Below, one piece after another: positions 1 through 64,000 of a DNA stretch of 64,000 bases; position 1 is the stretch's first letter, and each line of letters opens with the position of its first letter. The translations under genes and the position numbers were made by a program. Source of the DNA: Pelagibacterales bacterium SAG-MED49 (lineage in GTDB: Bacteria > Pseudomonadota > Alphaproteobacteria > Pelagibacterales > Pelagibacteraceae); contig JACWEQ010000002.1 of assembly GCA_014653365.1 (NCBI GenBank), positions 1-64,000 of the forward strand, in the 5' to 3' direction. A model generated the notes under the pieces. The model saw only the letters and a list, made by a program, of their open reading frames with translations, was not told the origin of the DNA and did no database searches.

Positions 1-80
1 AAAAAAATATTAAAAGAAGCTTTGCATCTTCAATTAGGGAAAAAATAATATCAGAAATCTTCAACATTAATGATAATTAA
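1..80 (+). CDS. 3' end of a gene upstream of holA, possibly lptE (partial)
   Basis: The first 80 bases are open in one frame that ends with TAA at 78-80; about 25 codons are visible, ending in REKIISEIFNINDN. The last 11 bases overlap the start of holA. In many proteobacteria the gene directly before holA is lptE, the lipoprotein partner of LptD in lipopolysaccharide assembly, and a charged helical tail suits an LptE C-terminus. The fragment is too short to prove this, so the assignment rests on gene order. Confidence 0.45.
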   Translation, partial: KNIKRSFASSIREKIISEIFNINDN

Positions 81-1062
81 ATCTTTCGAGATCAATAAAA
101 TAAATTTTGATCAAAATAAATTAGTTTTATTTTATGGTAAAAATGAAGGCTTTAAAAATGAAGTCACAAATAACCTAATAAAAGATAAAGACAAAATTAT
201 AAAATATGAAGAAAAAGAAGTTCTAGAAAATATAAATGATTTTATTGAAAGTATATTGTCCAAATCTCTTTTTGAAAACGAAAAAATAATTATTATTAAA
301 AGAGCTACTGATAAAATATTAAAAATTATTGATGAGATTAATTCTAAAAATATTGAAGATATCAAAATTATTTTAAATGCAGATAATTTAGAAAAAAAGT
401 CAAAATTGAGATCTTTATTTGAGAAAGATAAAAAATATATTTGTGTACCATTTTATCCAGATACAGACCAAACACTTTCAAAATTAACTTATAATTTTTT
501 AAAAAAAAAAAATATATTAATTTCTCCATCAAATATTAATTTAGTAGTAAATAAATGTAATGGAGATAGAGAAATTTTACTAAATGAACTTAATAAAATC
601 CAATATTTTAGTAAAAATGGGAAAAAAATTACTGCAGAAAATTTAACAAAATTAACCAATTTAATTGAAAATCATGGCATTTCAGAACTTATAGATAACT
701 GCCTAGCAAAAAATAAAAAAAAAATTGTAAATATTTTAAATGAAAACAATTTCAATAATGAAGACTGCATTTTAATTACTAGAACTTTTTTAAATAAGGC
801 AAAAAAAATACTAAGACTTTCAAGTGAGTTTCGAAATAATAAAAATATAGATTTAACTATATCATCTGCAAAACCACCTATTTTTTGGAAGGATAAAGAG
901 ATTGTAAAGCAACAAATTTATAAATGGACACCAGAGAATATTAAAAAATTAATATATAAACTGAATGAAATAGAGCTTTTAATTAAGAAAAATATTAATA
1001 ATGCAATTAATTTAATTACAGATTTTATTTTAGATCAAGTTACTTCAAGCACTAATAATTAG
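70..1062 (+). CDS. holA: DNA polymerase III delta subunit
   Basis: The 330-residue product is the clamp-loader delta subunit, which opens the beta sliding clamp and loads it on primed DNA as part of the DNA polymerase III holoenzyme. Length and layout fit HolA: an N-terminal AAA-like domain with a degenerate nucleotide site (LFYGKNEGFKNEV near residue 20), a middle domain (ISPSNINLVVNKCNGDREIL near 150-170, the usual 'leu-x-asn/gly-asp' region of HolA) and a helical C-terminal collar domain. It starts inside the end of the upstream gene and runs 11 bases into parB on the opposite strand, so the two stop codons cross. Lysine- and asparagine-rich as expected from the AT bias. Identification is by family pattern, not by a single motif. 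Confidence 0.85.
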   Translation: MIIKSFEINKINFDQNKLVLFYGKNEGFKNEVTNNLIKDKDKIIKYEEKEVLENINDFIESILSKSLFENEKIIIIKRATDKILKIIDEINSKNIEDIKIILNADNLEKKSKLRSLFEKDKKYICVPFYPDTDQTLSKLTYNFLKKKNILISPSNINLVVNKCNGDREILLNELNKIQYFSKNGKKITAENLTKLTNLIENHGISELIDNCLAKNKKKIVNILNENNFNNEDCILITRTFLNKAKKILRLSSEFRNNKNIDLTISSAKPPIFWKDKEIVKQQIYKWTPENIKKLIYKLNEIELLIKKNINNAINLITDFILDQVTSSTNN

Positions 1063-1900
1063 ATTTAATTATATCTATAATTTTATTTAATTGATCTAGG
1101 TCCTTATACTCAAAAGAAATTTTACCTTTATTGTTTTTTTTGTTTTTGATTTCAACATTTAAGCCAATTTTATTGGATATAGATGTTTCAAGGTCTATTA
1201 TATTAGCAAATTTTTTATTTCTAGATTTTTGTTTATAATTTTTAAATGTGTTTACTAGCCTTTCTGCCTGTCTTACTGAAAGTTTTTTATTAACAATTTT
1301 ATTAGCAACAAAAGATGCATTTTCTAATCCTACCAAAATTTTAGCATGTCCAGCACTTAACTTTTGGCTTTCTATTAATTTAATTATTGTATCAGGTAAA
1401 GTAAGTAACCTTAAAGTATTTGCTATATGACTTCTACTCTTTCCAATAAACTTTGAAACTTTTTCTCTATCATAAGCAAATTCATCAATTAAACGTCTAT
1501 AACCTTGCGCTTCTTCTAACGGATTTAAATCAAGTCTTTGTACATTTTCAACAATAGCAAATTCTAAAGATTTTAAATCATCAACCTCAACTTTAACAAC
1601 AGGAACTTTATGAAGACCGGCTCTTTGCGCTGCAAGCCACCTTCTCTCTCCTGCAATTATTTCAAACTTAAATTTATCATCATTAGATTTTCTAACAATA
1701 ATCGGTTGTAAAATACCTCTCTCTTTAATTGAGTTTGTAAGATCGTTTAAATTTTCTTCATCAAAAATTTTTCTAGGTTGATACTTATTTGGAATAAGAT
1801 CACTAATAGATAATTGATTTTTTGGGGTTTCGACTTTCGTTTCTCCTATCAAGGAAGACAAGCCTCTACCCAATCCTTTTTTTATTTTATTTGAATCCAT
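1052..1900 (-). CDS. parB: Chromosome partitioning protein ParB
   Basis: ParB is the CTP-dependent clamp that loads at parS and spreads along DNA to organise and segregate the origin region. The 282-residue protein has the typical N-terminal KGLGRGLSSLIG segment that contacts ParA (residues about 8-18), the Srx/CTP-binding domain with GERR at 84-87, the ENVQR-LNPLEEA box, a helix-turn-helix around KSRSHIANTLRLLTLP and a C-terminal dimerisation region. Its ATG overlaps the parA stop by one base, so parA-parB is an operon. A perfect parS lies 1.4 kb away inside rsmG, which supports a working ParABS system here. Confidence 0.95.
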   Translation of the reverse strand: MDSNKIKKGLGRGLSSLIGETKVETPKNQLSISDLIPNKYQPRKIFDEENLNDLTNSIKERGILQPIIVRKSNDDKFKFEIIAGERRWLAAQRAGLHKVPVVKVEVDDLKSLEFAIVENVQRLDLNPLEEAQGYRRLIDEFAYDREKVSKFIGKSRSHIANTLRLLTLPDTIIKLIESQKLSAGHAKILVGLENASFVANKIVNKKLSVRQAERLVNTFKNYKQKSRNKKFANIIDLETSISNKIGLNVEIKNKKNNKGKISFEYKDLDQLNKIIDIIKSNY

Positions 1901-2694
1901 TATGCGGCACTCCCTATGGTTGCCTCTTGATTTATAAATTCATCTGTAAAACTAAAATATGATTTACTACCAGGACATGATTTGTCATAAATTAAAACTG
2001 GCATCCCATGCGAAGGCGCTTCGGACAATCTTACATTCCTAGGGATCACTGTTGAATAAACTTTTTCATTAAAATAATCTCTTGCTTCTTTCTCTACTTG
2101 AGATGATAGCTTGTTTCTCTTATCGTACATCGTCAAAAGTATCCCTCTAATCATTAATTCTGGATTTAAGCTAACTTTTATTCTTTCAATTGTTTTCATA
2201 AGCTGAGTTAAACCTTCTAGAGCAAAAAATTCTGTCTGAAGAGGAACCACAAGTGAGTGTGAGGACACTAATGCCATGACTGTTAGTAAGCTTAGTGAGG
2301 GTGGGCAGTCAATTAATATATAATCATATAACCCTCTAGAATTGTTTAAATACGCGGTTAATTTAAGCTTAAGTATGAATGCTCTATTTGCGTCTTCAGC
2401 TGTTTCAACTTCTAGACCTGACAAATCTACATTTGAAGTTATTAAATCTAAATTTTCAAATTGAGTTTTTTTAATTACCTCGAAAAATTCTTTTGTTCCA
2501 TTCAATACACCATAAATAGTATCAGTAGAATTTTCCATATTAGATAATCCTAGTCCTGTCGTTGCATTTCCTTGAGGATCCAAGTCTATAACTAAGATTT
2601 TTTTATTTTGTTGAGACAAACCTGCTGCAAGATTGATAACAGTTGTTGTTTTTCCAACTCCACCCTTTTGATTTATAATAGAAATAATTTGCAT
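1900..2694 (-). CDS. parA: Chromosome partitioning ATPase ParA
   Basis: ParA is the nucleoid-bound ATPase that moves ParB-parS complexes and so separates sister origins. The 264-residue sequence opens with the deviant Walker A box KGGVGKTTT (residues 10-18), followed by VIDLDPQGNATTGLG (Walker A' region) and LIDCPPSLSLLTVMAL (Walker B region), all diagnostic of the MinD/ParA superfamily Soj branch. The gene follows rsmG by only 9 bases and shares its stop with the parB start, giving the common order mnmG-rsmG-parA-parB that is found next to the origin in many bacteria. Confidence 0.97.
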   Translation of the reverse strand: MQIISIINQKGGVGKTTTVINLAAGLSQQNKKILVIDLDPQGNATTGLGLSNMENSTDTIYGVLNGTKEFFEVIKKTQFENLDLITSNVDLSGLEVETAEDANRAFILKLKLTAYLNNSRGLYDYILIDCPPSLSLLTVMALVSSHSLVVPLQTEFFALEGLTQLMKTIERIKVSLNPELMIRGILLTMYDKRNKLSSQVEKEARDYFNEKVYSTVIPRNVRLSEAPSHGMPVLIYDKSCPGSKSYFSFTDEFINQEATIGSAA

Positions 2695-2703
2695 TTAGTT
2701 TTT

Positions 2704-3357
2704 TTAATTTTTTTTAATTTTTTTTTTAATTTTATTAATATTTAACAAAAATGAATCTTCATTAGTTAAACTTTTTTTTTCTACATACTCTAGATCCCAT
2801 TCCTTTAAAGAATTTTCAAAAATTTTTTTTCCATTCTTTCCCATAAAAAAAATTAAATTTTTATAAATTGAAAAATTTTCATAAACTAAATCCAAAACTA
2901 TTGGCATTGGTTTAAATGCTCTTGACATTATGCTTCCAGTTTTTAATTTTTTTAAATCAAAAACATTTTCTTGAAATATTTCTGTTTTTAATTTTAATTT
3001 TTTTGATACCTCTCTTAAAAAAGCGCTTTTATGGTGACTTTTCTCATATAAATGAATTTTTAAGTTTTTTTTCATATTTTTTAACATAATTGCTATGATA
3101 ATTCCTGGCATACCACCTCCAGTGCCTAAATCAGTTACTATATTACTATTTAAATCAACAAAATCAATAATTTGTGCTGAATCTATTATATGGCGCTCTC
3201 TTATTACCTCATTTTTGGCATTTTCTCGGCTTATTATATTAATTTCTTTATTTTTCTCAATTATCATTGATATAAATAATTCAAAGTCTAAATATGTTTC
3301 ACGTGAAACATTTAAACTATTAAGTCTTGAATATGAATTTAAAATTTCTTGTTCCAT
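2704..3357 (-). CDS. rsmG: 16S rRNA (guanine527-N7)-methyltransferase RsmG
   Basis: RsmG methylates G527 of 16S rRNA with S-adenosylmethionine. The 217-residue protein has the Rossmann motif DLGTGGGMPGI (about residues 91-101) and the N-terminal NVSRETY segment usual in the family. The stretch coding for VSRET also contains a complete 16-base parS palindrome (3295-3310), so the gene doubles as a ParB loading site. It overlaps the mnmG stop by one base and belongs to the mnmG-rsmG-parA-parB unit. The C-terminus is strongly lysine-rich (KIKKKIKKN), probably reflecting base composition. Confidence 0.93.
   Translation of the reverse strand: MEQEILNSYSRLNSLNVSRETYLDFELFISMIIEKNKEINIISRENAKNEVIRERHIIDSAQIIDFVDLNSNIVTDLGTGGGMPGIIIAIMLKNMKKNLKIHLYEKSHHKSAFLREVSKKLKLKTEIFQENVFDLKKLKTGSIMSRAFKPMPIVLDLVYENFSIYKNLIFFMGKNGKKIFENSLKEWDLEYVEKKSLTNEDSFLLNINKIKKKIKKN
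3295..3310. promoter_or_regulatory. parS centromere site
   Basis: A perfect 16-base palindrome TGTTTCACGTGAAACA lies inside the rsmG coding sequence. It matches the universal bacterial parS consensus in every position. It lies about 2.9 kb... measured by coordinates, 600 bases upstream of parA start and 7.3 kb from the proposed origin. Known ParB proteins load at this sequence. No second copy was noticed in the window. Confidence 0.95.
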
Positions 3358-5228
3358 TAAGCTATATGCTTAATAGACTTTCTTTTTACATGTGACAACA
3401 AAATATATACCGCAGCAGGAGTAATTCCATCAATTCTTAATGCTTGTCCCATAGTTTTTGGTCTTATTTCTTTAAATTTAGCTTTAACCTCGTTTGATAG
3501 GCCTGAAAGATTATCATAGTTAACTTTTTCAGGAATTATTAGATTTTCATCTCTTTTGAAAGCTAAAATATCAGCTTTTTGCTTTTTTAAATAACCTCTG
3601 TAATGAGCATTAATCTCTATCTGTTCATCTATTTCCTTGTCAAACAAAGGTATTTCAGGCCATATTTCTCTAATTTTTTTCATATCAACCCCTTTTTGAG
3701 TTAATATTTCATTTGAATATCTTAAAACACCGTCTTTTGCTATTTTTATTCCAAAATACTGAGCTTTTGATGGAGAAATGCTTGATTTTTCCATTTTTTT
3801 TACAATGTTATCTATTTTTTTATGCTTATCCTCATAAAAATTTTTTCTATTATCTCCAATTAAACCTATGGAAATACCCTTATTAGTTAGTCTTTGATCT
3901 GCATTATCTGCTCTTAAACTTAATCTGTATTCAGCTCTTGAGGTAAACATTCTATAAGGCTCTGCAACACCTTTTGTAACAAGATCATCTATCATTACGC
4001 CAATATATGCATCTGATCTATCTAGTATAAATGGTTCAAGCTTTTTAAATGATAGCGCCGCATTAATACCTGCTATCAAACCTTGAGCTGCAGCCTCTTC
4101 ATAACCTGTGGTTCCATTTATTTGACCAGCAAGATATAAGTTATTAATTTTCTTTGTTTCAAGGGTCAAAAATAGCTCTCTAGGGTCAATGTAGTCGTAT
4201 TCTATAGCATATCCTGGCCTAATTATCTTAACATTTTCTAAACCACTGATATTATTACATATTTCTTGCTGTACTTCACCTGATAATGATGTAGATATGC
4301 CATTTGGGTAAATTGTATGATCATTTAAGCCTTCTGGTTCCAAAAATATCTGGTGTCTACCTTTATCAGCAAATTTTACAATCTTATCCTCTATAGATGG
4401 GCAATATCTTGGCCCAACTCCTTTTATGTTTCCTGAGTACATAGCACTCTTAGATAAATTTTTTTCTATAATTTTATGAACTTTGTCGTTGGTATAAGTC
4501 ATCCGACATGAAACTTGTTTGTTAATATTTTTTTTTGTTAAGAAAGAAAAAAAGTAAGGATCATCATCCGCAAACTGTTCTTCCAAATTTTCATAATTAA
4601 TTGTTCTTGAATCGAGTCGAGGAGGGGTTCCTGTTTTTAATCTTCCAATTTTAAAATCATATTTTTCTAATTGTTCACTTAATCCTGTAGAAGGTTTTTC
4701 ATCATACCTTCCAGCTGGTGTTCTTTCGTCACCTATATGTATCAAGCCGTTTAAAAAAGTGCCTGTTGTTAATATTAACTTAGAGCATAAAACTTTTTTA
4801 CCTTTTTTGGTTTCAAAACCACTTATTGTGTTTTTATCAAAAATAAATTTTACAATAGGATCTGAAAAAATGCTTAAATTACAATAGTTTATTAATTTTT
4901 CTTGCATATATTTGCGGTACAATGACCTATCTGATTGTGTTCTTGGTCCTCTTACTGCTGGACCTCTACTTCTATTTAATAATCTAAACTGTATGCCCGA
5001 TTTATCAGCAACTTCACCCATAACGCCATCAAGAGCATCTATCTCTCTTACTAAATGACCTTTGCCCAAACCTCCTATTGCAGGGTTACATGACATCTCA
5101 CCAATTGTTTCAATCTTGTGAGTAAACAAAGCAGTGTTAACTCCAAGACGTGCAGATGCTGCAGCAGCTTCACAACCTGCATGGCCGCCACCTATTACAA
5201 CAACATCAAATGATAAATCATTTTTCAT
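3357..5228 (-). CDS. mnmG: tRNA uridine-5-carboxymethylaminomethyl modification enzyme MnmG (GidA)
   Basis: MnmG is the FAD-containing partner of MnmE; together they add the carboxymethylaminomethyl group to wobble U34 of several tRNAs. The 623-residue protein is full length. It shows the N-terminal dinucleotide fold [13 protein letters not shown], the [19 protein letters not shown] box with its catalytic cysteine, the [11 protein letters not shown] segment and the [14 protein letters not shown] motif near the C-terminal domain. The partner gene mnmE is the next gene upstream on the same strand, separated by 114 bases. Its end overlaps rsmG by one base. Confidence 0.97.
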
Positions 5229-5342
5229 AAGTTTAATTTATAGCTGATTAATATATTTACAAGAGACGCCTAATTTTCTTAAAAAAGCTCATATTTTTAG
5301 AATTTTTAAAAGAAAAGGAGATAAAATAAGGAAAATAGGGTA

Positions 5343-6674
5343 TTATTTACCTATACAAAAATCGTTGAAAATATTGCCTAATATCTCCTCAACATCGACT
5401 TTTCCAACAATCATACCGAGATGTCTTGTGGCTAATCTTAAATCTTCAGCAGCTTTATCAAAATCTTCTACTTCATTTTTTTTATTGAAATTTTCTAGAT
5501 GAACTAAACAGTGTTGAAGATGTTGTCTGTGCCTCTCTCTGGTAATAAAAATATCATCACTAGTTATAAATTTGTTTTTAAAATTATTTTTAATTTTTAA
5601 AATTAATTCATCAATATTTAAATTTTCTTTAATCGAAATTAATACATGATTTATTTTTTTAATTTCAGGATTAATATCTCCTTCTAAAAGGTCTGATTTA
5701 TTTATAACTAAAATTGCATTTTCTTCTAATAAACCCTTTAAAACATCAGTAAAATCAAGGTTTTTGGCTTCAACAACTACCAACTTCAAATCAGCTTCTT
5801 CTGCCCTATTTAAAGATAATTTAATACCTTTTTTTTCAATTTCATTTTTTGACTCTCTTATCCCAGCAGTGTCAGAAACTATTACTGGATAACCATCAAT
5901 ATTAAGATGTGTTTCAATTACATCTCTTGTTGTTCCTGCAATTTCTGAAACAATTGCAACATCTCTATTTGATAAATGATTTAGGAGACTAGATTTGCCT
6001 GCATTAGTTGGTCCAAGAATTGCAATCTTAAAACCTTCCCTAATTCTTTCTCCAACTTTTTGATCATCTAAAATTTTTTCAATATTAATTAAAACTTCAT
6101 CTGAATTTTTTTTAATTTCTATTAAAATATCATTAGGTAAATCTTCATCTGGAAAATCTATTTTTGCTTCAACATGTGATAAGATTTTTAAAAGTTTTTC
6201 TCTTAAAAAATTAAATTGATCTGCTGATTTACCATTCATAATTTTAATTGCTTGCTGTCTTTGAATTTCAGTTTCAGCTGAAATTAAATCAGCTACACTT
6301 TCTGCTTTAAGTAAATTTATTTTCCCATTTTGAAATGCAAGTTTTGTAAACTCACCTGGTTCTGCTAATCGACAATTTTCAATATTCGAAATAGAAGAGT
6401 GTAAGGCATCTACTACTGCTTTACTGCCATGAACCTGTATTTCAGCCATATCTTCACCTGTGTAGCTCTCAGGTCCAGGAAACCATAAGATTATACCCTC
6501 ATCAATTAGTTCAGAAGTATTGATTTTATTGATTTTTCTTAACGTAGCCACTCTCGGTTTTGGAACATTTTTACCAGTTAATAATTCGATCGCTTTAGAA
6601 GTTTTTTGCCCTGAAATTCTTATAACAGCAATACCGGATATTCCTGGTCCACTGGATAAAGCATAAATTGTCAT
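5343..6674 (-). CDS. mnmE: tRNA modification GTPase MnmE (TrmE)
   Basis: MnmE is the GTPase half of the MnmEG wobble-uridine modification complex. The 443 residues show the formyl-tetrahydrofolate-binding N-terminal domain, a G domain inserted in a helical domain with P-loop GPTNAGKS at 221-228, switch region GTTRD, DTAG box and NKSD specificity motif, and the canonical C-terminal tail FCIGK whose cysteine is needed for modification. It is followed on the same strand by mnmG after 114 bases. The start is the ATG giving MTIYALSSGPGISGIAVIR, the usual N-terminus of the family. Confidence 0.96.
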   Translation of the reverse strand: MTIYALSSGPGISGIAVIRISGQKTSKAIELLTGKNVPKPRVATLRKINKINTSELIDEGIILWFPGPESYTGEDMAEIQVHGSKAVVDALHSSISNIENCRLAEPGEFTKLAFQNGKINLLKAESVADLISAETEIQRQQAIKIMNGKSADQFNFLREKLLKILSHVEAKIDFPDEDLPNDILIEIKKNSDEVLINIEKILDDQKVGERIREGFKIAILGPTNAGKSSLLNHLSNRDVAIVSEIAGTTRDVIETHLNIDGYPVIVSDTAGIRESKNEIEKKGIKLSLNRAEEADLKLVVVEAKNLDFTDVLKGLLEENAILVINKSDLLEGDINPEIKKINHVLISIKENLNIDELILKIKNNFKNKFITSDDIFITRERHRQHLQHCLVHLENFNKKNEVEDFDKAAEDLRLATRHLGMIVGKVDVEEILGNIFNDFCIGK

Positions 6675-6735
6675 TTGAAGATTATAGCTTCAAATTTAGG
6701 TTTCTGTAAAACTTTAATTGTAATGGTAAAAAATA

Positions 6736-8004
6736 TTAGGCTGGCTTATTCATTGAGCTAAAGAAATCTGCATTACTTTTTGTTTCCTTTAGTTTTGAAT
6801 TAATAAATTCGATTGCATCCATAGTTCCCATTGGACTAATAATTCTTCTTAGTACATTCATTTTTTGAAGGTCATTTTTATCAAATAACAATTCTTCTCT
6901 TCTCGTTCCTGATTTTGTAATATCAATTGCTGGGTAAATTCTTTTATCTGCAATTTTTCTATCAAGAACTGTCTCACTATTTCCTGTTCCTTTAAATTCT
7001 TCAAAAATTACTTCATCCATTCTGCTACCAGTATCAATTAAAGCAGTTGAAATAATTGTCAAAGATCCACCTTCTTCAATATTTCTTGCTGCACCAAAAA
7101 ATCTTTTTGGTCTCTGAAGTGCATTAGCATCAACACCGCCAGTTAAAACTTTTCCTGAACTAGGAATAACAGCATTATAAGCTCTTCCCAATCTTGTTAT
7201 CGAGTCTAATAATATAACAACATCTTTTTTATTTTCTGTTAATCTTTTAGCTTTTTCAATCACCATTTCAGCAACAGCTACGTGTCTTTGTGCGGGTTCG
7301 TCAAAAGTTGAACTAATAACTTCTCCTTTAACAGACCTTTGCATATCGGTTACTTCTTCGGGTCGTTCATCAATTAATAAAACTATCAAGTAACATTCTG
7401 GATAATTTTTTGCGATAGAATTTGCAATACTCTGTAAGATCATTGTTTTACCGGCTTTTGGTGGTGAAATAATAATTGATCTTTGCCCTTTACCAATCGG
7501 ACTGACTAAATCTATAAGTCTTGGAGTTAAATCTGGTTTTTTTTCTACTTTAGTTGTTTCAACTTCCATCACTAATTGTTTATCTGGATATAGTGGTGTA
7601 AGGTTTTCAAATGCAATTTTATGTCTTGATTTTTCTGGTTCTTCAAAATTAATTTTACTGACCTGAAGTAATGCAAAATATCTTTCACCTTCTTTAGGCG
7701 CTCTGACAGGTCCCTCAACTGTATCACCAGTTCTTAAACCAAATTTTCTAATCTGACTTGGGCTAACATAAATATCATCAGGTCCTGGTAAATAATTTGA
7801 CTCCATTGCTCTTAGGAAACCAAAGCCATCTTGTAGTAATTGTAAAACACCTGCTCCAGTAATTTCCTCTTTTTCTGCAACTTTTTTTAAAATAGCAAAA
7901 AGAATTTCTTGTTTTCTTAGGGTGCTAGCATTCTCAATTCCGAGTTCTTCAGCTTGAGTAATAAGTTGTTCAGACGATTTTAATTTTAATTCTTGGATAT
8001 TCAT
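6736..8004 (-). CDS. rho: Transcription termination factor Rho
   Basis: Rho is the hexameric RNA helicase that ends transcription at non-intrinsic terminators. The 422-residue protein has the N-terminal helical region, the cold-shock-type RNA-binding domain (GFGFLR near 61-66, [19 protein letters not shown]), P-loop SPPKAGKT at 180-187, the catalytic ERPEEVTDM motif (Q-loop/R-loop region) and [15 protein letters not shown]. It is full length. Rho is especially relevant in this window because convergent genes leave almost no room for intrinsic terminators. The gene sits alone between short gaps of 66 and 61 bases. Confidence 0.97.
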
Positions 8005-8070
8005 GATTTATAATTTGATAAGGACTAAATAGATTTGATTAATATATATACTCTTAATGTTATTTCAACC

Positions 8071-8505
8071 CTAGATTGGTTTAAAAATAACAATAAATAT
8101 CACTATTATGAGAGTTATCGTTGGTATTTCATTTATTATTCTAAAGTATTTTGCTGATCTTAAATTGGTGCCATTTTTTAATGAATAAATACACTTTCCT
8201 AAATATTCATGAAAAATTGATAATAAAATTACCAAGACAAATTTTAACTGTATCCATAATTGAGAAAAAATTTCTACTCCATTTAAATAAACTAAAATAA
8301 TACCAAACAGCCAGGTTAGTATCATAGCTGGTCTCATAATATAAAAATATAATCTTTTCTCCATAACTTCAAAGATTTTTATAACTTGTTTTTCTTTCTT
8401 GTTTTCAACATGGTAAACAAAAATTCTTGGCAAATATAAAAGTCCTGCCATCCACGAGACAACTGCGATTAAGTGCAAACTTTTAAATAATAAATAACTA
8501 TTCAT
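8071..8505 (-). CDS. hemJ: Protoporphyrinogen oxidase HemJ
   Basis: HemJ (UPF0093) is a small membrane haem protein that oxidises protoporphyrinogen IX to protoporphyrin IX in bacteria lacking HemG and HemY. The 144-residue protein has four hydrophobic segments and the family N-terminus SLHLIAVVSWMAGLLYLPR with the conserved histidine and tryptophan, then YHVE and a conserved LKFVLVI...FHEYL segment. It overlaps hemH by 8 bases and sits in the order hemE-hemH-hemJ, that is uroporphyrinogen decarboxylase, ferrochelatase and the oxidase between them in the pathway. This makes the HemJ assignment firm. Confidence 0.9.
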   Translation of the reverse strand: MNSYLLFKSLHLIAVVSWMAGLLYLPRIFVYHVENKKEKQVIKIFEVMEKRLYFYIMRPAMILTWLFGIILVYLNGVEIFSQLWIQLKFVLVILLSIFHEYLGKCIYSLKNGTNLRSAKYFRIINEIPTITLIIVIFIVIFKPI

Positions 8506-9532
8506 AATTTAAACATGGGCATTTTTTAAAATTATTCGGGCAACGAACCTTGGGGGGATAAAGTTTATTATTAAAATTGTATTCTTCTTTTTTAATAATT
8601 AATTCGGACATCGCTTTAATAAAATTTTCATTGGTGGCAAGAGCGGGAACTCTTGTATAATTCTTACATCCATTTTTATCAGCCAATTCTTTATATTCTA
8701 TATCTAACTCAACTAAGGTTTCAGAGTGCTCAGAAACAAAAGCAATAGGCACTAGAACAATATGTTTTTCTAATTTTGAATTTTCAACAATTACATCTTC
8801 TGTTGATGGACCAATCCACTTTAATGGTCCGACACGACTTTGATAACTTAAAATCCAATCTAAATTATTGATATTTAATGACTTAACAATTTTATTAACT
8901 GATTGTTCTACTTGCCATTGATACGGATCACCATTTTTTATATTTTTTTCAGGCAGTCCGTGAGCAGAAAAAATTAACTTAAAGTTTTCTAAATTATTAA
9001 TTTTTTTTATTATTTCATTTTTGTGTGCTAAAACAAAGTTGTCATCTGTTGGATAGCAACAAATTGTACTTGTCTTTGCTTTAAAGTTATTTTTTTTACA
9101 AATATCTTTCCATTCTTTAATGGAAGATCCTGAGGTCGCTGCAGAATATTGTGGATAAAGGGGCATTAAAATAACCTCATCTGGATTATATTTTTTAACA
9201 TCATTAATTACAGTTTCTGCTCTTGGGTGCCAGCACCTCATAACAATAAACGATTTATATTCTGAATTATCATCATCATTATTAAGTTTTATCTCAAGGG
9301 CTTTTGATTGTTCTTCCGTTAATTGTAAAATTGGTGATGAGCCACCAAGCTCCTGATAAATTTTTTTAGCAGTTGGAGCTCTTCTTTTAGAAATTAATTT
9401 AGCAAGTGGAAACCTTAAAAAATAAGGTAAATTAAGTATTGCGGGATCATTAAATAGATTAAACAAAAAAGGCTCTACACTATCTAAACTATCAGGCCCG
9501 CCTAAATTAAAAAGGATTATAGCTTTTTTCAT
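8498..9532 (-). CDS. hemH: Ferrochelatase
   Basis: HemH inserts ferrous iron into protoporphyrin IX, the last step of protohaem synthesis. The 344-residue protein starts with the typical LFNLGGPDSLDSVEPFLFNLF, has CWHPRAE, the catalytic histidine in FSAHGLPEKNI and the acidic EHSETLVELDIEY motif. The C-terminal tail holds three cysteines (CPNNFKKCPC); some ferrochelatases bind a [2Fe-2S] cluster through C-terminal plus other cysteines, but whether this one does cannot be told from the sequence. It shares its first base with the hemE stop and overlaps hemJ by 8 bases. Confidence 0.96.
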   Translation of the reverse strand: MKKAIILFNLGGPDSLDSVEPFLFNLFNDPAILNLPYFLRFPLAKLISKRRAPTAKKIYQELGGSSPILQLTEEQSKALEIKLNNDDDNSEYKSFIVMRCWHPRAETVINDVKKYNPDEVILMPLYPQYSAATSGSSIKEWKDICKKNNFKAKTSTICCYPTDDNFVLAHKNEIIKKINNLENFKLIFSAHGLPEKNIKNGDPYQWQVEQSVNKIVKSLNINNLDWILSYQSRVGPLKWIGPSTEDVIVENSKLEKHIVLVPIAFVSEHSETLVELDIEYKELADKNGCKNYTRVPALATNENFIKAMSELIIKKEEYNFNNKLYPPKVRCPNNFKKCPCLNYE

Positions 9533-10533
9533 TAATAATTTTTCACTGTGCTTACTAAAAACTCAACCATTTCTGGATTTGTCTCGGGTAAAATACCATG
9601 CCCTAAATTAAAAATATAAGGATGATCTTTAAAAATATCCAAGTATTTTATTGCTTCTTTTTTTAACGTTTCTTTGTCTGTAAGTAAAATTTTCGGGTCT
9701 AATCCACCTTGAATTGGAATTTGTATGTCTTTTAACGCATTTCTGGGATCTATATTATAGTCAATGCTTACCGCGTCAGGTTTTACAATCTCACAGTATT
9801 TTTTGTAATTTTTAATTTCTCTTGGAAAGCAAATAACAGGAATTTTTAAAGATTTTACAAAGTTAACCAAACTAACTGTTGGTGAATAAATATAATATGG
9901 TAAATCTTTTTCCCCCAGTAGTCCTGCCCAACTGTCAAAGATTTGTATTACATTTGCACCATTTTCAATTTGATTTTTAATATGTATTTTTAGAAATTTT
10001 TCTAAAACTAATAAGATATTTTTAATTAACTCTTTATCTTTAAAGAAATCTTGTTTTAAATTTTTTTTAGGGGATTGTTGATTGATCATATAAACTAACA
10101 ATGTCCAGGGAGCACCAACAAATCCTATGGTATTTTTATTCTTCATAAGATTATCGGTACTTACTTTTTTAATTGCTTTGTAAATTGGATAAATCTTTTC
10201 CACAAAAGCTGTCTCATCTAATGTGGCCATCTCACGAATATTAATCTCGCCAAGTATCGGTCCAAAGCCTTTTTGAAATTCTACTTTTTGATTTAGGCCA
10301 TATGGCAGCATTAAAATATCTGAAAATATTACCGCTGCGTCTAAATCAAATCTTTTTAAAGGTTGTAAGGTGATTTCTGTTGATAAAATTTTATTTAAAC
10401 ATAATTTTATAAAATTAGGATTTAATTTTCTAATTTCTCTAAATTCAGGCAAATATCTACCCGCTTGTCTCATGATCCAAATCGGGTTAATTTTAGTATT
10501 TTTATTTATAATTACTTGATGAATAGGTGTCAT
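9532..10533 (-). CDS. hemE: Uroporphyrinogen decarboxylase
   Basis: HemE removes four carboxyl groups from uroporphyrinogen III to give coproporphyrinogen III. The 333-residue protein carries the substrate-binding N-terminal WIMRQAGRYLPEFRE, the FSDILMLPYGL loop with the catalytic aspartate, FVGAPWTLLVYM and the GHGILPETNPE motif near the C-terminus. It is the first gene of the hemE-hemH-hemJ unit and faces the AT-rich gap proposed as the replication origin. In Caulobacter and Rickettsia the same gene flanks the origin. Confidence 0.97.
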   Translation of the reverse strand: MTPIHQVIINKNTKINPIWIMRQAGRYLPEFREIRKLNPNFIKLCLNKILSTEITLQPLKRFDLDAAVIFSDILMLPYGLNQKVEFQKGFGPILGEINIREMATLDETAFVEKIYPIYKAIKKVSTDNLMKNKNTIGFVGAPWTLLVYMINQQSPKKNLKQDFFKDKELIKNILLVLEKFLKIHIKNQIENGANVIQIFDSWAGLLGEKDLPYYIYSPTVSLVNFVKSLKIPVICFPREIKNYKKYCEIVKPDAVSIDYNIDPRNALKDIQIPIQGGLDPKILLTDKETLKKEAIKYLDIFKDHPYIFNLGHGILPETNPEMVEFLVSTVKNY

Positions 10534-10805
10534 ATTAAAATAATATATATAGTTATTGTATTAGTATTATGTAATGTGAATAACGATGATAAGTTTTTAT
10601 TAACATTTTATTAACAGCTTAATAACATTTTTGAATTAATAAAATTGTTTAAATTGGCTCTTTTTAATCTTTTATTATATAAAATGTATAATTTTTTACA
10701 TTTGTTTATTAATGTTAACAAAACCCTTATTTTACATCAAGAATTAATCAATATTTAATTTGAGTAATTTAATTAAAATAATACAAATTTATTAACAATT
10801 TATTC
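10534..10805. other. Candidate chromosome replication origin (oriC) between hemE and ppsR
   Basis: This is the only gap of its kind in the left half of the window: 272 bases between divergent hemE and ppsR, with 36 G or C in 10561-10800 (15%). It contains TTATTAACA at 10597-10605, 10608-10616 and 10789-10797 and the variant TTAATAACA at 10619-10627; the first three boxes are spaced exactly 11 bases. TTATTAACA differs from the DnaA box TTATCCACA at two positions. In Caulobacter the origin lies between hemE and the homologue of Rickettsia RP001, which is the same family as ppsR. Nine of ten genes on the left run leftward; 14 of 18 genes to 21.9 kb on the right run rightward. Confidence 0.75.
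10597..10627 (+). repeat. Three 9-mer DnaA-box-like iterons, 11-base spacing
   Basis: TTATTAACA occurs at 10597 and 10608 and TTAATAACA at 10619, each start exactly 11 bases after the previous one, roughly one helical turn. A further exact copy lies at 10789-10797 just before ppsR. The arrangement resembles an array of DnaA-binding sites. TTAA-rich sequence is common in such AT-rich DNA, so the phase of the repeats is better evidence than the matches alone. Confidence 0.6.
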
Positions 10806-11633
10806 ATGAGTAATAAATATCAAATTTATCTTATTTCAGATTCCACGGGTGAGACCTTAGATAGAATTTTTTTAGCTTTAAAAGCGCAATTTAAAAACAT
10901 TGAATATAAAGTAAATTCTTATTCTTTTACAAGAACTGAAAATCAGATTTTAAAAATTTTAGATGACGCAACAAAAAAAAAAAATTCAGTAATTCTTTAT
11001 ACAATAGTAGACAATAGTTTAGCTAAATATTTAGCCAATGTAAGTGATAAAAAAAAAATTCCTTGCTTTGGAGTGCTTGGAAATTTAATTCTAAATTTTT
11101 CTAAAATTCTTAATCAACAAGCATCTCATGAGCCAAGCGGACAACATGTTCTTAATGAAGAATATTATGAGAGAATAGAAGCAATACAATTTACAATGAA
11201 TCATGATGATGGAAATTTGACAGAAGAGATTGAAAAGTCAGATATTGTTTTAATTGGGGTAAGCAGAACAAGCAAAACCCCCACCTCAATCTATCTTGCT
11301 AACAAAGGTTTTAAAACTTCAAATATTCCACTTGTAAACGAAAACTCCTTACCAAAAAAACTTAAAGACAACCCAAAATTAACCTGTGTTATTGGTTTAA
11401 ATACGGAGCCTGAAAGATTGGCTGACATAAGAAAAAATAGGATGAATTCATTAAGAGAAACTGAAAATAAAAAATATGTAAGTTTAGATAATATTAAAAA
11501 TGAAATTGTAGAAGCTAAAAAAACGTTTCAAAAATATAAGTGGCCCTCAATTGATGTCACAAGAAAATCAGTTGAAGAGACAGCTGCCTCAATAATTAAA
11601 ATACATGAAATATATTTAAATAATGTTAAATAA
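10806..11633 (+). CDS. ppsR: Pyruvate, phosphate dikinase regulatory protein (DUF299 kinase/phosphorylase)
   Basis: Members of this family are bifunctional serine/threonine kinases and Pi-dependent pyrophosphorylases that switch pyruvate phosphate dikinase or PEP synthetase on and off. The 275-residue protein has the N-terminal IYLISDSTGETLDRI, HEPSGQHVL and the P-loop-like GVSRTSKTPTSIYLANKG at about residues 151-168, all family hallmarks. The dikinase gene itself is not in the window. It is the first rightward gene after the proposed origin, as in other alphaproteobacteria, and overlaps maf by 11 bases. No clear Shine-Dalgarno precedes the ATG. Confidence 0.93.
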   Translation: MSNKYQIYLISDSTGETLDRIFLALKAQFKNIEYKVNSYSFTRTENQILKILDDATKKKNSVILYTIVDNSLAKYLANVSDKKKIPCFGVLGNLILNFSKILNQQASHEPSGQHVLNEEYYERIEAIQFTMNHDDGNLTEEIEKSDIVLIGVSRTSKTPTSIYLANKGFKTSNIPLVNENSLPKKLKDNPKLTCVIGLNTEPERLADIRKNRMNSLRETENKKYVSLDNIKNEIVEAKKTFQKYKWPSIDVTRKSVEETAASIIKIHEIYLNNVK

Positions 11634-12210
11634 AATTATTCTTGCATCTAAAAGCAAAGTTAGAAAAGAAATCCTAGATAAAAACAAAATACCAAATGAG
11701 GTCAAGCCCTCAAATGTTGATGAAGAACCTGTTAAAAAAAGTCTTATTAAAGAAAAAGCTAAACCAGAATTTATTTCAAAAAATCTAGCAGAACTTAAGG
11801 CTAATAAAGTTAGCCTGGTTCAAGAAAACCAAATGGTTCTAGGCGCAGATAGTGTAATAGATTTAGAGGGTGAATTGATATCAAAACCCGAAAATAGGGA
11901 CGAAGCCTTAGTGATTTTAAAAAAACTTAATGGTAAAAAGCACCACCTTATAAGTTCTGTTTGTATTTCAAAGAATGGTTCAATGATTTGGAATTATACC
12001 GATAAAGCGTCGTTAACTATGAAAAATTTTTCAGAGGAAGATTTAAAAATATATTTATCTAAAATAAGTGATGAGGCGCTATATGCATATAATGTATATC
12101 AAATAGAAGGTGAGGGTAGAAATTTGTTCTTAAATATCGATGGAGATGAAGACACTATCATGGGACTACCAGTTAAAAAAATTAGAGAATATCTAGAAAT
12201 TGCCCAATGA
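11623..12210 (+). CDS. maf: Maf family nucleotide pyrophosphatase
   Basis: Maf proteins hydrolyse non-canonical or excess nucleoside triphosphates to monophosphates. The 195-residue product has the N-terminal IILASKSKVRKEIL phosphate-binding segment, the catalytic VLGADSVIDLEG, KPENRDEAL and the late YNVYQIEGEGRNLF segment that matches the usual YAGxYxIEGxG pattern. It overlaps ppsR by 11 bases and aroE by 4 bases, so it belongs to the ppsR-maf-aroE-coaE-dnaQ operon. Which nucleotide it prefers cannot be read from the sequence. Confidence 0.93.
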   Translation: MLNKIILASKSKVRKEILDKNKIPNEVKPSNVDEEPVKKSLIKEKAKPEFISKNLAELKANKVSLVQENQMVLGADSVIDLEGELISKPENRDEALVILKKLNGKKHHLISSVCISKNGSMIWNYTDKASLTMKNFSEEDLKIYLSKISDEALYAYNVYQIEGEGRNLFLNIDGDEDTIMGLPVKKIREYLEIAQ

Positions 12211-13001
12211 AAAAATATCTAGTTATCGGAAATCCTATTGAACACTCCTTGTCACCAAAATTACACAGTTATTGGATTAAAAAAAATAATATTGATGCAA
12301 TATATGAAAAAGAAAAACTAGATGAGAATGATTTAGAAAATTTAATTTTGAAAGTTAAGAATAAAATAATTCATGGGATAAATGTTACAGTGCCTTTTAA
12401 GAAAACAATTATTCCTTATTTAGATAAATTGACAACAGAGTCAGAAAATACACAATCAGTTAATACTATCTATTCAGAGAATGACAAAATAATCGGACAC
12501 AATACGGATATTAACGGTTTTGAGCTAAGTATTAAAAGATCAAAATTTGACTTATTTAACAAAGAGGTTTTCATATTAGGAGCAGGAGGTGTGGTTCCAT
12601 CAATAATTTATGCTTTAAATAGAATGAAAATATCAAAAATTTTTATTTGTAATAGAACAAGAGATAAAGCAGAAAATTTAAAAAAATTATTTAATAATTT
12701 AAATATAATTGATTGGGGAGAAATCCCAAACTTTGATATAATTATTAATGCTACAAGTTTAGGTTTAAAAAAAGAAGATGACATGAAACTTGATTTTTCC
12801 TCTGTTGGTAAAAATAAATTTTTTTATGATGTTATTTACAACCCCATAGAAACAAATTTTTTAAAAGTTGGAAAAGAATTGGGGAATAAGACAGTAAACG
12901 GTAAATTAATGTTTATTTATCAGGCTCATTTAGCTTTTAATATTTGGCACAAAGTTAAACCAAAAATTAATAATGATGTTTTGAAACTTTTGGATATATG
13001 A
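12207..13001 (+). CDS. aroE: Shikimate dehydrogenase
   Basis: AroE reduces 3-dehydroshikimate to shikimate with NADPH in aromatic amino acid synthesis. The 264-residue protein shows the shikimate-binding IGNPIEHSLSPKLH at the N-terminus, the catalytic lysine in NVTVPFKKTI, NTDINGF with the catalytic aspartate, the nucleotide-binding ILGAGGVVPSI and NRTRDKAENL, and the late KLMFIYQAHLAF. It overlaps the genes on both sides by four bases (ATGA-type junctions), indicating translational coupling. Confidence 0.96.
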   Translation: MKKYLVIGNPIEHSLSPKLHSYWIKKNNIDAIYEKEKLDENDLENLILKVKNKIIHGINVTVPFKKTIIPYLDKLTTESENTQSVNTIYSENDKIIGHNTDINGFELSIKRSKFDLFNKEVFILGAGGVVPSIIYALNRMKISKIFICNRTRDKAENLKKLFNNLNIIDWGEIPNFDIIINATSLGLKKEDDMKLDFSSVGKNKFFYDVIYNPIETNFLKVGKELGNKTVNGKLMFIYQAHLAFNIWHKVKPKINNDVLKLLDI

Positions 13002-13567
13002 TTAAAATTGGTATTTTAGGAGATATAGGGTCTGGTAAAAGTTATGTTGCGGAAAATTTTGGCTATCCAGTTTTTAACGCAGATAGTGAAGTTGCCAAAC
13101 TATACAAAAAAGATAAAAAAATATTTAACAAATTAAATAATATTTTACCCAAATATATTCATACATTTCCTGTAGAAAAAAAAGAAATTTCAAACGCAAT
13201 TTTAGCTCAAAAAAATAATTTAACAAAAATTATTAAAATTGTTCATTTAGAAATAAGAAAAAAAATGAATATATTTTTAAAAAAACATAATAAAGCAAAA
13301 ATTGTTATTCTTGATATTCCTTTATTATTAGAAAATAAAATTAATAGTAAGAAAGATATACTCATTTTTGTAGAGTCTAAAAAATCTGATATTTTAAAAA
13401 AATTAAAAAAAAGAAAAAATTTTAATCAAAAACTTTTAAAAAAATTTAAAGAAATTCAACTGTCTACTAGTTATAAAAAAAAAAAGTCTAAATTTATTAT
13501 TAAAAATGATTTTACAAAAAAAACTGTTAGAGAGGGTATAAAAAATATTTTAAAAGAAATCACATAA
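12998..13567 (+). CDS. coaE: Dephospho-CoA kinase
   Basis: CoaE phosphorylates dephospho-CoA to finish coenzyme A synthesis. The 189-residue protein has P-loop GDIGSGKS near residue 8, the FNADSEVAKLY segment with the catalytic aspartate, and DIPLLLENK in the lid/CoA region. The C-terminal third is extremely lysine- and phenylalanine-rich because of poly-A runs, but the reading frame is intact. It lies between aroE (4-base overlap) and dnaQ (1-base gap), the standard alphaproteobacterial order. Confidence 0.94.
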   Translation: MIKIGILGDIGSGKSYVAENFGYPVFNADSEVAKLYKKDKKIFNKLNNILPKYIHTFPVEKKEISNAILAQKNNLTKIIKIVHLEIRKKMNIFLKKHNKAKIVILDIPLLLENKINSKKDILIFVESKKSDILKKLKKRKNFNQKLLKKFKEIQLSTSYKKKKSKFIIKNDFTKKTVREGIKNILKEIT

Positions 13568-13568
13568 A

Positions 13569-14231
13569 ATGAGAGAAGTAGTATTAGATACAGAAACAAC
13601 AGGCATATCAGTAAGGGAGGGCCACAGAATTGTTGAGATTGGTTGCATAGAGTTGGAAAATCTAATTCCAACTAAAAATAGATTTCACTGTTATTTAAAT
13701 CCAGAGCGTAAAGTATCGGAAAAAGCTTTGGAAGTTCATGGATATACAGACGAGTTTTTAGCCAAACAAATAAAATTTAGTGAAATTGGGGATAAATTTT
13801 TGAAATTTATTAAAGATAAAAGATTAATAATTCATAATGCTGAATTTGATTTAGGTCACTTAAATAATGAACTGTCTATATTTGGAAAAAAAAAGATAAC
13901 TAATGAAGTAATAGATACATTGATTTTAGCAAGAGATAAGTTCCCAGGATCTCTTGTGAGTTTAGATGCATTATGTAAAAGATATAGAATAGACAACTCA
14001 AATAGAACGCAGCACACTGCACTAATTGACTGTGATTTATTGGCAAAAGTTTATATTAATTTAATAGACCAAAAAGAACCAACACTAAACTTTCAAAATC
14101 AAGACACGGACACTAAAGATGAAAATAATATGAATGTTTCATATTTTAAGAAAGTGATAAAACCCAATGAAAAAGAGATATTAAATCACAAAGAATATTT
14201 AAAAAATCATTTAAAAAAAAACTATTTTTAA
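13569..14231 (+). CDS. dnaQ: DNA polymerase III epsilon subunit (3'-5' proofreading exonuclease)
   Basis: DnaQ proofreads replication. The 220-residue protein has exonuclease motif I LDTETTGIS at residues 6-14, the IHNAEFDLGHLN motif II and the HTALIDCDLLAKVY motif III with its catalytic histidine and aspartate. The tail beyond residue 180 is low complexity and would bind the alpha subunit. It ends in a 4-base TTAA that also contains the secB stop on the other strand, so dnaQ and secB converge with interlocked stops. Confidence 0.96.
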   Translation: MREVVLDTETTGISVREGHRIVEIGCIELENLIPTKNRFHCYLNPERKVSEKALEVHGYTDEFLAKQIKFSEIGDKFLKFIKDKRLIIHNAEFDLGHLNNELSIFGKKKITNEVIDTLILARDKFPGSLVSLDALCKRYRIDNSNRTQHTALIDCDLLAKVYINLIDQKEPTLNFQNQDTDTKDENNMNVSYFKKVIKPNEKEILNHKEYLKNHLKKNYF

Positions 14232-14656
14232 TTAAATCTTTGATTGTAAAGATTTACAAAATCTATTTTTTTTTCAAATTTAACTCCAGGATACCCAGAA
14301 TTGTGAATAAGATCTAAAAAGGATTTTTCTAGATCTGAATAAATTTCAACTTGAGTATCACATAATATGATTTTCTCTAGTTCCTTTTTTTCTTTAACCT
14401 CATCATCAATTTTAACAATTGTTGCAAAATTTATTTCAAAATAAGACTTTTTTTTGTTTGTTTCTTTGTCTTCAAATTTAAATATTGTATTTATTTCAAT
14501 CATTTTATTTTTTAATGCCTTAGAATTTATGTCTATATGAAATTGATATTTTGAAATATTATCTTTTACAAAAATATAAGTTTCTGCATCAGGTGTTTCA
14601 CTGGACATATCTTTAATGAATTTTGCTAAAATTTTATATCTTTTTGTCATTATCAT
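14228..14656 (-). CDS. secB: Protein-export chaperone SecB
   Basis: SecB keeps preproteins unfolded and hands them to SecA. The 142-residue protein fits the small SecB family: AKFIKDMSSETPDAE near the N-terminus matches the typical yIKDlSfEnP segment, and the C-terminal half carries the DLIHNSGYPGVKFEKKIDFVNLY region corresponding to the conserved R..GFPP..l.PinF. The conserved positions are more divergent than in enterobacteria, as usual for SAR11-like proteins. A second ATG two codons downstream is also possible. It overlaps fxsA by 23 bases upstream. The order dnaQ-secB-fxsA is typical for alphaproteobacteria. Confidence 0.85.
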   Translation of the reverse strand: MIMTKRYKILAKFIKDMSSETPDAETYIFVKDNISKYQFHIDINSKALKNKMIEINTIFKFEDKETNKKKSYFEINFATIVKIDDEVKEKKELEKIILCDTQVEIYSDLEKSFLDLIHNSGYPGVKFEKKIDFVNLYNQRFN

Positions 14657-15056
14657 CTTCTATATCTTCAAAGTCTCCATCTATAAAATTATTTTTTTCT
14701 TTTTTATAATTAAATTTTTTTACAAATTTACCAAAAATAAATTTTCTACTAATTGGAAAAATTAATAAAAATCCAAAAATATCAGTTGCAAACCCTGGGA
14801 TAATTAACAATAAAGCTGCAAAAGCGATGGCTGCTCCTGACATCATCTCGTAAGTCGGAGCTTCATTTTTACTTAGTTGTGAAAATCCAGCCTTAAGAGT
14901 ATTTAAACCTTCATATTTGGCATAGTAGATACCAATTATAGCTGTAGTAAATATGAGTAAAATTGTAGTAATTGCACCTATTTGTGATCCAATTTTAATA
15001 AAAAGATATATTTCAATAACTGGTATTAATATTATTGATAATAAAATTGAGTTCAT
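14634..15056 (-). CDS. fxsA: FxsA family membrane protein
   Basis: FxsA is a cytoplasmic-membrane protein whose overproduction relieves phage exclusion by F plasmids in E. coli; its normal role is unknown. The 140-residue protein has the family pattern of three membrane helices, with IPVIEIYLFIKIG, the AKYEGLNTL cytosolic loop and AALLLIIPGFATDIFGFLLIFP. The last 25 residues are acidic and probably cytosolic. It diverges from the Tim44-like gene, a pairing also seen in other alphaproteobacteria. Confidence 0.88.
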   Translation of the reverse strand: MNSILLSIILIPVIEIYLFIKIGSQIGAITTILLIFTTAIIGIYYAKYEGLNTLKAGFSQLSKNEAPTYEMMSGAAIAFAALLLIIPGFATDIFGFLLIFPISRKFIFGKFVKKFNYKKEKNNFIDGDFEDIEDDNDKKI

Positions 15057-15114
15057 TTGTCCGTAATCTAAATTGCCAGTTGAAATTAATCAACATAGTA
15101 ATTACTATAAGATT

Positions 15115-15708
15115 ATGAGTTACAGTTTTGAATACATTGATATAATTCTTTTAGCAATGATCGCTGGGTTTATCTTCTTAAGATTAAGAGGAATTCTTGG
15201 TAAAAGAACTGGATTTGATGGAAAAGCACCCCCCCAATTTGATAAAATTTTAAAAGAAGCTGTTGCCAAACAAGCACCAAAACAAGAGACTTTTGATGAA
15301 AATGCTCAAAAAGAATTTTTAAATGGCGCAAAAATTGCTTATGAAACTATTATTACAGATTTCAGTGACAATGATAACAAGCTAACAACAAGCAAACCCT
15401 TATTAAATATAAAAATCTACAATCAATTCAATGACGCGTTAAAAGAAAGAAGCCAAAGAGGGCATTATGCGGAAATAACTTTTATAGGTATCAATTCTGC
15501 AATTATTAAGGAGCACAAAAAAATAGATAAAATTTTAAATGTTACAGTAGATTTTATAGCTGAGGTGATAACGTGTATTAAAGATAAAGATAAAAAAATT
15601 ATATCAGGTGATCCAGAAAAGATAAAAAAAATCTATGACACATGGGTATTTTCAAGAGACATAACTTCGGCCAATCCTAACTGGCAACTAGTTAATACTT
15701 TAACCTAA
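15115..15708 (+). CDS. Tim44-like domain protein (Tim44/TimA)
   Basis: This protein of 197 residues has one N-terminal membrane helix (YIDIILLAMIAGFIFLRLR) followed by GKRTGFDG and a soluble Tim44-like domain ending NWQLVNTL. Alphaproteobacterial TimA-type proteins are membrane-anchored relatives of the mitochondrial import motor subunit Tim44; their exact role is unsettled. The frame is open 14 codons further upstream from a TTG, but the ATG at 15115 gives the MSYSFEYIDIILL start typical of the family, so it is preferred. The next gene follows immediately on a TTG. Confidence 0.85.
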   Translation: MSYSFEYIDIILLAMIAGFIFLRLRGILGKRTGFDGKAPPQFDKILKEAVAKQAPKQETFDENAQKEFLNGAKIAYETIITDFSDNDNKLTTSKPLLNIKIYNQFNDALKERSQRGHYAEITFIGINSAIIKEHKKIDKILNVTVDFIAEVITCIKDKDKKIISGDPEKIKKIYDTWVFSRDITSANPNWQLVNTLT

Positions 15709-16119
15709 TTGACTGATAATATTTCAGAAAAAGATAAAAAAGATTGGGAAAATTTTCTTTCAAAAAATGAAAAATTACCAAATAAAGATATCAAATTAGA
15801 TAAAAAAATACCTTTAAAAATAAGATCAATAGATTTACACGGATATACTCTTGAGCAAGCTAATCAATCTATTGAAAATTTTATTATCAAATCTTATCAA
15901 GAAAAAATAACTAAACTAATAGTTGTGACTGGAAAAGGAATTCACTCTCAAAATGAAAAAGACCCTTATGTCTCAAAAGATTTAAGTATTTTAAAATATT
16001 CTGTTCCTGAATTTATTTCAAATAATAAAAATTTAATGAAAATTATTTATGAGATGAAAGATGCAAAAATTGATGATGGGGGTGATGGAGCTTTTTATAT
16101 TTTTTTAAAAAAAAAATAA
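15709..16119 (+). CDS. Smr domain protein
   Basis: A 136-residue stand-alone Smr-domain protein. The Smr motifs are clear: IDLHGYTLEQA (the LDLHG box) and VVTGKGIHS (the TGKGxHS box), followed by the usual GGDGAFYIFLK ending. Smr domains are nucleases or nucleic-acid-binding modules, best known from the C-terminus of MutS2. The start is TTG, directly after the TAA of the Tim44-like gene, with no alternative ATG upstream. Its stop is one base away from the hslU stop on the other strand. Confidence 0.88.
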   Translation: MTDNISEKDKKDWENFLSKNEKLPNKDIKLDKKIPLKIRSIDLHGYTLEQANQSIENFIIKSYQEKITKLIVVTGKGIHSQNEKDPYVSKDLSILKYSVPEFISNNKNLMKIIYEMKDAKIDDGGDGAFYIFLKKK

Positions 16120-16120
16120 G

Positions 16121-17494
16121 CTATAAAATAAATTTTGAAAGATCTGTATCTTTAACTAAATTATCTAAATTTTTATTAATATATTCTTTATTGATAATGA
16201 TTTTTTCACCAGCGCGATCCGTTGCTGTAAAACTAATTTCATCTAAAATTTTTTCAATTATTGTATGCAACCTTCTAGCACCAATATTTTCAACAGAAGC
16301 ATTAACTTCGGAAGCTACATTTGCAATAGTATCAATTCCATCATCTGAAAATTCAAGTTCTACATTCTCAGTTTTTAAAAGAGCCACATATTGTTTAATT
16401 AAACTAAAGTCTGGTTCTCTCAAAATTCTCTTAAAATCATCACTAGTCAATGCTTCTAACTCGACTCTTATTGGTAGCCTTCCTTGAAGTTCGGGAAGCA
16501 AATCAGATGGTTTTGCAAGTTGAAACGCTCCAGATGCGATAAATAAAATATGATCTGTTTTGATTGGACCATGTTTAGTATTAACGGTAGTACCTTCTAT
16601 TAAGGGAAGTAAATCTCTTTGTACACCTTCACGAGAAACATCTCCTCCAACCCGATCTGTTCTTGCAGAAATTTTATCAATTTCGTCTAAAAATACTATT
16701 CCATTATTTTCAGTTGACAGTTTTGCTGCTTTAATAATTTTATCTTGTTCAATTAATTTATCAGATTCATCGTTTATTAAGATTTCATGAGATTCTTTTA
16801 CGGTCATTTTCTTTTTCTTTTCTTTATTACCCATTGATTTTCCAATCATTTCACCAATATTTATCATGCCCACATTTGCTCCTGGCATTCCGGGAATTTC
16901 AAAAGAAGTATTATTTGATCCAGTATCGCTAACTGCAATTTCTATTTCGTTGTCATCTAAGTCACCATTTCTAAGTCTTTTTCTAAAACTTTCTCTTGTT
17001 GCAAGACTTGCTTTTTTTCCAACTAATGCATCTAAAACTTTTTCTTCAGCTAATTTTTGAGCTTGAGCATGAACTTCTTTTCTCATTTTTACTTTTTCCA
17101 TTGAGATTGCAATCTCTACTAAATCTCTAACTATTTGCTCCACATCTCTTCCGACATAACCAACTTCAGTAAATCTGGTGGCTTCAACTTTAACAAATGG
17201 TGCTTCGGCAAGTTTTGATAGTCTTCTAGAAATTTCAGTTTTTCCAACACCGGTTGGACCAATCATTAAAATATTTTTCGGCAAAACTTCATTTTTCATC
17301 TCACCTTTAAGGGCTTGTCTTCGCCATCTATTTCTTAATGCAACTGCAACAGCTTTTTTAGCTTTATTTTGTCCAACCACAAATCTATCTAATTCTGAAA
17401 CTATTTCTCTTGGAGAAAGAGAACTCACCAAAGAACTTTCTTCTTTAGCATTTTTGTCTTTTGGAACTAAAGGAGTCACGTTTGAATTTTCCAT
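16121..17494 (-). CDS. hslU: ATP-dependent protease ATPase subunit HslU
   Basis: HslU is the AAA+ unfoldase that feeds substrates into the HslV peptidase. The 457-residue protein has the N-terminal [17 protein letters not shown], Walker A GPTGVGKT at 79-86, the pore motif GYVGRD, an I-domain insert, Walker B FLDEIDKI and the C-terminal ISFTATDR segment followed by the terminal tail ending KFIL that docks into HslV. It shares one base with hslV, an operon. The hslVU pair is divergent from the his operon. Confidence 0.97.
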
Positions 17495-18009
17495 TATATT
17501 TTTAAAACCTTAATATTATCATTTGTAAATACACAAATTTCAGATGCAACCTTGATTGCTTTTTTTGCAACTTCTTCAGCACTCATATTAGTTTCCATTA
17601 AAACTTTTCCTGCAGCTAGAGCATAGTTTCCACCAGAACCTATTCCTATAACATCACCTTCTGGCTCTAAAACATCTCCAGTTCCAGAAATAATATAGCT
17701 ATGTTCTTTATCACCAATAGCCATTAGTGCTTCTAATCTTCTTAGATATTTATCGGTTCGCCAATCTTTTGCTAATTCAACAGCAGCCCTTGATAGATTC
17801 CCTGCATGTTTTTCAATCTTAGCTTCCAATCTTTCAAATAAAGTTAAAGCATCTGCAGTTGATCCCGCAAATCCTGCAACTACGTCACGTTTTTCAATTT
17901 TTCTAATTTTTGAAGCTGTGCTTTTTACAACAGTATTTCCCATACTGACCTGGCCATCTCCAGCCACTACCACTTCATTATTTTTTCTTACTAGCACAAT
18001 CGTTGTCAT
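17494..18009 (-). CDS. hslV: ATP-dependent protease peptidase subunit HslV
   Basis: HslV is the threonine peptidase of the HslUV complex. The 171-residue sequence begins [22 protein letters not shown]; removing Met exposes the catalytic Thr. [14 protein letters not shown] contains the conserved lysine, and [12 protein letters not shown] and the [10 protein letters not shown] segment are typical. The start is therefore fixed by the need for Thr at position 2. It is cotranscribed with hslU and lies 89 bases from the divergent hisB. Confidence 0.96.
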
Positions 18010-18098
18010 AATTGATAAATGGTAACTATTTGCTATTCTTCAAGTGTCGATTGCTGATATTGATATAGTTAGATTATGCATGTATACCTCTAAAATAT

Positions 18099-18689
18099 AT
18101 GGCTAGAAAAGGTAAAGTATCCAGAAAGACCAAAGAAACCAGCATTAGTGTTGAAGTAAATATTGATGGCAAGGGTCAGTATAAAATTGATACTGGAATT
18201 GGATTCTTAGATCACATGCTTGAACAATTATCAAAACATTCGCTTATTGATTTAAAAGTAAAAGCAAAAGGTGACACTCACATTGATCTTCACCACACAA
18301 CTGAAGATACAGGGATTGCAATTGGTGAAGCTTTAAAAAAAGCTGCAAACAAATTTATTGGTATTAAACGTTACGCACACAGAATTATTCCAATGGACGA
18401 AACATTAACAAGAGTTGCAATAGATGTTTCAAACCGACCTTACTTAATTTGGAAAGTAAAATTAAAAGTAGAAAAGCTTGGAGAGATGGATACCGAACTA
18501 TTTAAAGAATGGTTCCAAGCATTTTCACAATCTGCAGGCATAACTATGCATGTTGAAAATATTTATGGAGACAATAGTCATCATATTATAGAATCTTGTT
18601 ATAAAGCTTTAGCGCGATCATTAAGAGAAGCATTAGAGATGGACCCGAGAAGTAAAAAAAGTATTCCGTCTACTAAAGGCTCATTATAA
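18099..18689 (+). CDS. hisB: Imidazoleglycerol-phosphate dehydratase
   Basis: HisB dehydrates imidazoleglycerol phosphate, the sixth step of histidine synthesis. This 196-residue protein is the monofunctional form without the phosphatase domain. It has [32 protein letters not shown] and [20 protein letters not shown], which hold the manganese-binding histidines and glutamates. It opens the hisB-hisH-hisA-hisF-hisE run. Upstream, TTGATA, 17 bases and TATACC lie just before the ATG and could be a promoter, but the match is weak. Confidence 0.97.
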
Positions 18690-18694
18690 GTTTA

Positions 18695-19321
18695 ATGAAT
18701 GTCACAATCGTTGATTATAACTCTGGGAACATAAGCTCTGTTATTAACTCCTTTAAAGAAGTTGCCAAAGATAATGTTAATATCGAAGTAACCTCAGATT
18801 TAAACAAGATTAAATCCAGTGATAAAGTGGTATTGCCAGGCCAGGGCTCGTTTAAGAGCTGTGTTGACGCTTTAAACGGTATAAATGGCTTAGTTGATAG
18901 TTTAAACGAATTTGTAATTAATAACAAAAAACCACTGCTTGGAATTTGTGTTGGTTTACAGATGTTTGCAGACATAGGCTATGAGGAAAAAGAGACAAAA
19001 GGCTTAGGCTGGATTTCAGGAAAGGTTTCAAAAATAGATAATCAAAATAATAAGTTCAAACTTCCGCATATTGGTTGGAACGAAATCAATATTGTAAAAG
19101 ATAGTAAGATATTTAAAGATATAGATAATAATTCCCACATGTATTTTGTTCATAGCTATGAATTTATTCCTGAACGGAAAGATGTAATTTCTGCAACAAC
19201 AGATTATTCATCAAACATTGTGTGCTCTGTTGAAAAAGAAAATATTTTTGGGACCCAATTTCACCCTGAAAAGAGTGATAAAATGGGACTTAAAATGATT
19301 GATAATTTTATAAATCTATAG
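18695..19321 (+). CDS. hisH: Imidazole glycerol phosphate synthase, glutamine amidotransferase subunit
   Basis: HisH hydrolyses glutamine and passes ammonia to HisF. The 208-residue class I amidotransferase has the N-terminal VDYNSGNISSV, the KVVLPGQGSF oxyanion strand, the nucleophile cysteine in GICVGLQMFA and the catalytic FHPEKS. It starts 5 bases after hisB and is followed by hisA after 2 bases. Confidence 0.96.
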   Translation: MNVTIVDYNSGNISSVINSFKEVAKDNVNIEVTSDLNKIKSSDKVVLPGQGSFKSCVDALNGINGLVDSLNEFVINNKKPLLGICVGLQMFADIGYEEKETKGLGWISGKVSKIDNQNNKFKLPHIGWNEINIVKDSKIFKDIDNNSHMYFVHSYEFIPERKDVISATTDYSSNIVCSVEKENIFGTQFHPEKSDKMGLKMIDNFINL

Positions 19322-19323
19322 AT

Positions 19324-20046
19324 ATGAAAATATTTCCTGCGATAGATATTAAGGATAAAAAATGTGTGAGGTTAGTTAAAGGAGACTTTGATAACAAAAC
19401 TGTTTATGAAATGTCTCCAGTTGATCAGGCGGGCAAATATAAAGATCATGGTTTTAAAAATTTACACATAGTTGATTTAGATGGAGCTTTAACTGGAGAA
19501 ACAGTCAATCTGGATATCATTCAAGAAATAGTACATAAATTTGATATAATGATTGAAGTAGGGGGAGGCATTAGAACTATTGATGGTATTGAAAAATACA
19601 CAAATGTGGGTGTTGAAAAAGTTATTTTAGGAAGTGCCGCTATCAAAGATAAAAACTTTTTAAAAGAAGCTTGTCAAAAATTTCAAAATAAAATTGCATT
19701 AGGTTTGGACGCTAAAGATGGATATCTGTCAGTCTCCGGTTGGAAAGAAAATTCAAATCGATTAACTTTGGATTATCTTAAAGAGGTTAATGATTTTGGA
19801 GCAAGCAGGTTAATTTATACAGATATAAATCGTGATGGAATGAAGCAAAGCCCCAACTTTGAAGAAACATCAAAAGTTGCTGATGTTTCAAATTGTCCAG
19901 TGATTATTTCTGGAGGCGTTTCTTCAATTGACGATGTTAAAAATGCAAAGAACTTAAACAATAATATTGAAGGCATAATTGTTGGCAAAGCAATATATGA
20001 TGGTGATATTAAACTAGATGAATTGGCAAGAGAAATAGATGCTTAA
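19324..20046 (+). CDS. hisA: Phosphoribosylformimino-5-aminoimidazole carboxamide ribotide isomerase
   Basis: HisA carries out the Amadori isomerisation of ProFAR to PRFAR. The 240-residue TIM barrel has [18 protein letters not shown] with the catalytic aspartate, VEVGGGIRT, the second catalytic aspartate in YTDINRDGM and IISGGVSS, each half carrying one phosphate-binding loop. It overlaps hisF by 8 bases. Confidence 0.96.
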
Positions 20047-20794
20047 AAATAGAATAATACCATGTCTAGATGTTAAGAATGGCCGTGTAGTGAAGGGTAT
20101 TAACTTCGTTGATTTAAAAGATGCTGGTGATCCAGTAGAACAAGCTAAAATTTATAGCGATGGTGGAGCAGATGAAATATGTTTTTTGGATATTACTGCT
20201 TCAAATGAAAACAGAGATACAATTTATGAAGTGGTTGAAAGAACATCTAAGAAATGTTTTGTTCCATTAACAGTTGGTGGTGGGGTTAGAAGTGTTGATG
20301 ATATTAATAAATTATTAAATTGTGGAGCAGATAAAGTTTCAATCAATACTGCGGCCGTACAAAATCCTGACGTAATTATTGAAAGTTCCAAAAAATTTGG
20401 ATCTCAATGTATTGTTGTTGCAATAGATGCTAAAAAAAATGACAATAAATGGGAAGTTTTTACACATGGTGGAAGAAAAAACACAGGCATCGATTCAATA
20501 GAATTTGCAAAAAAAATGGAAGATTGTGGGGCAGGCGAACTGTTAGTTACATCTATGGATAGGGATGGAACACAGGTTGGTTATGATATTGACTTGATGT
20601 CTAATATATCATTAAAAGTTAATATACCCGTGATTGCTTCAGGTGGGGTCGGTAATTTAGATCATTTAGCAGATGGTATAAAATTAGGAAATGCTAGTGC
20701 AGTTTTAGCTGCTTCCATATTTCATTACGGAAAACATTCAATAAAAGAAGCTAAGGAATATTTGGACTCGAAAGGAATTCCTGTTAGAATTTAA
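20039..20794 (+). CDS. hisF: Imidazole glycerol phosphate synthase, cyclase subunit
   Basis: HisF is the cyclase that forms imidazoleglycerol phosphate and AICAR from PRFAR and ammonia delivered by HisH. The 251-residue TIM barrel has [15 protein letters not shown] with the catalytic aspartate, LTVGGGVRS, the second catalytic aspartate in VVAIDAKK and [13 protein letters not shown] made here feeds purine synthesis through purH, also in the window at 29.5-31 kb. It overlaps hisA by 8 bases and is followed by hisE after one base. Confidence 0.97.
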
Positions 20795-20795
20795 T

Positions 20796-21068
20796 ATGCT
20801 AAATACTTTAGAAAACTTAATTAAGCTTGCAAGAGAAAGAAAAAAAAAACCCATCGAAGGCTCTTATACAAATAAATTACTTTTAGATAAATCTTTAAGT
20901 AAAGCAAAAGTATTAGAAGAAATAGATGAGTTAATAGAAGCAATTGAAGAAGATACAAATAAAATTCATGAAGCAGCAGATGTTTTTTACCATTTATTAA
21001 TGTATTTAGAAGCAAATGAAGTCAAAATTGAAGATGTCATGTCTGAATTAGAAAAAAGAAAAAAATGA
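20796..21068 (+). CDS. hisE: Phosphoribosyl-ATP pyrophosphatase
   Basis: HisE removes pyrophosphate from phosphoribosyl-ATP. The 90-residue protein is the stand-alone all-helical MazG-like form; KVLEEIDELIEAIEED and HEAADVFYHLLMYLE hold the metal-binding acidic residues. No HisI cyclohydrolase domain is fused and no hisI gene is in the window. It overlaps the following HIT gene by 4 bases. Confidence 0.94.
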   Translation: MLNTLENLIKLARERKKKPIEGSYTNKLLLDKSLSKAKVLEEIDELIEAIEEDTNKIHEAADVFYHLLMYLEANEVKIEDVMSELEKRKK

Positions 21069-21430
21069 TTTATGATGAAAATAATATTTTTGCGAAAATT
21101 TTAAGAGGTGAAATTCCTTGTAATAAAATTTATGAAGATGATTTTGTTTTTTCATTTCATGATATAAATCCTCAAAAAAAAATTCATGCTTTAGTGATTC
21201 CAAAAGGAAAGTATATTGATCTCGATGAGTTTAGTTTAAATGCATCCCCAGACGAGATGGTTGGGTTGATAAAGGGAATAAATAAAGTTGCAAAAAAACT
21301 TGGTATTTCAACAGAAATAGGTAAAGGTTATAGAGCTTTAACCAATATAAGTGATCATGGTGGTCAAGAAGTCCCACATTTGCATTTCCATTTATTTGGA
21401 GGAGAAAATGTAGGTAGAATGGTTGAGTGA
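21065..21430 (+). CDS. HIT family hydrolase (HinT-like)
   Basis: A 121-residue histidine-triad protein. The signature PHLHFHLFGGE is the HxHxHxx catalytic motif, and FAKILRGEIPCNKIYEDD is the usual N-terminus of the HinT branch, which cleaves nucleoside phosphoramidates. It overlaps hisE and the next gene by four bases each, so it is part of the his operon. This location after hisE is common in alphaproteobacteria. The physiological substrate is unknown. Confidence 0.92.
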   Translation: MIYDENNIFAKILRGEIPCNKIYEDDFVFSFHDINPQKKIHALVIPKGKYIDLDEFSLNASPDEMVGLIKGINKVAKKLGISTEIGKGYRALTNISDHGGQEVPHLHFHLFGGENVGRMVE

Positions 21431-21930
21431 AACAAGAAGTAAAAAGAAATTATCTAGAAATTAATTCATTACAGGATTTAAAAGAATCAAAACTTCCCTC
21501 AGAAGATTATTCTTTGGAATTATTAGATCCTATAAATTTTCAATTAAATAAATTTTTTTATAAAAATATTGGCAAGAAACATAATTGGGTAGATAGACTA
21601 ATTTGGTCAGAGCAACAATGGATAGACTATGTTTTAAGTAAAAAGGTTAAAACTTATGTGTTCAAGCATAAAGATGATTTGGCAGGCTTCTTTGAATTAA
21701 TATTTCATTATGAAAAACAAGAAGTAGAGATTGCATATTTTGGAATATTAGAAGAATATCAAAATAAAAAATTAGGATCATATTTGTTATCTAAAGCTAT
21801 AAAGAAATCTTTTGTAGAAAATATTAATCGTGTGTGGGTTCATACTTGTACATTAGATCATAAAAATGCACTAAATAACTATGTTGACAGAGGTATGAAA
21901 ATTTTTAAAACTGAAATAATAAAAATTTAG
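21427..21930 (+). CDS. GNAT family N-acetyltransferase
   Basis: A 167-residue protein with a GNAT fold: GFFELIFHYEKQEVEIAYFG (strands beta 4-5) followed by EYQNKKLGSYLLSKAI, which fits the acetyl-CoA pyrophosphate-binding Q/RxxGxG/A loop. It starts with GTG overlapping the HIT stop by 4 bases and is the last gene of the his transcription unit. Its substrate cannot be told. Its TAG stop interlocks with the lolA stop on the other strand within TTAG. Confidence 0.85.
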   Translation: MKQEVKRNYLEINSLQDLKESKLPSEDYSLELLDPINFQLNKFFYKNIGKKHNWVDRLIWSEQQWIDYVLSKKVKTYVFKHKDDLAGFFELIFHYEKQEVEIAYFGILEEYQNKKLGSYLLSKAIKKSFVENINRVWVHTCTLDHKNALNNYVDRGMKIFKTEIIKI

Positions 21931-22475
21931 TTTTGCAAAGGTAGTTTAAATACATTATTAGAAATTTTCTGATTAATTTGGATTGAAGACAGTAGTGTAA
22001 TACTCTGATTTTGATATATGTCCTTAGTTTGCCATCCTATTAAATCAAATGTTTTATTATCAAAAAAAACATTAATTTCATTATTATTTTCTATGATAGT
22101 ATAATTGATAAATGACTGATCTATAATTTTTGCTTTTAAATTACTAATTTTTTTGATTAGATACTTTTTATCTAATATTAGATTCAGAGGAGTTTTTTGC
22201 AGAGGATATCTATAAAAACTCGTTGTAGTTTTTATGACTAAGGATTTACCATTGGACACTAGAACCTTATCATTATTTTTTAAATATTTACAAAAAATTT
22301 TTTTAGGATACTCAATTATGCAGCTTCCATTTTCTATTTTACCATTAATATTTTGTTCAAACTCAAAACTTAAATTTGTAGTTTTTTCTAAATTTTCGAT
22401 AATTTGAGTTTTGTTATTTGCATTGGTATTGGTAATAAAAATGAAAAAAAATAGAAAGATAAAATACTTAAACAT
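21927..22475 (-). CDS. lolA: Outer membrane lipoprotein carrier LolA family protein
   Basis: LolA carries lipoproteins from the LolCDE transporter through the periplasm to the outer membrane. The 182-residue protein has a 19-residue signal peptide (MFKYFIFLFFFIFITNTNA), then LSFEFEQNINGKIENGSC matching the F.Q.i....G...i..P region of LolA, and FDLIGWQTKDIYQNQSITLLSSIQIN in the C-terminal half. Sequence is divergent but length, export signal and position directly after ftsK fit; ftsK-lolA is the conserved order. It shares one base with ftsK. Confidence 0.85.
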   Translation of the reverse strand: MFKYFIFLFFFIFITNTNANNKTQIIENLEKTTNLSFEFEQNINGKIENGSCIIEYPKKIFCKYLKNNDKVLVSNGKSLVIKTTTSFYRYPLQKTPLNLILDKKYLIKKISNLKAKIIDQSFINYTIIENNNEINVFFDNKTFDLIGWQTKDIYQNQSITLLSSIQINQKISNNVFKLPLQN

Positions 22476-24559
22476 TAAAGAACATCTCTTTTACCTACAT
22501 GATTAGCCTTACTGACAATTCCATCTGCTTCCATCATATCAATAATTCTTGCAGCCCTATTGTATCCAATTTGAAATTTTCTTTGTAAAAATGAAGTAGA
22601 AGCTTTACCTTCAGATCGAATAATTTCTAATGCTTGTTGATAAAGCTCATCCTTATCACCTTGGCTCTTGCTATCTCCAATTTCTTTTTCATCTGCAAAG
22701 TTAAAAATTTCATCTACATAATCAGGTTCTGCTTGTGATCTGAGTGAAGTATTAATTTTTTCAATTTCATTATCAGAAACAAATGGAGCATGTATTCTTA
22801 CTATACGATTAGCAGATGACATATATAACATATCTCCCTTGCCAAGTAATTGTTCTGCTCCTTGCTCTCCAAGAATTGTTCTACTATCTATTTTAGATGT
22901 AACTTGAAAAGATATTCTGGTAGGAAAATTGGCCTTAATAGTCCCAGTAATTACATCTACACTTGGTCTTTGAGTTGCCATTATAATATGAATTCCAGCT
23001 GCTCGTGCCATTTGGGAGAGTTTTTGAATATAATTTTCAATCTCTTTACCAGCAACTAACATCAGGTCAGACATTTCATCAACCACTACCACGATGTAGG
23101 GCATAGGCAGTTTATGTTTAGTATTATAACCATCAATATTTCTAACACCTTCTTTTGTCATTAATCTGTATCTATTTTCCATTTCTTTAACGACCCAACC
23201 AAGTACTGATGCTGCTTTTTTAGCTTCTGTAATCACCGGACATAATAAATGTGGAATTCCTTCATAAGTAGAAAGTTCAAGCATTTTTGGATCTATCAAA
23301 ATGAACTTACATCTATCTGGTGTATGACGATATAGTAAAGATAATATTATGGTATTAATACAAACAGATTTTCCTGATCCTGTTGTCCCTGCAATAAGAA
23401 GATGTGGCATAGACGCTAAGTCACCCACGATCGGTTTACCTGAAATATTTTTCCCAAGTGCAATTGGTAATTTAATTTCTCGTTTTTTGAAATCAGGATT
23501 GTTTAAAATTTCACTTAAATAAACATTTTCTCTAGAGTTATTTGGAAGCTCAATCCCAACTGTATTACTTCCAGGTATTGTGGCAATCCTCGCTGATTCA
23601 GAACTTGTATTTCTAGCTATGTCATCAGATAGGTTGATAATTTTAGAAACTTTTACACCAGCAGCAGGCTCAAATTCGTTTAGAGTAACTACAGGTCCAT
23701 GGCTAACTTTTTTGATATTACCACTAACACCAAAATCCATTAAAATCTTTTCTAAAAACTCTGGATCGTGAGTTTCATTTTTATTAAAATTTTCTCTTTC
23801 TTTTTTAGAAGGCGTTTTAAGCAAATCCAAATCAGGTAGTTTAAATTTAATTTTATACTCAGGTATATTTTCAGTTTTTATAAACGGTAAATCTTCCTGA
23901 ATAAGATTTTTAATTTGATCTTGTGGAATATATTCATTAATTATTTCACTTTTGTTAGTGTAATTTTTAGTTTTATTATTTGAAAAGAAGTTAAAAATTT
24001 TTTTAATATTTTTATAAAAATTTTTAAGATTAAAATTAATACTTTTTAGAAATAAAATTGAGACTAATAAGATTAAGATGTAATAAGATATACTTTCATT
24101 AATTCTTATTAAAGAATTTAAAAATATTTGATCTAAGTAATTGCCAACAAATCCACCATTGCCATTTATATAAAGAGTAAAATCTTCAGAATAAAAATAA
24201 GTTAAAAAAAGTGTACCAAAAATAGAATAAAGAATTGCAAAAAAAGTATTTTCAATAATTAGAAAAAATTCTTTTCCTTTAAATATATTAAAACCAGTTA
24301 TAATAAAAGTGAAAGACAACAAATATGCTATGAGACCAATAGATTGAAAAAATAAATCAGAGATAAAGCTACCATTGAACCCTAATAAGTTTTTAATTTT
24401 GGTACCATCAGGAAAAATAAAATTTGGATCTTCAGGTGAATAGCTTGCTAGGGCCAATAACAACATAATTCCTGCAATAAAAACTATAACACCAAGAATT
24501 TCAGCCAATCTTTTAATGGCGAAATTAATCAATAAATCAGCTGTTTTTTTTATATTCAT
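22475..24559 (-). CDS. ftsK: DNA translocase FtsK
   Basis: FtsK pumps DNA at the division septum and activates XerCD at dif. The 694-residue protein is a short FtsK: four membrane helices in the first 180 residues, a brief linker, the alpha domain, the RecA-like motor with Walker A GTTGSGKS at 391-398 and Walker B VVVVDEMSDLM, and a C-terminal gamma winged helix (STSFLQRKFQIGYNRAARIIDMMEADGIV) that reads polar sequences. The long proline/glutamine-rich linker of E. coli FtsK is absent, in keeping with a streamlined genome. Confidence 0.96.
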   Translation of the reverse strand: MNIKKTADLLINFAIKRLAEILGVIVFIAGIMLLLALASYSPEDPNFIFPDGTKIKNLLGFNGSFISDLFFQSIGLIAYLLSFTFIITGFNIFKGKEFFLIIENTFFAILYSIFGTLFLTYFYSEDFTLYINGNGGFVGNYLDQIFLNSLIRINESISYYILILLVSILFLKSINFNLKNFYKNIKKIFNFFSNNKTKNYTNKSEIINEYIPQDQIKNLIQEDLPFIKTENIPEYKIKFKLPDLDLLKTPSKKERENFNKNETHDPEFLEKILMDFGVSGNIKKVSHGPVVTLNEFEPAAGVKVSKIINLSDDIARNTSSESARIATIPGSNTVGIELPNNSRENVYLSEILNNPDFKKREIKLPIALGKNISGKPIVGDLASMPHLLIAGTTGSGKSVCINTIILSLLYRHTPDRCKFILIDPKMLELSTYEGIPHLLCPVITEAKKAASVLGWVVKEMENRYRLMTKEGVRNIDGYNTKHKLPMPYIVVVVDEMSDLMLVAGKEIENYIQKLSQMARAAGIHIIMATQRPSVDVITGTIKANFPTRISFQVTSKIDSRTILGEQGAEQLLGKGDMLYMSSANRIVRIHAPFVSDNEIEKINTSLRSQAEPDYVDEIFNFADEKEIGDSKSQGDKDELYQQALEIIRSEGKASTSFLQRKFQIGYNRAARIIDMMEADGIVSKANHVGKRDVL

Positions 24560-24621
24560 ATAAATGAATCAATTTAATCACTTTGTATCATCTAATTTTT
24601 ATTGTTAAAATTAAAAATAAT

Positions 24622-25698
24622 ATGAAAGTTTGTATACTAGGAAACGGCCTATCAAGCTTAACTTTAGCTAAAGCTTTAGTTAATCAAAATATTTATGTTG
24701 AGCTTATAACACAAAAAAAAAATTTAAAAATAGGTCAATCTAGAACACTCGGTATTTCAAAAAGTAATACTGATTTTTTTACAAAAAATATAATTAATAT
24801 TGAAAAACTTCTTTGGAAGTTAAAAAGGATCGAAATATATACGGATAATTTAAAAAATGAAAAGTTGTTAAATTTTGAAAATAATAATGAACAAATTTTT
24901 TCTATCATAAGAAATTATGAACTATATAAGGTTTTGGAAAAAGATTTATCTAAAAATAAATATTTTACAAAAAAACATTTAACTAATAAAAATTTATCTT
25001 TTGTTAATAATTATGGAATAATAATTAATTGTGATTATTTTCATAATTTTACTAATAATTATTTTAGTAAAAAAATAATTAAAAAATATAATAGTATTGC
25101 TTATACAACCACCATTAGGCATAAAAAAATTTTAAACAATATAGCATCACAAATTTTTACGAAAAGAGGACCTTTGGCATTTTTACCAATTTCAAATATA
25201 GAAACTTCAATAGTTTATTCAGTTCATAATTCAACTGAAAAAGAAAATAATATAAGTGAATTAATTAAAAAATATAATTTTAAATATGAGATTATTAAAA
25301 TAGATAAAATAGATAGTTTTGAATTAAAATCTTTAAATTTAAGATCTTATTATCATAATAATATTTTGGCGTTTGGTGATTTACTTCATAAAATTCATCC
25401 TTTAGCTGGACAAGGATTTAACATGACTATTAGAGACATAAAGGTTCTTATGAATATAATCAAAAATAAATTAGATTTAGGTTTGCCACTGGATAGCTCA
25501 GTGAACAAAGAATTTGAAAAAAATTTAAAATATAAAAACTTTATTTTTTCAAATGGAGTTAATTTTATTCATGAGTTTTTTAATATAGAAAGAAAAACAA
25601 ATAATAACATTTTAAGTAAATCAGTTCAATTTTTAGGAAAAAATTCTTCGGTAAATAAAGTGTTCACTAAGATTGCAGACAAGGGAATTTTATCTTAA
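24622..25698 (+). CDS. UbiH/COQ6-type FAD-dependent monooxygenase
   Basis: A 358-residue flavoprotein hydroxylase of the ubiquinone-biosynthesis group. It has the N-terminal dinucleotide motif CILGNGLSSLTLAKAL and the diagnostic FAD ribityl motif AFGDLLHKIHPLAGQGFNMTIRD. UbiH-family enzymes hydroxylate the ubiquinone ring; the exact position modified cannot be assigned. The frame is open 13 codons earlier from a TTG, but ATG at 24622 starts right at the flavin fold. The middle is unusually rich in Asn, Lys and Ile and poorly conserved. It converges with the LON-domain gene with one base between the stops. Confidence 0.8.
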   Translation: MKVCILGNGLSSLTLAKALVNQNIYVELITQKKNLKIGQSRTLGISKSNTDFFTKNIINIEKLLWKLKRIEIYTDNLKNEKLLNFENNNEQIFSIIRNYELYKVLEKDLSKNKYFTKKHLTNKNLSFVNNYGIIINCDYFHNFTNNYFSKKIIKKYNSIAYTTTIRHKKILNNIASQIFTKRGPLAFLPISNIETSIVYSVHNSTEKENNISELIKKYNFKYEIIKIDKIDSFELKSLNLRSYYHNNILAFGDLLHKIHPLAGQGFNMTIRDIKVLMNIIKNKLDLGLPLDSSVNKEFEKNLKYKNFIFSNGVNFIHEFFNIERKTNNNILSKSVQFLGKNSSVNKVFTKIADKGILS

Positions 25699-25699
25699 A

Positions 25700-26347
25700 T
25701 TATTGAAGTGTCGTATTGTTGAAAATATCATGAGTGTATGTACTTAAAATTTCAGCTATTTTATTTTTTCTTATATCAAGATTTTTAGCCTCTAATAAAA
25801 ACTGTTTTTCCTCTAAAGAGAACGGCGAAGCCATTGCTAAAGCATTTATTGTTTCATCTAGACTTTGTTTTTCAAGTTCTTTCCAATTAATTATGAAGCC
25901 TCTTTTTTCAAATAATGATTTTAAATCTTTAAAAATCAATTCAAGATCAGAAAATTTAAGCTCTTCCTTTTTTACGTTAAGGTCATGATAAAATTTTTCA
26001 AAGTTAACCTCAAATTCTCTGTACTTTTTATCTGATCCAATTTCTTTAATAATTTCAAATCTAATCAAACCTCTCAGTTCAATTAAATAGCGCCCATCAT
26101 CTGTTTCTTTAAAACTTGTTATTTTTCCTAAACAACCAATTTGATGTAGATCTGGCTCAAATTTATCAACATTGTTAGAGTTTAATGGCTGTATCATACC
26201 TATTAACTTGTTTGATTTCATACTTTCATTGATCATATCGATATACCGTGGCTCAAAAATATTAAATGGAACAGTGGTTTTAGGAAAAATTATAAAGTTA
26301 CTCAATGGAAAAACTGGTATTTTTTTAGGAAGTTCAATTTTTTTCAT
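25700..26347 (-). CDS. LON N-terminal (substrate-binding) domain protein
   Basis: A 215-residue protein consisting only of the Lon N-terminal PUA-like domain: KIPVFPLSNFIIFPKTTVPFNIFEPRY at the start, GCLGKITSFKETDDGRYLIELRGLIRF and FSLEEKQFLLEA near the end. There is no ATPase or protease domain. Such stand-alone proteins are widespread in alphaproteobacteria and their role is not established; protein binding is the likely activity. The stop is one base from that of the convergent UbiH-like gene. Confidence 0.88.
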   Translation of the reverse strand: MKKIELPKKIPVFPLSNFIIFPKTTVPFNIFEPRYIDMINESMKSNKLIGMIQPLNSNNVDKFEPDLHQIGCLGKITSFKETDDGRYLIELRGLIRFEIIKEIGSDKKYREFEVNFEKFYHDLNVKKEELKFSDLELIFKDLKSLFEKRGFIINWKELEKQSLDETINALAMASPFSLEEKQFLLEAKNLDIRKNKIAEILSTYTHDIFNNTTLQ

Positions 26348-26449
26348 AATATAATTAACTATATCATAAAATTGATTTAATCATTACTAAATTTATAAAA
26401 AGTTATAAATTATAATTGTTATTTTTTTTTACTTCAATAGAAAGTACTA

Positions 26450-27301
26450 ATGATTTTCTGGGTAGCATCTTATCCTAAAAGTGGCAATACATGGCTTAGA
26501 GCATTGTTAGCGTCATATTATTATTCTAACGATGGAACTTTTGATCAGAAATTATTAAAAAAAATTGAACAGTTTCCTCAAAAAAAAAATTTTTTTCCAG
26601 ATTTTGATTATGACCAAAAAATAGTTACTGACACTTCTAGATTTTGGATTAAAGCTCAGGAACTGATAAATTTAGATAAAAAGTTAAGATTTTTTAAAAC
26701 ACACAATATTTTGGGTGGATTAAATGGTAATCAATTTACTAATACTAAAAATACCATTGGGGGCATTTATATTGTGCGAGATCCTAGAAATGTTATTACA
26801 TCTTTAAAAAATCATTTTGAAATGAATGATAGCGATGCTTTAGAATTTATGCTTAGTAAAAATAAGTATACTTATAATTATCATGCAGAAAATGATTATA
26901 GTGACTTTCAATTTATTAGTTCATGGGAAAATAATTATAAATCCTGGAAAAACCAAAAAAATATTCCTGTTAAATTTATAAAATATGAGGATCTAAATTC
27001 CAAAACTTATGAAGTATTTAAGGAATTAATAAATTTTATTAATACAACCTCAAAAAATAAGAATATATTTGACAGAAATAAAGCCCAAAAAGCTATTTAT
27101 TCATCATCTTTTGATAATTTAAAAACTATAGAAAGTAAAAATGGTTTTTCAGAATCTGTCTTATCGAAAAAACGTACGAAAAAAATTTCATTTTTTCATT
27201 TAGGTCCCAAAAATAATTGGAAAAAAATTTTTAGTGAAGATTATCAAAATAAGCTCACTTTGAAATTTGAGAGCAATCTTAAAGAATTAAATTATATTTA
27301 A
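26450..27301 (+). CDS. Sulfotransferase family protein
   Basis: A 283-residue PAPS-dependent sulfotransferase. The 5'-phosphosulfate loop YPKSGNTWLRALL lies at residues 8-20 and the 3'-phosphate-binding motif IVRDPRNVITSLKNHF near residue 107-122; the end FFHLGPKNNWKKIF matches the usual region near the C-terminus (RKGxxGDWK-like). The acceptor is unknown. It lies just before the tRNA-Gly-bracketed island and may be part of the same variable stretch, although its base composition is as AT-rich as the genome. Confidence 0.88.
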   Translation: MIFWVASYPKSGNTWLRALLASYYYSNDGTFDQKLLKKIEQFPQKKNFFPDFDYDQKIVTDTSRFWIKAQELINLDKKLRFFKTHNILGGLNGNQFTNTKNTIGGIYIVRDPRNVITSLKNHFEMNDSDALEFMLSKNKYTYNYHAENDYSDFQFISSWENNYKSWKNQKNIPVKFIKYEDLNSKTYEVFKELINFINTTSKNKNIFDRNKAQKAIYSSSFDNLKTIESKNGFSESVLSKKRTKKISFFHLGPKNNWKKIFSEDYQNKLTLKFESNLKELNYI

Positions 27302-27322
27302 TCAAAAATAATTTCTTATAGC

Positions 27323-27351
27323 TTGAATTTCTAAAAACCAATATCTATAAT
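27323..27351 (+). promoter_or_regulatory. Sigma-70-type promoter in front of the tRNA-Gly remnant
   Basis: TTGAAT at 27323-27328, a 17-base spacer, and TATAAT at 27346-27351, 13 bases before the tRNA sequence. The right copy shows the same layout. If active it would transcribe the tRNA fragment into the island. Confidence 0.65.
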
Positions 27352-27364
27352 GGTTTTTTAATAA

Positions 27365-27405
27365 GCGGGCATAGCTCAGTGGTAGAGCGTCTCGTTGCCA
27401 ACGAG
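27365..27405 (+). pseudogene. tRNA-Gly(GCC) 5'-half remnant
   Basis: Forty-one bases identical to the 5' part of the intact tRNA-Gly at 29054, from the first acceptor base to the end of the anticodon stem. The following bases do not form a T arm or an acceptor 3' strand, so no functional tRNA can be made. It is either a broken duplicate or the left attachment site of an inserted element. Confidence 0.85.
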
Positions 27406-27461
27406 GTAGTCCTTGGTTTTTATCCTTGCTAATCTTAGTCTTTCTCAACGTCTAGTTAATT

Positions 27462-27490
27462 TCGACACACTCATGACACACTTTGACACA
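27462..27490. repeat. GACACA iterons, partly repeated at 28960-28978
   Basis: GACACA occurs at 27464, 27475 and 27485, spaced 11 and 10 bases. The first 19 bases, TTCGACACACTCATGACAC, recur at 28960 with two changes, there as GACACA and GCCACA 11 bases apart. Helical-turn spacing suggests protein binding sites, for example arm sites of a recombinase or an operator. Confidence 0.55.
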
Positions 27491-27602
27491 GAAAAGAAAA
27501 GAAAAACTATGGTGAGTGGCATAAAATATAATTGTAATTAAACTGTTACAAATTTTTCATCTTATCTTGATAACTTTTCAGAAAATACAAAAGGAATATA
27601 TA

Positions 27603-28853
27603 ATGATAAAGTTTATCTTAGCAGGCCTTATGGCTTCAACCGCATTTGCTAGTATAGTAAATGCAGACTTTAAAGAAATTGGGAAATTTGGAACACCAGC
27701 AAATAACCCTAGTGCAGAAGAAACATCAGCAGAAATAATTGCGGCAACAGCAAATGGCATGAAATTGGTATATAGCGATAGCCCAGCAAACGCATTAGGC
27801 ATGATTGATATTACTGATCCAGCAAATCCGAAACCATTAGGCTCAATGGATTTGGGTGGTGAACCAACTAGTGTTGCAATCAAAAATGGACAAGCATTTG
27901 TAGGTATTAATACTTCTCCAAACTATTTAGAACCAAGTGGTCACTTATTAGTTGTTGATCTTGCCTCAGGAAAAGAAGTTACAAAAGTAGAACTAGGTGG
28001 ACAACCAGACTCGGTTGCAGTTAGTCCAGATGGAACTTTTGTAGCAGTAGCTATAGAAAATGAACGTAACGAAGATATTAACGATGAAAAGATTCCACAA
28101 CTTCCAGGGGGTTTTGTGGCAATTGTTAATTTAGCAGATAACAGCGTTACCAAAGCCAACCTAGTTGGTTTTTCAACTATTGCTCCTAACGATCCAGAGC
28201 CTGAGTTTGTTGATATTAACGACCTGGGTGAGATAGTTGTTACAATGCAAGAGAATAACTGGATGGCAGTTATTGATAGTAGCGGGAAAGTAATTTCAGA
28301 GTTTGATGCAGGACTGGTTACACTAGTAGGTGTTGACAATAAAAAAGATGGTGAACTAAATATGGTTGACACCATTGAGAATGTTCGTAGAGAACCAGAC
28401 GCAGTTAAGTGGATTGACAATGAACATTTTGCAACTGCAAACGAAGGTGACTATAAACATAAAGCACCAGGTCAAGCAAAGCGTGGTGGTAGCCGTGGAT
28501 GGACAATCTTCAATAAAAATGGTTCGGTGGTATACGAGTCGGGTGCGTCATATGAAAGAGCAATTGCTTCAGCAGGTTACTGGCCAGAAAAACGTGCTGA
28601 AAAAAAAGGTGTAGAACCAGAGTCAGTCGAAGTAGCAACATATGGTGATACACGTTATATCTTTGTAGGTGCTGAAAGAGCAAATGCTATTGGCGTTTAT
28701 AAAGCAAATGATTTAACAAACCCAGAATTAGTTACTATATTACCAACAGGTATTGGACCAGAAGGTTTAGTTGCTATTCCACAACGTAACTTGTTTATAA
28801 GTGCTAACGAAAAGGACAAAGAGAAATCAGTTACAATTTATAGCCTAGACTAA
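27603..28853 (+). CDS. Exported beta-propeller protein, choice-of-anchor I / phytase-like family
   Basis: A 416-residue secreted protein. The signal peptide MIKFILAGLMASTAFASIVNA is followed by repeated blades such as IDITDPANPKPLGSMDLGG and VVDLASGKEV / PDSVAVSPDGTFVAVA, as in YncE-like and phytase-like propellers. Later motifs ATANEGDY, RGWTIFNKNGSVVYESG, KGVEPESVEVA and IGPEGLVAIP match proteins called choice-of-anchor I. The start is ATG 27603, preceded by AAAGGA and beginning the signal peptide; the frame is open 12 codons earlier. Base composition is clearly richer in G+C (two sampled lines 38% and 48%) than the neighbours. It is the only gene between the tRNA-Gly repeats and looks imported. 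Enzyme activity is not established. Confidence 0.85.
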   Translation: MIKFILAGLMASTAFASIVNADFKEIGKFGTPANNPSAEETSAEIIAATANGMKLVYSDSPANALGMIDITDPANPKPLGSMDLGGEPTSVAIKNGQAFVGINTSPNYLEPSGHLLVVDLASGKEVTKVELGGQPDSVAVSPDGTFVAVAIENERNEDINDEKIPQLPGGFVAIVNLADNSVTKANLVGFSTIAPNDPEPEFVDINDLGEIVVTMQENNWMAVIDSSGKVISEFDAGLVTLVGVDNKKDGELNMVDTIENVRREPDAVKWIDNEHFATANEGDYKHKAPGQAKRGGSRGWTIFNKNGSVVYESGASYERAIASAGYWPEKRAEKKGVEPESVEVATYGDTRYIFVGAERANAIGVYKANDLTNPELVTILPTGIGPEGLVAIPQRNLFISANEKDKEKSVTIYSLD

Positions 28854-28908
28854 TAGTTAAATAAGGTTCAGAAATATACTTGTTACATACCTTGAAATAA
28901 ATTAAGTT

Positions 28909-28926
28909 TGGGGGCTTTGGCCCCCA
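28909..28926 (+). terminator. GC-rich hairpin after the island gene
   Basis: TGGGGGC, a 4-base loop TTTG and GCCCCCA form a 7-bp stem 55 bases after the propeller gene stop. It is very GC-rich for this genome. The downstream U-run is missing, so it is either a weak intrinsic terminator or an mRNA 3'-end stabiliser. Confidence 0.55.
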
Positions 28927-29010
28927 TAATTAACTTTCATCTTTAGGTTTTAAAAAAATTCGACACACTCACGCCACAGCTGGTGATAAAATTTACTAAT
29001 TTAACTAATA

Positions 29011-29094
29011 CTTGCATTTCTAAAAACCGCTATCTATAATGATTCTTTAACAAGCGGGCATAGCTCAGTGGTAGAGCGTCTCGTTGCCAACGAG
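29011..29094 (+). repeat. Promoter plus tRNA-Gly 5' part, right copy of the 84-bp direct repeat
   Basis: The right partner of 27322-27405. Here the tRNA sequence continues into a complete gene. The promoter differs at five or six bases from the left copy while the tRNA part is identical, which suggests selection or recent recombination on the tRNA part and older divergence of the flank. Confidence 0.8.
29012..29040 (+). promoter_or_regulatory. Promoter of tRNA-Gly
   Basis: TTGCAT at 29012-29017, 17-base spacer and a perfect TATAAT at 29035-29040, 13 bases before the tRNA. This fits a strong sigma-70-type tRNA promoter. Confidence 0.75.
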
Positions 29095-29128
29095 AAGGTC
29101 GAGGGTTCGACCCCCTTTGCCCGCTCCA
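29054..29128 (+). tRNA. tRNA-Gly (anticodon GCC)
   Basis: A complete cloverleaf: acceptor GCGGGCA pairs with TGCCCGC, D arm GCTC...GAGC, anticodon stem TCTCG/CGAGA around loop TTGCCAA (anticodon GCC), variable AGGTC, T arm GAGGG-TTCGACC-CCCTT with one G-T pair, discriminator T and an encoded CCA. It is followed 10 bases later by the pterin dehydratase gene. Its 5' half and promoter are duplicated 1.69 kb upstream. Confidence 0.97.
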
Positions 29129-29138
29129 TAATTTATAA

Positions 29139-29483
29139 ATGAGTGATCTTTTAAATAAAAAATGTGTTCCATGCGAGGGAGGAGTTTTGCCTTTTGATAT
29201 ATCTGAGATACATAAGTATCAAAAAAAAATTGATGGTTGGAATATTTTAAAGAATAAAAAAGAAAATTTTTTTTTAAATAAAAAATTCAATTTTGAAAAT
29301 TTTTCTGAAAGTCAAGAGTTTGTTAATAAAGTTGGGCTAATCTCAGAAGAAGAGGGACATCATCCAGATATATTATTTGGTTGGGGTTATGCTGAGATTA
29401 AAATTACAACTCATGCCATCGAAGGTCTTTCTGAAAATGATTTTATATTAGCAGCAAAAATAGATCAGATCATTAATGCCTGA
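29139..29483 (+). CDS. phhB: Pterin-4a-carbinolamine dehydratase
   Basis: This enzyme dehydrates 4a-hydroxytetrahydrobiopterin, recycling the cofactor of aromatic amino acid hydroxylases; in many bacteria it is also linked to molybdopterin or other pterins. The 114-residue protein has the active-site segment EEGHHPDILFGWGYAEIKITTH and GLSENDF, as in the family. No phenylalanine hydroxylase is in the window. It ends 11 bases inside the convergent purH. Confidence 0.9.
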   Translation: MSDLLNKKCVPCEGGVLPFDISEIHKYQKKIDGWNILKNKKENFFLNKKFNFENFSESQEFVNKVGLISEEEGHHPDILFGWGYAEIKITTHAIEGLSENDFILAAKIDQIINA

Positions 29484-31008
29484 AATGTCTAGTTTTCGAA
29501 AAAACTAAAATAGTATCTGTTTGATTTGCAAAATCAATAATTTCTTTATCTCTTATTGATCCAGAAGGTTGAACAACCGCTGTGACACCTGATTGAATTA
29601 ATTTTTCAATACCATCTACAAATGGAAAGAATGCATCAGAAGCAGCAACTATTTCATCATTTGAATTAGAAAATTTTTTCATTTTATTGATTGCAATTTG
29701 ACAGCTATCTAAACGACTTGGTTGACCAGAACCAATGCCAACTGTTGTTTCATTGGAAGCCAAAACAATAGCATTAGACTTTACATATCTACATATATTA
29801 AATGCAAATATAAGATTTTTCATTTGTTTTGAGTTTGGTTTTTTTTTAGATACAACTTTGAAATCTTTAATAGTAAATTTATCCATGTCTTCTGACTGAA
29901 CTAATATTTCTTCATTATTAGATACAAATTTTAACTTTTCATTAAAAGAATAGTTAGAAGAATCAATCAATCTTAGGTTTTTTTTAGCTCTAAGTATTTT
30001 AAGAGCGCTTGCATCAATGTCATTACCAATGACAACTTCAAGAAACAATTTATTTAATTCTATTGCTATATTTTTAGTAATCTTAAAATTACAAGATATG
30101 ATACCTCCAAATGCACTTACAGGATCACATGCCAATGCTGACTTATAACTTTCAAGACGATTCTTTTTTATTGATACTCCACATGGATTCGCATGCTTAA
30201 CAATAACGGTGCCAATATTTTGAGGCAATGATTTTGAAATAGTTAAAGCAGCAAAAATATCATTATAATTATTGTAGCTTAGTTGTTTTCCATGAATTTG
30301 TTTTATATTCATAGACGTATTTTTTGAATATATCCCACTTTTTTGATGGGGATTCTCACCGTATCTTGGTGTTTCGACCAAGTTTGCATGAAAAACTTTT
30401 TTATTGGGTAAAGTGGTATTGGTAATTTTATTAAAATAATTGGAGATAACGGAGTCATAGTATGCAGTTTCTGTAAATGCTATTCTTGATAATTTTCTTC
30501 TAAAATTTAAGGTTGTAGATCCATTATTTTTTTTTAATTCTTCGATCAATTCCTCATATTGATTTGATGAGGTAATAACAGTTACATCTTTATAATTTTT
30601 AGCAGCAGACCTTACCATTGTAGGGCCACCAACATCTATATTTTCAATTATTTTATTATGACTATTCTTATTTTTTAAAATATTTTCAAATGGATAAAAA
30701 TTCACAATTACCAAATCTATATTTTCAAAATTATTATTATTTAAATCTTTTAAGTGAGCTTTGTTATTTCTCTTATTTAAGATTCCAGCATGTATTTTAG
30801 GATGTAGTGTTTTTACCCTACCTCCTAAAATTTCTGGAGAATTTGTAAATTCAGAAACTTCGAGACATTTAAATTTTAATTTTTTAATTTCTTTGTATGT
30901 ACCACCTGAACTAATAATTTTTATCTTATTTCGTTTTAAAATGTTTAGCAGAGGTCTTAAATTTTTTTTATCTGAAATAGATATTAAAGCTGTTTTAATT
31001 TTTTTCAT
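29473..31008 (-). CDS. purH: Bifunctional AICAR transformylase / IMP cyclohydrolase
   Basis: PurH performs the last two steps of IMP synthesis. The 511-residue protein has the N-terminal MGS-like IMP cyclohydrolase domain (ALISISDKKNLRPLL, ISSGGTYKEIKK, FPEILGGRVKTLHPKIH in variant form NSPEILGGRVKTLHPKIH) and the C-terminal transformylase with KHANPCGVS, DPVSAFGGIISCN, TVGIGSGQPSRLDS and SDAFFPFVDGIE. It starts one base from the heparinase-like gene and uses AICAR also produced by HisF. Confidence 0.96.
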   Translation of the reverse strand: MKKIKTALISISDKKNLRPLLNILKRNKIKIISSGGTYKEIKKLKFKCLEVSEFTNSPEILGGRVKTLHPKIHAGILNKRNNKAHLKDLNNNNFENIDLVIVNFYPFENILKNKNSHNKIIENIDVGGPTMVRSAAKNYKDVTVITSSNQYEELIEELKKNNGSTTLNFRRKLSRIAFTETAYYDSVISNYFNKITNTTLPNKKVFHANLVETPRYGENPHQKSGIYSKNTSMNIKQIHGKQLSYNNYNDIFAALTISKSLPQNIGTVIVKHANPCGVSIKKNRLESYKSALACDPVSAFGGIISCNFKITKNIAIELNKLFLEVVIGNDIDASALKILRAKKNLRLIDSSNYSFNEKLKFVSNNEEILVQSEDMDKFTIKDFKVVSKKKPNSKQMKNLIFAFNICRYVKSNAIVLASNETTVGIGSGQPSRLDSCQIAINKMKKFSNSNDEIVAASDAFFPFVDGIEKLIQSGVTAVVQPSGSIRDKEIIDFANQTDTILVFSKTRHFRH

Positions 31009-32636
31009 TATAACTTAGCAATCTCCCACTTAATAAGTTTTTCAGCCTCATCATTAATACCTGATATAAATATATTTTGGTTTTCTTTATAAGAATTTTT
31101 ATCACCGAAATACAATCCATTATCAATATTTATATCAAATTTATCACAGCTAAACTTCCATCCTTCACCCTCTAATTCAATTAATATAGATTTATTATCC
31201 TGTGTTTTCATCACTTTTGTGCTCGGATCAAGATGAAATCTAATATCAAATTTGTTATTTCTATTTATATCTTTTCTTAATATTTTATCAAAACCTATAA
31301 ATTTTGTTTGTTCTGGATAAAACTCAATTTCTCTCTCGTGAATAGATCCAAATTTTTTAAGATATCCATTATGTGAAGCTGAAATTTTCCAATAATTATC
31401 TTCAAAAACAATATTTTTTTTTGTAATTTTCAATCCTTGATCAACTACAAGGTTAGATTCATCCGCCATTTTAAAATTACAAGAAGAGTGATCTTCAATT
31501 ATTAAAGTACTTTGTAAAGCAGTACTTTTAGACAGCCTGTTTAGCTTGTTAAATTTATTAAAAAAATAACCTGAATTACTTATTAGTTTTTTTTCATTAG
31601 AAATTATTTCAAATGATAAAGCCCCTGATTGATAATTTTTAGAAAGGTGGCCTTTTGGACTATCTCCAACGTCCATCGCTAATACTATCTTTTTGTTTCT
31701 AAGTACTGCATATCCAGAAACTTCTTTATTTTCATTTTTAAATGTGTACCCAAATCTTTTTAAATATTGATCAAATTCATTATTGTTGGATATATAATTT
31801 CCATTAAATAAAATGTCATGATTTATGTTTTGCCAAATAAAAGCATAGCTTAATCCGAGATAATATATAGTTTCATCAATATATTCTGGAACTGTATTTT
31901 GAGACTCCTTAAACCACTCTCTAATTACAATGAAATATTTTAGATAAAAACTTAGTTGTTTAATATTTCTTGAATTTGGAAACCCCTGATTATCAATCGA
32001 AGATTTAATAATTTTTTTTAAAATATTTAATCCATTACTAAGATAATTTTTATTATTTTGGTAAGCTAATCCTGTTAAAATGATTGCAGCACATCCAATT
32101 ATTTTGTTTTCAAAATTATTTGAATTTCTCATTTCACTCAAAAGATGATTTGCCTGTTTTTGAATACATTGGTCAAATTTTATTTTATATTCTTTGTCAC
32201 TATCTTCATAAGTAAGTTGGTGATTGGATAACCAAGAAATTATCCTTTTAGATGTAAGATCAAAATTCCAACTTTTATTATTATATCTATTGTTATTTTT
32301 TATCCAATTAACGATTAATGATTGAACTGTTTTTTTTGAAGATTTGAGATCTAAACTAAAAAACCAAAAAAAATTATTCAATTTTTCATAGTCTTTTTTT
32401 TTTATATCATTTTGCCAAATAGATTTTAAAGCAAAATCTTCAATTCTATATTTCTTCTTTTGGTATTTAACTATTGATGAAAATAAGTGAGGGCTTGGCT
32501 TGTACTCAAAACTATTATTAAAAATCCTAGATATTTTTTTATCATAGAAACTAGAATTTTGATAAATTTTATAAATATTTTTTTTTGTATTTAAATAAAT
32601 TAGATTTAAGTCATCTAATAATTTTTTGTTAACCAT
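31008..32636 (-). CDS. Heparinase II/III family protein
   Basis: A 542-residue protein with an all-helical N-terminal toroid (WNFDLTSKRIISWLSNHQ is typical) and a beta-sandwich C-terminal heparinase II/III-like domain (KIVLAMDVGDSPKGHLSKNYQSGALSFEI and SNSGYFFNK). In alphaproteobacteria such a gene commonly sits between rpe and purH. No signal peptide is evident, so a role in exported polysaccharide breakdown is doubtful; a role in envelope polysaccharide metabolism is only a guess. It follows rpe by 4 bases and abuts purH. Confidence 0.85.
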   Translation of the reverse strand: MVNKKLLDDLNLIYLNTKKNIYKIYQNSSFYDKKISRIFNNSFEYKPSPHLFSSIVKYQKKKYRIEDFALKSIWQNDIKKKDYEKLNNFFWFFSLDLKSSKKTVQSLIVNWIKNNNRYNNKSWNFDLTSKRIISWLSNHQLTYEDSDKEYKIKFDQCIQKQANHLLSEMRNSNNFENKIIGCAAIILTGLAYQNNKNYLSNGLNILKKIIKSSIDNQGFPNSRNIKQLSFYLKYFIVIREWFKESQNTVPEYIDETIYYLGLSYAFIWQNINHDILFNGNYISNNNEFDQYLKRFGYTFKNENKEVSGYAVLRNKKIVLAMDVGDSPKGHLSKNYQSGALSFEIISNEKKLISNSGYFFNKFNKLNRLSKSTALQSTLIIEDHSSCNFKMADESNLVVDQGLKITKKNIVFEDNYWKISASHNGYLKKFGSIHEREIEFYPEQTKFIGFDKILRKDINRNNKFDIRFHLDPSTKVMKTQDNKSILIELEGEGWKFSCDKFDINIDNGLYFGDKNSYKENQNIFISGINDEAEKLIKWEIAKL

Positions 32637-32640
32637 TAAT

Positions 32641-33309
32641 TTATTTCAATTTTAATAAATTAATATTTTTTTTTATGTCTCCATCATTACTTTTAAATAT
32701 CGTTGTACCAGAAACAAGAATATTTGCTCCTGCATCGATTGCTTTTTTGCAGTTTTCAAAATTTATTCCTCCATCAATTTCAATATCAAAATTTAGATCT
32801 TTTTCGTCTTGAATTTTTCTAAGTTTCTTAATTTTTTTTAAAACTTCAGGCATAAATTTTTGACCACCAAACCCTGGATTAACACTCATTATTAATACTA
32901 GATCAATTTTATCAAGGAAATCTAAGATTAAATCAATTTTTGATTCAGGGTTAAGTGATACACCTACCTTTTTATTCAATTGTTTAATTTTTAAAATAGA
33001 GGCTTCTAAATTGTCAGTTGCCTCTGGATGAATAGTTATAATATCTGCTCCTGCCTCAGCATAAGATTCTATATATTTATGAACTGGAGAAATCATTAAG
33101 TGTACATCAAATTTGAGTGAGCACTGTTTTCTTAGAGCTTTAATTACTGGTGGTCCAATTGTTAGATTTGGCACAAAATGACCATCCATTACATCTACGT
33201 GGATCATATCTGCACCTCCCTCTTCAAGTCTTTTAATTTCAGCACCTAATTGACTAAAATCAGCAGATAAGATTGAGGGTGAAATTTTTATTTTTTTCAT
33301 TGATTGCAA
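32641..33309 (-). CDS. rpe: Ribulose-phosphate 3-epimerase
   Basis: Rpe interconverts ribulose 5-phosphate and xylulose 5-phosphate. The 222-residue TIM barrel has ISPSILSADFSQLG, the metal-binding IHVDVMDGHFVPNLTIGP, DVHLMI, MSVNPGFGGQKFMP and EIDGGINFENC, all family signatures. A start at the third codon (MKKIKISPS) is also possible. It heads the rpe-heparinase-purH run. Confidence 0.96.
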   Translation of the reverse strand: MQSMKKIKISPSILSADFSQLGAEIKRLEEGGADMIHVDVMDGHFVPNLTIGPPVIKALRKQCSLKFDVHLMISPVHKYIESYAEAGADIITIHPEATDNLEASILKIKQLNKKVGVSLNPESKIDLILDFLDKIDLVLIMSVNPGFGGQKFMPEVLKKIKKLRKIQDEKDLNFDIEIDGGINFENCKKAIDAGANILVSGTTIFKSNDGDIKKNINLLKLK

Positions 33310-33328
33310 ACTCTATTAGTATCAATTT

Positions 33329-33685
33329 TTAAAATTTAATTGAATTAAATAATTGATAAATATTTCTGGAAATTTCACTTTCTAGAGGAAAAGAAAGCAT
33401 GCCCATTACAGAATAACCTAATATATATGGCATTAAGTAAAACCTAATCATATAAAAAAACCAGGCAACATACAGTGGCACCAAGGGTGCAATAATGAAA
33501 GCTGGTGTTATAGGTTTAAATATTTTTATAATAGGATTGGTATATCTAACGAATATCTTCATAAAAAAAAATTCAGAGTTTTCTTTTTGAAAAATATTCA
33601 TCGCAACTCTTCCTATTAAAGTCCACATAATTACCCCAAACAAATAGTCTATAAAGTAAACTAGAGGATGAAAGTTAGCAGACAT
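33329..33685 (-). CDS. Small membrane protein, YggT-like
   Basis: A 118-residue protein with two or three hydrophobic helices: YFIDYLFGVIMWTLIGRVAM, then FVRYTNPIIKIFKPITPAFI and a last hydrophobic stretch. The arrangement 'helix, T-(N/D)-P-hydrophobic-P, helix' resembles one YggT repeat, compare the clear YggT gene at 44569. The function is unknown. It sits alone between rpe and the symporter operon. Confidence 0.55.
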   Translation of the reverse strand: MSANFHPLVYFIDYLFGVIMWTLIGRVAMNIFQKENSEFFFMKIFVRYTNPIIKIFKPITPAFIIAPLVPLYVAWFFYMIRFYLMPYILGYSVMGMLSFPLESEISRNIYQLFNSIKF

Positions 33686-33716
33686 TTAGAAATTTATATT
33701 TGAAAACAGGTTGAAT

Positions 33717-33742
33717 TAAAAGGGGCGAAATTAATCGCCCCT
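33717..33742 (-). terminator. Intrinsic terminator of the symporter operon
   Basis: On the minus strand AGGGGCG, an 8-base loop ATTAATTT and CGCCCCT are followed by TTT. The 7-bp GC stem (33721-33742) is 20 bases past the stop of the symporter gene. It is one of very few convincing intrinsic terminators in the window. Confidence 0.75.
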
Positions 33743-33762
33743 AGAATTAAGTTTTATTAGCT

Positions 33763-35571
33763 TTATTTACCTGTAACGGTTCTTCCGCTTGGTATACGAA
33801 CTTCATCAACCATTTTTTGAGTTGCTTTATCTGGTTCTTGAGTCATTAAACTTACGACAACCATAGCAATAAAACTAACACCTGCACCGAAGATACCAAA
33901 TGTTAACTGAGATAGTCCTAAGAACCCACTTCCACCAGTCCGTACCCAAACTAGGTACCAAATAGCAGAACCAAGACCTAAAGCCATACCAGCAATAGCA
34001 CCTTGTCTGTTAGCTCTTTTCCACCATACACCAAGTACAAGTGGGAAGAACAATCCAGACATCGCAAAGTCAAAAGCCCATATAACTGAACCTAAAATAC
34101 CTTGGATCTCCATTGCCGCAATAGTTGCCCCAGCAAAACCAATTATCACAAGTAATACCCTCGCAACAAGTAGTCTTTTTGCAGTCTCTGCTTTTGGATC
34201 AATCATTTTGTAATAAACATCATGAGAAATCGCATTAGCAATTGCTAGAATTAAACCATCAGCTGTTGACATGGCTGCAGCCATACCTCCAGCAGCAACT
34301 AGACCTGAGATTACATAAGGTAATCCAGCTATTTCCGGAGTTGCTAAAACAACTGCTTTACCACCCATAAAAAACTCATTTAATTCAAGAGTTCCATTGC
34401 CGTTAAAGTCACTGATGAACATCAAGTTTGCTTGATTCCAGTTTTGAAACCAATCTATTGATTGAACCTCAGCAAATGATTTACCAATAATACCTGTAGA
34501 TAATGTTGGATCAATCAACGATAGTTTAGACAGTGTTGCTAACATTGGTGCAGAAGAATACAGAAGGAAGATAAAGAATAATGACCAACCAACTGATTTT
34601 CTAGCTGCTTTCACACTTGGAGTAGTAAAGTATCTCATCATCACGTGAGGTAATGATGCTGTTCCCATCATCATTGCCAGTGCTAATGATATAAATGCCC
34701 AAGGTGTTGCGTTTACTGCAGAGTGAGCTTTAGTTATTCCAGCCAACCCTTTAGGTACCGTTGCTAGATCAGCAGCAGAGTTTTTAACAAACCCAAACTG
34801 TTGTTCTAATTCACCAATTCTAGCCACTTCATCAGCTAACATAAAGTGAGGAAAGAAACCTGCACCCATTTTGTTACTGATCCAAAAAATTGGAAGTAAG
34901 TAAGCTATAATTAGAACGATATATTGTGCAACCTGTGTCCAAGTTACCGCTCTCATACCCCCTAACATTGAACAAAGTAAAATACTTATCAGTCCAACAT
35001 AAACAGCGTATTTGAAGTCGATATCTAGAGCAACAGATGCAATAGTACCTGTAGCGTTTATCTGTGCAGTCACATATGTAAATGAAGCAACAGTTAAAAC
35101 TACAACTGCAAGAAATCTTGCTAAGTTACCACCATATCTTGTACCTATAAAATCTGGAACTGTATAACAACCAAATTTTCTTAAGTATGGAGCTAACAAA
35201 GTTGCAACTAATATGTAACCACCAGTCCAACCAACAAGAAGTGCCATATATCCGTAACCTTTAAAGTAGATACCACCTGCCATTGCAACGAATGAAGCAC
35301 CAGACATCCAATCTGCCGCCGTTGCCATTCCATTGAATACAGTTGGAACTTGCCTTCCAGCTACGTAATATGCATCTGCTTGAGCTGTTCTTGATAGATA
35401 ACCGATTAATGCATAGATGAATATTGTAAAAGCCACAAAAGCAACACCTATTGCTTTTGCAGTCATACCCATCTGCTCACCAATTGCCATTAAGATTATG
35501 AAACCTATAAAACCTCCAGTATAGATTCCGTAAACTTTCGGCAAATTGTCTATAAATTTACCTTTAATCAT
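33763..35571 (-). CDS. Sodium:solute symporter, acetate permease-like (VC_2705 type), large subunit
   Basis: A 602-residue SSS-family carrier with about 13 membrane helices. YYVAGRQVPTVFNGMATAADWMSGASF, the TRYGG loop and MSTADGLILAIANAISHDVY are typical of the ActP/VC_2705 branch, which works together with a small DUF4212 subunit encoded just upstream. Substrates of this branch are organic acids such as acetate; acs lies nearby, which supports acetate. Between helices there is an insertion with DFNGNGTLELNE at residues 388-399, an exact EF-hand calcium-loop pattern. The operon ends with a hairpin terminator. Confidence 0.92.
   Translation of the reverse strand: MIKGKFIDNLPKVYGIYTGGFIGFIILMAIGEQMGMTAKAIGVAFVAFTIFIYALIGYLSRTAQADAYYVAGRQVPTVFNGMATAADWMSGASFVAMAGGIYFKGYGYMALLVGWTGGYILVATLLAPYLRKFGCYTVPDFIGTRYGGNLARFLAVVVLTVASFTYVTAQINATGTIASVALDIDFKYAVYVGLISILLCSMLGGMRAVTWTQVAQYIVLIIAYLLPIFWISNKMGAGFFPHFMLADEVARIGELEQQFGFVKNSAADLATVPKGLAGITKAHSAVNATPWAFISLALAMMMGTASLPHVMMRYFTTPSVKAARKSVGWSLFFIFLLYSSAPMLATLSKLSLIDPTLSTGIIGKSFAEVQSIDWFQNWNQANLMFISDFNGNGTLELNEFFMGGKAVVLATPEIAGLPYVISGLVAAGGMAAAMSTADGLILAIANAISHDVYYKMIDPKAETAKRLLVARVLLVIIGFAGATIAAMEIQGILGSVIWAFDFAMSGLFFPLVLGVWWKRANRQGAIAGMALGLGSAIWYLVWVRTGGSGFLGLSQLTFGIFGAGVSFIAMVVVSLMTQEPDKATQKMVDEVRIPSGRTVTGK
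34375..34410 (-). other. EF-hand-like loop within the symporter
   Basis: Residues 388-399 read D-F-N-G-N-G-T-L-E-L-N-E, with the calcium-ligand positions 1 (Asp), 3 (Asn), 5 (Asn), 9 (Glu) and 12 (Glu) and the central glycine at 6 and hydrophobic residue at 8 all as in EF-hands. It lies in a hydrophilic loop before TPEIAGLPYV. Confidence 0.65.
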
Positions 35572-35831
35572 TAGCTATCCTCTCTTTCATTGAAGCCGAA
35601 TTCTTCATCGATCTTCTCTTGTCTATTTGCAAACCAGAAAATTAGGATTACAAAAATTCCAAGAGACCCCTGACATGTAAACCAATATGTCCATGGATAA
35701 CCGAAAGGTCCAGTGACCTCATTCATTTCAGCTGCAAAAAGGAAGATGCCAATTGAGAATACAAACCAGATTGCCAGTGTTACAAACAACAATGACCTGG
35801 TCTTTTCCCAGTGTTTTTCTGCGTTTGACAT
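35571..35831 (-). CDS. DUF4212 small subunit of sodium:solute symporter
   Basis: An 86-residue protein with two membrane helices (LFVTLAIWFVFSIGIFLFA and WFTCQGSLGIFVILIFWFA) joined by GPFGYPWTYW. DUF4212 proteins are always next to VC_2705-type symporters and are taken to be their small subunit. It shares one base with the large-subunit gene. A good ribosome site (AGAGAGG) precedes the ATG. Confidence 0.9.
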   Translation of the reverse strand: MSNAEKHWEKTRSLLFVTLAIWFVFSIGIFLFAAEMNEVTGPFGYPWTYWFTCQGSLGIFVILIFWFANRQEKIDEEFGFNEREDS

Positions 35832-35968
35832 GTATACCTCTCTCTTTTTAGTTATAACTAATCAAAACCATAACCATTATGAAGGCTTTGAAAAGACTAA
35901 AATTTGTTCACAATAGGTACTTATTTACTTACTTTTTTAAGGTATAATTGCCACATATATAAACTTTT

Positions 35969-36592
35969 ATGCAAAAATATAAACTTTCTTGGCGCGACAT
36001 ATCATTTAATGATTTCAAAGTTTATTTATTTGCTTTGTTTAAAGCATTCATACCTAAAAAAAAAATTAAGGACATAGATGAACTTGAAAATTTTATTCAA
36101 ACAAAGTCTGCTTGGGTAACACAAGTTACTTTATATAGTTATTTAAAAACTAGAATGGGTACCAGGTATGTCCTTCATTTTGACAATGATGTTTTTATGT
36201 CATCTCTGAATATAGCTAAATGGAATATTTATTCTGTTGCTTTACAAGATTTAACATTTTTTACATTTTCATATTTAAAAGTTAACTTTAATTTTAAAAA
36301 TATTGATCAATCAAAAGAGATATTCAATAAAATTTTAGATGATGAGACCTATAATAAGATGCCACTAGATATAATAGAGCAAGCAAAAAAAAATTTTGAT
36401 GAAAGATTTAAAAATATCAACTGGGAATCTTATCATAGTGACCTTCCATTTAACCCAAGTGCTCTATCTTTATATAAATGGGCACCTATAGCTGAAGAAC
36501 TTAAAAGTTTAGATCGAAAAATTGTCTTAAATTCAATGATATTAAAATGGGATATTATTAGAAAAGAATTTGAAAAATTAATTGAATTTTAA
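35969..36592 (+). CDS. Conserved hypothetical protein next to acs
   Basis: A 207-residue soluble protein that I do not recognise as a named family. It has a basic amphipathic N-terminus ([12 protein letters not shown]), an aromatic-rich centre ([23 protein letters not shown]) and a long helical C-terminus ending [14 protein letters not shown]. No signal peptide, cofactor motif or metal site is evident. It diverges from the symporter operon and converges on acs, sharing a TTAA with interlocked stops, so a link with acetate use is possible but unproven. Confidence 0.75.
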
Positions 36593-38601
36593 ATGTTTTT
36601 TCTATTATCCACTAAGCTTTGAACTACACCTGGGTCAGCCAAAGTAGTTGTATCACCTAATTGCCCATGTTCATTATGAGCAATTTTTCTTAAAATTCTT
36701 CTCATTATTTTCCCAGATCTAGTTTTTGGAAGTCCTGGAGTAAAATGAATCAAATCTGGAGTAGCCAAAGGTCCGATTTGTTTTCTAACCCAAAGTTTTA
36801 AATCTCTTTCAAGTTCACCAGTTTCTCTCTCTCCTGCATTTAGAGTAACATAACAATATAATCCATTACCCTTAATATCGTGAGGATAACCAACCACAGC
36901 AGCTTCTGCTACTTTTGGATGAGCAACGAATGCACTTTCAATTTCAGCGGTACCTAGATTATGTCCTGAAACTATAATCACATCATCCACTCTACCTGTA
37001 ATCCAGTAGTAACCATCTTTATCTCTTTTACATCCATCTCCAGTAAAATACTTTCCATCAAACTGAGAAAAATAAGTATCAATAAATCTTTGATGGTCTC
37101 CATAAACAGTCCTCATTTGACCTGGCCATGATTGAGCAATGCAAAGCCTTCCTTCACCTGCACCTTTAATTTCTTTGCCACTTTTATCTACTAGAACAGG
37201 TTTAATCCCATAGAATGGCTTCGTAGCTGAGCCGGGTTTTAAAGGAATGGCGCCTGTTTGAGGAGCAATCATTATTCCACCTGTTTCTGTTTGCCACCAA
37301 GTATCAACAATTGGGCATTTAGAATTACCAACTGTTTTGTAGTACCACATCCAAGCTTCAGGATTAATTGGTTCACCAACAGTACCTAGTAACTTAAGAG
37401 ATTTTCTTGAAGTTTTTTTAACAGGTTTATCACCTTCCCTCATTAGAGCTCTAATCGCTGTGGGAGCTGTATAAAAAGTGTTAATTTTAAACTTATCTAT
37501 TATCTGCCACCATCTAGAAGTATCTGGATAATTTGGAATTCCCTCAAACATAACTGTAGTTGCACCATTAGCAAGTGGACCATAAATAATATAACTATGT
37601 CCAGTTACCCAGCCAATATCCGCTGTACACCAATAAATGTCTTTAGGTTTATAATTAAAAATATATTGATGAGTCATTGAAGCATAAACCATATAACCAC
37701 CAGTAGTATGCAAAACTCCTTTGGGTTTTCCAGTTGAGCCTGAAGTATAAAGAATGAACAAAGGGTCTTCAGCATTCATTTCTTCTGGTTCACAATTATT
37801 GGAAACGCCTTTTATTAATTCGTGATACCAAACATCTCTTTTTTTATCCCAATTGATATAATTTCCTGTTCGTTTAACAACAATACATTTTTTAACATTT
37901 GGACAACTCTCTAATGCTTCATCAATTGTATATTTAAGAGGAATAGTTTTTCCACCCCTAACTCCTTCGTCTGCTGTAATAATATATTCAGATTTACAAT
38001 CGTTTACTCTTCCAGAAATCGACTCTGCGGAAAATCCACCAAAAATAATTGAATGCACTGCTCCAATTCTAACACAAGCAAGCATCAAAATAGCAAGCTC
38101 TGGAATCATTGTTAAATAAATTGTAACTCTATCACCTTTTTTTATACCTAATTTTTTAAGACCATTTGCAGCTCTCGATACTTTCTGGTGAAGTTCTTTA
38201 TATGAAATTTTTTGATTATCTTTTGGACTATCTCCAACCCAAATAATTGCAGTTTTATCTTTTTTATCTTTTAAGTGTCTATCAATACAATTAGCTGAAG
38301 CATTTAAAGTTCCATCTTGAAACCAATTAATTTTAACCTCTTTTTTACTAAATTTTACTTTTTTAATTTTTTTATAGGGTTTAATCCATGTAATTCGTTT
38401 TCCCTCTTTTTTCCAAAACTCATCATTACTTTTAATCGATTTAGAATACTTTTCTTGATACTGTTTTTTGTTTGCTAGACTATTTTTTACCCATTCAGCT
38501 TTAGGTTTAATAATTAAATCAGTAGAAGATAACTTTTTAACTTTAGTTTTTTTAGCTACTTTTTTTTTAATTTTGGTTTTTTTCTTTTTATTTACTGGCA
38601 T
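36589..38601 (-). CDS. acs: Acetate--CoA ligase (acetyl-CoA synthetase)
   Basis: Acs converts acetate, ATP and CoA to acetyl-CoA. The 670-residue protein shows the AMP-binding motif [27 protein letters not shown], the [20 protein letters not shown] hinge and the C-terminal [17 protein letters not shown] with the acetylatable lysine. Before the family N-terminus there is an additional tail with 13 lysines in the first 23 residues ([16 protein letters not shown]), unlike typical Acs. A nearby sodium:solute symporter may import the substrate. It ends in a 4-base overlap with the convergent unknown gene. Confidence 0.96.
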
Positions 38602-38616
38602 GAAGTTATTTTATAT

Positions 38617-39030
38617 TTAAATTTTACCCATGTTATTTAGAATTTTCCAGCTTTTAGAGTCTATTGGCATAACAGATAATCTACTTTGTTTAATCAGTGA
38701 TAAATGACTTAATTCCTTATTTTTTTTAATAGTTTCAAGGGTTACAGGTTTTGTTAATTTCTTTTTAAACTGTACAGTAACCGCAATAAATCGACCACTT
38801 TTATCTGTTTTATCTAAGTATGCCTCTTTAATTACTTCCACTATTCCAACAATCTCTTTACCTATGTTTGAGTGATAAAAAAAACAAAGATCACCTTTTT
38901 TCATACTTTTTAAATTTTTAGCCGCTTGATAATTTCTTACTCCATCCCATGGAGCACCTCTTAAACCAGCTTTTTTTTGTTGCTCAATAGACCAAACGTC
39001 AGGTTCAGATTTCATTAACCAGTACTGCAT
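38617..39030 (-). CDS. EVE domain protein
   Basis: A 137-residue EVE-domain (thymocyte nuclear protein 1-like, PUA-related) protein. MQYWLMKSEPDVWSIEQ, WDGVRNYQAAKNL, GDLCFFYHSN and GIVEVI are diagnostic. EVE domains bind modified bases in DNA or RNA; the target here is unknown. It lies 15 bases upstream of acs on the same strand and 20 bases downstream of the TPR-sulfotransferase. Confidence 0.92.
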   Translation of the reverse strand: MQYWLMKSEPDVWSIEQQKKAGLRGAPWDGVRNYQAAKNLKSMKKGDLCFFYHSNIGKEIVGIVEVIKEAYLDKTDKSGRFIAVTVQFKKKLTKPVTLETIKKNKELSHLSLIKQSRLSVMPIDSKSWKILNNMGKI

Positions 39031-39050
39031 TTCTCTACCTATATACTTTG

Positions 39051-40232
39051 TTAATTTAGGTTTTTAAACATTTCATTTAAATAAATTTGATAATTTTTAT
39101 ATGAATTTATGGATGATGAATAAATCGATTTGTTTGCTTGATTTGTGCTGAGCGTTCTAATCGTCATATTGTTTTTGTGATGATTTAAACATTTTTCACT
39201 CCAATCCAAATCACAATAGTTAATAATTTTTTTAATTGTATGTTCATTATTTGTAATCAAATTTTCGTAATCTACATTTAGAATAGTTTTGCCAATTTTT
39301 TTATCCCAAAAACTCATTATATTTTTATATAAATTGTAGTATTCTACTAATTCCTTTTCATCATATTTCCAAGCTTGATTATCAGAAAATAAGTTTTTAT
39401 AGATTGATAAGCAGTTATCTTTAGCATTTCTTTGACAGTGAATTAATTTAGATTCTGGAAAATAATGTTTTATAAAACCAAGATAAAAATAATTATTTAA
39501 ACTTTTATCTGTAATCACATCATTTTTTAAATTAAATAATTCTAGATAATCAAAATATTTTTCTTTTAAATCCAAATTTAAAAAATCATCAATATTGTTT
39601 GAAATAATTTTTTTATCTTTTAAAAAATTATTTATAAAATTTGTCTCACCAGTACCAGAAACTTTTTCGTGACTCGATATTATATTCTCAACTAGTGTGG
39701 TACCAGATCTAGGAAGTCCGAATATAAAGATTACTTTTTTTTCATTATAATAAGAATTATTTATATATTCAAAATCAAATTTTAAAAAAAAAGATTTGAT
39801 TTTATTAAATAATTTTATCTTTTGACTAATATTAGTTTTTAAAGAATTTTTTTTTAAAACGTTTCCTTTTGAAAAGTATTTAAAAGACTTTTTGTAGTCT
39901 TTTTTGTCTTCATAGGCCTTGCTAATTGCAAATAATAAATCAATTTGCTTTTTAACATCAAGTTCTTTTTTGTTAATCTTTTTTAAAAATGAGCTCAAAT
40001 AGTATTCATCATTTTTAAAGTTAATTTGTAAACTTAATAATCTGTCTGCTTTTGTTGATAGTGGAAATTTTTTTAAACAATTATCTAAAGTAAGTTTTGC
40101 CTTTTTAAATTGCCTTGTACTTTGATAAGCGTGAGCTAAATTAATATGAATGTGTTCAATATTTTCGTCTATTTTAATTGCTCTTATATAAAGCAAAATA
40201 GCTTCTTCAAATTTACCAATCATAATTTTCAA
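39051..40232 (-). CDS. TPR-repeat sulfotransferase, 3' part of an interrupted gene
   Basis: The open frame encodes 393 residues: TPR repeats in the first 130 (KFEEAILLYIRAIKI, HINLAHAYQSTRQFKKAK, KDYKKSFKYFSKGN) and then a sulfotransferase domain with the PAPS loop FGLPRSGTTLVENIISSH and the 3'-phosphate motif LIHCQRNAKDNCLSIYKN. The same frame continues upstream to 40580 with good TPR sequence except for a single TGA at 40452. The truncated form could start at ATG 40223 or TTG 40232, but it would begin in the middle of a TPR. The acceptor of the sulfate group is unknown. Confidence 0.75.
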   Translation of the reverse strand: MKIMIGKFEEAILLYIRAIKIDENIEHIHINLAHAYQSTRQFKKAKLTLDNCLKKFPLSTKADRLLSLQINFKNDEYYLSSFLKKINKKELDVKKQIDLLFAISKAYEDKKDYKKSFKYFSKGNVLKKNSLKTNISQKIKLFNKIKSFFLKFDFEYINNSYYNEKKVIFIFGLPRSGTTLVENIISSHEKVSGTGETNFINNFLKDKKIISNNIDDFLNLDLKEKYFDYLELFNLKNDVITDKSLNNYFYLGFIKHYFPESKLIHCQRNAKDNCLSIYKNLFSDNQAWKYDEKELVEYYNLYKNIMSFWDKKIGKTILNVDYENLITNNEHTIKKIINYCDLDWSEKCLNHHKNNMTIRTLSTNQANKSIYSSSINSYKNYQIYLNEMFKNLN

Positions 40233-40580
40233 ATTTGCTAAATTTATTATAGAACTTATATAATTGCGGTTTATTTCAATACATTTGAGAAAACATTTTT
40301 CTGCTTCTTTGAGCTTATTTATCTTTTTGTAGGCAATACCAAGATAATTTTTTGCATCAATATTTTTTGGATTAATTTTTATTGCTGTTTGAAAAGATTT
40401 AATAGAATTAACTTCATTATTTAAATTTAGATAGCTAAGTCCTTGTAAGGTTCATAAAAAATCATTATTTTTAAATTCTCTCAATAAAAAGTTTGATGTT
40501 TTTATTACAGAATTAAAATCATTTTCTTTAAATTTTGTAATAATTATTAGAATTTTGTTTTTTAGATTTAATTTATTCAT
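40233..40580 (-). pseudogene. 5' part of the TPR-sulfotransferase gene, cut by an in-frame TGA
   Basis: Reading the minus strand from ATG at 40580 gives MNKLNLKNKILIIITKF, then TPR sequence up to KNNDFL, a TGA at 40452-40454, and on in the same frame TLQGLSYLNLNNEVNSIK, FQTAIKINPKNIDAKNYLG and KLKEAEKCFLKCIEIN straight into the ORF at 40232. No insertion or deletion is needed; a TGG to TGA change (Trp to stop) would explain it. With the stop read through, the protein would be 509 residues. It is a recent nonsense mutation or a base-calling error. Confidence 0.8.
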
Positions 40581-40733
40581 ATTATTAATAGCCTCATAAA
40601 TTATTCAAATAACTTATCTGTTAAATCATAATTGTTTAATAATGCTGATATTGCATTACAGCCATGTGAAAAAATACCTAAAATGGGTTATAGTTTAATT
40701 TAGTAAGTACATGATAGGATGGATGTAAATAAT
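40581..40733 (-). other. Gap with a short open relic between tsaD and the TPR gene
   Basis: This 153-base gap, large for this genome, contains on the minus strand a 28-codon open segment without a start (40601-40687) that reads like protein: SHGCNAISALLNNYDLTDKLFE then TAA. In other alphaproteobacteria gpsA often lies next to tsaD and before an EVE-domain gene. The relic might be the tail of such a lost gene, but the resemblance to GpsA is weak. Confidence 0.35.
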
Positions 40734-41810
40734 TTATTCTAAAATTATCCCAGCACCCTTAAGAAAAGCTGCACTTTCATCTAATGGCCATCTTGGTTTT
40801 GCTGTATGATCTAAATTACTAAATTGGTTTAATTTAAATTTTTCCAACCCAACCATTGCTATCATTGCAGCATTGTCACCACAAAATTCTATTGGTGGAA
40901 ACATACTTGTAAAACTTTCTTCAATACATAAATCAGTTAACATAGATCTAATATTTTTATTAGCAGCCACTCCTCCAGCAACTACAAATATTTTATCTTT
41001 TAGATTATTTTGTTTTTCAAACTCACCAAAGGCAATTTTAGTTTTTTTGTATAATATTTCTTCAACTGTTTTTTGAAAAGAAGCTGCAAGATCAAATTTT
41101 TCTTGATCAGTTTTAATATTTTTAGTTATTCTTAAAATAGCAGTTTTAAGTCCAGCAAATGATAAATTACAACCACCTTTATTAAAAATTGGTTTTGGTA
41201 AATCATATTTATTGGGATCACCTTTTTTTGCTAAAATCTCAATTTGTGGACCGCCTGGAAATTCTACTCCTAAAAGTTTTGCCGTTTTATCAAAAGCTTC
41301 ACCCAAAGCATCATCAATAGTTGTTCCTAATCTTTTGTATTTACCAAGGCCCTGAACATTTAAAAATTGTGAGTGACCACCAGAAATTAATAAAAGTAAG
41401 TATGGATAGTTTAATTCTGAATTAAGTTTGGGGCTTAATGCGTGACCCTCTAGATGGTTAACAGCAATGAAGGGTTTATTAAGTGCACTTGCAAAAGCTT
41501 TTCCAAAACTTAAACCAACTGACAAACAAACTATTAATCCTGGACCAGCAGTAGAAGCTACTGCATCAATTTCTTCAATTTTTCTTCCACTGTCGTCAAT
41601 TGCTTTTTGAACTATCCAGTCTATTTTCTCCACATGAGAACGAGCAGCTAATTCTGGAACTACTCCCCCAAATTCTTTATGAACCTCAACCTGGCTTGAT
41701 ACAATATTAGATAAAACTACTGTATTTCCTTGTCCATTTTCAGTTATTATGGATGCTGCTGTTTCATCACAGCTAGACTCAATTCCAAGAATTAAAGGTT
41801 TTTTACTCAT
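40734..41810 (-). CDS. tsaD: tRNA N6-threonylcarbamoyladenosine synthase subunit TsaD
   Basis: TsaD (formerly Gcp) transfers the threonylcarbamoyl group to A37 of ANN-reading tRNAs. The 358-residue protein has the ASKHA signature ILGIESSCDETAASI at the start, the metal-binding NHLEGHALSPKL, LLISGGHSQ, GVEFPGGPQIE and VAGGVAANKNIR. It is full length. It diverges from hemC with 56 bases between, a common alphaproteobacterial arrangement. Confidence 0.97.
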   Translation of the reverse strand: MSKKPLILGIESSCDETAASIITENGQGNTVVLSNIVSSQVEVHKEFGGVVPELAARSHVEKIDWIVQKAIDDSGRKIEEIDAVASTAGPGLIVCLSVGLSFGKAFASALNKPFIAVNHLEGHALSPKLNSELNYPYLLLLISGGHSQFLNVQGLGKYKRLGTTIDDALGEAFDKTAKLLGVEFPGGPQIEILAKKGDPNKYDLPKPIFNKGGCNLSFAGLKTAILRITKNIKTDQEKFDLAASFQKTVEEILYKKTKIAFGEFEKQNNLKDKIFVVAGGVAANKNIRSMLTDLCIEESFTSMFPPIEFCGDNAAMIAMVGLEKFKLNQFSNLDHTAKPRWPLDESAAFLKGAGIILE

Positions 41811-41866
41811 TCAAATAGTTTTTATTAATTGTACAAACTCAATACAAGTAAGAAATAAATTTATTT

Positions 41867-42784
41867 ATGAAAAATAAAATAACTATTGGATCTAGAGGAA
41901 GCAAGTTAGCATTAATTTATGCCCAAAATGCTAAAGACAAGATTATTCAAAACTCCAATTTTAATGATGAAGATGTTGTTATTAAAGAAATAACAACAAA
42001 AGGTGATCAGGTTCAAGATGTAAGATTATCAGAAGTAGGTGGAAAAGGTTTATTTTCAACAAATATTGAAAAAGAACTTCAAGATAAAAAAATTGATATA
42101 GCAGTTCACGCATTAAAAGATATGCCAGCTATTGAAACTGATGGTTTAAGAACAGATACCTTTTTAAAAAGAAATGATCCAAGAGAAATTTTGATAACTA
42201 AAGATAAAAAAAAACTTAAAGAATTAATAGCCAATGCAGTAATTGGAACATCCTCCTATAGAAGAGAATTTCAGATAAAAAAAATTAGAACAGATATTCA
42301 TTGTAAACTTATTAGAGGGAATGTTGATACAAGAATTAAAAAACTTAATGATGGTTTGTATGATGCAATAATATTATCATATGCAGGAATTAAATCTTTA
42401 AAAATAGAAGATAAAATTACTGAAGTATTTTCAACAGAGGAAATAATTCCAAGTGCAGGACAGGGAATTATTGCACTTCAATGCCGTTATAATGATGATG
42501 AAATTATTTCAGTTTTGAATAAGGTTAATGATTATGAAACTTTTAAAAGAGCTCATGCAGAAAGAAATGTTCTGAAAGTTTTAGAAGGTGATTGTGAAAC
42601 AGCTGTAGGAGCTCATGCCATTATAGACGGAGATAAAATTACTTTAGAGGCTGAACTTTTTTCTTTAGATGGAAATCAGAGATTCTATGAAAAAAAATCT
42701 TCAAAAATTGAAAATGCAAAAGAACTTGGTAAAGAAGTTGCTCAAATATTAAAGAAAAAATCAAATAATTCTTATAAAAAATAA
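41867..42784 (+). CDS. hemC: Porphobilinogen deaminase (hydroxymethylbilane synthase)
   Basis: HemC joins four porphobilinogens into hydroxymethylbilane. The 305-residue protein has GSRGSKLALIYAQ, EVGGKGLFSTNIEKEL, VHALKDMPA, GTSSYRRE, RGNVDTRIKKL and the dipyrromethane-cofactor cysteine C243 in GDCETAVGAHA. It is followed by hemD after one base. With hemE, hemH and hemJ at 8-10.5 kb, five haem genes lie in this window. Confidence 0.97.
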   Translation: MKNKITIGSRGSKLALIYAQNAKDKIIQNSNFNDEDVVIKEITTKGDQVQDVRLSEVGGKGLFSTNIEKELQDKKIDIAVHALKDMPAIETDGLRTDTFLKRNDPREILITKDKKKLKELIANAVIGTSSYRREFQIKKIRTDIHCKLIRGNVDTRIKKLNDGLYDAIILSYAGIKSLKIEDKITEVFSTEEIIPSAGQGIIALQCRYNDDEIISVLNKVNDYETFKRAHAERNVLKVLEGDCETAVGAHAIIDGDKITLEAELFSLDGNQRFYEKKSSKIENAKELGKEVAQILKKKSNNSYKK

Positions 42785-42785
42785 T

Positions 42786-43484
42786 ATGCATATTTTATTA
42801 ACTAGACCCCTAGAGAACTGCTCTGAAATGATTGTAAAATTTAAATCTTTGGGGCATCAAGTTTCTCATCTTCCTTTATTGAATATAGATAAAGTAAATT
42901 ATGAAGAAATAAATTTTTCTGAATACAAAGGAATAATTTTTACTAGCGCTAATGCGGTTAAATTTTTGGAATATAGAAAAATTGATAAGCAAATTCTTTG
43001 TTTTTGTGTAGGAATTGCTACTGAAAAACAAGCAAGAAGTATTGGTTTTCAAAATGTAATCGCTGCTGAGGGAAATGTTGAAAATTTAAAAGAGTTAGTT
43101 CTACAAAACTTTGATAAAAAAAATGGAAAACTAATTTATATAAGTGGAGAAACCATCTCAGTTGACCTTGACCAACAACTGGTAGGAGAAGGATATAACA
43201 TTAAAAGAATAGTTAATTATAGAACCACTCATAATCAAAATTTTGATGAAAATTTTGTTAAGGAATTAAAGCTAAATATGCCTGATATGGTCTATGTTTA
43301 TTCTCAAAATAGTGCTTTAAGTTTTTTAAATTTTATAAAGATCCATCAATCTGAAAGTCTTTGGATGGATACGAATTTGATGTGTATTAGTGAAAAAACT
43401 TCGTCTATATTGAACGAAATCAAGTGGAAGAAAATATTTCTTTTTAATCCTGGAGAAGAAGAGTTTTTGTTATATAAAATTTAG
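42786..43484 (+). CDS. hemD: Uroporphyrinogen-III synthase
   Basis: HemD closes and flips the D ring of hydroxymethylbilane to uroporphyrinogen III. The family is very variable; this 232-residue protein fits by length, by ILLTRPLENCSEMIVKFKSLGHQV at the start, FTSANAVKFLE (the conserved TS.N.V region) and YISGETISVDLDQQLVGEGY, and by its place one base after hemC. It is followed by the MscS gene after two bases. Confidence 0.88.
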   Translation: MHILLTRPLENCSEMIVKFKSLGHQVSHLPLLNIDKVNYEEINFSEYKGIIFTSANAVKFLEYRKIDKQILCFCVGIATEKQARSIGFQNVIAAEGNVENLKELVLQNFDKKNGKLIYISGETISVDLDQQLVGEGYNIKRIVNYRTTHNQNFDENFVKELKLNMPDMVYVYSQNSALSFLNFIKIHQSESLWMDTNLMCISEKTSSILNEIKWKKIFLFNPGEEEFLLYKI

Positions 43485-43486
43485 TT

Positions 43487-44572
43487 ATGGAAATAATAAA
43501 TAATTTTTCTGACATATTTTTTTCAGTATGGAAACAAGGAATTCTAGGTGTTGATATTTTTCAAATACTAATTGGTATTGGAATATTTTTTATTTTTTTA
43601 GTTTTTAGAGGTCTAATTAGTAAGCTTATTATAAAAAAATTAGAGATAATTTCTAAAAGAACAACTAATAAATTAGACGACACTTTTGTTCATGCTTTGG
43701 TAGGGCCTGCCAGATTTTTACCAATTGTTCTTGGTTTTTTTATTGCCAGTTATTATATGACTTTTTCAAGTGAGGGACGAGAAGTCGTAGATACTATAAA
43801 TAGAACTTTAATTACCATTTTAATTTTTTGGGTTATTCACCAAATCATTGAACCTATTTCATATATATTAAGTGGACTAGATAAGCTCTTAACGAGAGAA
43901 TTAATTGGATGGATTATTAAATCTCTTAAAATTTTAATTTTTATTTTAGGGCTTGCAGCCGTACTTGAATTATGGGGAATTAAAATTGGTCCAATTATTG
44001 CAGGTCTTGGGTTGTTTGGTGTAGCAGTAGCATTAGGAGCGCAAGATTTATTTAAGAATTTGATTTCAGGAATTTTAGTATTAGTTGAAAAAAGATTTAA
44101 AATAGGAGACTGGATTGCAGTCGATGGAATTATAGAAGGTATAGTTGAAAAAATAGGATTTAGATCAACAACAATAAGAAAATTTGATAAGTCCCTTGCA
44201 ATTATTCCAAACTTTCAATTTGCCGAAAATGCTGTTGTTAACGTGAGCGAAACTTCTAATTGGTTAATCAGTTGGATAATTACACTTCAGTATGACACAA
44301 CAGTTGATCAATTAAAAACGGTAAGAAATGAAATTGAAGGATATATAAATAATAGTGAAGATTTTGATACAAATGTTGGTGTAGCAGTTAGAATTGATAA
44401 ATTTTCTGATAGTTCAATTGATATGTATGTGCGTGGCTTTACTAAAACTGATAGTTGGAATGAAATGCTTGCTGTAAAAGAAAGACTTGCGATTGAAATT
44501 AAACAAATTGTAGAAAAAAATAATGCATCTTTTGCTTTTCCGAGTCAGTCGATTTATATCGAAAAAAAATGA
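43487..44572 (+). CDS. MscS family mechanosensitive ion channel
   Basis: A 361-residue small-conductance mechanosensitive channel that would release solutes on osmotic downshock. There are five or so membrane helices; the pore helix and beta domain are clear in GPIIAGLGLFGVAVALGAQD, FKNLISGILVLVEKRFKIGD and the following WIAVDGIIEGIVEKIGFRST. It overlaps the yggT start by 4 bases, and the group hemC-hemD-mscS-yggT-folD is probably one transcript. Confidence 0.92.
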   Translation: MEIINNFSDIFFSVWKQGILGVDIFQILIGIGIFFIFLVFRGLISKLIIKKLEIISKRTTNKLDDTFVHALVGPARFLPIVLGFFIASYYMTFSSEGREVVDTINRTLITILIFWVIHQIIEPISYILSGLDKLLTRELIGWIIKSLKILIFILGLAAVLELWGIKIGPIIAGLGLFGVAVALGAQDLFKNLISGILVLVEKRFKIGDWIAVDGIIEGIVEKIGFRSTTIRKFDKSLAIIPNFQFAENAVVNVSETSNWLISWIITLQYDTTVDQLKTVRNEIEGYINNSEDFDTNVGVAVRIDKFSDSSIDMYVRGFTKTDSWNEMLAVKERLAIEIKQIVEKNNASFAFPSQSIYIEKK

Positions 44573-44859
44573 TTGCAATTTTTTATTTAATTTTACAAAT
44601 TTTAAAACTTTATTCTTATGTTGTAATTGCAAATGTATTAATAAGCTGGTTAATAGCTTTTAATGTTTTGAATACTCAAAATAGATTTGTTTACTCAATT
44701 TTAGAGCTTACTCATCGACTAACCGACCCATTATTATACAGAATTAGACGTTTCTTACCTGATTTAGGCTCACTTGATATATCTCCAATAATCCTTCTTT
44801 TATTGATTTGGTTTATTGAAATGTGTATGAAGCTCTACATTGCACCAATGATTTTTTAA
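44569..44859 (+). CDS. YggT family membrane protein
   Basis: A 96-residue YggT protein with two membrane helices: ILKLYSYVVIANVLISWLIAF, the family loop ELTHRLTDPLLYRIRRFLPDLGSLDISPIILLL, typical of YggT. Its role is unsettled; in other bacteria it is tied to osmotic tolerance or cell division (YlmG in chloroplasts and Gram-positives). It lies between an MscS channel (4-base overlap) and folD (9-base gap). Confidence 0.9.
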   Translation: MIAIFYLILQILKLYSYVVIANVLISWLIAFNVLNTQNRFVYSILELTHRLTDPLLYRIRRFLPDLGSLDISPIILLLLIWFIEMCMKLYIAPMIF

Positions 44860-44868
44860 AAAAGAGAT

Positions 44869-45714
44869 ATGATTTTAATAGATGGAAAAAAATTAGCAGC
44901 TGAACTTAGAGAAGAATTAAAACAAGAAGTATCCGAGTTAAAAACTAAATATAATAAAGTTCCTGGATTGACAGTAATTTTAATTGGAGACATGGCTCCT
45001 AGCCAAATTTATGTTCGTAACAAAGAAAAATCAGCAAATGAAGTTGGTTTGAAGTCTGAGGTGATTAAATATCCTGATACGGTTGAGGAAAAAACTATTT
45101 TAGATAAAATTGAAGAGCTAAACAATAATGATAGTATTTCTGGAATTTTAGTTCAGCTTCCACTTCCAAAACATATTGATAAACAAAAAGTTATTGAAAC
45201 TATAACTCCTTCAAAAGATGTAGATGGATTTCATCCAATGAATGTTGGAAATTTATCATCAGGTTATGAAAGTTCAGTGCCTTGTACTCCACTTGGGTGT
45301 TATTTAATGATTAAAAAAATTGAACCAAACTTAAGTGGTAAAAAAGCAGTAGTTGTTGGTAGATCTAATTTAAATGGAAAACCAATGACACAGCTTTTGC
45401 TTAAAGAAAATTGTACTGTAACTATTACTCACTCAAGAACAAAAGATTTAAAAGCTGAATGTTTAGAGGCAGATATTATTGTTGCAGCCGTAGGTATACC
45501 AGAACTAGTTAAAGGTGACTGGGTTAAAAAAGATGCAATTGTAATTGATGTTGGAATTAATAAAACAGAAAATGGTTTAGTAGGTGATGTTGCATTTGAT
45601 GAAGTTTCAAAAGTTGCAAAAGCTTTAACACCTGTTCCTGGTGGAGTAGGGCCAATGACAATTGCATGTTTATTAAAAAATACAATTGATTGCTTTAAAA
45701 GATCTCAAAAATAG
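44869..45714 (+). CDS. folD: Methylenetetrahydrofolate dehydrogenase / cyclohydrolase FolD
   Basis: FolD interconverts 5,10-methylene- and 10-formyl-tetrahydrofolate with NADP. The 281-residue protein has ILIGDMAPSQIYVRNKEKSA with the catalytic lysine region, ILVQLPLPKHID, TPSKDVDGFHPMNVG, the nucleotide loop VVVGRSNLNGKPM and the C-terminal PVPGGVGPMTIACLLKNT. It is preceded by AAGAGAT, a usable ribosome site. 10-formyl-THF made here is used by PurH. Confidence 0.96.
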   Translation: MILIDGKKLAAELREELKQEVSELKTKYNKVPGLTVILIGDMAPSQIYVRNKEKSANEVGLKSEVIKYPDTVEEKTILDKIEELNNNDSISGILVQLPLPKHIDKQKVIETITPSKDVDGFHPMNVGNLSSGYESSVPCTPLGCYLMIKKIEPNLSGKKAVVVGRSNLNGKPMTQLLLKENCTVTITHSRTKDLKAECLEADIIVAAVGIPELVKGDWVKKDAIVIDVGINKTENGLVGDVAFDEVSKVAKALTPVPGGVGPMTIACLLKNTIDCFKRSQK

Positions 45715-45787
45715 AAATACTTAAATAATTAAGAATTTTCTAATTTTTTTCTTTCTAATTTTTACGTATAACTCTCTATTAATTGCT

Positions 45788-46780
45788 ATGGATAAAAAAC
45801 CCTATCATCATCTACCAGATGGAACTTTTAGAAATCCAGAAGGATCACCAGTGAGAACAGGTAAGGCGAGGTTTTCATATACACAATTCATTAAATTAAA
45901 AAAGAAGCTTGATATGACTGTTCCAAAAGAACACGTTATCGATAAAGAAAAAGTTTTATCTGATTTAGAAAAATACAAGAGTAAAGATTATATCGCCTGG
46001 ATTGGCCATGCCACTTACTTAATTAAACTTGGAGATACAACAATTATAACTGATCCTGTATTTTCAAAAAATGCAGGTCCTTTAATTTTTGGTCCAGATA
46101 GATTTACTGAGCCTGCCCTAAATTTAAACGAAATTCCAAAAACTGATTTATTGTTATTAACACATAATCATTATGATCATCAAGATATGGGCACCATTAG
46201 AAAATTTCCATTTAAAGATTCAAAAGTCTTAGTACCACTTAATCTTGGAAAATATTTTACAAAAAATAGATTTAAAGATGTGAATGAAATGGATTGGTAT
46301 GACGAAATTAAAATCAATACTGATTTAAAAGTAACCTTACTTCCAGCTGTTCATTGGTCTAAAAGAAGTTTAACAGATATGAATAAAACGCTCTGGGGAA
46401 ATTTTTTAATTGAGTATAAAGGTAAAAAAATATTGTTTGCGTGTGATACTGGTTATGGAGATATCTATAAAGATTTAGGCGAAAAATATGGTCCAATTGA
46501 TTTAACGATGATTAATATTGGAGCATATGATTTTAAACCTATGTTTGATAAATCAATTTATCATACAACCCCTGAAGAAGCTTTAAATGTTGCAAAAGAT
46601 TTAAAAAGTAAAAAAGTTATGGGAACACATTGGGGCACATTTGTATTATCTTTAGAACCAATTATGGAACCACCAAAAAGATTTAAAGCAAGTGCAGCAA
46701 ACTATGATTTTAAAGAAGAAGATGCAATCATATTTAAAATTGGAGAAATAACTCCATTAAATGACGTGATCCCTGATTAA
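45788..46780 (+). CDS. MBL-fold metallohydrolase (NAPE-PLD / UlaG-like)
   Basis: A 330-residue metallo-beta-lactamase-fold protein. The zinc motif HNHYDH sits at 126-131, WIGHATYLIKLGDTTIITDPVFS precedes it and GTHWGTFVLSLEPIMEPPKR follows near the C-terminus, matching the N-acyl-phosphatidylethanolamine phospholipase D-like group. The N-terminal YHHLPDGTFRNPEG is typical of the bacterial members. There is no clear signal peptide. The substrate is unknown; lipid phosphodiester is possible. Confidence 0.88.
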   Translation: MDKKPYHHLPDGTFRNPEGSPVRTGKARFSYTQFIKLKKKLDMTVPKEHVIDKEKVLSDLEKYKSKDYIAWIGHATYLIKLGDTTIITDPVFSKNAGPLIFGPDRFTEPALNLNEIPKTDLLLLTHNHYDHQDMGTIRKFPFKDSKVLVPLNLGKYFTKNRFKDVNEMDWYDEIKINTDLKVTLLPAVHWSKRSLTDMNKTLWGNFLIEYKGKKILFACDTGYGDIYKDLGEKYGPIDLTMINIGAYDFKPMFDKSIYHTTPEEALNVAKDLKSKKVMGTHWGTFVLSLEPIMEPPKRFKASAANYDFKEEDAIIFKIGEITPLNDVIPD

Positions 46781-46839
46781 GATAATTTGACCCATAATTT
46801 ATGCTTTATCTTATCGATTAATTTTTGATAGACTTTAGC

Positions 46840-47043
46840 ATGAAGAAACCACCGTACCCTTATAGAATAGCAATAATATTTCTTATGCTTACGATAATGC
46901 CAATAGGAGCTACTCAGTTAGGATGGTATTTGTATGATCAGCAAACTGGTTTTGATTTTGGTATGATAGTAGGAACATCAACAGTAATCTATGCTGCTTG
47001 GTTAATGTATGAAAAAGGTTGGCGAGAAGAGGATGAAGATTAA
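46840..47043 (+). CDS. Small membrane protein of unknown function
   Basis: A 67-residue protein with two hydrophobic helices (AIIFLMLTIMPIGATQLGW and FDFGMIVGTSTVIYAAWLM) and an acidic C-terminus GWREEDED. The ATG at 46840 is chosen because it begins the basic N-terminal tail; a TTG five codons earlier is also in frame. It is followed by the SHOCT gene after 3 bases. I do not recognise a family. Confidence 0.7.
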   Translation: MKKPPYPYRIAIIFLMLTIMPIGATQLGWYLYDQQTGFDFGMIVGTSTVIYAAWLMYEKGWREEDED

Positions 47044-47046
47044 TTT

Positions 47047-47307
47047 ATGGAAAAAATAATTTTTTTTGCACTAGTAATTCCTATTATAGGTTTTGTTTTA
47101 TATTTGGGTGCCAGTGCAATAATGAAAGGATTTAGCGCTAAGGAGGCCAATAGATCTGAAAAAGACGAGGCTTCACTACAAGATGATTTTTCAGCAGATA
47201 AAGAACAGCTAAGTAGTGAACTTAGTAATTTAAATGAATTACTTCAAAGTGGGGTGTTAACCCAAGAAGAATTTGAAAAAGCGAAGAAAAAAATATTAGA
47301 TAACTAA
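47047..47307 (+). CDS. SHOCT domain membrane protein
   Basis: An 86-residue protein: one N-terminal membrane helix (IIFFALVIPIIGFVLYLGA), an acidic linker and a C-terminal SHOCT motif (LNELLQSGVLTQEEFEKAKKKIL). SHOCT is a short oligomerisation module found at the ends of many membrane proteins. It likely forms an operon with the small protein before it. Its stop overlaps that of the EamA transporter in CTAA. Confidence 0.85.
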   Translation: MEKIIFFALVIPIIGFVLYLGASAIMKGFSAKEANRSEKDEASLQDDFSADKEQLSSELSNLNELLQSGVLTQEEFEKAKKKILDN

Positions 47308-48206
47308 TTCATTTTGGTTAATAGCAGTAGCATTACACCACTTACAAATATTAAAATTCCTACAATTTCACTAATAGTTATTTTTTCTTTAAATAAGTAT
47401 TTGGATGATAAATAACTAAAAAATATTTCAACTTGACCTAAAGCTCTAACAAAAGATGCCTGAACTAATGTAAATGCATAAAACCAAGTCATTGTTGCCA
47501 TAAACCCAGCAAATCCTGCCAAACAACTTTCAAATTTATTATTATACAATTTTTTAAATTCTGATCTTTCAAAAATAAAAAGATAAATTGTTATTATAAA
47601 GGTTTGAATTACTAAGCCAAATAATAAAGTACTAATTGCTTTTTCAAAGTTTGATGAAAAATTTTCCAGAGACAATGCTGCGGCTCTAAAATAAACAACA
47701 CTTAATGCTAAAAATAGACCTGTTGTTAATCCAATTAGAGTTGTCTTTGAAAAAAAATTATTAAAAAATAATTTTAAATCTTTTACAGATATAATAATTA
47801 CTCCAACTGTTGCAATTATAATTCCAAAAACTCCAAATATATTAAGCTTATCTTTTAATAAAAAATATTCAAAAATAGCAACTTGTATAACTTCAGTTTT
47901 ACTTAATGCAGTGCCTACTACAAAGTTTGAGAACTTAAAAAGATAAAGTAAAATAAAGGTAAATATGATTTGAAAAACTGATGCTAAAATTGTGTAATAA
48001 ACGAAATTTGATTGAACTAAGATTACAGAAATAATTTCAAAGTTACGAAAATAAATAAAAAATAATAATGTTGCAAATGGTAATGCAAAAGCAAATCTCA
48101 CATAAGTTGAAGCGATTGTTGAAAGATTTGTATTTAATTTTTTCTGTAAAGAAGATCTTAGATTTTGAAAAAAAGCTCCAAAAATAGTAATAACTATCCA
48201 ATTCAT
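47304..48206 (-). CDS. EamA/DMT family transporter
   Basis: A 300-residue drug/metabolite transporter-type protein with ten membrane helices in two EamA repeats; VVGTALSKTEVIQVAIFEYFLLKD and SFVRALGQVEIFFSYLSSKYLFKEKI are the typical ends of the two repeats. The substrate is unknown. The gene lies 6 bases downstream of the sugar dehydrogenase gene on the same strand. Confidence 0.88.
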   Translation of the reverse strand: MNWIVITIFGAFFQNLRSSLQKKLNTNLSTIASTYVRFAFALPFATLLFFIYFRNFEIISVILVQSNFVYYTILASVFQIIFTFILLYLFKFSNFVVGTALSKTEVIQVAIFEYFLLKDKLNIFGVFGIIIATVGVIIISVKDLKLFFNNFFSKTTLIGLTTGLFLALSVVYFRAAALSLENFSSNFEKAISTLLFGLVIQTFIITIYLFIFERSEFKKLYNNKFESCLAGFAGFMATMTWFYAFTLVQASFVRALGQVEIFFSYLSSKYLFKEKITISEIVGILIFVSGVMLLLLTKMN

Positions 48207-48212
48207 ATATTA

Positions 48213-49277
48213 TTATTTATTTTCCATTAACCAAAGATTGTCTCCTGTTAAAAAATAGATCTTTCCATCAACTGGATGAACTTGAATATCTCTAATTCTA
48301 CCTATTTTATTTTTAAAAATAACTTCTTCATTTAAATTCGATAAATCGTTAAAAATTAACTTTCTTAAAGATTTATCTTTAAGTGATGTAATTAAAGCAT
48401 TTCCATTCCACTCTTTAAATTCTTTACCTTTGTAAATTGTGATTGCACTTGCTGCAATAGAGGGTACCCAGTATTTAATAGCTTTAGTAAAGCCTGGCTT
48501 CCATTTTGGACCAATTGTAGTTCCTGAATAGTTCGTTCCTCCCCATCCTAATATTTTCCAACCATAATTTTCTCCTTTTTTAGCTTCTCCAAACCAGTCA
48601 CCTCCTCTTGCACCATGATTGCTTAAATAAATTTTTTGATCATAAGGTGACATGGTTAAACCTTGTGGGTTTCTAATTCCAATTTGATAAATTTCAGGAA
48701 GCCAATTTGGCTTTCCTTCAAATTTTGGATTATCTTTTGGAATAATGCCATTAGTATGAATTCTGATAATACTACCAGGATGTTTTGTTGGATCTTGAGC
48801 AATCATTCCTTGTCCTCTTTCACCTACAGAGGCAAAAAGATAACCATCTTTAATAGCTAGTCTTGATCCAAAATGATAACCAGAATCTATGGGAGGATTT
48901 GCTCGAAATATATTTTCAAAGTTTAATTCTTTTTTATCTAATCTTGCTTTTGCTATTGAGGTACTCGTTTTAGAATTTCCCCTATCTTCAGAGTATGAAA
49001 TCCATAGGTTATTATTTTGATGAATAATATCTAGTAGACCACCTTGACCAACATCTAAAAAATTTAAATTATGCTTAACTTCCAAAATTTTTTTAGAATT
49101 AATGTTTACTATTTTTATTTTTCCACTTTTTTCAGTAATAATTATCTCATCATTATTAATAAATGATGATCCCCAGGGCTCATCTAGTTTTATTATTTTA
49201 GTAAGTGTAAAATTATTGGAATAGCTTTTTGAAGCAAATAAGAGAAAAAAAATTATTAATGAAAAATATTTTTTCAC
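48213..49277 (-). CDS. PQQ-dependent sugar dehydrogenase (glucose/sorbosone dehydrogenase family)
   Basis: A 354-residue exported protein of the soluble aldose sugar dehydrogenase family. The signal peptide VKKYFSLIIFFLLFASKSYS is followed by six-bladed propeller motifs: LDVGQGGLLDI, ISYSEDRG, IYQIGIRNPQGLTMSP, LSNHGARGGDWFGE and YWVPSIAASAITIYKG. The start is taken as GTG at 49277, directly after the SDR stop, because it begins the signal peptide; an ATG 12 codons earlier would overlap the SDR. The oxidation substrate is unknown. Confidence 0.88.
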   Translation of the reverse strand: MKKYFSLIIFFLLFASKSYSNNFTLTKIIKLDEPWGSSFINNDEIIITEKSGKIKIVNINSKKILEVKHNLNFLDVGQGGLLDIIHQNNNLWISYSEDRGNSKTSTSIAKARLDKKELNFENIFRANPPIDSGYHFGSRLAIKDGYLFASVGERGQGMIAQDPTKHPGSIIRIHTNGIIPKDNPKFEGKPNWLPEIYQIGIRNPQGLTMSPYDQKIYLSNHGARGGDWFGEAKKGENYGWKILGWGGTNYSGTTIGPKWKPGFTKAIKYWVPSIAASAITIYKGKEFKEWNGNALITSLKDKSLRKLIFNDLSNLNEEVIFKNKIGRIRDIQVHPVDGKIYFLTGDNLWLMENK

Positions 49278-49278
49278 A

Positions 49279-49989
49279 TTAAGAGAGTTTTGATCTACCA
49301 CCATCGACCGCAATTATTTGTCCAGTCACCCACGAACTATCTTCAGTGATTAAAAATTTTGCAAGTGATGCTGAATCTTTTCCTTCTCCCAATCTCTTTA
49401 ATGGATGAGCTTTTGCGATACCTTCTGCAATTGTAGTGTTTTTTAACATAGGTTCTGCAATTTTAGATTTTGTCAAACTTGGTGCAACACAATTTACTCT
49501 TATATTGGGTGCAAATTCAGCAGCTAATGATACCGTTAAACCTTCAACAGCAGCTTTTGCTGAAGCAATAATAGCATGGTTAGTAAAACCTCTTTGAGCA
49601 GCCACAGTTGAAAACAAAACTACAGAGCCTTTATTTTTTTTTAAACTTTCTTGATAACCTTTGATGACCTCAATTGCTGAATAAAGATTTAATTTCATAC
49701 ATTTATTCATATCTTGTTCAGTAATCATTCTTAATGGTTTTAAGTCAATTGATCCGACACAATATGCAATACCCTTAATGTCATCAATATCTACTTTTAC
49801 TTTTTCTATAAAACCATCTTCTAAAACATCGGCAACAGTAAAACTACAACCTAATTTTTCTGAAATAGCTTTAACTTCATTTTCGTTTCTTGCCACTAAG
49901 TGAATGTCATTTCCTGAATTTTTTAATTGTTTAGCCAAGCTTGAACCTACAGAACCTGTCGCACCAAAAATAATATATTTTTCTGACAT
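49279..49989 (-). CDS. Short-chain dehydrogenase/reductase-like protein without the catalytic tyrosine
   Basis: A 236-residue SDR-fold protein with nucleotide loop IFGATGSVGSSLAKQL at the N-terminus, a VAYCVGS-like strand (IAYCVGSIDL), VVLFSTVAAQRGF and the C-terminal VTGQIIAVDGGRS. Where SDRs have YxxxK, it reads IASAK at 141-145, so lysine is present but tyrosine is replaced by isoleucine. It may be a reductase with an altered proton donor or a non-catalytic protein. It diverges from the photolyase with 28 bases between, suggesting a functional pair. Confidence 0.85.
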   Translation of the reverse strand: MSEKYIIFGATGSVGSSLAKQLKNSGNDIHLVARNENEVKAISEKLGCSFTVADVLEDGFIEKVKVDIDDIKGIAYCVGSIDLKPLRMITEQDMNKCMKLNLYSAIEVIKGYQESLKKNKGSVVLFSTVAAQRGFTNHAIIASAKAAVEGLTVSLAAEFAPNIRVNCVAPSLTKSKIAEPMLKNTTIAEGIAKAHPLKRLGEGKDSASLAKFLITEDSSWVTGQIIAVDGGRSKLS

Positions 49990-50017
49990 AAAATTTATTT
50001 ATTAGTTATATTTAATT

Positions 50018-51508
50018 ATGAAACTATTTCTTATACTCGGCAATCAATTATTTCCATTAAAATACTTGGACCGCTACAAAAAGGATCATCTGTTTTTTAT
50101 GGCTGAAGATAACGAGTTATGTACCTATGAAAAACACCATAAACAAAAAATACTATTATTCTTATCTTCCATGCGTTCTTATGCTGATAGTCTTAAGAAG
50201 AGTAAATTTAAATTAAATTATCTAAAGATAGAAGATAAAGAATTTAAAGATGATTATTTTAAGAAATTAAAAAAAATAATTAATCAAAAAAAAATTACCA
50301 GAATTTCAAGTTTTGAAGTCGAAGACAAATTTTTTGAAAAAAAAATTTCACAGTTTTTAAAAAAAGAAAAAATTAATTGGAAAGTTATTCAAACCCCAAT
50401 GTTCTTAAATTCAAGAGATGAATTTAAAAATTATTTAGGAAAATCAAAAAAACCTTTTATGGCAACATTTTATAAAGAGGTGCGTAAAAAATCTGGAACA
50501 TTGATGGGTGCTGATGGAAATCCTATTGGAGGTAAGTGGAGTTTTGATGAAGATAATAGAAATAAATTACCTAAGGATATTTCAATACCAAAATTTCCAA
50601 AGATTAATGAGACCAATCATACTAAAAAATTAAAACCAATTATTGAAAAATTATTTAAAGATCACCCTGGAAGTACAAATGATTTTTGGTTAGCAACCGA
50701 ATATAATGATGTAGTAAAACTTTTAGATTTTTTTATAAAAGAAAAATCTAATTTATTTGGTGACTATGAAGATGCTGTTAATCAAAAAGATAATATTTTA
50801 TTCCATAGTGCATTAAGTCCTTACATAAACCTAGGATTAATTACTCCTGAATTTGTGATTCAAAGGATTTTAGACTTTCATAAAAAACATAAAATTAGAA
50901 TGAATTCCCTTGAAGGCTATATTCGTCAGATAATTGGTTGGAGAGAATTTATGCGTGGAATTTATCAAGGCTATTCTGATGAAATGGAAACCAAAAATTT
51001 TTTTAAGCATGATAGAAAAATGAAAAAATCTTGGTATGAGGGTACAACAGGCTTGCCCCCGTTAGATCATGCTATTAAAAATGCCGTAAACTATGGTTGG
51101 TCTCATCACATTGAAAGACTAATGATTTTATCAAATATAATGAATCTTTGTGAGGTTAAGCCAACAATTGTTTACAAATGGTTTATGGAAATGTTTGTAG
51201 ACTCATCAGATTGGGTAATGGCACCTAATGTTTATGGAATGGGATTATTTAGTGATGGAGGTATTTTTGCTACTAAACCATATATTTGTGGATCAAGTTA
51301 TTTTATGAAAATGATGGATTTTAAAAAAGGAGAATGGTGTAACACAATGGATGGTCTGTACTGGAGATTTATAGATAGAAATAGAAAATTTTTTTTAAAA
51401 AACCCCAGACTATCAATGATGGTTTATGTTTTTGATAAAATGAAAGAGGACAGAAAAAAAATGATTTTGTCTGAAGCTGATAAATTTATTAAACAAAACA
51501 CTATTTAA
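50018..51508 (+). CDS. Cryptochrome/photolyase family protein (CryPro/DPRP-like)
   Basis: A 496-residue flavoprotein of the bacterial cryptochrome / (6-4) photolyase-related branch. The N-terminus MKLFLILGNQLFPLKYLD and the block EGYIRQIIGWREFMRGIY, GLPPLDHAIKNAVNYGWSHHIERLMI and MAPNVYGMGLFSDGG are typical of that group. Iron-sulfur members have a CxxC plus two more cysteines; here only separate cysteines are seen (NLCEVKP, YICGSSY, GEWCNTMDGLYW), so a [4Fe-4S] cluster is doubtful. It is followed by DUF2256 with a one-base overlap, a usual partner. DNA repair or light sensing are both possible. Confidence 0.9.
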   Translation: MKLFLILGNQLFPLKYLDRYKKDHLFFMAEDNELCTYEKHHKQKILLFLSSMRSYADSLKKSKFKLNYLKIEDKEFKDDYFKKLKKIINQKKITRISSFEVEDKFFEKKISQFLKKEKINWKVIQTPMFLNSRDEFKNYLGKSKKPFMATFYKEVRKKSGTLMGADGNPIGGKWSFDEDNRNKLPKDISIPKFPKINETNHTKKLKPIIEKLFKDHPGSTNDFWLATEYNDVVKLLDFFIKEKSNLFGDYEDAVNQKDNILFHSALSPYINLGLITPEFVIQRILDFHKKHKIRMNSLEGYIRQIIGWREFMRGIYQGYSDEMETKNFFKHDRKMKKSWYEGTTGLPPLDHAIKNAVNYGWSHHIERLMILSNIMNLCEVKPTIVYKWFMEMFVDSSDWVMAPNVYGMGLFSDGGIFATKPYICGSSYFMKMMDFKKGEWCNTMDGLYWRFIDRNRKFFLKNPRLSMMVYVFDKMKEDRKKMILSEADKFIKQNTI

Positions 51509-51630
51509 TGAAAAAAGAAAACTTACCTTCAAAAATTTGTCCTATTTGTAAAAGACCTTTTGTTTGGCGTAAGAAATGGAAACTTAATTGGGATAAAGTA
51601 AAGTATTGTTCCAAAAAGTGTTCTAAGTGA
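51508..51630 (+). CDS. DUF2256 small zinc-ribbon-like protein
   Basis: A 40-residue protein translated from ATG at 51508 that overlaps the photolyase stop (TAATG). It reads MKKENLPSKICPICKRPF, then WRKKW, W and VKYCSKKCSK, giving the CPxC...CSxxC pattern of DUF2256. Such proteins are frequently next to photolyase/cryptochrome genes. Four cysteines could bind zinc. It overlaps the next gene by 4 bases (GTGA), so the three genes are translationally coupled. Confidence 0.88.
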   Translation: MKKENLPSKICPICKRPFVWRKKWKLNWDKVKYCSKKCSK

Positions 51631-52043
51631 TCTACCTATCTCTATTTACTATATCTTTTTTAGCAGCAACTATTTTACCCTTTTCATCAGAACTCACATT
51701 AGCGGGATTAATTGTAACATCAAATTATGATAATTTATTATTGTTAATCGTTGCAAGCTTTGGGAATGTTTTAGGATCTGTTGTTAATTGGGCTTTAGGA
51801 TTTTACTCAAGAAATCTAACTACAAAAAAATGGTTTCCATTTAAAGAAATACAATTAGAAAAATCATCAAAATGGTTCAGAAAGTTTGGTAAATGGTCTT
51901 TATTATTTGCTTGGGTTCCTGTTATAGGTGACCCATTAACTTTAGTTGCAGGTTTATTGAGAATTAGATTTTTAGATTTTATTATTTTAGTAGCAATTGG
52001 AAAAGTAAGTAGATACTTTGTGGTTTTCTATTTGATTGGTTAA
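51627..52043 (+). CDS. YqaA family (VTT-domain) membrane protein
   Basis: A 138-residue membrane protein with GTG start. FLAATILPFSSELTLAGLIV, FGNVLGSVVNWALGFYSR and RKFGKWSLLFAWVPVIGDPLTLVAGLLRI are the family blocks of the YqaA subgroup of SNARE-associated/DedA-like proteins, which act in lipid scrambling or membrane homeostasis. It overlaps DUF2256 by 4 bases and is followed by the amidotransferase gene after 3 bases. Confidence 0.88.
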   Translation: MIYLSLFTISFLAATILPFSSELTLAGLIVTSNYDNLLLLIVASFGNVLGSVVNWALGFYSRNLTTKKWFPFKEIQLEKSSKWFRKFGKWSLLFAWVPVIGDPLTLVAGLLRIRFLDFIILVAIGKVSRYFVVFYLIG

Positions 52044-52046
52044 GTA

Positions 52047-52772
52047 ATGAATATAATAGTTTTACAACATATAAAGATTGAAGACCCAGGTTATATCAAG
52101 GATTTAATGTTAGCTGATGGTTTTAACTTAACAACTATAGAATTAGATGAAGGTGAAAAAATTCCAAGTGACTTAAGTAAATTTGATGGAATGTTTTGTA
52201 TGGGTGGTCCAATGGATACTTTTATGGAACAAGAATATCCTTGGTTAGTTGATGAAAAACAAAGAATTAAAGAATTTGTAATTGATTTAAAGAAGCCTTA
52301 CTTAGGTTTTTGTTTAGGTTGTCAGTTGTTAGGTGAAATAGTTGGTGGCAAGGTAGTTAAATCAAATCCAGCTGAGATTGGAATAATGAATGTAAATTTT
52401 AATAATAAAAAAAATGAAGATACTTTATTTTCAAAATTTCCAGAACAAATCAAAAGTTTACAGTGGCACTCTTATGAAGTGCAAGGAATAGATGATAAAC
52501 AAGATATTACTTTATTAGCCTCATCACCTGTAACCAAATATCAAATTTTTAAATATCAAAATCATGCTTATGGAATTCAATTTCATATAGAAATTAAGGA
52601 TACTACAGTTAATGAATGGGGATCTGTTCCAGAATATAAAAAAGCTCTTGAAAATCAATTAGGAAATGGTGCTCTAGAAAAATTTGATAATGCCGCAAAA
52701 GTAAATATGTCTGATATGAATAATTATTCTAAGATTCTTTATGAGAATTTTAAAAAAATTTTAAACAAATAA
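52047..52772 (+). CDS. Class I glutamine amidotransferase family protein
   Basis: A 241-residue stand-alone class I amidotransferase domain. The oxyanion strand FDGMFCMGGPMDTF, the nucleophile elbow GFCLGCQLLGE and the catalytic YGIQFHIEIK (His-x-Glu) are intact. It resembles the GMP-synthase-like group that includes gamma-glutamyl-polyamine or ChyE-type hydrolases. No synthase partner is adjacent. It belongs to the rightward run after the photolyase. Confidence 0.88.
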   Translation: MNIIVLQHIKIEDPGYIKDLMLADGFNLTTIELDEGEKIPSDLSKFDGMFCMGGPMDTFMEQEYPWLVDEKQRIKEFVIDLKKPYLGFCLGCQLLGEIVGGKVVKSNPAEIGIMNVNFNNKKNEDTLFSKFPEQIKSLQWHSYEVQGIDDKQDITLLASSPVTKYQIFKYQNHAYGIQFHIEIKDTTVNEWGSVPEYKKALENQLGNGALEKFDNAAKVNMSDMNNYSKILYENFKKILNK

Positions 52773-52778
52773 AAAAAT

Positions 52779-53000
52779 ATGAATAATAAATTTTTTGAAT
52801 GGGCAGGGGTTATTACTGCAATATTATACTCGTTATTTGTAGCTTTAAATATTGGTATAGAATTTTTTGGTTTCTGTTTATTGCTTATATCGGCAATCTT
52901 AATTGGAATTTGGGCCTATCGAGGAGATCATAAAGGTATACTGTTATTACAATTTTTTTATGCAACCGCAGGAATTGTTGGAATGATCAGATGGTTTTAA
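52779..53000 (+). CDS. Small three-helix membrane protein of unknown function
   Basis: A 73-residue hydrophobic protein with three predicted helices: WAGVITAILYSLFVALNIG, FFGFCLLLISAILIGIW and LLLQFFYATAGIVGMI, joined by an AYRGDHKG loop. No family is recognised with confidence, though small transporter-like 3-helix folds look similar. It precedes the Amt-phosphatase gene by 86 bases. Confidence 0.7.
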   Translation: MNNKFFEWAGVITAILYSLFVALNIGIEFFGFCLLLISAILIGIWAYRGDHKGILLLQFFYATAGIVGMIRWF

Positions 53001-53086
53001 ATGAGGATATATTGAATTATGAAATAGTTACAATAAGTTAATTTTATTATAATAAAGTTAATGGTTAACTCAAAAAATACTTTTTT

Positions 53087-55234
53087 ATGGAGAATTTAAA
53101 TTTAGAGAATGTAAAATCCTATGTGGATACCTTATGGGTTATTGATTGCGCTATATTAGTATTTATTATGCAAGCAGGTTTTATGTGTATGGAAACTGGA
53201 CTCTCTAGACATAAAAACAGTATTAACGTTGCATTAAAAAATGCAGCTGATTTTGGAGTTTCAGTCGTTATTTTTTGGATTTTTGGTTTCGGTCTGATGT
53301 TTGGTTCAAGCTATAATGGTTTTTTTGGAACTGATTTATTCTTTTTTAAAACAACAAACGCTGAATATATGACTTATTTTGTTTTCCAAGCAATGTTTGT
53401 TGCAACGGCAGCTACAATAATTTCAGGTGCTGTTGCAGAAAGAATGAAATTTAATGGCTATTTAATAATTACAATTTTAGCAACAGGAATTATTTATCCT
53501 ATTGTAGGTCATTGGGCTTGGTCTTCAAGTTATTTAAGTAATATTGATAGTGCCAAAGAATTATTGAATGGAGTAGATCAAGTTAATTCGACAGGTTGGT
53601 TAACTAATTTAGGATTTGTAGATTTTGCTGGTAGTACAATAGTACACTCAGTTGGTGGGTGGATTGCTCTTTCAGCAGTAATAATTATTGGTCCTAGAAT
53701 TGGTAAATATTCTGAGTCAAATAAAGGAAAATTTACTGGCTCAAGTTTTCCTTTAGCTGTTCTTGGTACTTTAATTTTATGGTTCGGATGGTTTGGATTT
53801 AATGGTGGTAGCAATGGTGCAATGGATGAGGCTGTTCCATTAATTTTAATAAATACTTTTCTTGCTGCAGCGTTTGGCTTGTTAACAGGTTTAGGAACTT
53901 CATTTATAATTTATAAAAAACCAGACCCTTTTTATGTTGTTCTAGGTCCTTTAGCGGGATTAGTGTCTATAACAGCAGGATGTAATTCAATGACAACTGT
54001 AGTTGCAATTTTTGTAGGAATAATTGGAGCATTAGTAGCAGTGTTAATTACAGAAATTTTAAATAAATATGAAATTGATGATGTAGTAGGAGCAGTACCA
54101 GTTCACTTAGGAGCAGGTGTTTGGGGAACTCTAGCAGTAGGTTTTTTTAGTGATTTAAATATTTTAGGAACAGATTTAACAAGACTAGAACAAATAAAAG
54201 CACAATTTATTGGAGTTTTAACAATAGGAGCTTTTTCTTTTTTCGGATCATATATAATTTTAAGAATTTTAAATTATTTTTATCCATTGAGAGTAACTCC
54301 TCTACAAGAAGAGCTAGGATTGAATATAGCTGAGCATAATGCAGTTTCAGTAGAACATGATTTAATTTCAATTTTAGAAAAACAATCTCAAAGTGGAGAT
54401 CTTGCTATTAGAGGGCCACAAGATCCGTTTACAGCAGGTGGTGTTATTGGGCTCTATTACAATAAATTGATGAATAAACTTGAGATAAGTGAAAAAGAAA
54501 AAGAGAAATGGCGAAGTAGAATATCCAAAGAAGTAAATTTAGCTGTAAAAGTCCAAGAAAATTTCCTACCAAAAAGAGATTTACAAAATTACCCTGTACA
54601 TGGAATTAATATTGCTGCTAGAGAAGTTTCAGGGGATTTCTTTAGCTTTTATCCCCATAATGACAGTGTTTATTTTATTATAGCCGATGTTGCTGGTAAA
54701 GGTGTTCATGCAGGCATGGTAATGGCAAAAGCTTCAACGTTATTTGAAGTTATGTCAAGAGATCAAGTTGATCCAGATGAAATGATGTTTCATATGAACA
54801 ATGATTTATTTATTACTAAAACTTCTGGTATGTTTGTTACCTGTGTGCTTGGAAAATATGATCTAATATCAGACGAAATTACATGGGTAAATGGTGGACA
54901 TCAACCAGCTATAATTAGAAATCAACAGGGTGAATATCAAAATTTTGATAGCGACGCACCACCAATGGGAGTTATTTCTCAAAAAGATAAATCAATTTAT
55001 AAAATTAATAAACAAGTTTTAAATGGAAATAAATTTTATGTTTTTACAGATGGTTTGTCAGAAAGTTTAGATGTTGAAGGAAAAGAAATAGGTATAGATG
55101 GTTCAATTAAAATTATTGAAGATAACTACACAAAAGATTCGAAAAAACACTTATCTGATGTTACCAAAAAAATTATTAAAATTTCTGGATCTGAAAAATT
55201 AAGTGATGATCTTACTTTAATATCAATAGGATAA
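53087..55234 (+). CDS. Ammonium transporter fused to SpoIIE/PP2C-type phosphatase
   Basis: A 715-residue fusion. Residues 1-400 are an Amt/Rh ammonium channel: substrate-site FQAMF at 100-104, DFAGS with D179, the pore histidines H187 (TIVHSVGG) and H340 (VPVHLGAG), and LILWFGWFGFNGGS near 229-242 all match functional Amt proteins. A linker of about 80 residues with a helical, charged end follows. Residues about 485-715 are a SpoIIE-type serine phosphatase with EVSGDFFS (D517), IADVAGKG (D533), FTDGLSES and a final DDLTLIS, all metal ligands present. It probably couples external ammonium to a PP2C output on STAS or anti-sigma partners, none of which lie in the window. The fusion is uninterrupted and no ribosome site precedes the ATG. 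Confidence 0.93.
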   Translation: MENLNLENVKSYVDTLWVIDCAILVFIMQAGFMCMETGLSRHKNSINVALKNAADFGVSVVIFWIFGFGLMFGSSYNGFFGTDLFFFKTTNAEYMTYFVFQAMFVATAATIISGAVAERMKFNGYLIITILATGIIYPIVGHWAWSSSYLSNIDSAKELLNGVDQVNSTGWLTNLGFVDFAGSTIVHSVGGWIALSAVIIIGPRIGKYSESNKGKFTGSSFPLAVLGTLILWFGWFGFNGGSNGAMDEAVPLILINTFLAAAFGLLTGLGTSFIIYKKPDPFYVVLGPLAGLVSITAGCNSMTTVVAIFVGIIGALVAVLITEILNKYEIDDVVGAVPVHLGAGVWGTLAVGFFSDLNILGTDLTRLEQIKAQFIGVLTIGAFSFFGSYIILRILNYFYPLRVTPLQEELGLNIAEHNAVSVEHDLISILEKQSQSGDLAIRGPQDPFTAGGVIGLYYNKLMNKLEISEKEKEKWRSRISKEVNLAVKVQENFLPKRDLQNYPVHGINIAAREVSGDFFSFYPHNDSVYFIIADVAGKGVHAGMVMAKASTLFEVMSRDQVDPDEMMFHMNNDLFITKTSGMFVTCVLGKYDLISDEITWVNGGHQPAIIRNQQGEYQNFDSDAPPMGVISQKDKSIYKINKQVLNGNKFYVFTDGLSESLDVEGKEIGIDGSIKIIEDNYTKDSKKHLSDVTKKIIKISGSEKLSDDLTLISIG

Positions 55235-55263
55235 TATAGAATCTTTTAAAAATATTTGTTAGT

Positions 55264-56403
55264 TTAATTAAAATTTGAAATTATTTTTGGAATATAATTT
55301 TTAAAATTAAAAAATCCTTTATTACAATATTGCCAAGCTAATTGATCAAGATTTCTATATAAAAAATCTATCTTTAAATTGTTTGAATTTAAATAATCTA
55401 AGTTTTCACCAACGGTAGGATACAAACAATAACAATTTTCAATGTTTTTAATTTCACTAAGATCAATTACCTCACAATCAATAGATTTATCTTTTAACCT
55501 TTGTTCTTGGTCTTCAATTAGAAGAGACTTAAATTTCAGTAATTTTTTACTAAGTTTAATAGATCTATGCTCATTTTTGTTAGAAATTATATAAATTTTC
55601 TTAAACTTATACTTTTGAAATTCAGTAATTTCGAACGAAAGATTGTTTTCAAAAATTAAAAGATTTCTTTCTTCAATATTTCCTGGGTTGTTAAATTCCT
55701 GTTTTATTATAGGAAAAGATTTTCCAGAAATTTTTGGAGGAGCATTTTCATTTAATTTAATGTTTTGAAACCTATTGTTAGTAAATTTTTTAATGTTCCA
55801 TTCACTTGCAAGGTAATGTTTACCTTGAGTTTGAACACCAGCTACCCATCTCCATCCAAGAGTATTTGATGCAGCATCTCCATCATAAAGGTGTTTCATA
55901 AAAAACTCAGAACCTAATTGCCATGGTAACTCTAGAGTAAAGATCCAGATACTTGCAAACCACATTCTGGCATGGTTATGAAGATAGTTTTTTTCTTTAA
56001 GTTCAATTATCCATTGGTTAAAGCAGTCTATGTCTGTTTTTCCTTCAATAGCGTTTAGATAATTTTGGTCATTTTTAAATTCATCCCTAAAATTATCTAA
56101 TTCAATTAAGTAATCTGACCAAACATTTGGTCTTAACTCCAACCAACCTTTCCAATAGACACGCCACAAAACTTCTTGAATAAATTTTTCATTTTTTAAA
56201 AATGAGAATTTTTTAAGAGATTTATCAATTACCTCTAATTCATTTATTATTCCGTGTGTTATGTAGGGAGATAAACATGAAATATTAGATCTATTATCGG
56301 GACCAAAATCAAAATTTCTTAATTTAGAATATTCTGAAAGATTGTTCTCAACAAAATTATTTAATTTATGAACGGCCTTAGCCCTTGAGGCTTCAAAGAT
56401 CAT
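55264..56403 (-). CDS. Photolyase-type FAD-binding domain protein without antenna domain
   Basis: A 379-residue protein whose first 200 residues match the photolyase FAD-binding domain: NRSNISCLSPYITHGII, FIQEVLWRVYWKGWLELR, NYLHNHARMWFASIWIFTLELPW and DGDAASNTLGWRWVAGVQTQGKHYLAS. The N-terminal alpha/beta antenna domain of true photolyases is absent; the C-terminal 150 residues are instead a divergent region ending in YIPKIISNFN with an LIEDQEQRL segment. It may be a repair enzyme, or a light-independent flavoprotein. It converges with the Amt fusion, leaving 29 bases. Confidence 0.82.
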   Translation of the reverse strand: MIFEASRAKAVHKLNNFVENNLSEYSKLRNFDFGPDNRSNISCLSPYITHGIINELEVIDKSLKKFSFLKNEKFIQEVLWRVYWKGWLELRPNVWSDYLIELDNFRDEFKNDQNYLNAIEGKTDIDCFNQWIIELKEKNYLHNHARMWFASIWIFTLELPWQLGSEFFMKHLYDGDAASNTLGWRWVAGVQTQGKHYLASEWNIKKFTNNRFQNIKLNENAPPKISGKSFPIIKQEFNNPGNIEERNLLIFENNLSFEITEFQKYKFKKIYIISNKNEHRSIKLSKKLLKFKSLLIEDQEQRLKDKSIDCEVIDLSEIKNIENCYCLYPTVGENLDYLNSNNLKIDFLYRNLDQLAWQYCNKGFFNFKNYIPKIISNFN

Positions 56404-56409
56404 ATTAAA

Positions 56410-56790
56410 TTATTTAGATTTTTTTTTCTTTAGACCCAATTTATCACTGTGTCTTAGTCTTAAAATTACTATTGCAGCTGCAATAAGTACTATAGCAACA
56501 GCCTCATACACTAGTGCGGTTGGATCCATTTCTTTTCCTTGAAGTATTATAAATCTAGCTAGAGCAGTGATTGCGATTAATAGAGGAAGAGTTATGCTGA
56601 TTGATTGTTGATCCCAAAATACTCTTACCATTGCAAGAACTTCTAAATATAGAAACATTAAAAGTAAATCAGCCAATGTTACCGATTGGTTAAGAAACAT
56701 ATTTTTAATTTCCATACCAACTGCAATTACTGTGCTAACTAAAATGATGCACATTAATGCAAGCTGTAAGTTTTTTGCTATTTTTTCCAT
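56410..56790 (-). CDS. psiE: PsiE family phosphate-starvation-inducible membrane protein
   Basis: A 126-residue protein with four membrane helices matching PsiE: LADLLLMFLYLEVLAMVRVFWD, ITALARFIILQG and a C-terminal hydrophobic helix. psiE is part of the phosphate- or carbon-starvation response in E. coli, function unknown. It follows the three-helix protein by 3 bases and precedes the FAD protein by 6, forming a small minus-strand operon. Confidence 0.82.
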   Translation of the reverse strand: MEKIAKNLQLALMCIILVSTVIAVGMEIKNMFLNQSVTLADLLLMFLYLEVLAMVRVFWDQQSISITLPLLIAITALARFIILQGKEMDPTALVYEAVAIVLIAAAIVILRLRHSDKLGLKKKKSK

Positions 56791-56793
56791 TAC

Positions 56794-57249
56794 TTAATCT
56801 TTACTAAATGGTAGCCATTTTTCAAATACTGATTTAGATGGTCCATCGTAGGGAATTGAATACGAACTTGGATTAGGACTGGTTAAAACTTCAATTCCTT
56901 TAGAAAACACAAAAATGAAAACTACAACAAAGACAATTACCATTATTTTAAAAGGGTCAAAATTTTTAGTTTTAAAAACACTGCTAGATTGTGCTTCTGC
57001 TTTATGAAAATGCTTGAAAGTCATATAGACTGCAAATATTAAACCGATGTGCGCAATATAAAGACCTGCCCAACCAAATGCAAAAGTTGTATAAGAAAAA
57101 ATATATAAGCTAAAAACTGTTGTCCAAATAAAACTTAAAACTAATAAAATTTGCAATCTTACAGATCTTGGTAAAGATCTTAGATCATTTTTACTGTCAT
57201 CAAATAGAATATTTGCTGCATCTACCATCCAATTTTTTAATGATTCCAT
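56794..57249 (-). CDS. Membrane protein of unknown function
   Basis: A 151-residue protein with three membrane helices: LQILLVLSFIWTTVFSLYIF, FGWAGLYIAHIGLIFAVYMT and IMVIVFVVVFIFVFS, and a periplasmic-looking C-terminus with YSIPYDGPSKSVFEKWLPF. No family is recognised. It lies 54 bases downstream of the DsbA-family gene and immediately upstream of psiE, so a functional link with psiE is possible. Confidence 0.7.
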   Translation of the reverse strand: MESLKNWMVDAANILFDDSKNDLRSLPRSVRLQILLVLSFIWTTVFSLYIFSYTTFAFGWAGLYIAHIGLIFAVYMTFKHFHKAEAQSSSVFKTKNFDPFKIMVIVFVVVFIFVFSKGIEVLTSPNPSSYSIPYDGPSKSVFEKWLPFSKD

Positions 57250-57257
57250 AATACTAA

Positions 57258-57281
57258 GTTATAATTTTTTAAAATTATAAC
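57258..57281. repeat. Perfect AT-rich palindrome, 24 bases
   Basis: GTTATAATTTT and AAAATTATAAC flank a TT centre in the 54-base gap between the DsbA-family and small membrane protein genes. As RNA it would give a 10-bp A-U stem with a 4-base loop. It may be chance in such AT-rich sequence or a weak 3' processing or termination signal. Confidence 0.5.
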
Positions 57282-57303
57282 AATTGTTAAATTGTCCTAA
57301 ATA

Positions 57304-57921
57304 TTAGTTTAAATTTGCTTTAATGACATTTTCTAATTGAATTGAGCTTTGAGCACCTGAAATAAAATCTTTTCCTATCTCAAAAAAAGGAACTCCACTA
57401 ATATTTTTTTCTCTAGCGGTAGATATTTTTGAATTTACTTTTTGAATATTATCGTCATTGATAAAATCTTTAAAATCATTTTCTTGAATATTAAATTCTT
57501 TAGCAATATTTACTAAAATATTGATATCTCCAATATCTAGCCCATCAATAAAATATGATTGATATATTTTTTCTTTAATTTCGTTTTCTAAATTAAATTG
57601 TTCACTTAAAATAATAAGCAAATGAGAAAGAACAGTATTCGGAGTTTTTTTTATTTTATCTAACTCTAAATTTATTCCTGATTCTTTTGCTTTTAATTTC
57701 ATATTTTCATACATAGGAGCAGCATTATCTTTTCCACCAAATTTTATTTCTAGGTATTTTTCTCGATGAATTCCTTCATTTGGCATATCTGGATTTAATT
57801 GAAAGGGGACATGCCGAATATCAAATTTTATATTTGGAAATTTTTTTAAAGTTTTATTTAAATTTGTATGCCCAATAAAACACCACCCACAAATGGTATC
57901 TGCAAAAATATTTATTTTCAT
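57304..57921 (-). CDS. DsbA family oxidoreductase (FrnE-like)
   Basis: A 205-residue thioredoxin-fold protein with active site C11-G-W-C14 (FADTICGWCFIG), VPFQLNPDMPNEGI and VSGVPFFEIG with the cis-proline. It fits the cytosolic DsbA-like / FrnE group (2-hydroxychromene-2-carboxylate isomerase relatives). There is no signal peptide. ATG at 57921 is chosen as it begins the fold, 4 bases after the argG stop; the frame is open 27 codons earlier, inside argG. The substrate is unknown. Confidence 0.85.
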   Translation of the reverse strand: MKINIFADTICGWCFIGHTNLNKTLKKFPNIKFDIRHVPFQLNPDMPNEGIHREKYLEIKFGGKDNAAPMYENMKLKAKESGINLELDKIKKTPNTVLSHLLIILSEQFNLENEIKEKIYQSYFIDGLDIGDINILVNIAKEFNIQENDFKDFINDDNIQKVNSKISTAREKNISGVPFFEIGKDFISGAQSSIQLENVIKANLN

Positions 57922-57925
57922 TAAT

Positions 57926-59113
57926 TTATGATCTAAGTTTTTTCTTATGATAATTAATAAATCTTTCAACATTTGATTTATTAAATGTTTTATTTTCTTC
58001 AAAAGATACTTTTTTCATTGAATAGGCGGAGCTTTTAGTTTGTCTTGATTCTATAATTATATTTCCTTTGTAAAGTTTAAGTTTAACTGATCCATTTACT
58101 TTATTCTTTTTAAGATCAACGATTTTTTGAAGTTTAAATCTTTCTTTTGAATCCCAATAACCATTATAGATAAGTTCAGCATATCTTGGCATAATTTGAT
58201 CTTTTTTATGCATAGTTTCTTTATCTAAAGTTACTGATTCTATTGCTCTATGAGCATGGATTAATAATGTTCCACCGGGTGTTTCGTATACTCCTCTAGA
58301 TTTTATTCCAATAAATCTATTTTCAACTAAATCAACTCTTCCAATTGCATTTTTACCAGCAAGTTGATTAAGTTTTTCTAACAAATTTGATGGTGATAAT
58401 TTTTTTCCATTAATACCAATTGGGTCACTATTTTTAAAATTGATTGTTACAAAGCTTGGTTTGTTTGGGGCTTTTTCAGGTGAAGTAGTCCGTTGAAATA
58501 TAAATTCAGGTACAGAATTTTTTGGGTTTTCTAAAACTTTTCCTTCGGTTGATGTATGAAATAGATTGTCATCAATTGAAAAAGGTGGCGCTCCTTTTTT
58601 ATCTTTAGGAATAGTTATGCCATGTTTTTTTGCATAATTAATTAAATCAGTTCTAGATTTTAATTTCCAAACTCTCCATGGTGCAATTATTTTTATTTTA
58701 GGTCCAAAATAATGATAGCCTAATTCAAATCTCACTTGGTCGTTTCCTTTTCCAGTTGCACCATGTGAAACCGCATAAGCTTTAAATTTTTTAGCCACTC
58801 TGATTTGGTCTTTAGCAATAAGGGGTCTTGCTATAGATGTTCCTAATAAATAAACACCCTCATAGATCGCATGACCTCTAATCATTGGATAAACATAATC
58901 TTTAACAAATGTATCTTTTAAGTCTTTTATGACGATATTTTTAACTCCAAATTTTTTAGCATTAGAAATAATTTTTTTTTTATCAATTTCTTGCCCGACA
59001 TCTGCAGTGTAACAAATTACTTCAGCATCATAATTTTCTTGAAGCCATTTTAAAATTATAGAAGTATCAAGCCCTCCAGAGTAAGCTAGAACAATTTTCT
59101 TTTTTGATTTCAT
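57926..59113 (-). CDS. argG: Argininosuccinate synthase
   Basis: ArgG joins citrulline and aspartate with ATP to argininosuccinate. The 395-residue protein has the PP-loop LAYSGGLDTSIIL at the N-terminus, SIARPLIAKDQI, HGATGKGNDQVRFE, the aspartate-binding region, and GRVDLVENRFIGIKSRGVYETPGG. It follows the IalB gene after 3 bases and is followed by the DsbA-family gene after 4 bases. Confidence 0.97.
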   Translation of the reverse strand: MKSKKKIVLAYSGGLDTSIILKWLQENYDAEVICYTADVGQEIDKKKIISNAKKFGVKNIVIKDLKDTFVKDYVYPMIRGHAIYEGVYLLGTSIARPLIAKDQIRVAKKFKAYAVSHGATGKGNDQVRFELGYHYFGPKIKIIAPWRVWKLKSRTDLINYAKKHGITIPKDKKGAPPFSIDDNLFHTSTEGKVLENPKNSVPEFIFQRTTSPEKAPNKPSFVTINFKNSDPIGINGKKLSPSNLLEKLNQLAGKNAIGRVDLVENRFIGIKSRGVYETPGGTLLIHAHRAIESVTLDKETMHKKDQIMPRYAELIYNGYWDSKERFKLQKIVDLKKNKVNGSVKLKLYKGNIIIESRQTKSSAYSMKKVSFEENKTFNKSNVERFINYHKKKLRS

Positions 59114-59116
59114 TAA

Positions 59117-59629
59117 TTAGCTACAAGCTTTTTTTGTAGCGTTGTAAGCTTTTGTAAACCCTAACAAAGAATAATGATCAATTGTTTGAGACCCTTTTTG
59201 ATTGTAGCCAGTAATCATAATTCTAGATCCTCTTTTCATTCTTTTGATCATTTTTAATTCAATCTTTGTGTCAGTAATCCAAGCAAATCCTTGTTCTTTT
59301 ATATCAAATTTAAATTTATATTTACCTGAAGCTGCAGTTATTGAATTATTCTTATTAAATTCATAGCCAGCAGTTACACTAACTTCATCTTTTATTTTTT
59401 CTGCAGGTCTAAAAGCAATAAATAACTTTGCGTCTCTTTTATTTGATTTTGGAGCTTGTAATATAGGTGAAGATTGAGCAAAACACACTTTTCCTGATGC
59501 CTCTGTTACAGCCATTACTTCCCAGTCTTTATATTTTCCAATTTTTTTAATTTCTTCAGAAGACAATTGTCCGAAATAGCCAAGAGTAAATATTGGTAAA
59601 ATTAATATAATTTTTTTAATTATGGACAT
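59117..59629 (-). CDS. Invasion-associated locus B (IalB) family protein
   Basis: A 170-residue periplasmic protein with a signal peptide (MSIIKKIILILPIFTLGYFG region) and the IalB domain: YKDWEVMAVTEASGKVCFAQSS, RDAKLFIAFRPAEKI, FVKE-like positions and DHYSLLGFTKAYNATKKAC with two cysteines that may form a disulfide. IalB proteins are universal in alphaproteobacteria including free-living ones, so the name does not imply pathogenicity. It overlaps the aldo/keto reductase gene by 10 bases. Confidence 0.9.
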   Translation of the reverse strand: MSIIKKIILILPIFTLGYFGQLSSEEIKKIGKYKDWEVMAVTEASGKVCFAQSSPILQAPKSNKRDAKLFIAFRPAEKIKDEVSVTAGYEFNKNNSITAASGKYKFKFDIKEQGFAWITDTKIELKMIKRMKRGSRIMITGYNQKGSQTIDHYSLLGFTKAYNATKKACS

Positions 59630-60657
59630 GGATTTGGATAAATTTTTTGAACTTCATTAATTTCTTTAATGACATCATTAGATAAATTTATGTTTACACT
59701 TTCTATATTAGTTTTCAACTGCTCCGTCGTCGTTGCACCAATAATTACTGAAGATACAAATGGTTGAATTTCTAAAAACTTTAAAGACATTTGGGCCAAA
59801 TCAAGTCCATGTTTATTAGCTATTTCATAATAAGCATCTACTGCTTTTTCAGTATTGGGTTTTGCATATCTTGTCCAAAAATCAGGATCTCTGTCAATTC
59901 TTGAATTTTTTGGTATTTGATTGTTTCTATATTTTCCGGATAAATATCCACTGGCTAGAGGTGAATAAGCCAAAAGACCTATTTCATCTCTTATTGATAT
60001 CTCAGCTAATCCGACTTCATAGGTTCTATTTAATAAGCTATATGGATTTTGAATAGACATCATTCTTGGTAAATTTTTTTCTTTAGAAAGTTCTAAATAT
60101 TTTGAAACACCCCAAGGAGTTTCATTCGATAATCCGACTTCTCTTATTTTACCATCATCAACAAACCTTTTTAGGTTGCCAAGAACATCTTCAAATTTAT
60201 TCCAGCTTTCATTTTCTTTATGCTCATAACCCAATCTTCCAAACATATTTGTATTTCTTTCAGGCCAATGAAGCTGGTAGAGATCAATATAATCTGTTTG
60301 TAGTCTTTTTAAACTATCATTCACTGCCTCAGTCATTTTATCTAAACTATAATTATTTCCACCTCCTCTAAGATAAGCCCTCATAGGACCTGCAACTTTT
60401 GATGCCAAAATAATCTTTTCTCTTTTTTTTGTTTTTTTAAACCAATTACCAATTATGATTTCGGTGTGACCGTATGTTTCTTCTCTTGGTGGTACGGCAT
60501 ATAATTCTGCGGTATCCCAAAAATTTACACCTTGATCTAGAGCATAATCCATTTGTTCAAAACCTTCTTCTTGAGTGTTTTGTTCACCCCAGGTCATGGT
60601 TCCAAGACAAATTGTGCTTACTTTAAGGTCTGTATTACCTAATTTTTTGTAGTTCAT
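59620..60657 (-). CDS. Aldo/keto reductase (Tas-like)
   Basis: A 345-residue NADPH-dependent aldo/keto reductase of the Tas/YajO type. It has LGTMTWGEQNTQEEGFEQMDYALDQGVNFWDTAELY with the catalytic Asp and Tyr, ASKVAG with the lysine, YIDLYQLHWPER with the histidine and VIIGATTTEQLKTNIES for the cofactor. It is the first gene of a minus-strand operon with ialB and argG. The substrate cannot be read. Confidence 0.93.
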   Translation of the reverse strand: MNYKKLGNTDLKVSTICLGTMTWGEQNTQEEGFEQMDYALDQGVNFWDTAELYAVPPREETYGHTEIIIGNWFKKTKKREKIILASKVAGPMRAYLRGGGNNYSLDKMTEAVNDSLKRLQTDYIDLYQLHWPERNTNMFGRLGYEHKENESWNKFEDVLGNLKRFVDDGKIREVGLSNETPWGVSKYLELSKEKNLPRMMSIQNPYSLLNRTYEVGLAEISIRDEIGLLAYSPLASGYLSGKYRNNQIPKNSRIDRDPDFWTRYAKPNTEKAVDAYYEIANKHGLDLAQMSLKFLEIQPFVSSVIIGATTTEQLKTNIESVNINLSNDVIKEINEVQKIYPNPCP

Positions 60658-60707
60658 TAGAATTAAAGTAAAATAATGTTAATATTTTATTAATCTTTTA
60701 AGGTATC

Positions 60708-60736
60708 TTGAATAATTAGTAAAAGACTATTATATA
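60708..60736 (+). promoter_or_regulatory. Possible promoter of the BI-1 gene
   Basis: TTGAAT at 60708-60713, a 17-base spacer and TATATA at 60731-60736. The start codon lies only 10 bases past the -10 hexamer and no Shine-Dalgarno is visible, so the message may be nearly leaderless. Confidence 0.45.
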
Positions 60737-60745
60737 TTACACATT

Positions 60746-61507
60746 ATGGAATTTGATAAAAACGGAATCTTGAACAGAGCAAAAGCAGCTCAACAGTCAA
60801 CAGTTGTAATGGATGAGGGCTTAAGAGCCTACATGCTTAAAGTATATAATTATATGGCAACTGGAATTTTATTAACAGGAATAGTGGCACTTTTAACATT
60901 TAAAATGTCTGTAGTTACTAATGATGCTGGATCAATTGTAGGTCTTACTTCAATGGGAAATGCAATTTATATGTCTGGATTAAAATGGCTTGTTATGTTG
61001 GCGCCATTAGGGATTGTTTTTTATATGAGCTTTGGAATAAATAAGATGAGTGCATCAAAGGCTCAAACAACTTTTTGGGTATTTGCAGGCTTGATGGGTT
61101 TATCACTATCTTCAATTTTATTAGTTTACACAGGAATGAGTGTAACAAGAGTTTTCTTTATCTGTTCAGCAACTTTTGGTTCAATGAGTATTTATGGTTA
61201 TACGACTAAAAGAGATCTAACAAAACTAGGCTCATTTTTAATGATGGGATTAATTGGAATTATTATTGCATCTATAGTTAATATATTTATGCAATCTTCA
61301 ATGATGTATTTTGTAATATCTATTTTAGGTGTTTTAATTTTTGTAGGTTTAACTGCTTATGATACTCAAAAGATCAAAAATATGTATGCAGCCAGTGATA
61401 CGGGTGAAATTATTGGCAAAAAAGCAGTAATGGGTGCTCTTACACTTTATCTAGACTTTATAAATTTATTTATAATGTTGCTTAGATTATTTGGTCAAAG
61501 AAGATAA
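60746..61507 (+). CDS. Bax inhibitor-1 / YccA family membrane protein
   Basis: A 253-residue BI-1 family protein with seven hydrophobic helices: LRAYMLKVYNYMATGILLTGIVA, APLGIVFYMSFGI, YDTQKIKNMYAA and GALTLYLDFINLFIMLLRLFG are the standard blocks. Bacterial members are proton-sensitive calcium leak channels or interact with membrane protease FtsH. The gene stands alone with its own promoter. Confidence 0.92.
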   Translation: MEFDKNGILNRAKAAQQSTVVMDEGLRAYMLKVYNYMATGILLTGIVALLTFKMSVVTNDAGSIVGLTSMGNAIYMSGLKWLVMLAPLGIVFYMSFGINKMSASKAQTTFWVFAGLMGLSLSSILLVYTGMSVTRVFFICSATFGSMSIYGYTTKRDLTKLGSFLMMGLIGIIIASIVNIFMQSSMMYFVISILGVLIFVGLTAYDTQKIKNMYAASDTGEIIGKKAVMGALTLYLDFINLFIMLLRLFGQRR

Positions 61508-61509
61508 TT

Positions 61510-61857
61510 TTATTTCTGCAATTTTTTCCAGTTAGTATTTTTTAAAAGTATCTGAAGATCAAAAGAATTTTTTAAAATTTTACCACTAGTATCTGCAATT
61601 AAATATTTAAGATTTTTATTTTTAGGCTTAAAGTTTTTGCAAATTTTATATAAAGCATTTTCTGCTGCATTTCTAAATACGCTAAAGCTAACTTGTTTGC
61701 TAGAAATATTTAAACCATAATCTTTCCAAGACCCTTCAGAGACCATCTTTGCATAAAGATCTAAAATGATCTTAAGTTCATCTTTTTCAAAAAATTGTCT
61801 TTCTTCTATTTGTTTTTGTGGGTTATTTACTACTAATTTTAAATTACTACGCATCAA
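61510..61857 (-). CDS. DUF2794 family protein
   Basis: A 115-residue alphaproteobacterial protein. FFEKDELKIILDLYAKMVSEGSWKDYG and SVFRNAAENALYKI followed by KNLKYLIADTSGKILK match DUF2794, whose role is unknown. It overlaps the start of the following gene by 11 bases at the 61847 side and converges with the BI-1 gene with two bases between. Confidence 0.85.
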   Translation of the reverse strand: MMRSNLKLVVNNPQKQIEERQFFEKDELKIILDLYAKMVSEGSWKDYGLNISSKQVSFSVFRNAAENALYKICKNFKPKNKNLKYLIADTSGKILKNSFDLQILLKNTNWKKLQK

Positions 61858-62398
61858 TTTTGTGTTTATTGATTAAAGGTATTTGAAAGCCTGTAAAAAC
61901 AATTGTTATTGGTAACATTCCCCAAACCTTAAAGTTTACCCAAAACTCTTCTGTTTGTGTTCTCCAAATACATTCATTTAAGATTGCTAGACTAAAGAAA
62001 AAAAACATCCATCTTTTATTTAATAATTCCCAACCAATATCTGTTAGAGGAATTGATTTACCCATAATTTTTTTGAGAATTGGCTCTTTAGTAAAATATT
62101 TTCCAAAAAATAGAGCTAATGCAAATAGAATATTAATAATCGTTGGTTTTACATAAATAAAAATTGGATCATTAAAATAAATTGTCAAACCACCAAAAAA
62201 AGTAATTAATATTCCGCTGACTAATGGCATCATTGGAATTTTTTTTTCAAAAAACCAAACAACAGCTAGTGCAATTAACGTTGCAACTATAAGTGGAGGG
62301 ATTGCAACTGATAAATTTTTGTCATTATTATAGTAGTAGAAAAAGAATATAGCTAAAGGCCCAAAATCAGTAACAAATTTTAAAAAAGATTTATTCAC
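61847..62398 (-). CDS. yciB: Inner membrane-spanning protein YciB (intracellular septation protein A)
   Basis: A 183-residue YciB/IspA protein with five or six membrane helices. FVTDFGPLAIFFFYYY, LNKRWMFFFFSLAILNECIW and VWGMLPITIVFTGFQIPLI are diagnostic, and FWVNFKVWG matches the usual W..FK.wG. Family members affect septation and membrane organisation. The GTG at 62398 begins the standard N-terminus; the frame is open 11 codons earlier from a TTG. It overlaps DUF2794 by 11 bases. Confidence 0.9.
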   Translation of the reverse strand: MNKSFLKFVTDFGPLAIFFFYYYNNDKNLSVAIPPLIVATLIALAVVWFFEKKIPMMPLVSGILITFFGGLTIYFNDPIFIYVKPTIINILFALALFFGKYFTKEPILKKIMGKSIPLTDIGWELLNKRWMFFFFSLAILNECIWRTQTEEFWVNFKVWGMLPITIVFTGFQIPLINKHKIDA

Positions 62399-62485
62399 TA
62401 GAAAGATAATAACATATTTGCCACATGACAAAACATTAATATTTTTAGCATTGATTTTTAATTTTAAATACCCATACTAAGTTCA

Positions 62486-62806
62486 ATGCCAATCCAAAAA
62501 GCTAAATTCTCAATTGGAGATATTGTTAAACATAAACACTTTGAATTTAGAGGTGTAATATATGATGTTGACTTTGAATTTAATAATTCAGAAGAATGGT
62601 ATCAGTCTATTCCAAAAAATGTGAGACCAAGAAAAGATCAACCATTTTATCATTTGTTAGCTGAAAATGATGAAATTACTTATGAAGCCTATGTTTCACA
62701 ACAAAACCTTTTAGTGGACGACTCCGATGAGCCTATTAAACACCCATTAATTGAGGAAATATTTTCAGGCAAAAAAGGCTCTACTTATTTCAAGCTTTCT
62801 AATTAA
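62486..62806 (+). CDS. hspQ: Heat shock protein HspQ (YccV-like)
   Basis: A 106-residue HspQ-type protein, called a hemimethylated-DNA-binding or Lon-specificity-enhancing factor in E. coli. FSIGDIVKHKHFEFRGVIYDVD, PRKDQPFYHLLAEN and AYVSQQNL match the family. Alone on the plus strand, followed by a 176-base gap before ccmC. Confidence 0.9.
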   Translation: MPIQKAKFSIGDIVKHKHFEFRGVIYDVDFEFNNSEEWYQSIPKNVRPRKDQPFYHLLAENDEITYEAYVSQQNLLVDDSDEPIKHPLIEEIFSGKKGSTYFKLSN

Positions 62807-62982
62807 GTATATCACTATTCAAACACATTTAGTTCAAATCTAGGCCACACTAATTAAGTAATTTTAAACTATATTCTGATCAAGAGTGTTAAACGTTAAT
62901 TTCAAATCATTATTTCCCTCTGCATTCTTGATCAGAAAACCTTTTCATAATAGATATCATTAAGATAAATCCAAAATAAAAC
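62807..62982. other. Gap between hspQ and ccmC with a long inverted repeat
   Basis: A 176-base stretch, long for this genome. The first 67 bases show nothing clear. From 62874 to 62937 it holds the inverted repeat listed separately. No ORF is supported. It must carry the ccm promoter, but no firm -35/-10 pair could be named. Confidence 0.6.
62874..62937 (+). repeat. 15-bp inverted repeat with TGATCA cores, upstream of ccmC
   Basis: TTCTGATCAAGAGTG at 62874-62888 and CATTCTTGATCAGAA at 62923-62937 are complementary except for one G-T pair, or 16 bp counting one more wobble. The 34-base loop contains AAACGTTAATTT. Each arm includes the near-palindrome TGATCA. As RNA it would form a strong hairpin; as DNA it could be two operator sites 49 bases apart. 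Confidence 0.8.
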
Positions 62983-63690
62983 ATGTTTAAATTTTTTGAA
63001 CCTAATAAAATTTTTCAGATAACTTCAAAAGCTCCAAAATATGTTCTGTTTTTATTTATTGTTGTACTTTCAGTTGGTTTAACGGAGGCATTATTTTTAT
63101 CACCAGAAGATTATAAACAAAGTGATGCGGTCAGGATTATGTATGTACACGTTCCTTCTGCTTGGATTTCTCTTGGAATTTTTTCATCAATTACTTTGTT
63201 ATCAATAAGTGGTTTTATATTTAAAAATAAAAACTTTTTTTTAATATCAAAAAGTTTAGCGCCCTCAGGATTCGTATTTAATATTATCGCATTAGTTACG
63301 GGCGCTATTTGGGGTAAGCCAACTTGGGGAACATGGTGGGCCTGGGATGCTAGAATTACTTCAATGTTAATCTTGGCATTATTTTATGGAATGTATTTAA
63401 TTTCTTGGAGAATTTACGAAAGTGAGGAAAAGGTTTTTAAGATTACAACTTTTATAACAATACTTGGTATAATAAATGTTCCTATTATTAAATACTCTGT
63501 AGATTGGTGGAATACGCTTCATCAACCAGCATCAATTAACATTTTAACAAAAAGCTCAATTCATTCATCCATGCTTTTCCCTTTAATTATAATGACTGCG
63601 GCATTTGCTCTTTTTTCATTGCTAATTTTTTTGATGAAATATAATACAGAACTGATAAAAATTAAAAATAAAGGCTTAGATAGACTATGA
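62983..63690 (+). CDS. ccmC: Cytochrome c maturation protein CcmC
   Basis: CcmC presents haem to CcmE in the System I cytochrome c maturation pathway. The 235-residue protein has six membrane helices and the tryptophan-rich WGTWWAWD motif at 115-122, with haem-ligand histidines in MYVHVPSAW (His56) and LHQPASI. ccmD follows with a 4-base overlap. The first gene of the ccmCDE run. Confidence 0.96.
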   Translation: MFKFFEPNKIFQITSKAPKYVLFLFIVVLSVGLTEALFLSPEDYKQSDAVRIMYVHVPSAWISLGIFSSITLLSISGFIFKNKNFFLISKSLAPSGFVFNIIALVTGAIWGKPTWGTWWAWDARITSMLILALFYGMYLISWRIYESEEKVFKITTFITILGIINVPIIKYSVDWWNTLHQPASINILTKSSIHSSMLFPLIIMTAAFALFSLLIFLMKYNTELIKIKNKGLDRL

Positions 63691-63914
63691 TAAATGAATT
63701 ACTTTTTATGAACGGATACGGAGCATATGTATTATCTGCTTTCAGTTTTACTCTTGTAAGTTTTTCAGCTCTATATTTAATTACAAAAATTCAATTTATT
63801 AAGGAGCAAAATAAATTTGTAGCTAAATTTGGATCTCTGAACTCTAAGAAAGCTAAATCCGCAATATCACAAAGAATTAATAAAGAAATTTTAGCTAACG
63901 CCACAAATAATTAA
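63687..63914 (+). CDS. ccmD: Cytochrome c maturation protein CcmD
   Basis: A 75-residue single-helix membrane protein (YGAYVLSAFSFTLVSFSALYLI) with a basic cytosolic tail. It belongs to CcmD, which stabilises the CcmC-CcmE haem complex, judged by length and place between ccmC and ccmE. It starts in the ccmC stop. Confidence 0.85.
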   Translation: MINELLFMNGYGAYVLSAFSFTLVSFSALYLITKIQFIKEQNKFVAKFGSLNSKKAKSAISQRINKEILANATNN

Positions 63915-63924
63915 CTTTTAAACC

Positions 63925-64000
63925 ATGTATGGTCGTAAAGTTAAATTAAGATTTTTATTTATAGTACTTATTTTAATAACTTTAATATTAACAGCATTTC
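63925..64000 (+). CDS. ccmE: Cytochrome c maturation haem chaperone CcmE (start only)
   Basis: The last 76 bases open with MYGRKVKLRFLFIVLIL, a basic tail and signal-anchor helix as in CcmE, ten bases after ccmD. CcmE binds haem through a histidine further on, outside the window. The call rests on gene order and this N-terminus. Confidence 0.75.
   Translation, partial: MYGRKVKLRFLFIVLILITLILTAF

Follow-up and report, generated by a model that had tools for sequence, protein, structure and literature searches.

A probable replication origin with a conserved putative unwinding module, apparently free of CtrA control, between hemE and ppsR in SAR11 bacteria

Introduction

The chromosomal origins of Caulobacter crescentus (Cori) and Rickettsia are described, in the relevant passages of PMC1914354, as A+T-rich regions with DnaA boxes located between hemE and a gene of the COG1806 (ppsR) family, and COG1806/DUF299 is the gene that adjoins hemE at the Caulobacter origin. 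In the basal unwinding system of Bacillus subtilis and Helicobacter pylori, a DnaA box is separated by a short spacer from a series of trinucleotides with a central A. The search rule published for this system (PMC8287927) allows a box with up to two mismatches and a spacer of 0-16 bp, and asks for at least three trinucleotides with a central A. The gap between hemE and ppsR in SAR11 bacteria (Pelagibacteraceae) resembles the former origins in its location, base composition and DnaA boxes, and it resembles the basal unwinding system in its box, short spacer and central-A trinucleotides, with the strand and side described there.

We analysed a window of 64,000 nucleotides from Pelagibacterales bacterium SAG-MED49, which lies on contig 12 of an assembly of 1.17 Mb in 38 contigs; the closest named relatives that were found belong to the Pelagibacteraceae (SAR11). 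SAR11 bacteria rank among Earth's most abundant cells. Their replication at sea has been estimated from read depth along the chromosome, with the coverage minimum taken as the terminus (part of PMC9589681). In other work the map was placed or started at dnaA (passages of PMC2031905 and PMC12421898), or the origin was marked by hand, with no genes named in the text passages of PMC4033161. Among the matches listed in our literature search, no paper placed the SAR11 origin at hemE/ppsR; few subscription journals were covered and the DoriC tables and supplements were outside its scope, so that an earlier prediction may exist there.

Results

The hemE-ppsR gap and its surroundings

The original prediction had singled out the intergenic region at 10534-10805 as a G+C-poor gap (15%) from which genes diverge, with a parABS system about 7 kb away. 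These features were all recovered. The gap is 272 bp long with 14.3% G+C, compared with 21-37% in the 2-kb steps of the window (a comparison with the window rather than with the whole genome); like Cori, it is A+T-rich. It is bounded on the left by hemE (9532-10533, minus strand; TIGR01464, 308 bits for a cut-off of 303), which codes for uroporphyrinogen decarboxylase, and on the right by ppsR (10806-11633, plus strand), whose product passes both the PpsR-family model NF003742 and PF03618, the latter being presumably the same family as DUF299. The two genes are divergently oriented, and an Rfam scan found two tRNAs in the window and nothing in the gap. A promoter scan returned five promoter-like sites for 6.0 expected, and a terminator scan none. 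To the left lie parB (1052-1900, minus strand; TIGR00180, 192 bits for a cut-off of 58), a ParA-type ATPase gene (1900-2694, minus strand) whose matches to partition ATPase models stay under the equivalog cut-offs, and parS (3295-3310), a perfect 16-bp palindrome, TGTTTCACGTGAAACA, with no mismatch to the consensus. The parS site is 7.2 kb from the gap, and all three elements are within 7-10 kb of it. The placement between hemE and a PpsR/COG1806-family gene agrees with that of the Caulobacter and Rickettsia origins as given in passages of PMC1914354, as had been proposed.

Conservation of the gap among relatives

We collected 140 ppsR loci in two sets, of 60 (including that of the window) and 80, with some genomes present in both; two loci lacked an upstream flank. 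A divergent hemE gene is present at 261-288 bp in 135 of the remaining 138, the window included. The G+C content of 134 hemE-bordered gaps ranges from 12 to 26%; one locus with a hemE neighbour and a 275-bp gap (L161) is counted among the 135 and is absent from the alignment described below. The other three loci, from a single genus, have rho as the left neighbour and gaps of 348-353 bp, and this neighbour is 82% identical to the rho of the window (311-312 of 379-383 residues). Outside the family, we detected ppsR in 36 of the 56 further genomes sampled from the class. Its divergent neighbour is hemE in 31 of them, three of which (G210, G239 and G245) were counted on partial or split matches, and hemE is on another contig in the other five.

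Of the 134 gaps, 75 were retained for alignment, chosen so that fewer than 55% of 8-mers were in common between them. Without using any motif, we determined that the seven best conserved 15-bp windows start at positions 10571, 10558, 10602, 10782, 10614, 10585 and 10712, with a score that uses an A+T-rich background and hence favours conserved G and C. In this order, they correspond to an anchor box (B0), a trinucleotide element, the 9-mers B1/B2, B5 and B3, the stretch beside B0, and the 9-mer M, all of which are detailed below. The single best window is 10571-10585. A further conserved block, at 10651-10665, is AAAATGAAGCTTTTTT-like in close relatives.

An apparent family of DnaA-like 9-mers

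The gap contains six 9-mer sites, each close to TTATT[A/C]ACA. The anchor box B0, TTATTCACA, is on the minus strand at 10575-10583, with the identical nine letters in 41 of the 75 gaps. B1 (10597-10605), whose distance of 22 bp from B0 is the same in all 75 gaps, and B2 (10608-10616) both read TTATTAACA on the plus strand, and B3 (10619-10627, plus strand), TTAATAACA, has one mismatch to them. M (10713-10721, minus strand) reads TTGTTAACA in the window and TTATTAACA in 40 of 72 aligned gaps, and B5 (10789-10797, plus strand) is again TTATTAACA, 8 bp ahead of the ppsR start codon. Three 9-mers at exact 11-base steps had been predicted, with a further copy before ppsR. The steps are indeed exactly 11 bp, and are so in 65 of 75 gaps, and the copy at 10789 is present; the third member of the array, at 10619, is only a near-copy. 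The box at 10575-10583, the trinucleotides at 10556-10570 and the minus-strand 9-mer at 10713-10721 come in addition to what was then proposed.

Three of the eight copies of TTATTAACA in the 64 kb are inside the gap (10597, 10608 and 10789). Four or more copies of TTAWTAACA occurred in none of 2000 dinucleotide-preserving shuffles of the gap (mean 0.14), and an exact 9-mer repeated at 11 bp was seen in 2.5% of 2000 gap shuffles. At the sixth position of the six 9-mers, A or C is found in 90-100% of gaps, with both letters at every site: the proportions of C and A are 76 and 24% at B0, 15 and 82% at B1, 47 and 45% at B2 (73 gaps), 28 and 62% at B3, 14 and 76% at M, and 7 and 88% at B5. The six 9-mers look like one family. 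The DnaA-box consensus is TTWTNCACA, which TTATTCACA fits; since, in addition, either form can occupy the same place across relatives, a single protein, DnaA, is the simple reading of these sites. The interchange of A and C with TTATTCACA among relatives lends weight to the description of the repeats as DnaA-box-like, their binding being putative, and the phased 9-mers at 10597, 10608 and 10619 fit a candidate DnaA array with 11-bp steps. The RDHTT motif of DnaA contacts the box, and the host's own DnaA carries it.

The gap harbours a cluster of DnaA boxes, as do other hemE/COG1806 origins. In the window, one of its sites matches TTWTNCACA exactly, as happens in 7.6% of shuffles, and allowing a single mismatch brings the total to five (3.0% of shuffles). 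Over the 75 gaps, the mean number of exact matches is 0.84, against 0.07 after shuffling, and that of matches within one mismatch is 5.45, against 1.62. Beside B0 (10584-10592), the G at 10585 is kept in 96% of the 75 gaps and TGAT is found at 10587-10590; together they may constitute a degenerate tandem DnaA box.

A candidate DnaA-trio element at a fixed distance from the anchor box

Between hemE and B0 we identified a candidate DnaA-trio element on the plus strand at 10556-10570, with the five trinucleotides TTG TAT TAG TAT TAT in the 5'-3' direction, or TAT TAT GAT TAT GTT when read 3'-5' from the box. A T occupies every third column: positions 10556, 10559, 10562, 10565 and 10568 are T in about 95-100% of the 75 gaps (minimum 94.7%), and the column after each of them is A in 43, 93, 55, 89 and 93% of gaps, respectively. 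The next best run of a single base over five columns at fixed spacing (2-6 bp tested) reaches 0.73, and a T run of period 3 at 0.95 or above arose in none of 500 column shuffles. In the 20 codons that precede hemE in its own frame, none of the 75 gaps offers an alternative start, which shows, for this frame, that the periodicity of the trios is not an extension of hemE; 71 gaps have a stop within that distance.

The spacer between trios and anchor box (10571-10574) is 4 bp long in 75 of 75 gaps. B0 differs from TTATCCACA at one position in the window, within the two mismatches of the published rule; the number of mismatches is at most two in 59 gaps and at least three in 16. With its 4-bp spacer and four consecutive NAN trios, the window also agrees with the published spacer and trinucleotide limits. 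Among the 75 gaps, 58 combine at most two box mismatches with at least three central A out of five; at least three consecutive central-A trios starting from the box side are found in only 31, and at least three of five trios conform to [GTA]AT in 74. The anchor box, constant spacer and trinucleotides match the published DnaA-box/DnaA-trio unwinding module, with predicted strand separation. An A+T-rich stretch at 10534-10555, adjacent to the trios, is the probable DNA-unwinding element. Together with the trios it makes up the 41-bp segment of lowest stability in the gap (10533-10573) by a nearest-neighbour calculation; among the 63,960 41-bp positions in the window, only 13 have a lower value.

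In the three genomes where rho and not hemE borders the gap, the trio/box core is kept upstream of ppsR (L162, L164 and L165). It reads TTATTAGG, spacer and then TGTTTATAA in two of them, and the box is degenerate in the third (L162).

Strand composition and the position of dnaA

Raw skew in the window appeared dominated by gene strand, and fourfold-degenerate sites were therefore used. Five one-contig relatives were sampled in 20 stretches of 20 kb, and one of them (G020) also over 400 unbroken kb around ppsR. In G020 the best fit puts the switch of the fourfold A/T skew at -0.5 kb relative to the start of ppsR; when the far switch is fixed, the interval runs from -17.5 to +6 kb, and placing the switch at dnaA, at -64 kb, worsens the fit by 53 chi-square units. 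In 20-kb bins, this skew is negative in nine of nine from -200 to -20 kb, +0.010 between -20 and 0 kb, and positive in nine of ten to the right of the ppsR start. The raw cumulative G/C skew over the 400 kb has its minimum at boundary 0, and the cumulative gene strand has its own at +40 kb. The fourfold G/C switch of G020 is at +28.5 kb (interval -0.5 to +64 kb), with dnaA worse by 22.

For the other relatives, the best A/T switch, in kb, is -2 (G053) and -8 (G026), from stretches about 70 kb apart, and about +85 (G032) and +72 (G044); a coarser scan of G053 puts it at +128 kb (interval -51 to +128). The A/T fit at dnaA is equal or slightly better in G026, G032 and G044. The optimum by gene orientation is +6 kb for G020 and -132 kb for G053, and it falls at about +30 to +50 kb for G026 and G032. 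The A/T skew adds support in G053 and, weakly, in G026; overall, the signal in the four relatives other than G020 is weaker or does not decide between places, and the skew evidence comes mainly from G020. The original prediction had proposed a G/C skew minimum at the site; checked at fourfold sites in relatives, this was borne out in G020 and failed in G026, G053, G032 and G044. These four, of five SAR11 genomes sampled, have a G/C skew at fourfold sites that is either weak or opposite to the A/T skew. Inside the window the contrast between left and right is weak, and the 38-contig assembly cannot be ordered. A search with a dif consensus in 11 one-contig genomes gave 13 matches, compared with 12 for a reversed control pattern, and hence fixed no terminus.

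The gap is about 61-64 kb from dnaA, with dnaA on the hemE side, in all seven one-contig genomes sampled from the genus of the window. In three further genomes (G005, G008 and G016) dnaA is about 70-73 kb away on the ppsR side, and has thus changed place relative to ppsR.

Density of DnaA-like boxes along the genomes

As a measure of uniqueness we counted exact TTWTNMACA matches per 280 bp; a weight-matrix cluster scan, trained on these very sites, is circular, and the exact-pattern scan is the fair one, with a mixed outcome. The gap is the top cluster of the window, with four matches followed by two elsewhere, and it also ranks first in G020 (four, next three) and G044 (five, next three). In G026 its four matches tie with two other places, in G053 its three are exceeded once (four elsewhere) and equalled at three more places, and in G032, with one exact box, it is outside the top five. 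Box counts alone would not identify the origin, which is recognized by conservation and position.

Discussion

Other explanations for the gap

The 11-base phasing of the repeats could be read as a series of CtrA sites, a possibility absent from the original prediction; the gap would then be an origin of the Caulobacter type, kept silent by CtrA. A pair of TTAA half-sites separated by seven bases does give an 11-bp step, TTAACATTTTATTAAC at 10600-10615 is a perfect TTAA-N7-TTAAC, and TTAA-N7-TTAA occurs twice in perfect form in the gap, a number matched by 3.5% of shuffles; its mean over the 75 gaps is 0.49, against 0.27 after shuffling. The Caulobacter origin has five known CtrA sites, according to passages of PMC1914354. 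However, of the 75 gaps, only 8 have a perfect pattern in the array at 10600 and 3 have one at 10611, and many relatives have TTCA there instead, with the ACA ends kept. The CtrA model NF045991 exceeded its cut-off in none of 12 Pelagibacteraceae genomes, whereas a control genome passes. Four OmpR-type regulators were found in G020: one scores above the PhoB cut-off, two resemble several models without reaching a cut-off, and the last has no match at 1e-15; Pelagibacter is moreover reported, in a passage of PMC2877005, to have no ctrA ortholog. We rejected the CtrA reading on its poor conservation and on the absence of a detected CtrA ortholog, and give it next to no credence; the control by CtrA that is so characteristic of the Caulobacter origin appears to be absent. 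A protein with an OmpR-type DNA-binding domain is encoded about 19-20 kb from the candidate origin in G020 and G026 (L178 and L179), and the G020 copy matches no NCBIfam model at 1e-15.

The gap might also be nothing but the shared promoter and operator region of hemE and ppsR, with the 9-mers bound by a transcription factor and the origin elsewhere, for instance near dnaA. The divergent genes and the location of B5 just before ppsR would suit such a role, and in three of five relatives the A/T skew fails to separate the gap from dnaA. Against this, the skew of G020 rejects dnaA by the margin given above, and the regions upstream of dnaA have no box cluster in 12 loci: ten have no site, one of them with only 9 bp upstream, and two have one site. 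The trio/box core also stays with ppsR in the three rho-bordered genomes, with the one degenerate box noted above, and the trio periodicity is not accounted for by the hemE frame. A purely regulatory gap is very unlikely in our estimation.

A probable replication origin and its possible mode of action

We consider that the gap is, with high probability, the oriC of a Pelagibacteraceae (SAR11) chromosome. This reading, put forward in the original prediction, is supported by synteny, by the change in strand composition in G020 and by an alignment footprint that matches an unwinding module already described. What we observed is the synteny, the conservation of the sites and their fixed spacing, the instability calculated for the local DNA and, in one relative, the composition switch; DnaA binding, unwinding, helicase loading and fork direction are inferred. 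DnaA would bind the anchor box B0 (TTATTCACA, minus strand) and fill the phased array B1-B3 in 11-bp steps. A DnaA oligomer starting from B0 would cross the 4-bp spacer onto the trios at 10556-10570 and stretch that strand, the unstable DNA would melt toward hemE, where the helicase would be loaded, and two forks would depart in opposite directions. ParABS, 7-10 kb away, would presumably segregate the new origins.

A base-level origin candidate about 61-64 kb from dnaA provides an anchor for methods based on read depth. The small SAR11 gap also lends itself to the question of how the timing of an origin is set when CtrA is lacking.

Comparison with known origins

The gap is very probably an origin of a known kind in the expected place, and its working parts can now be assigned to individual bases. 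At 272 bp, the SAR11 gap is smaller than the Caulobacter and Rickettsia origins, which are given as longer than 400 bp. Unlike in Cori, CtrA sites are not conserved in SAR11 gaps, and the genomes searched yielded no CtrA ortholog; GANTC is present in only 2 of 75 gaps, and the main 9-mer is TTATTAACA. The IHF pattern WATCAANNNNTTR has no exact match in the gap of the window and five with one mismatch, four of which overlap 9-mers, and it is exact in 6 of 75 gaps. Compared with the basal unwinding system, where the spacer is commonly 10-13 bp, that of SAR11 is 4 bp in every gap, the trios are mostly [T/G/A]AT and G[T/A]T, and the module adjoins a 9-mer array on the opposite strand with 11-bp steps. 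The locus can be described as a Cori-type origin, apparently CtrA-free, with a conserved unwinding module. The SAR11 family may have a stripped-down Cori, a proposal that we regard as evenly poised between right and wrong: CtrA and its sites would be gone, the box would have drifted to TTATT[A/C]ACA, and control would lie in a rigid module made up of trios, 4-bp spacer, B0, 22-bp step and 11-bp array, whose trio/box core stays beside ppsR even where rho has replaced hemE.
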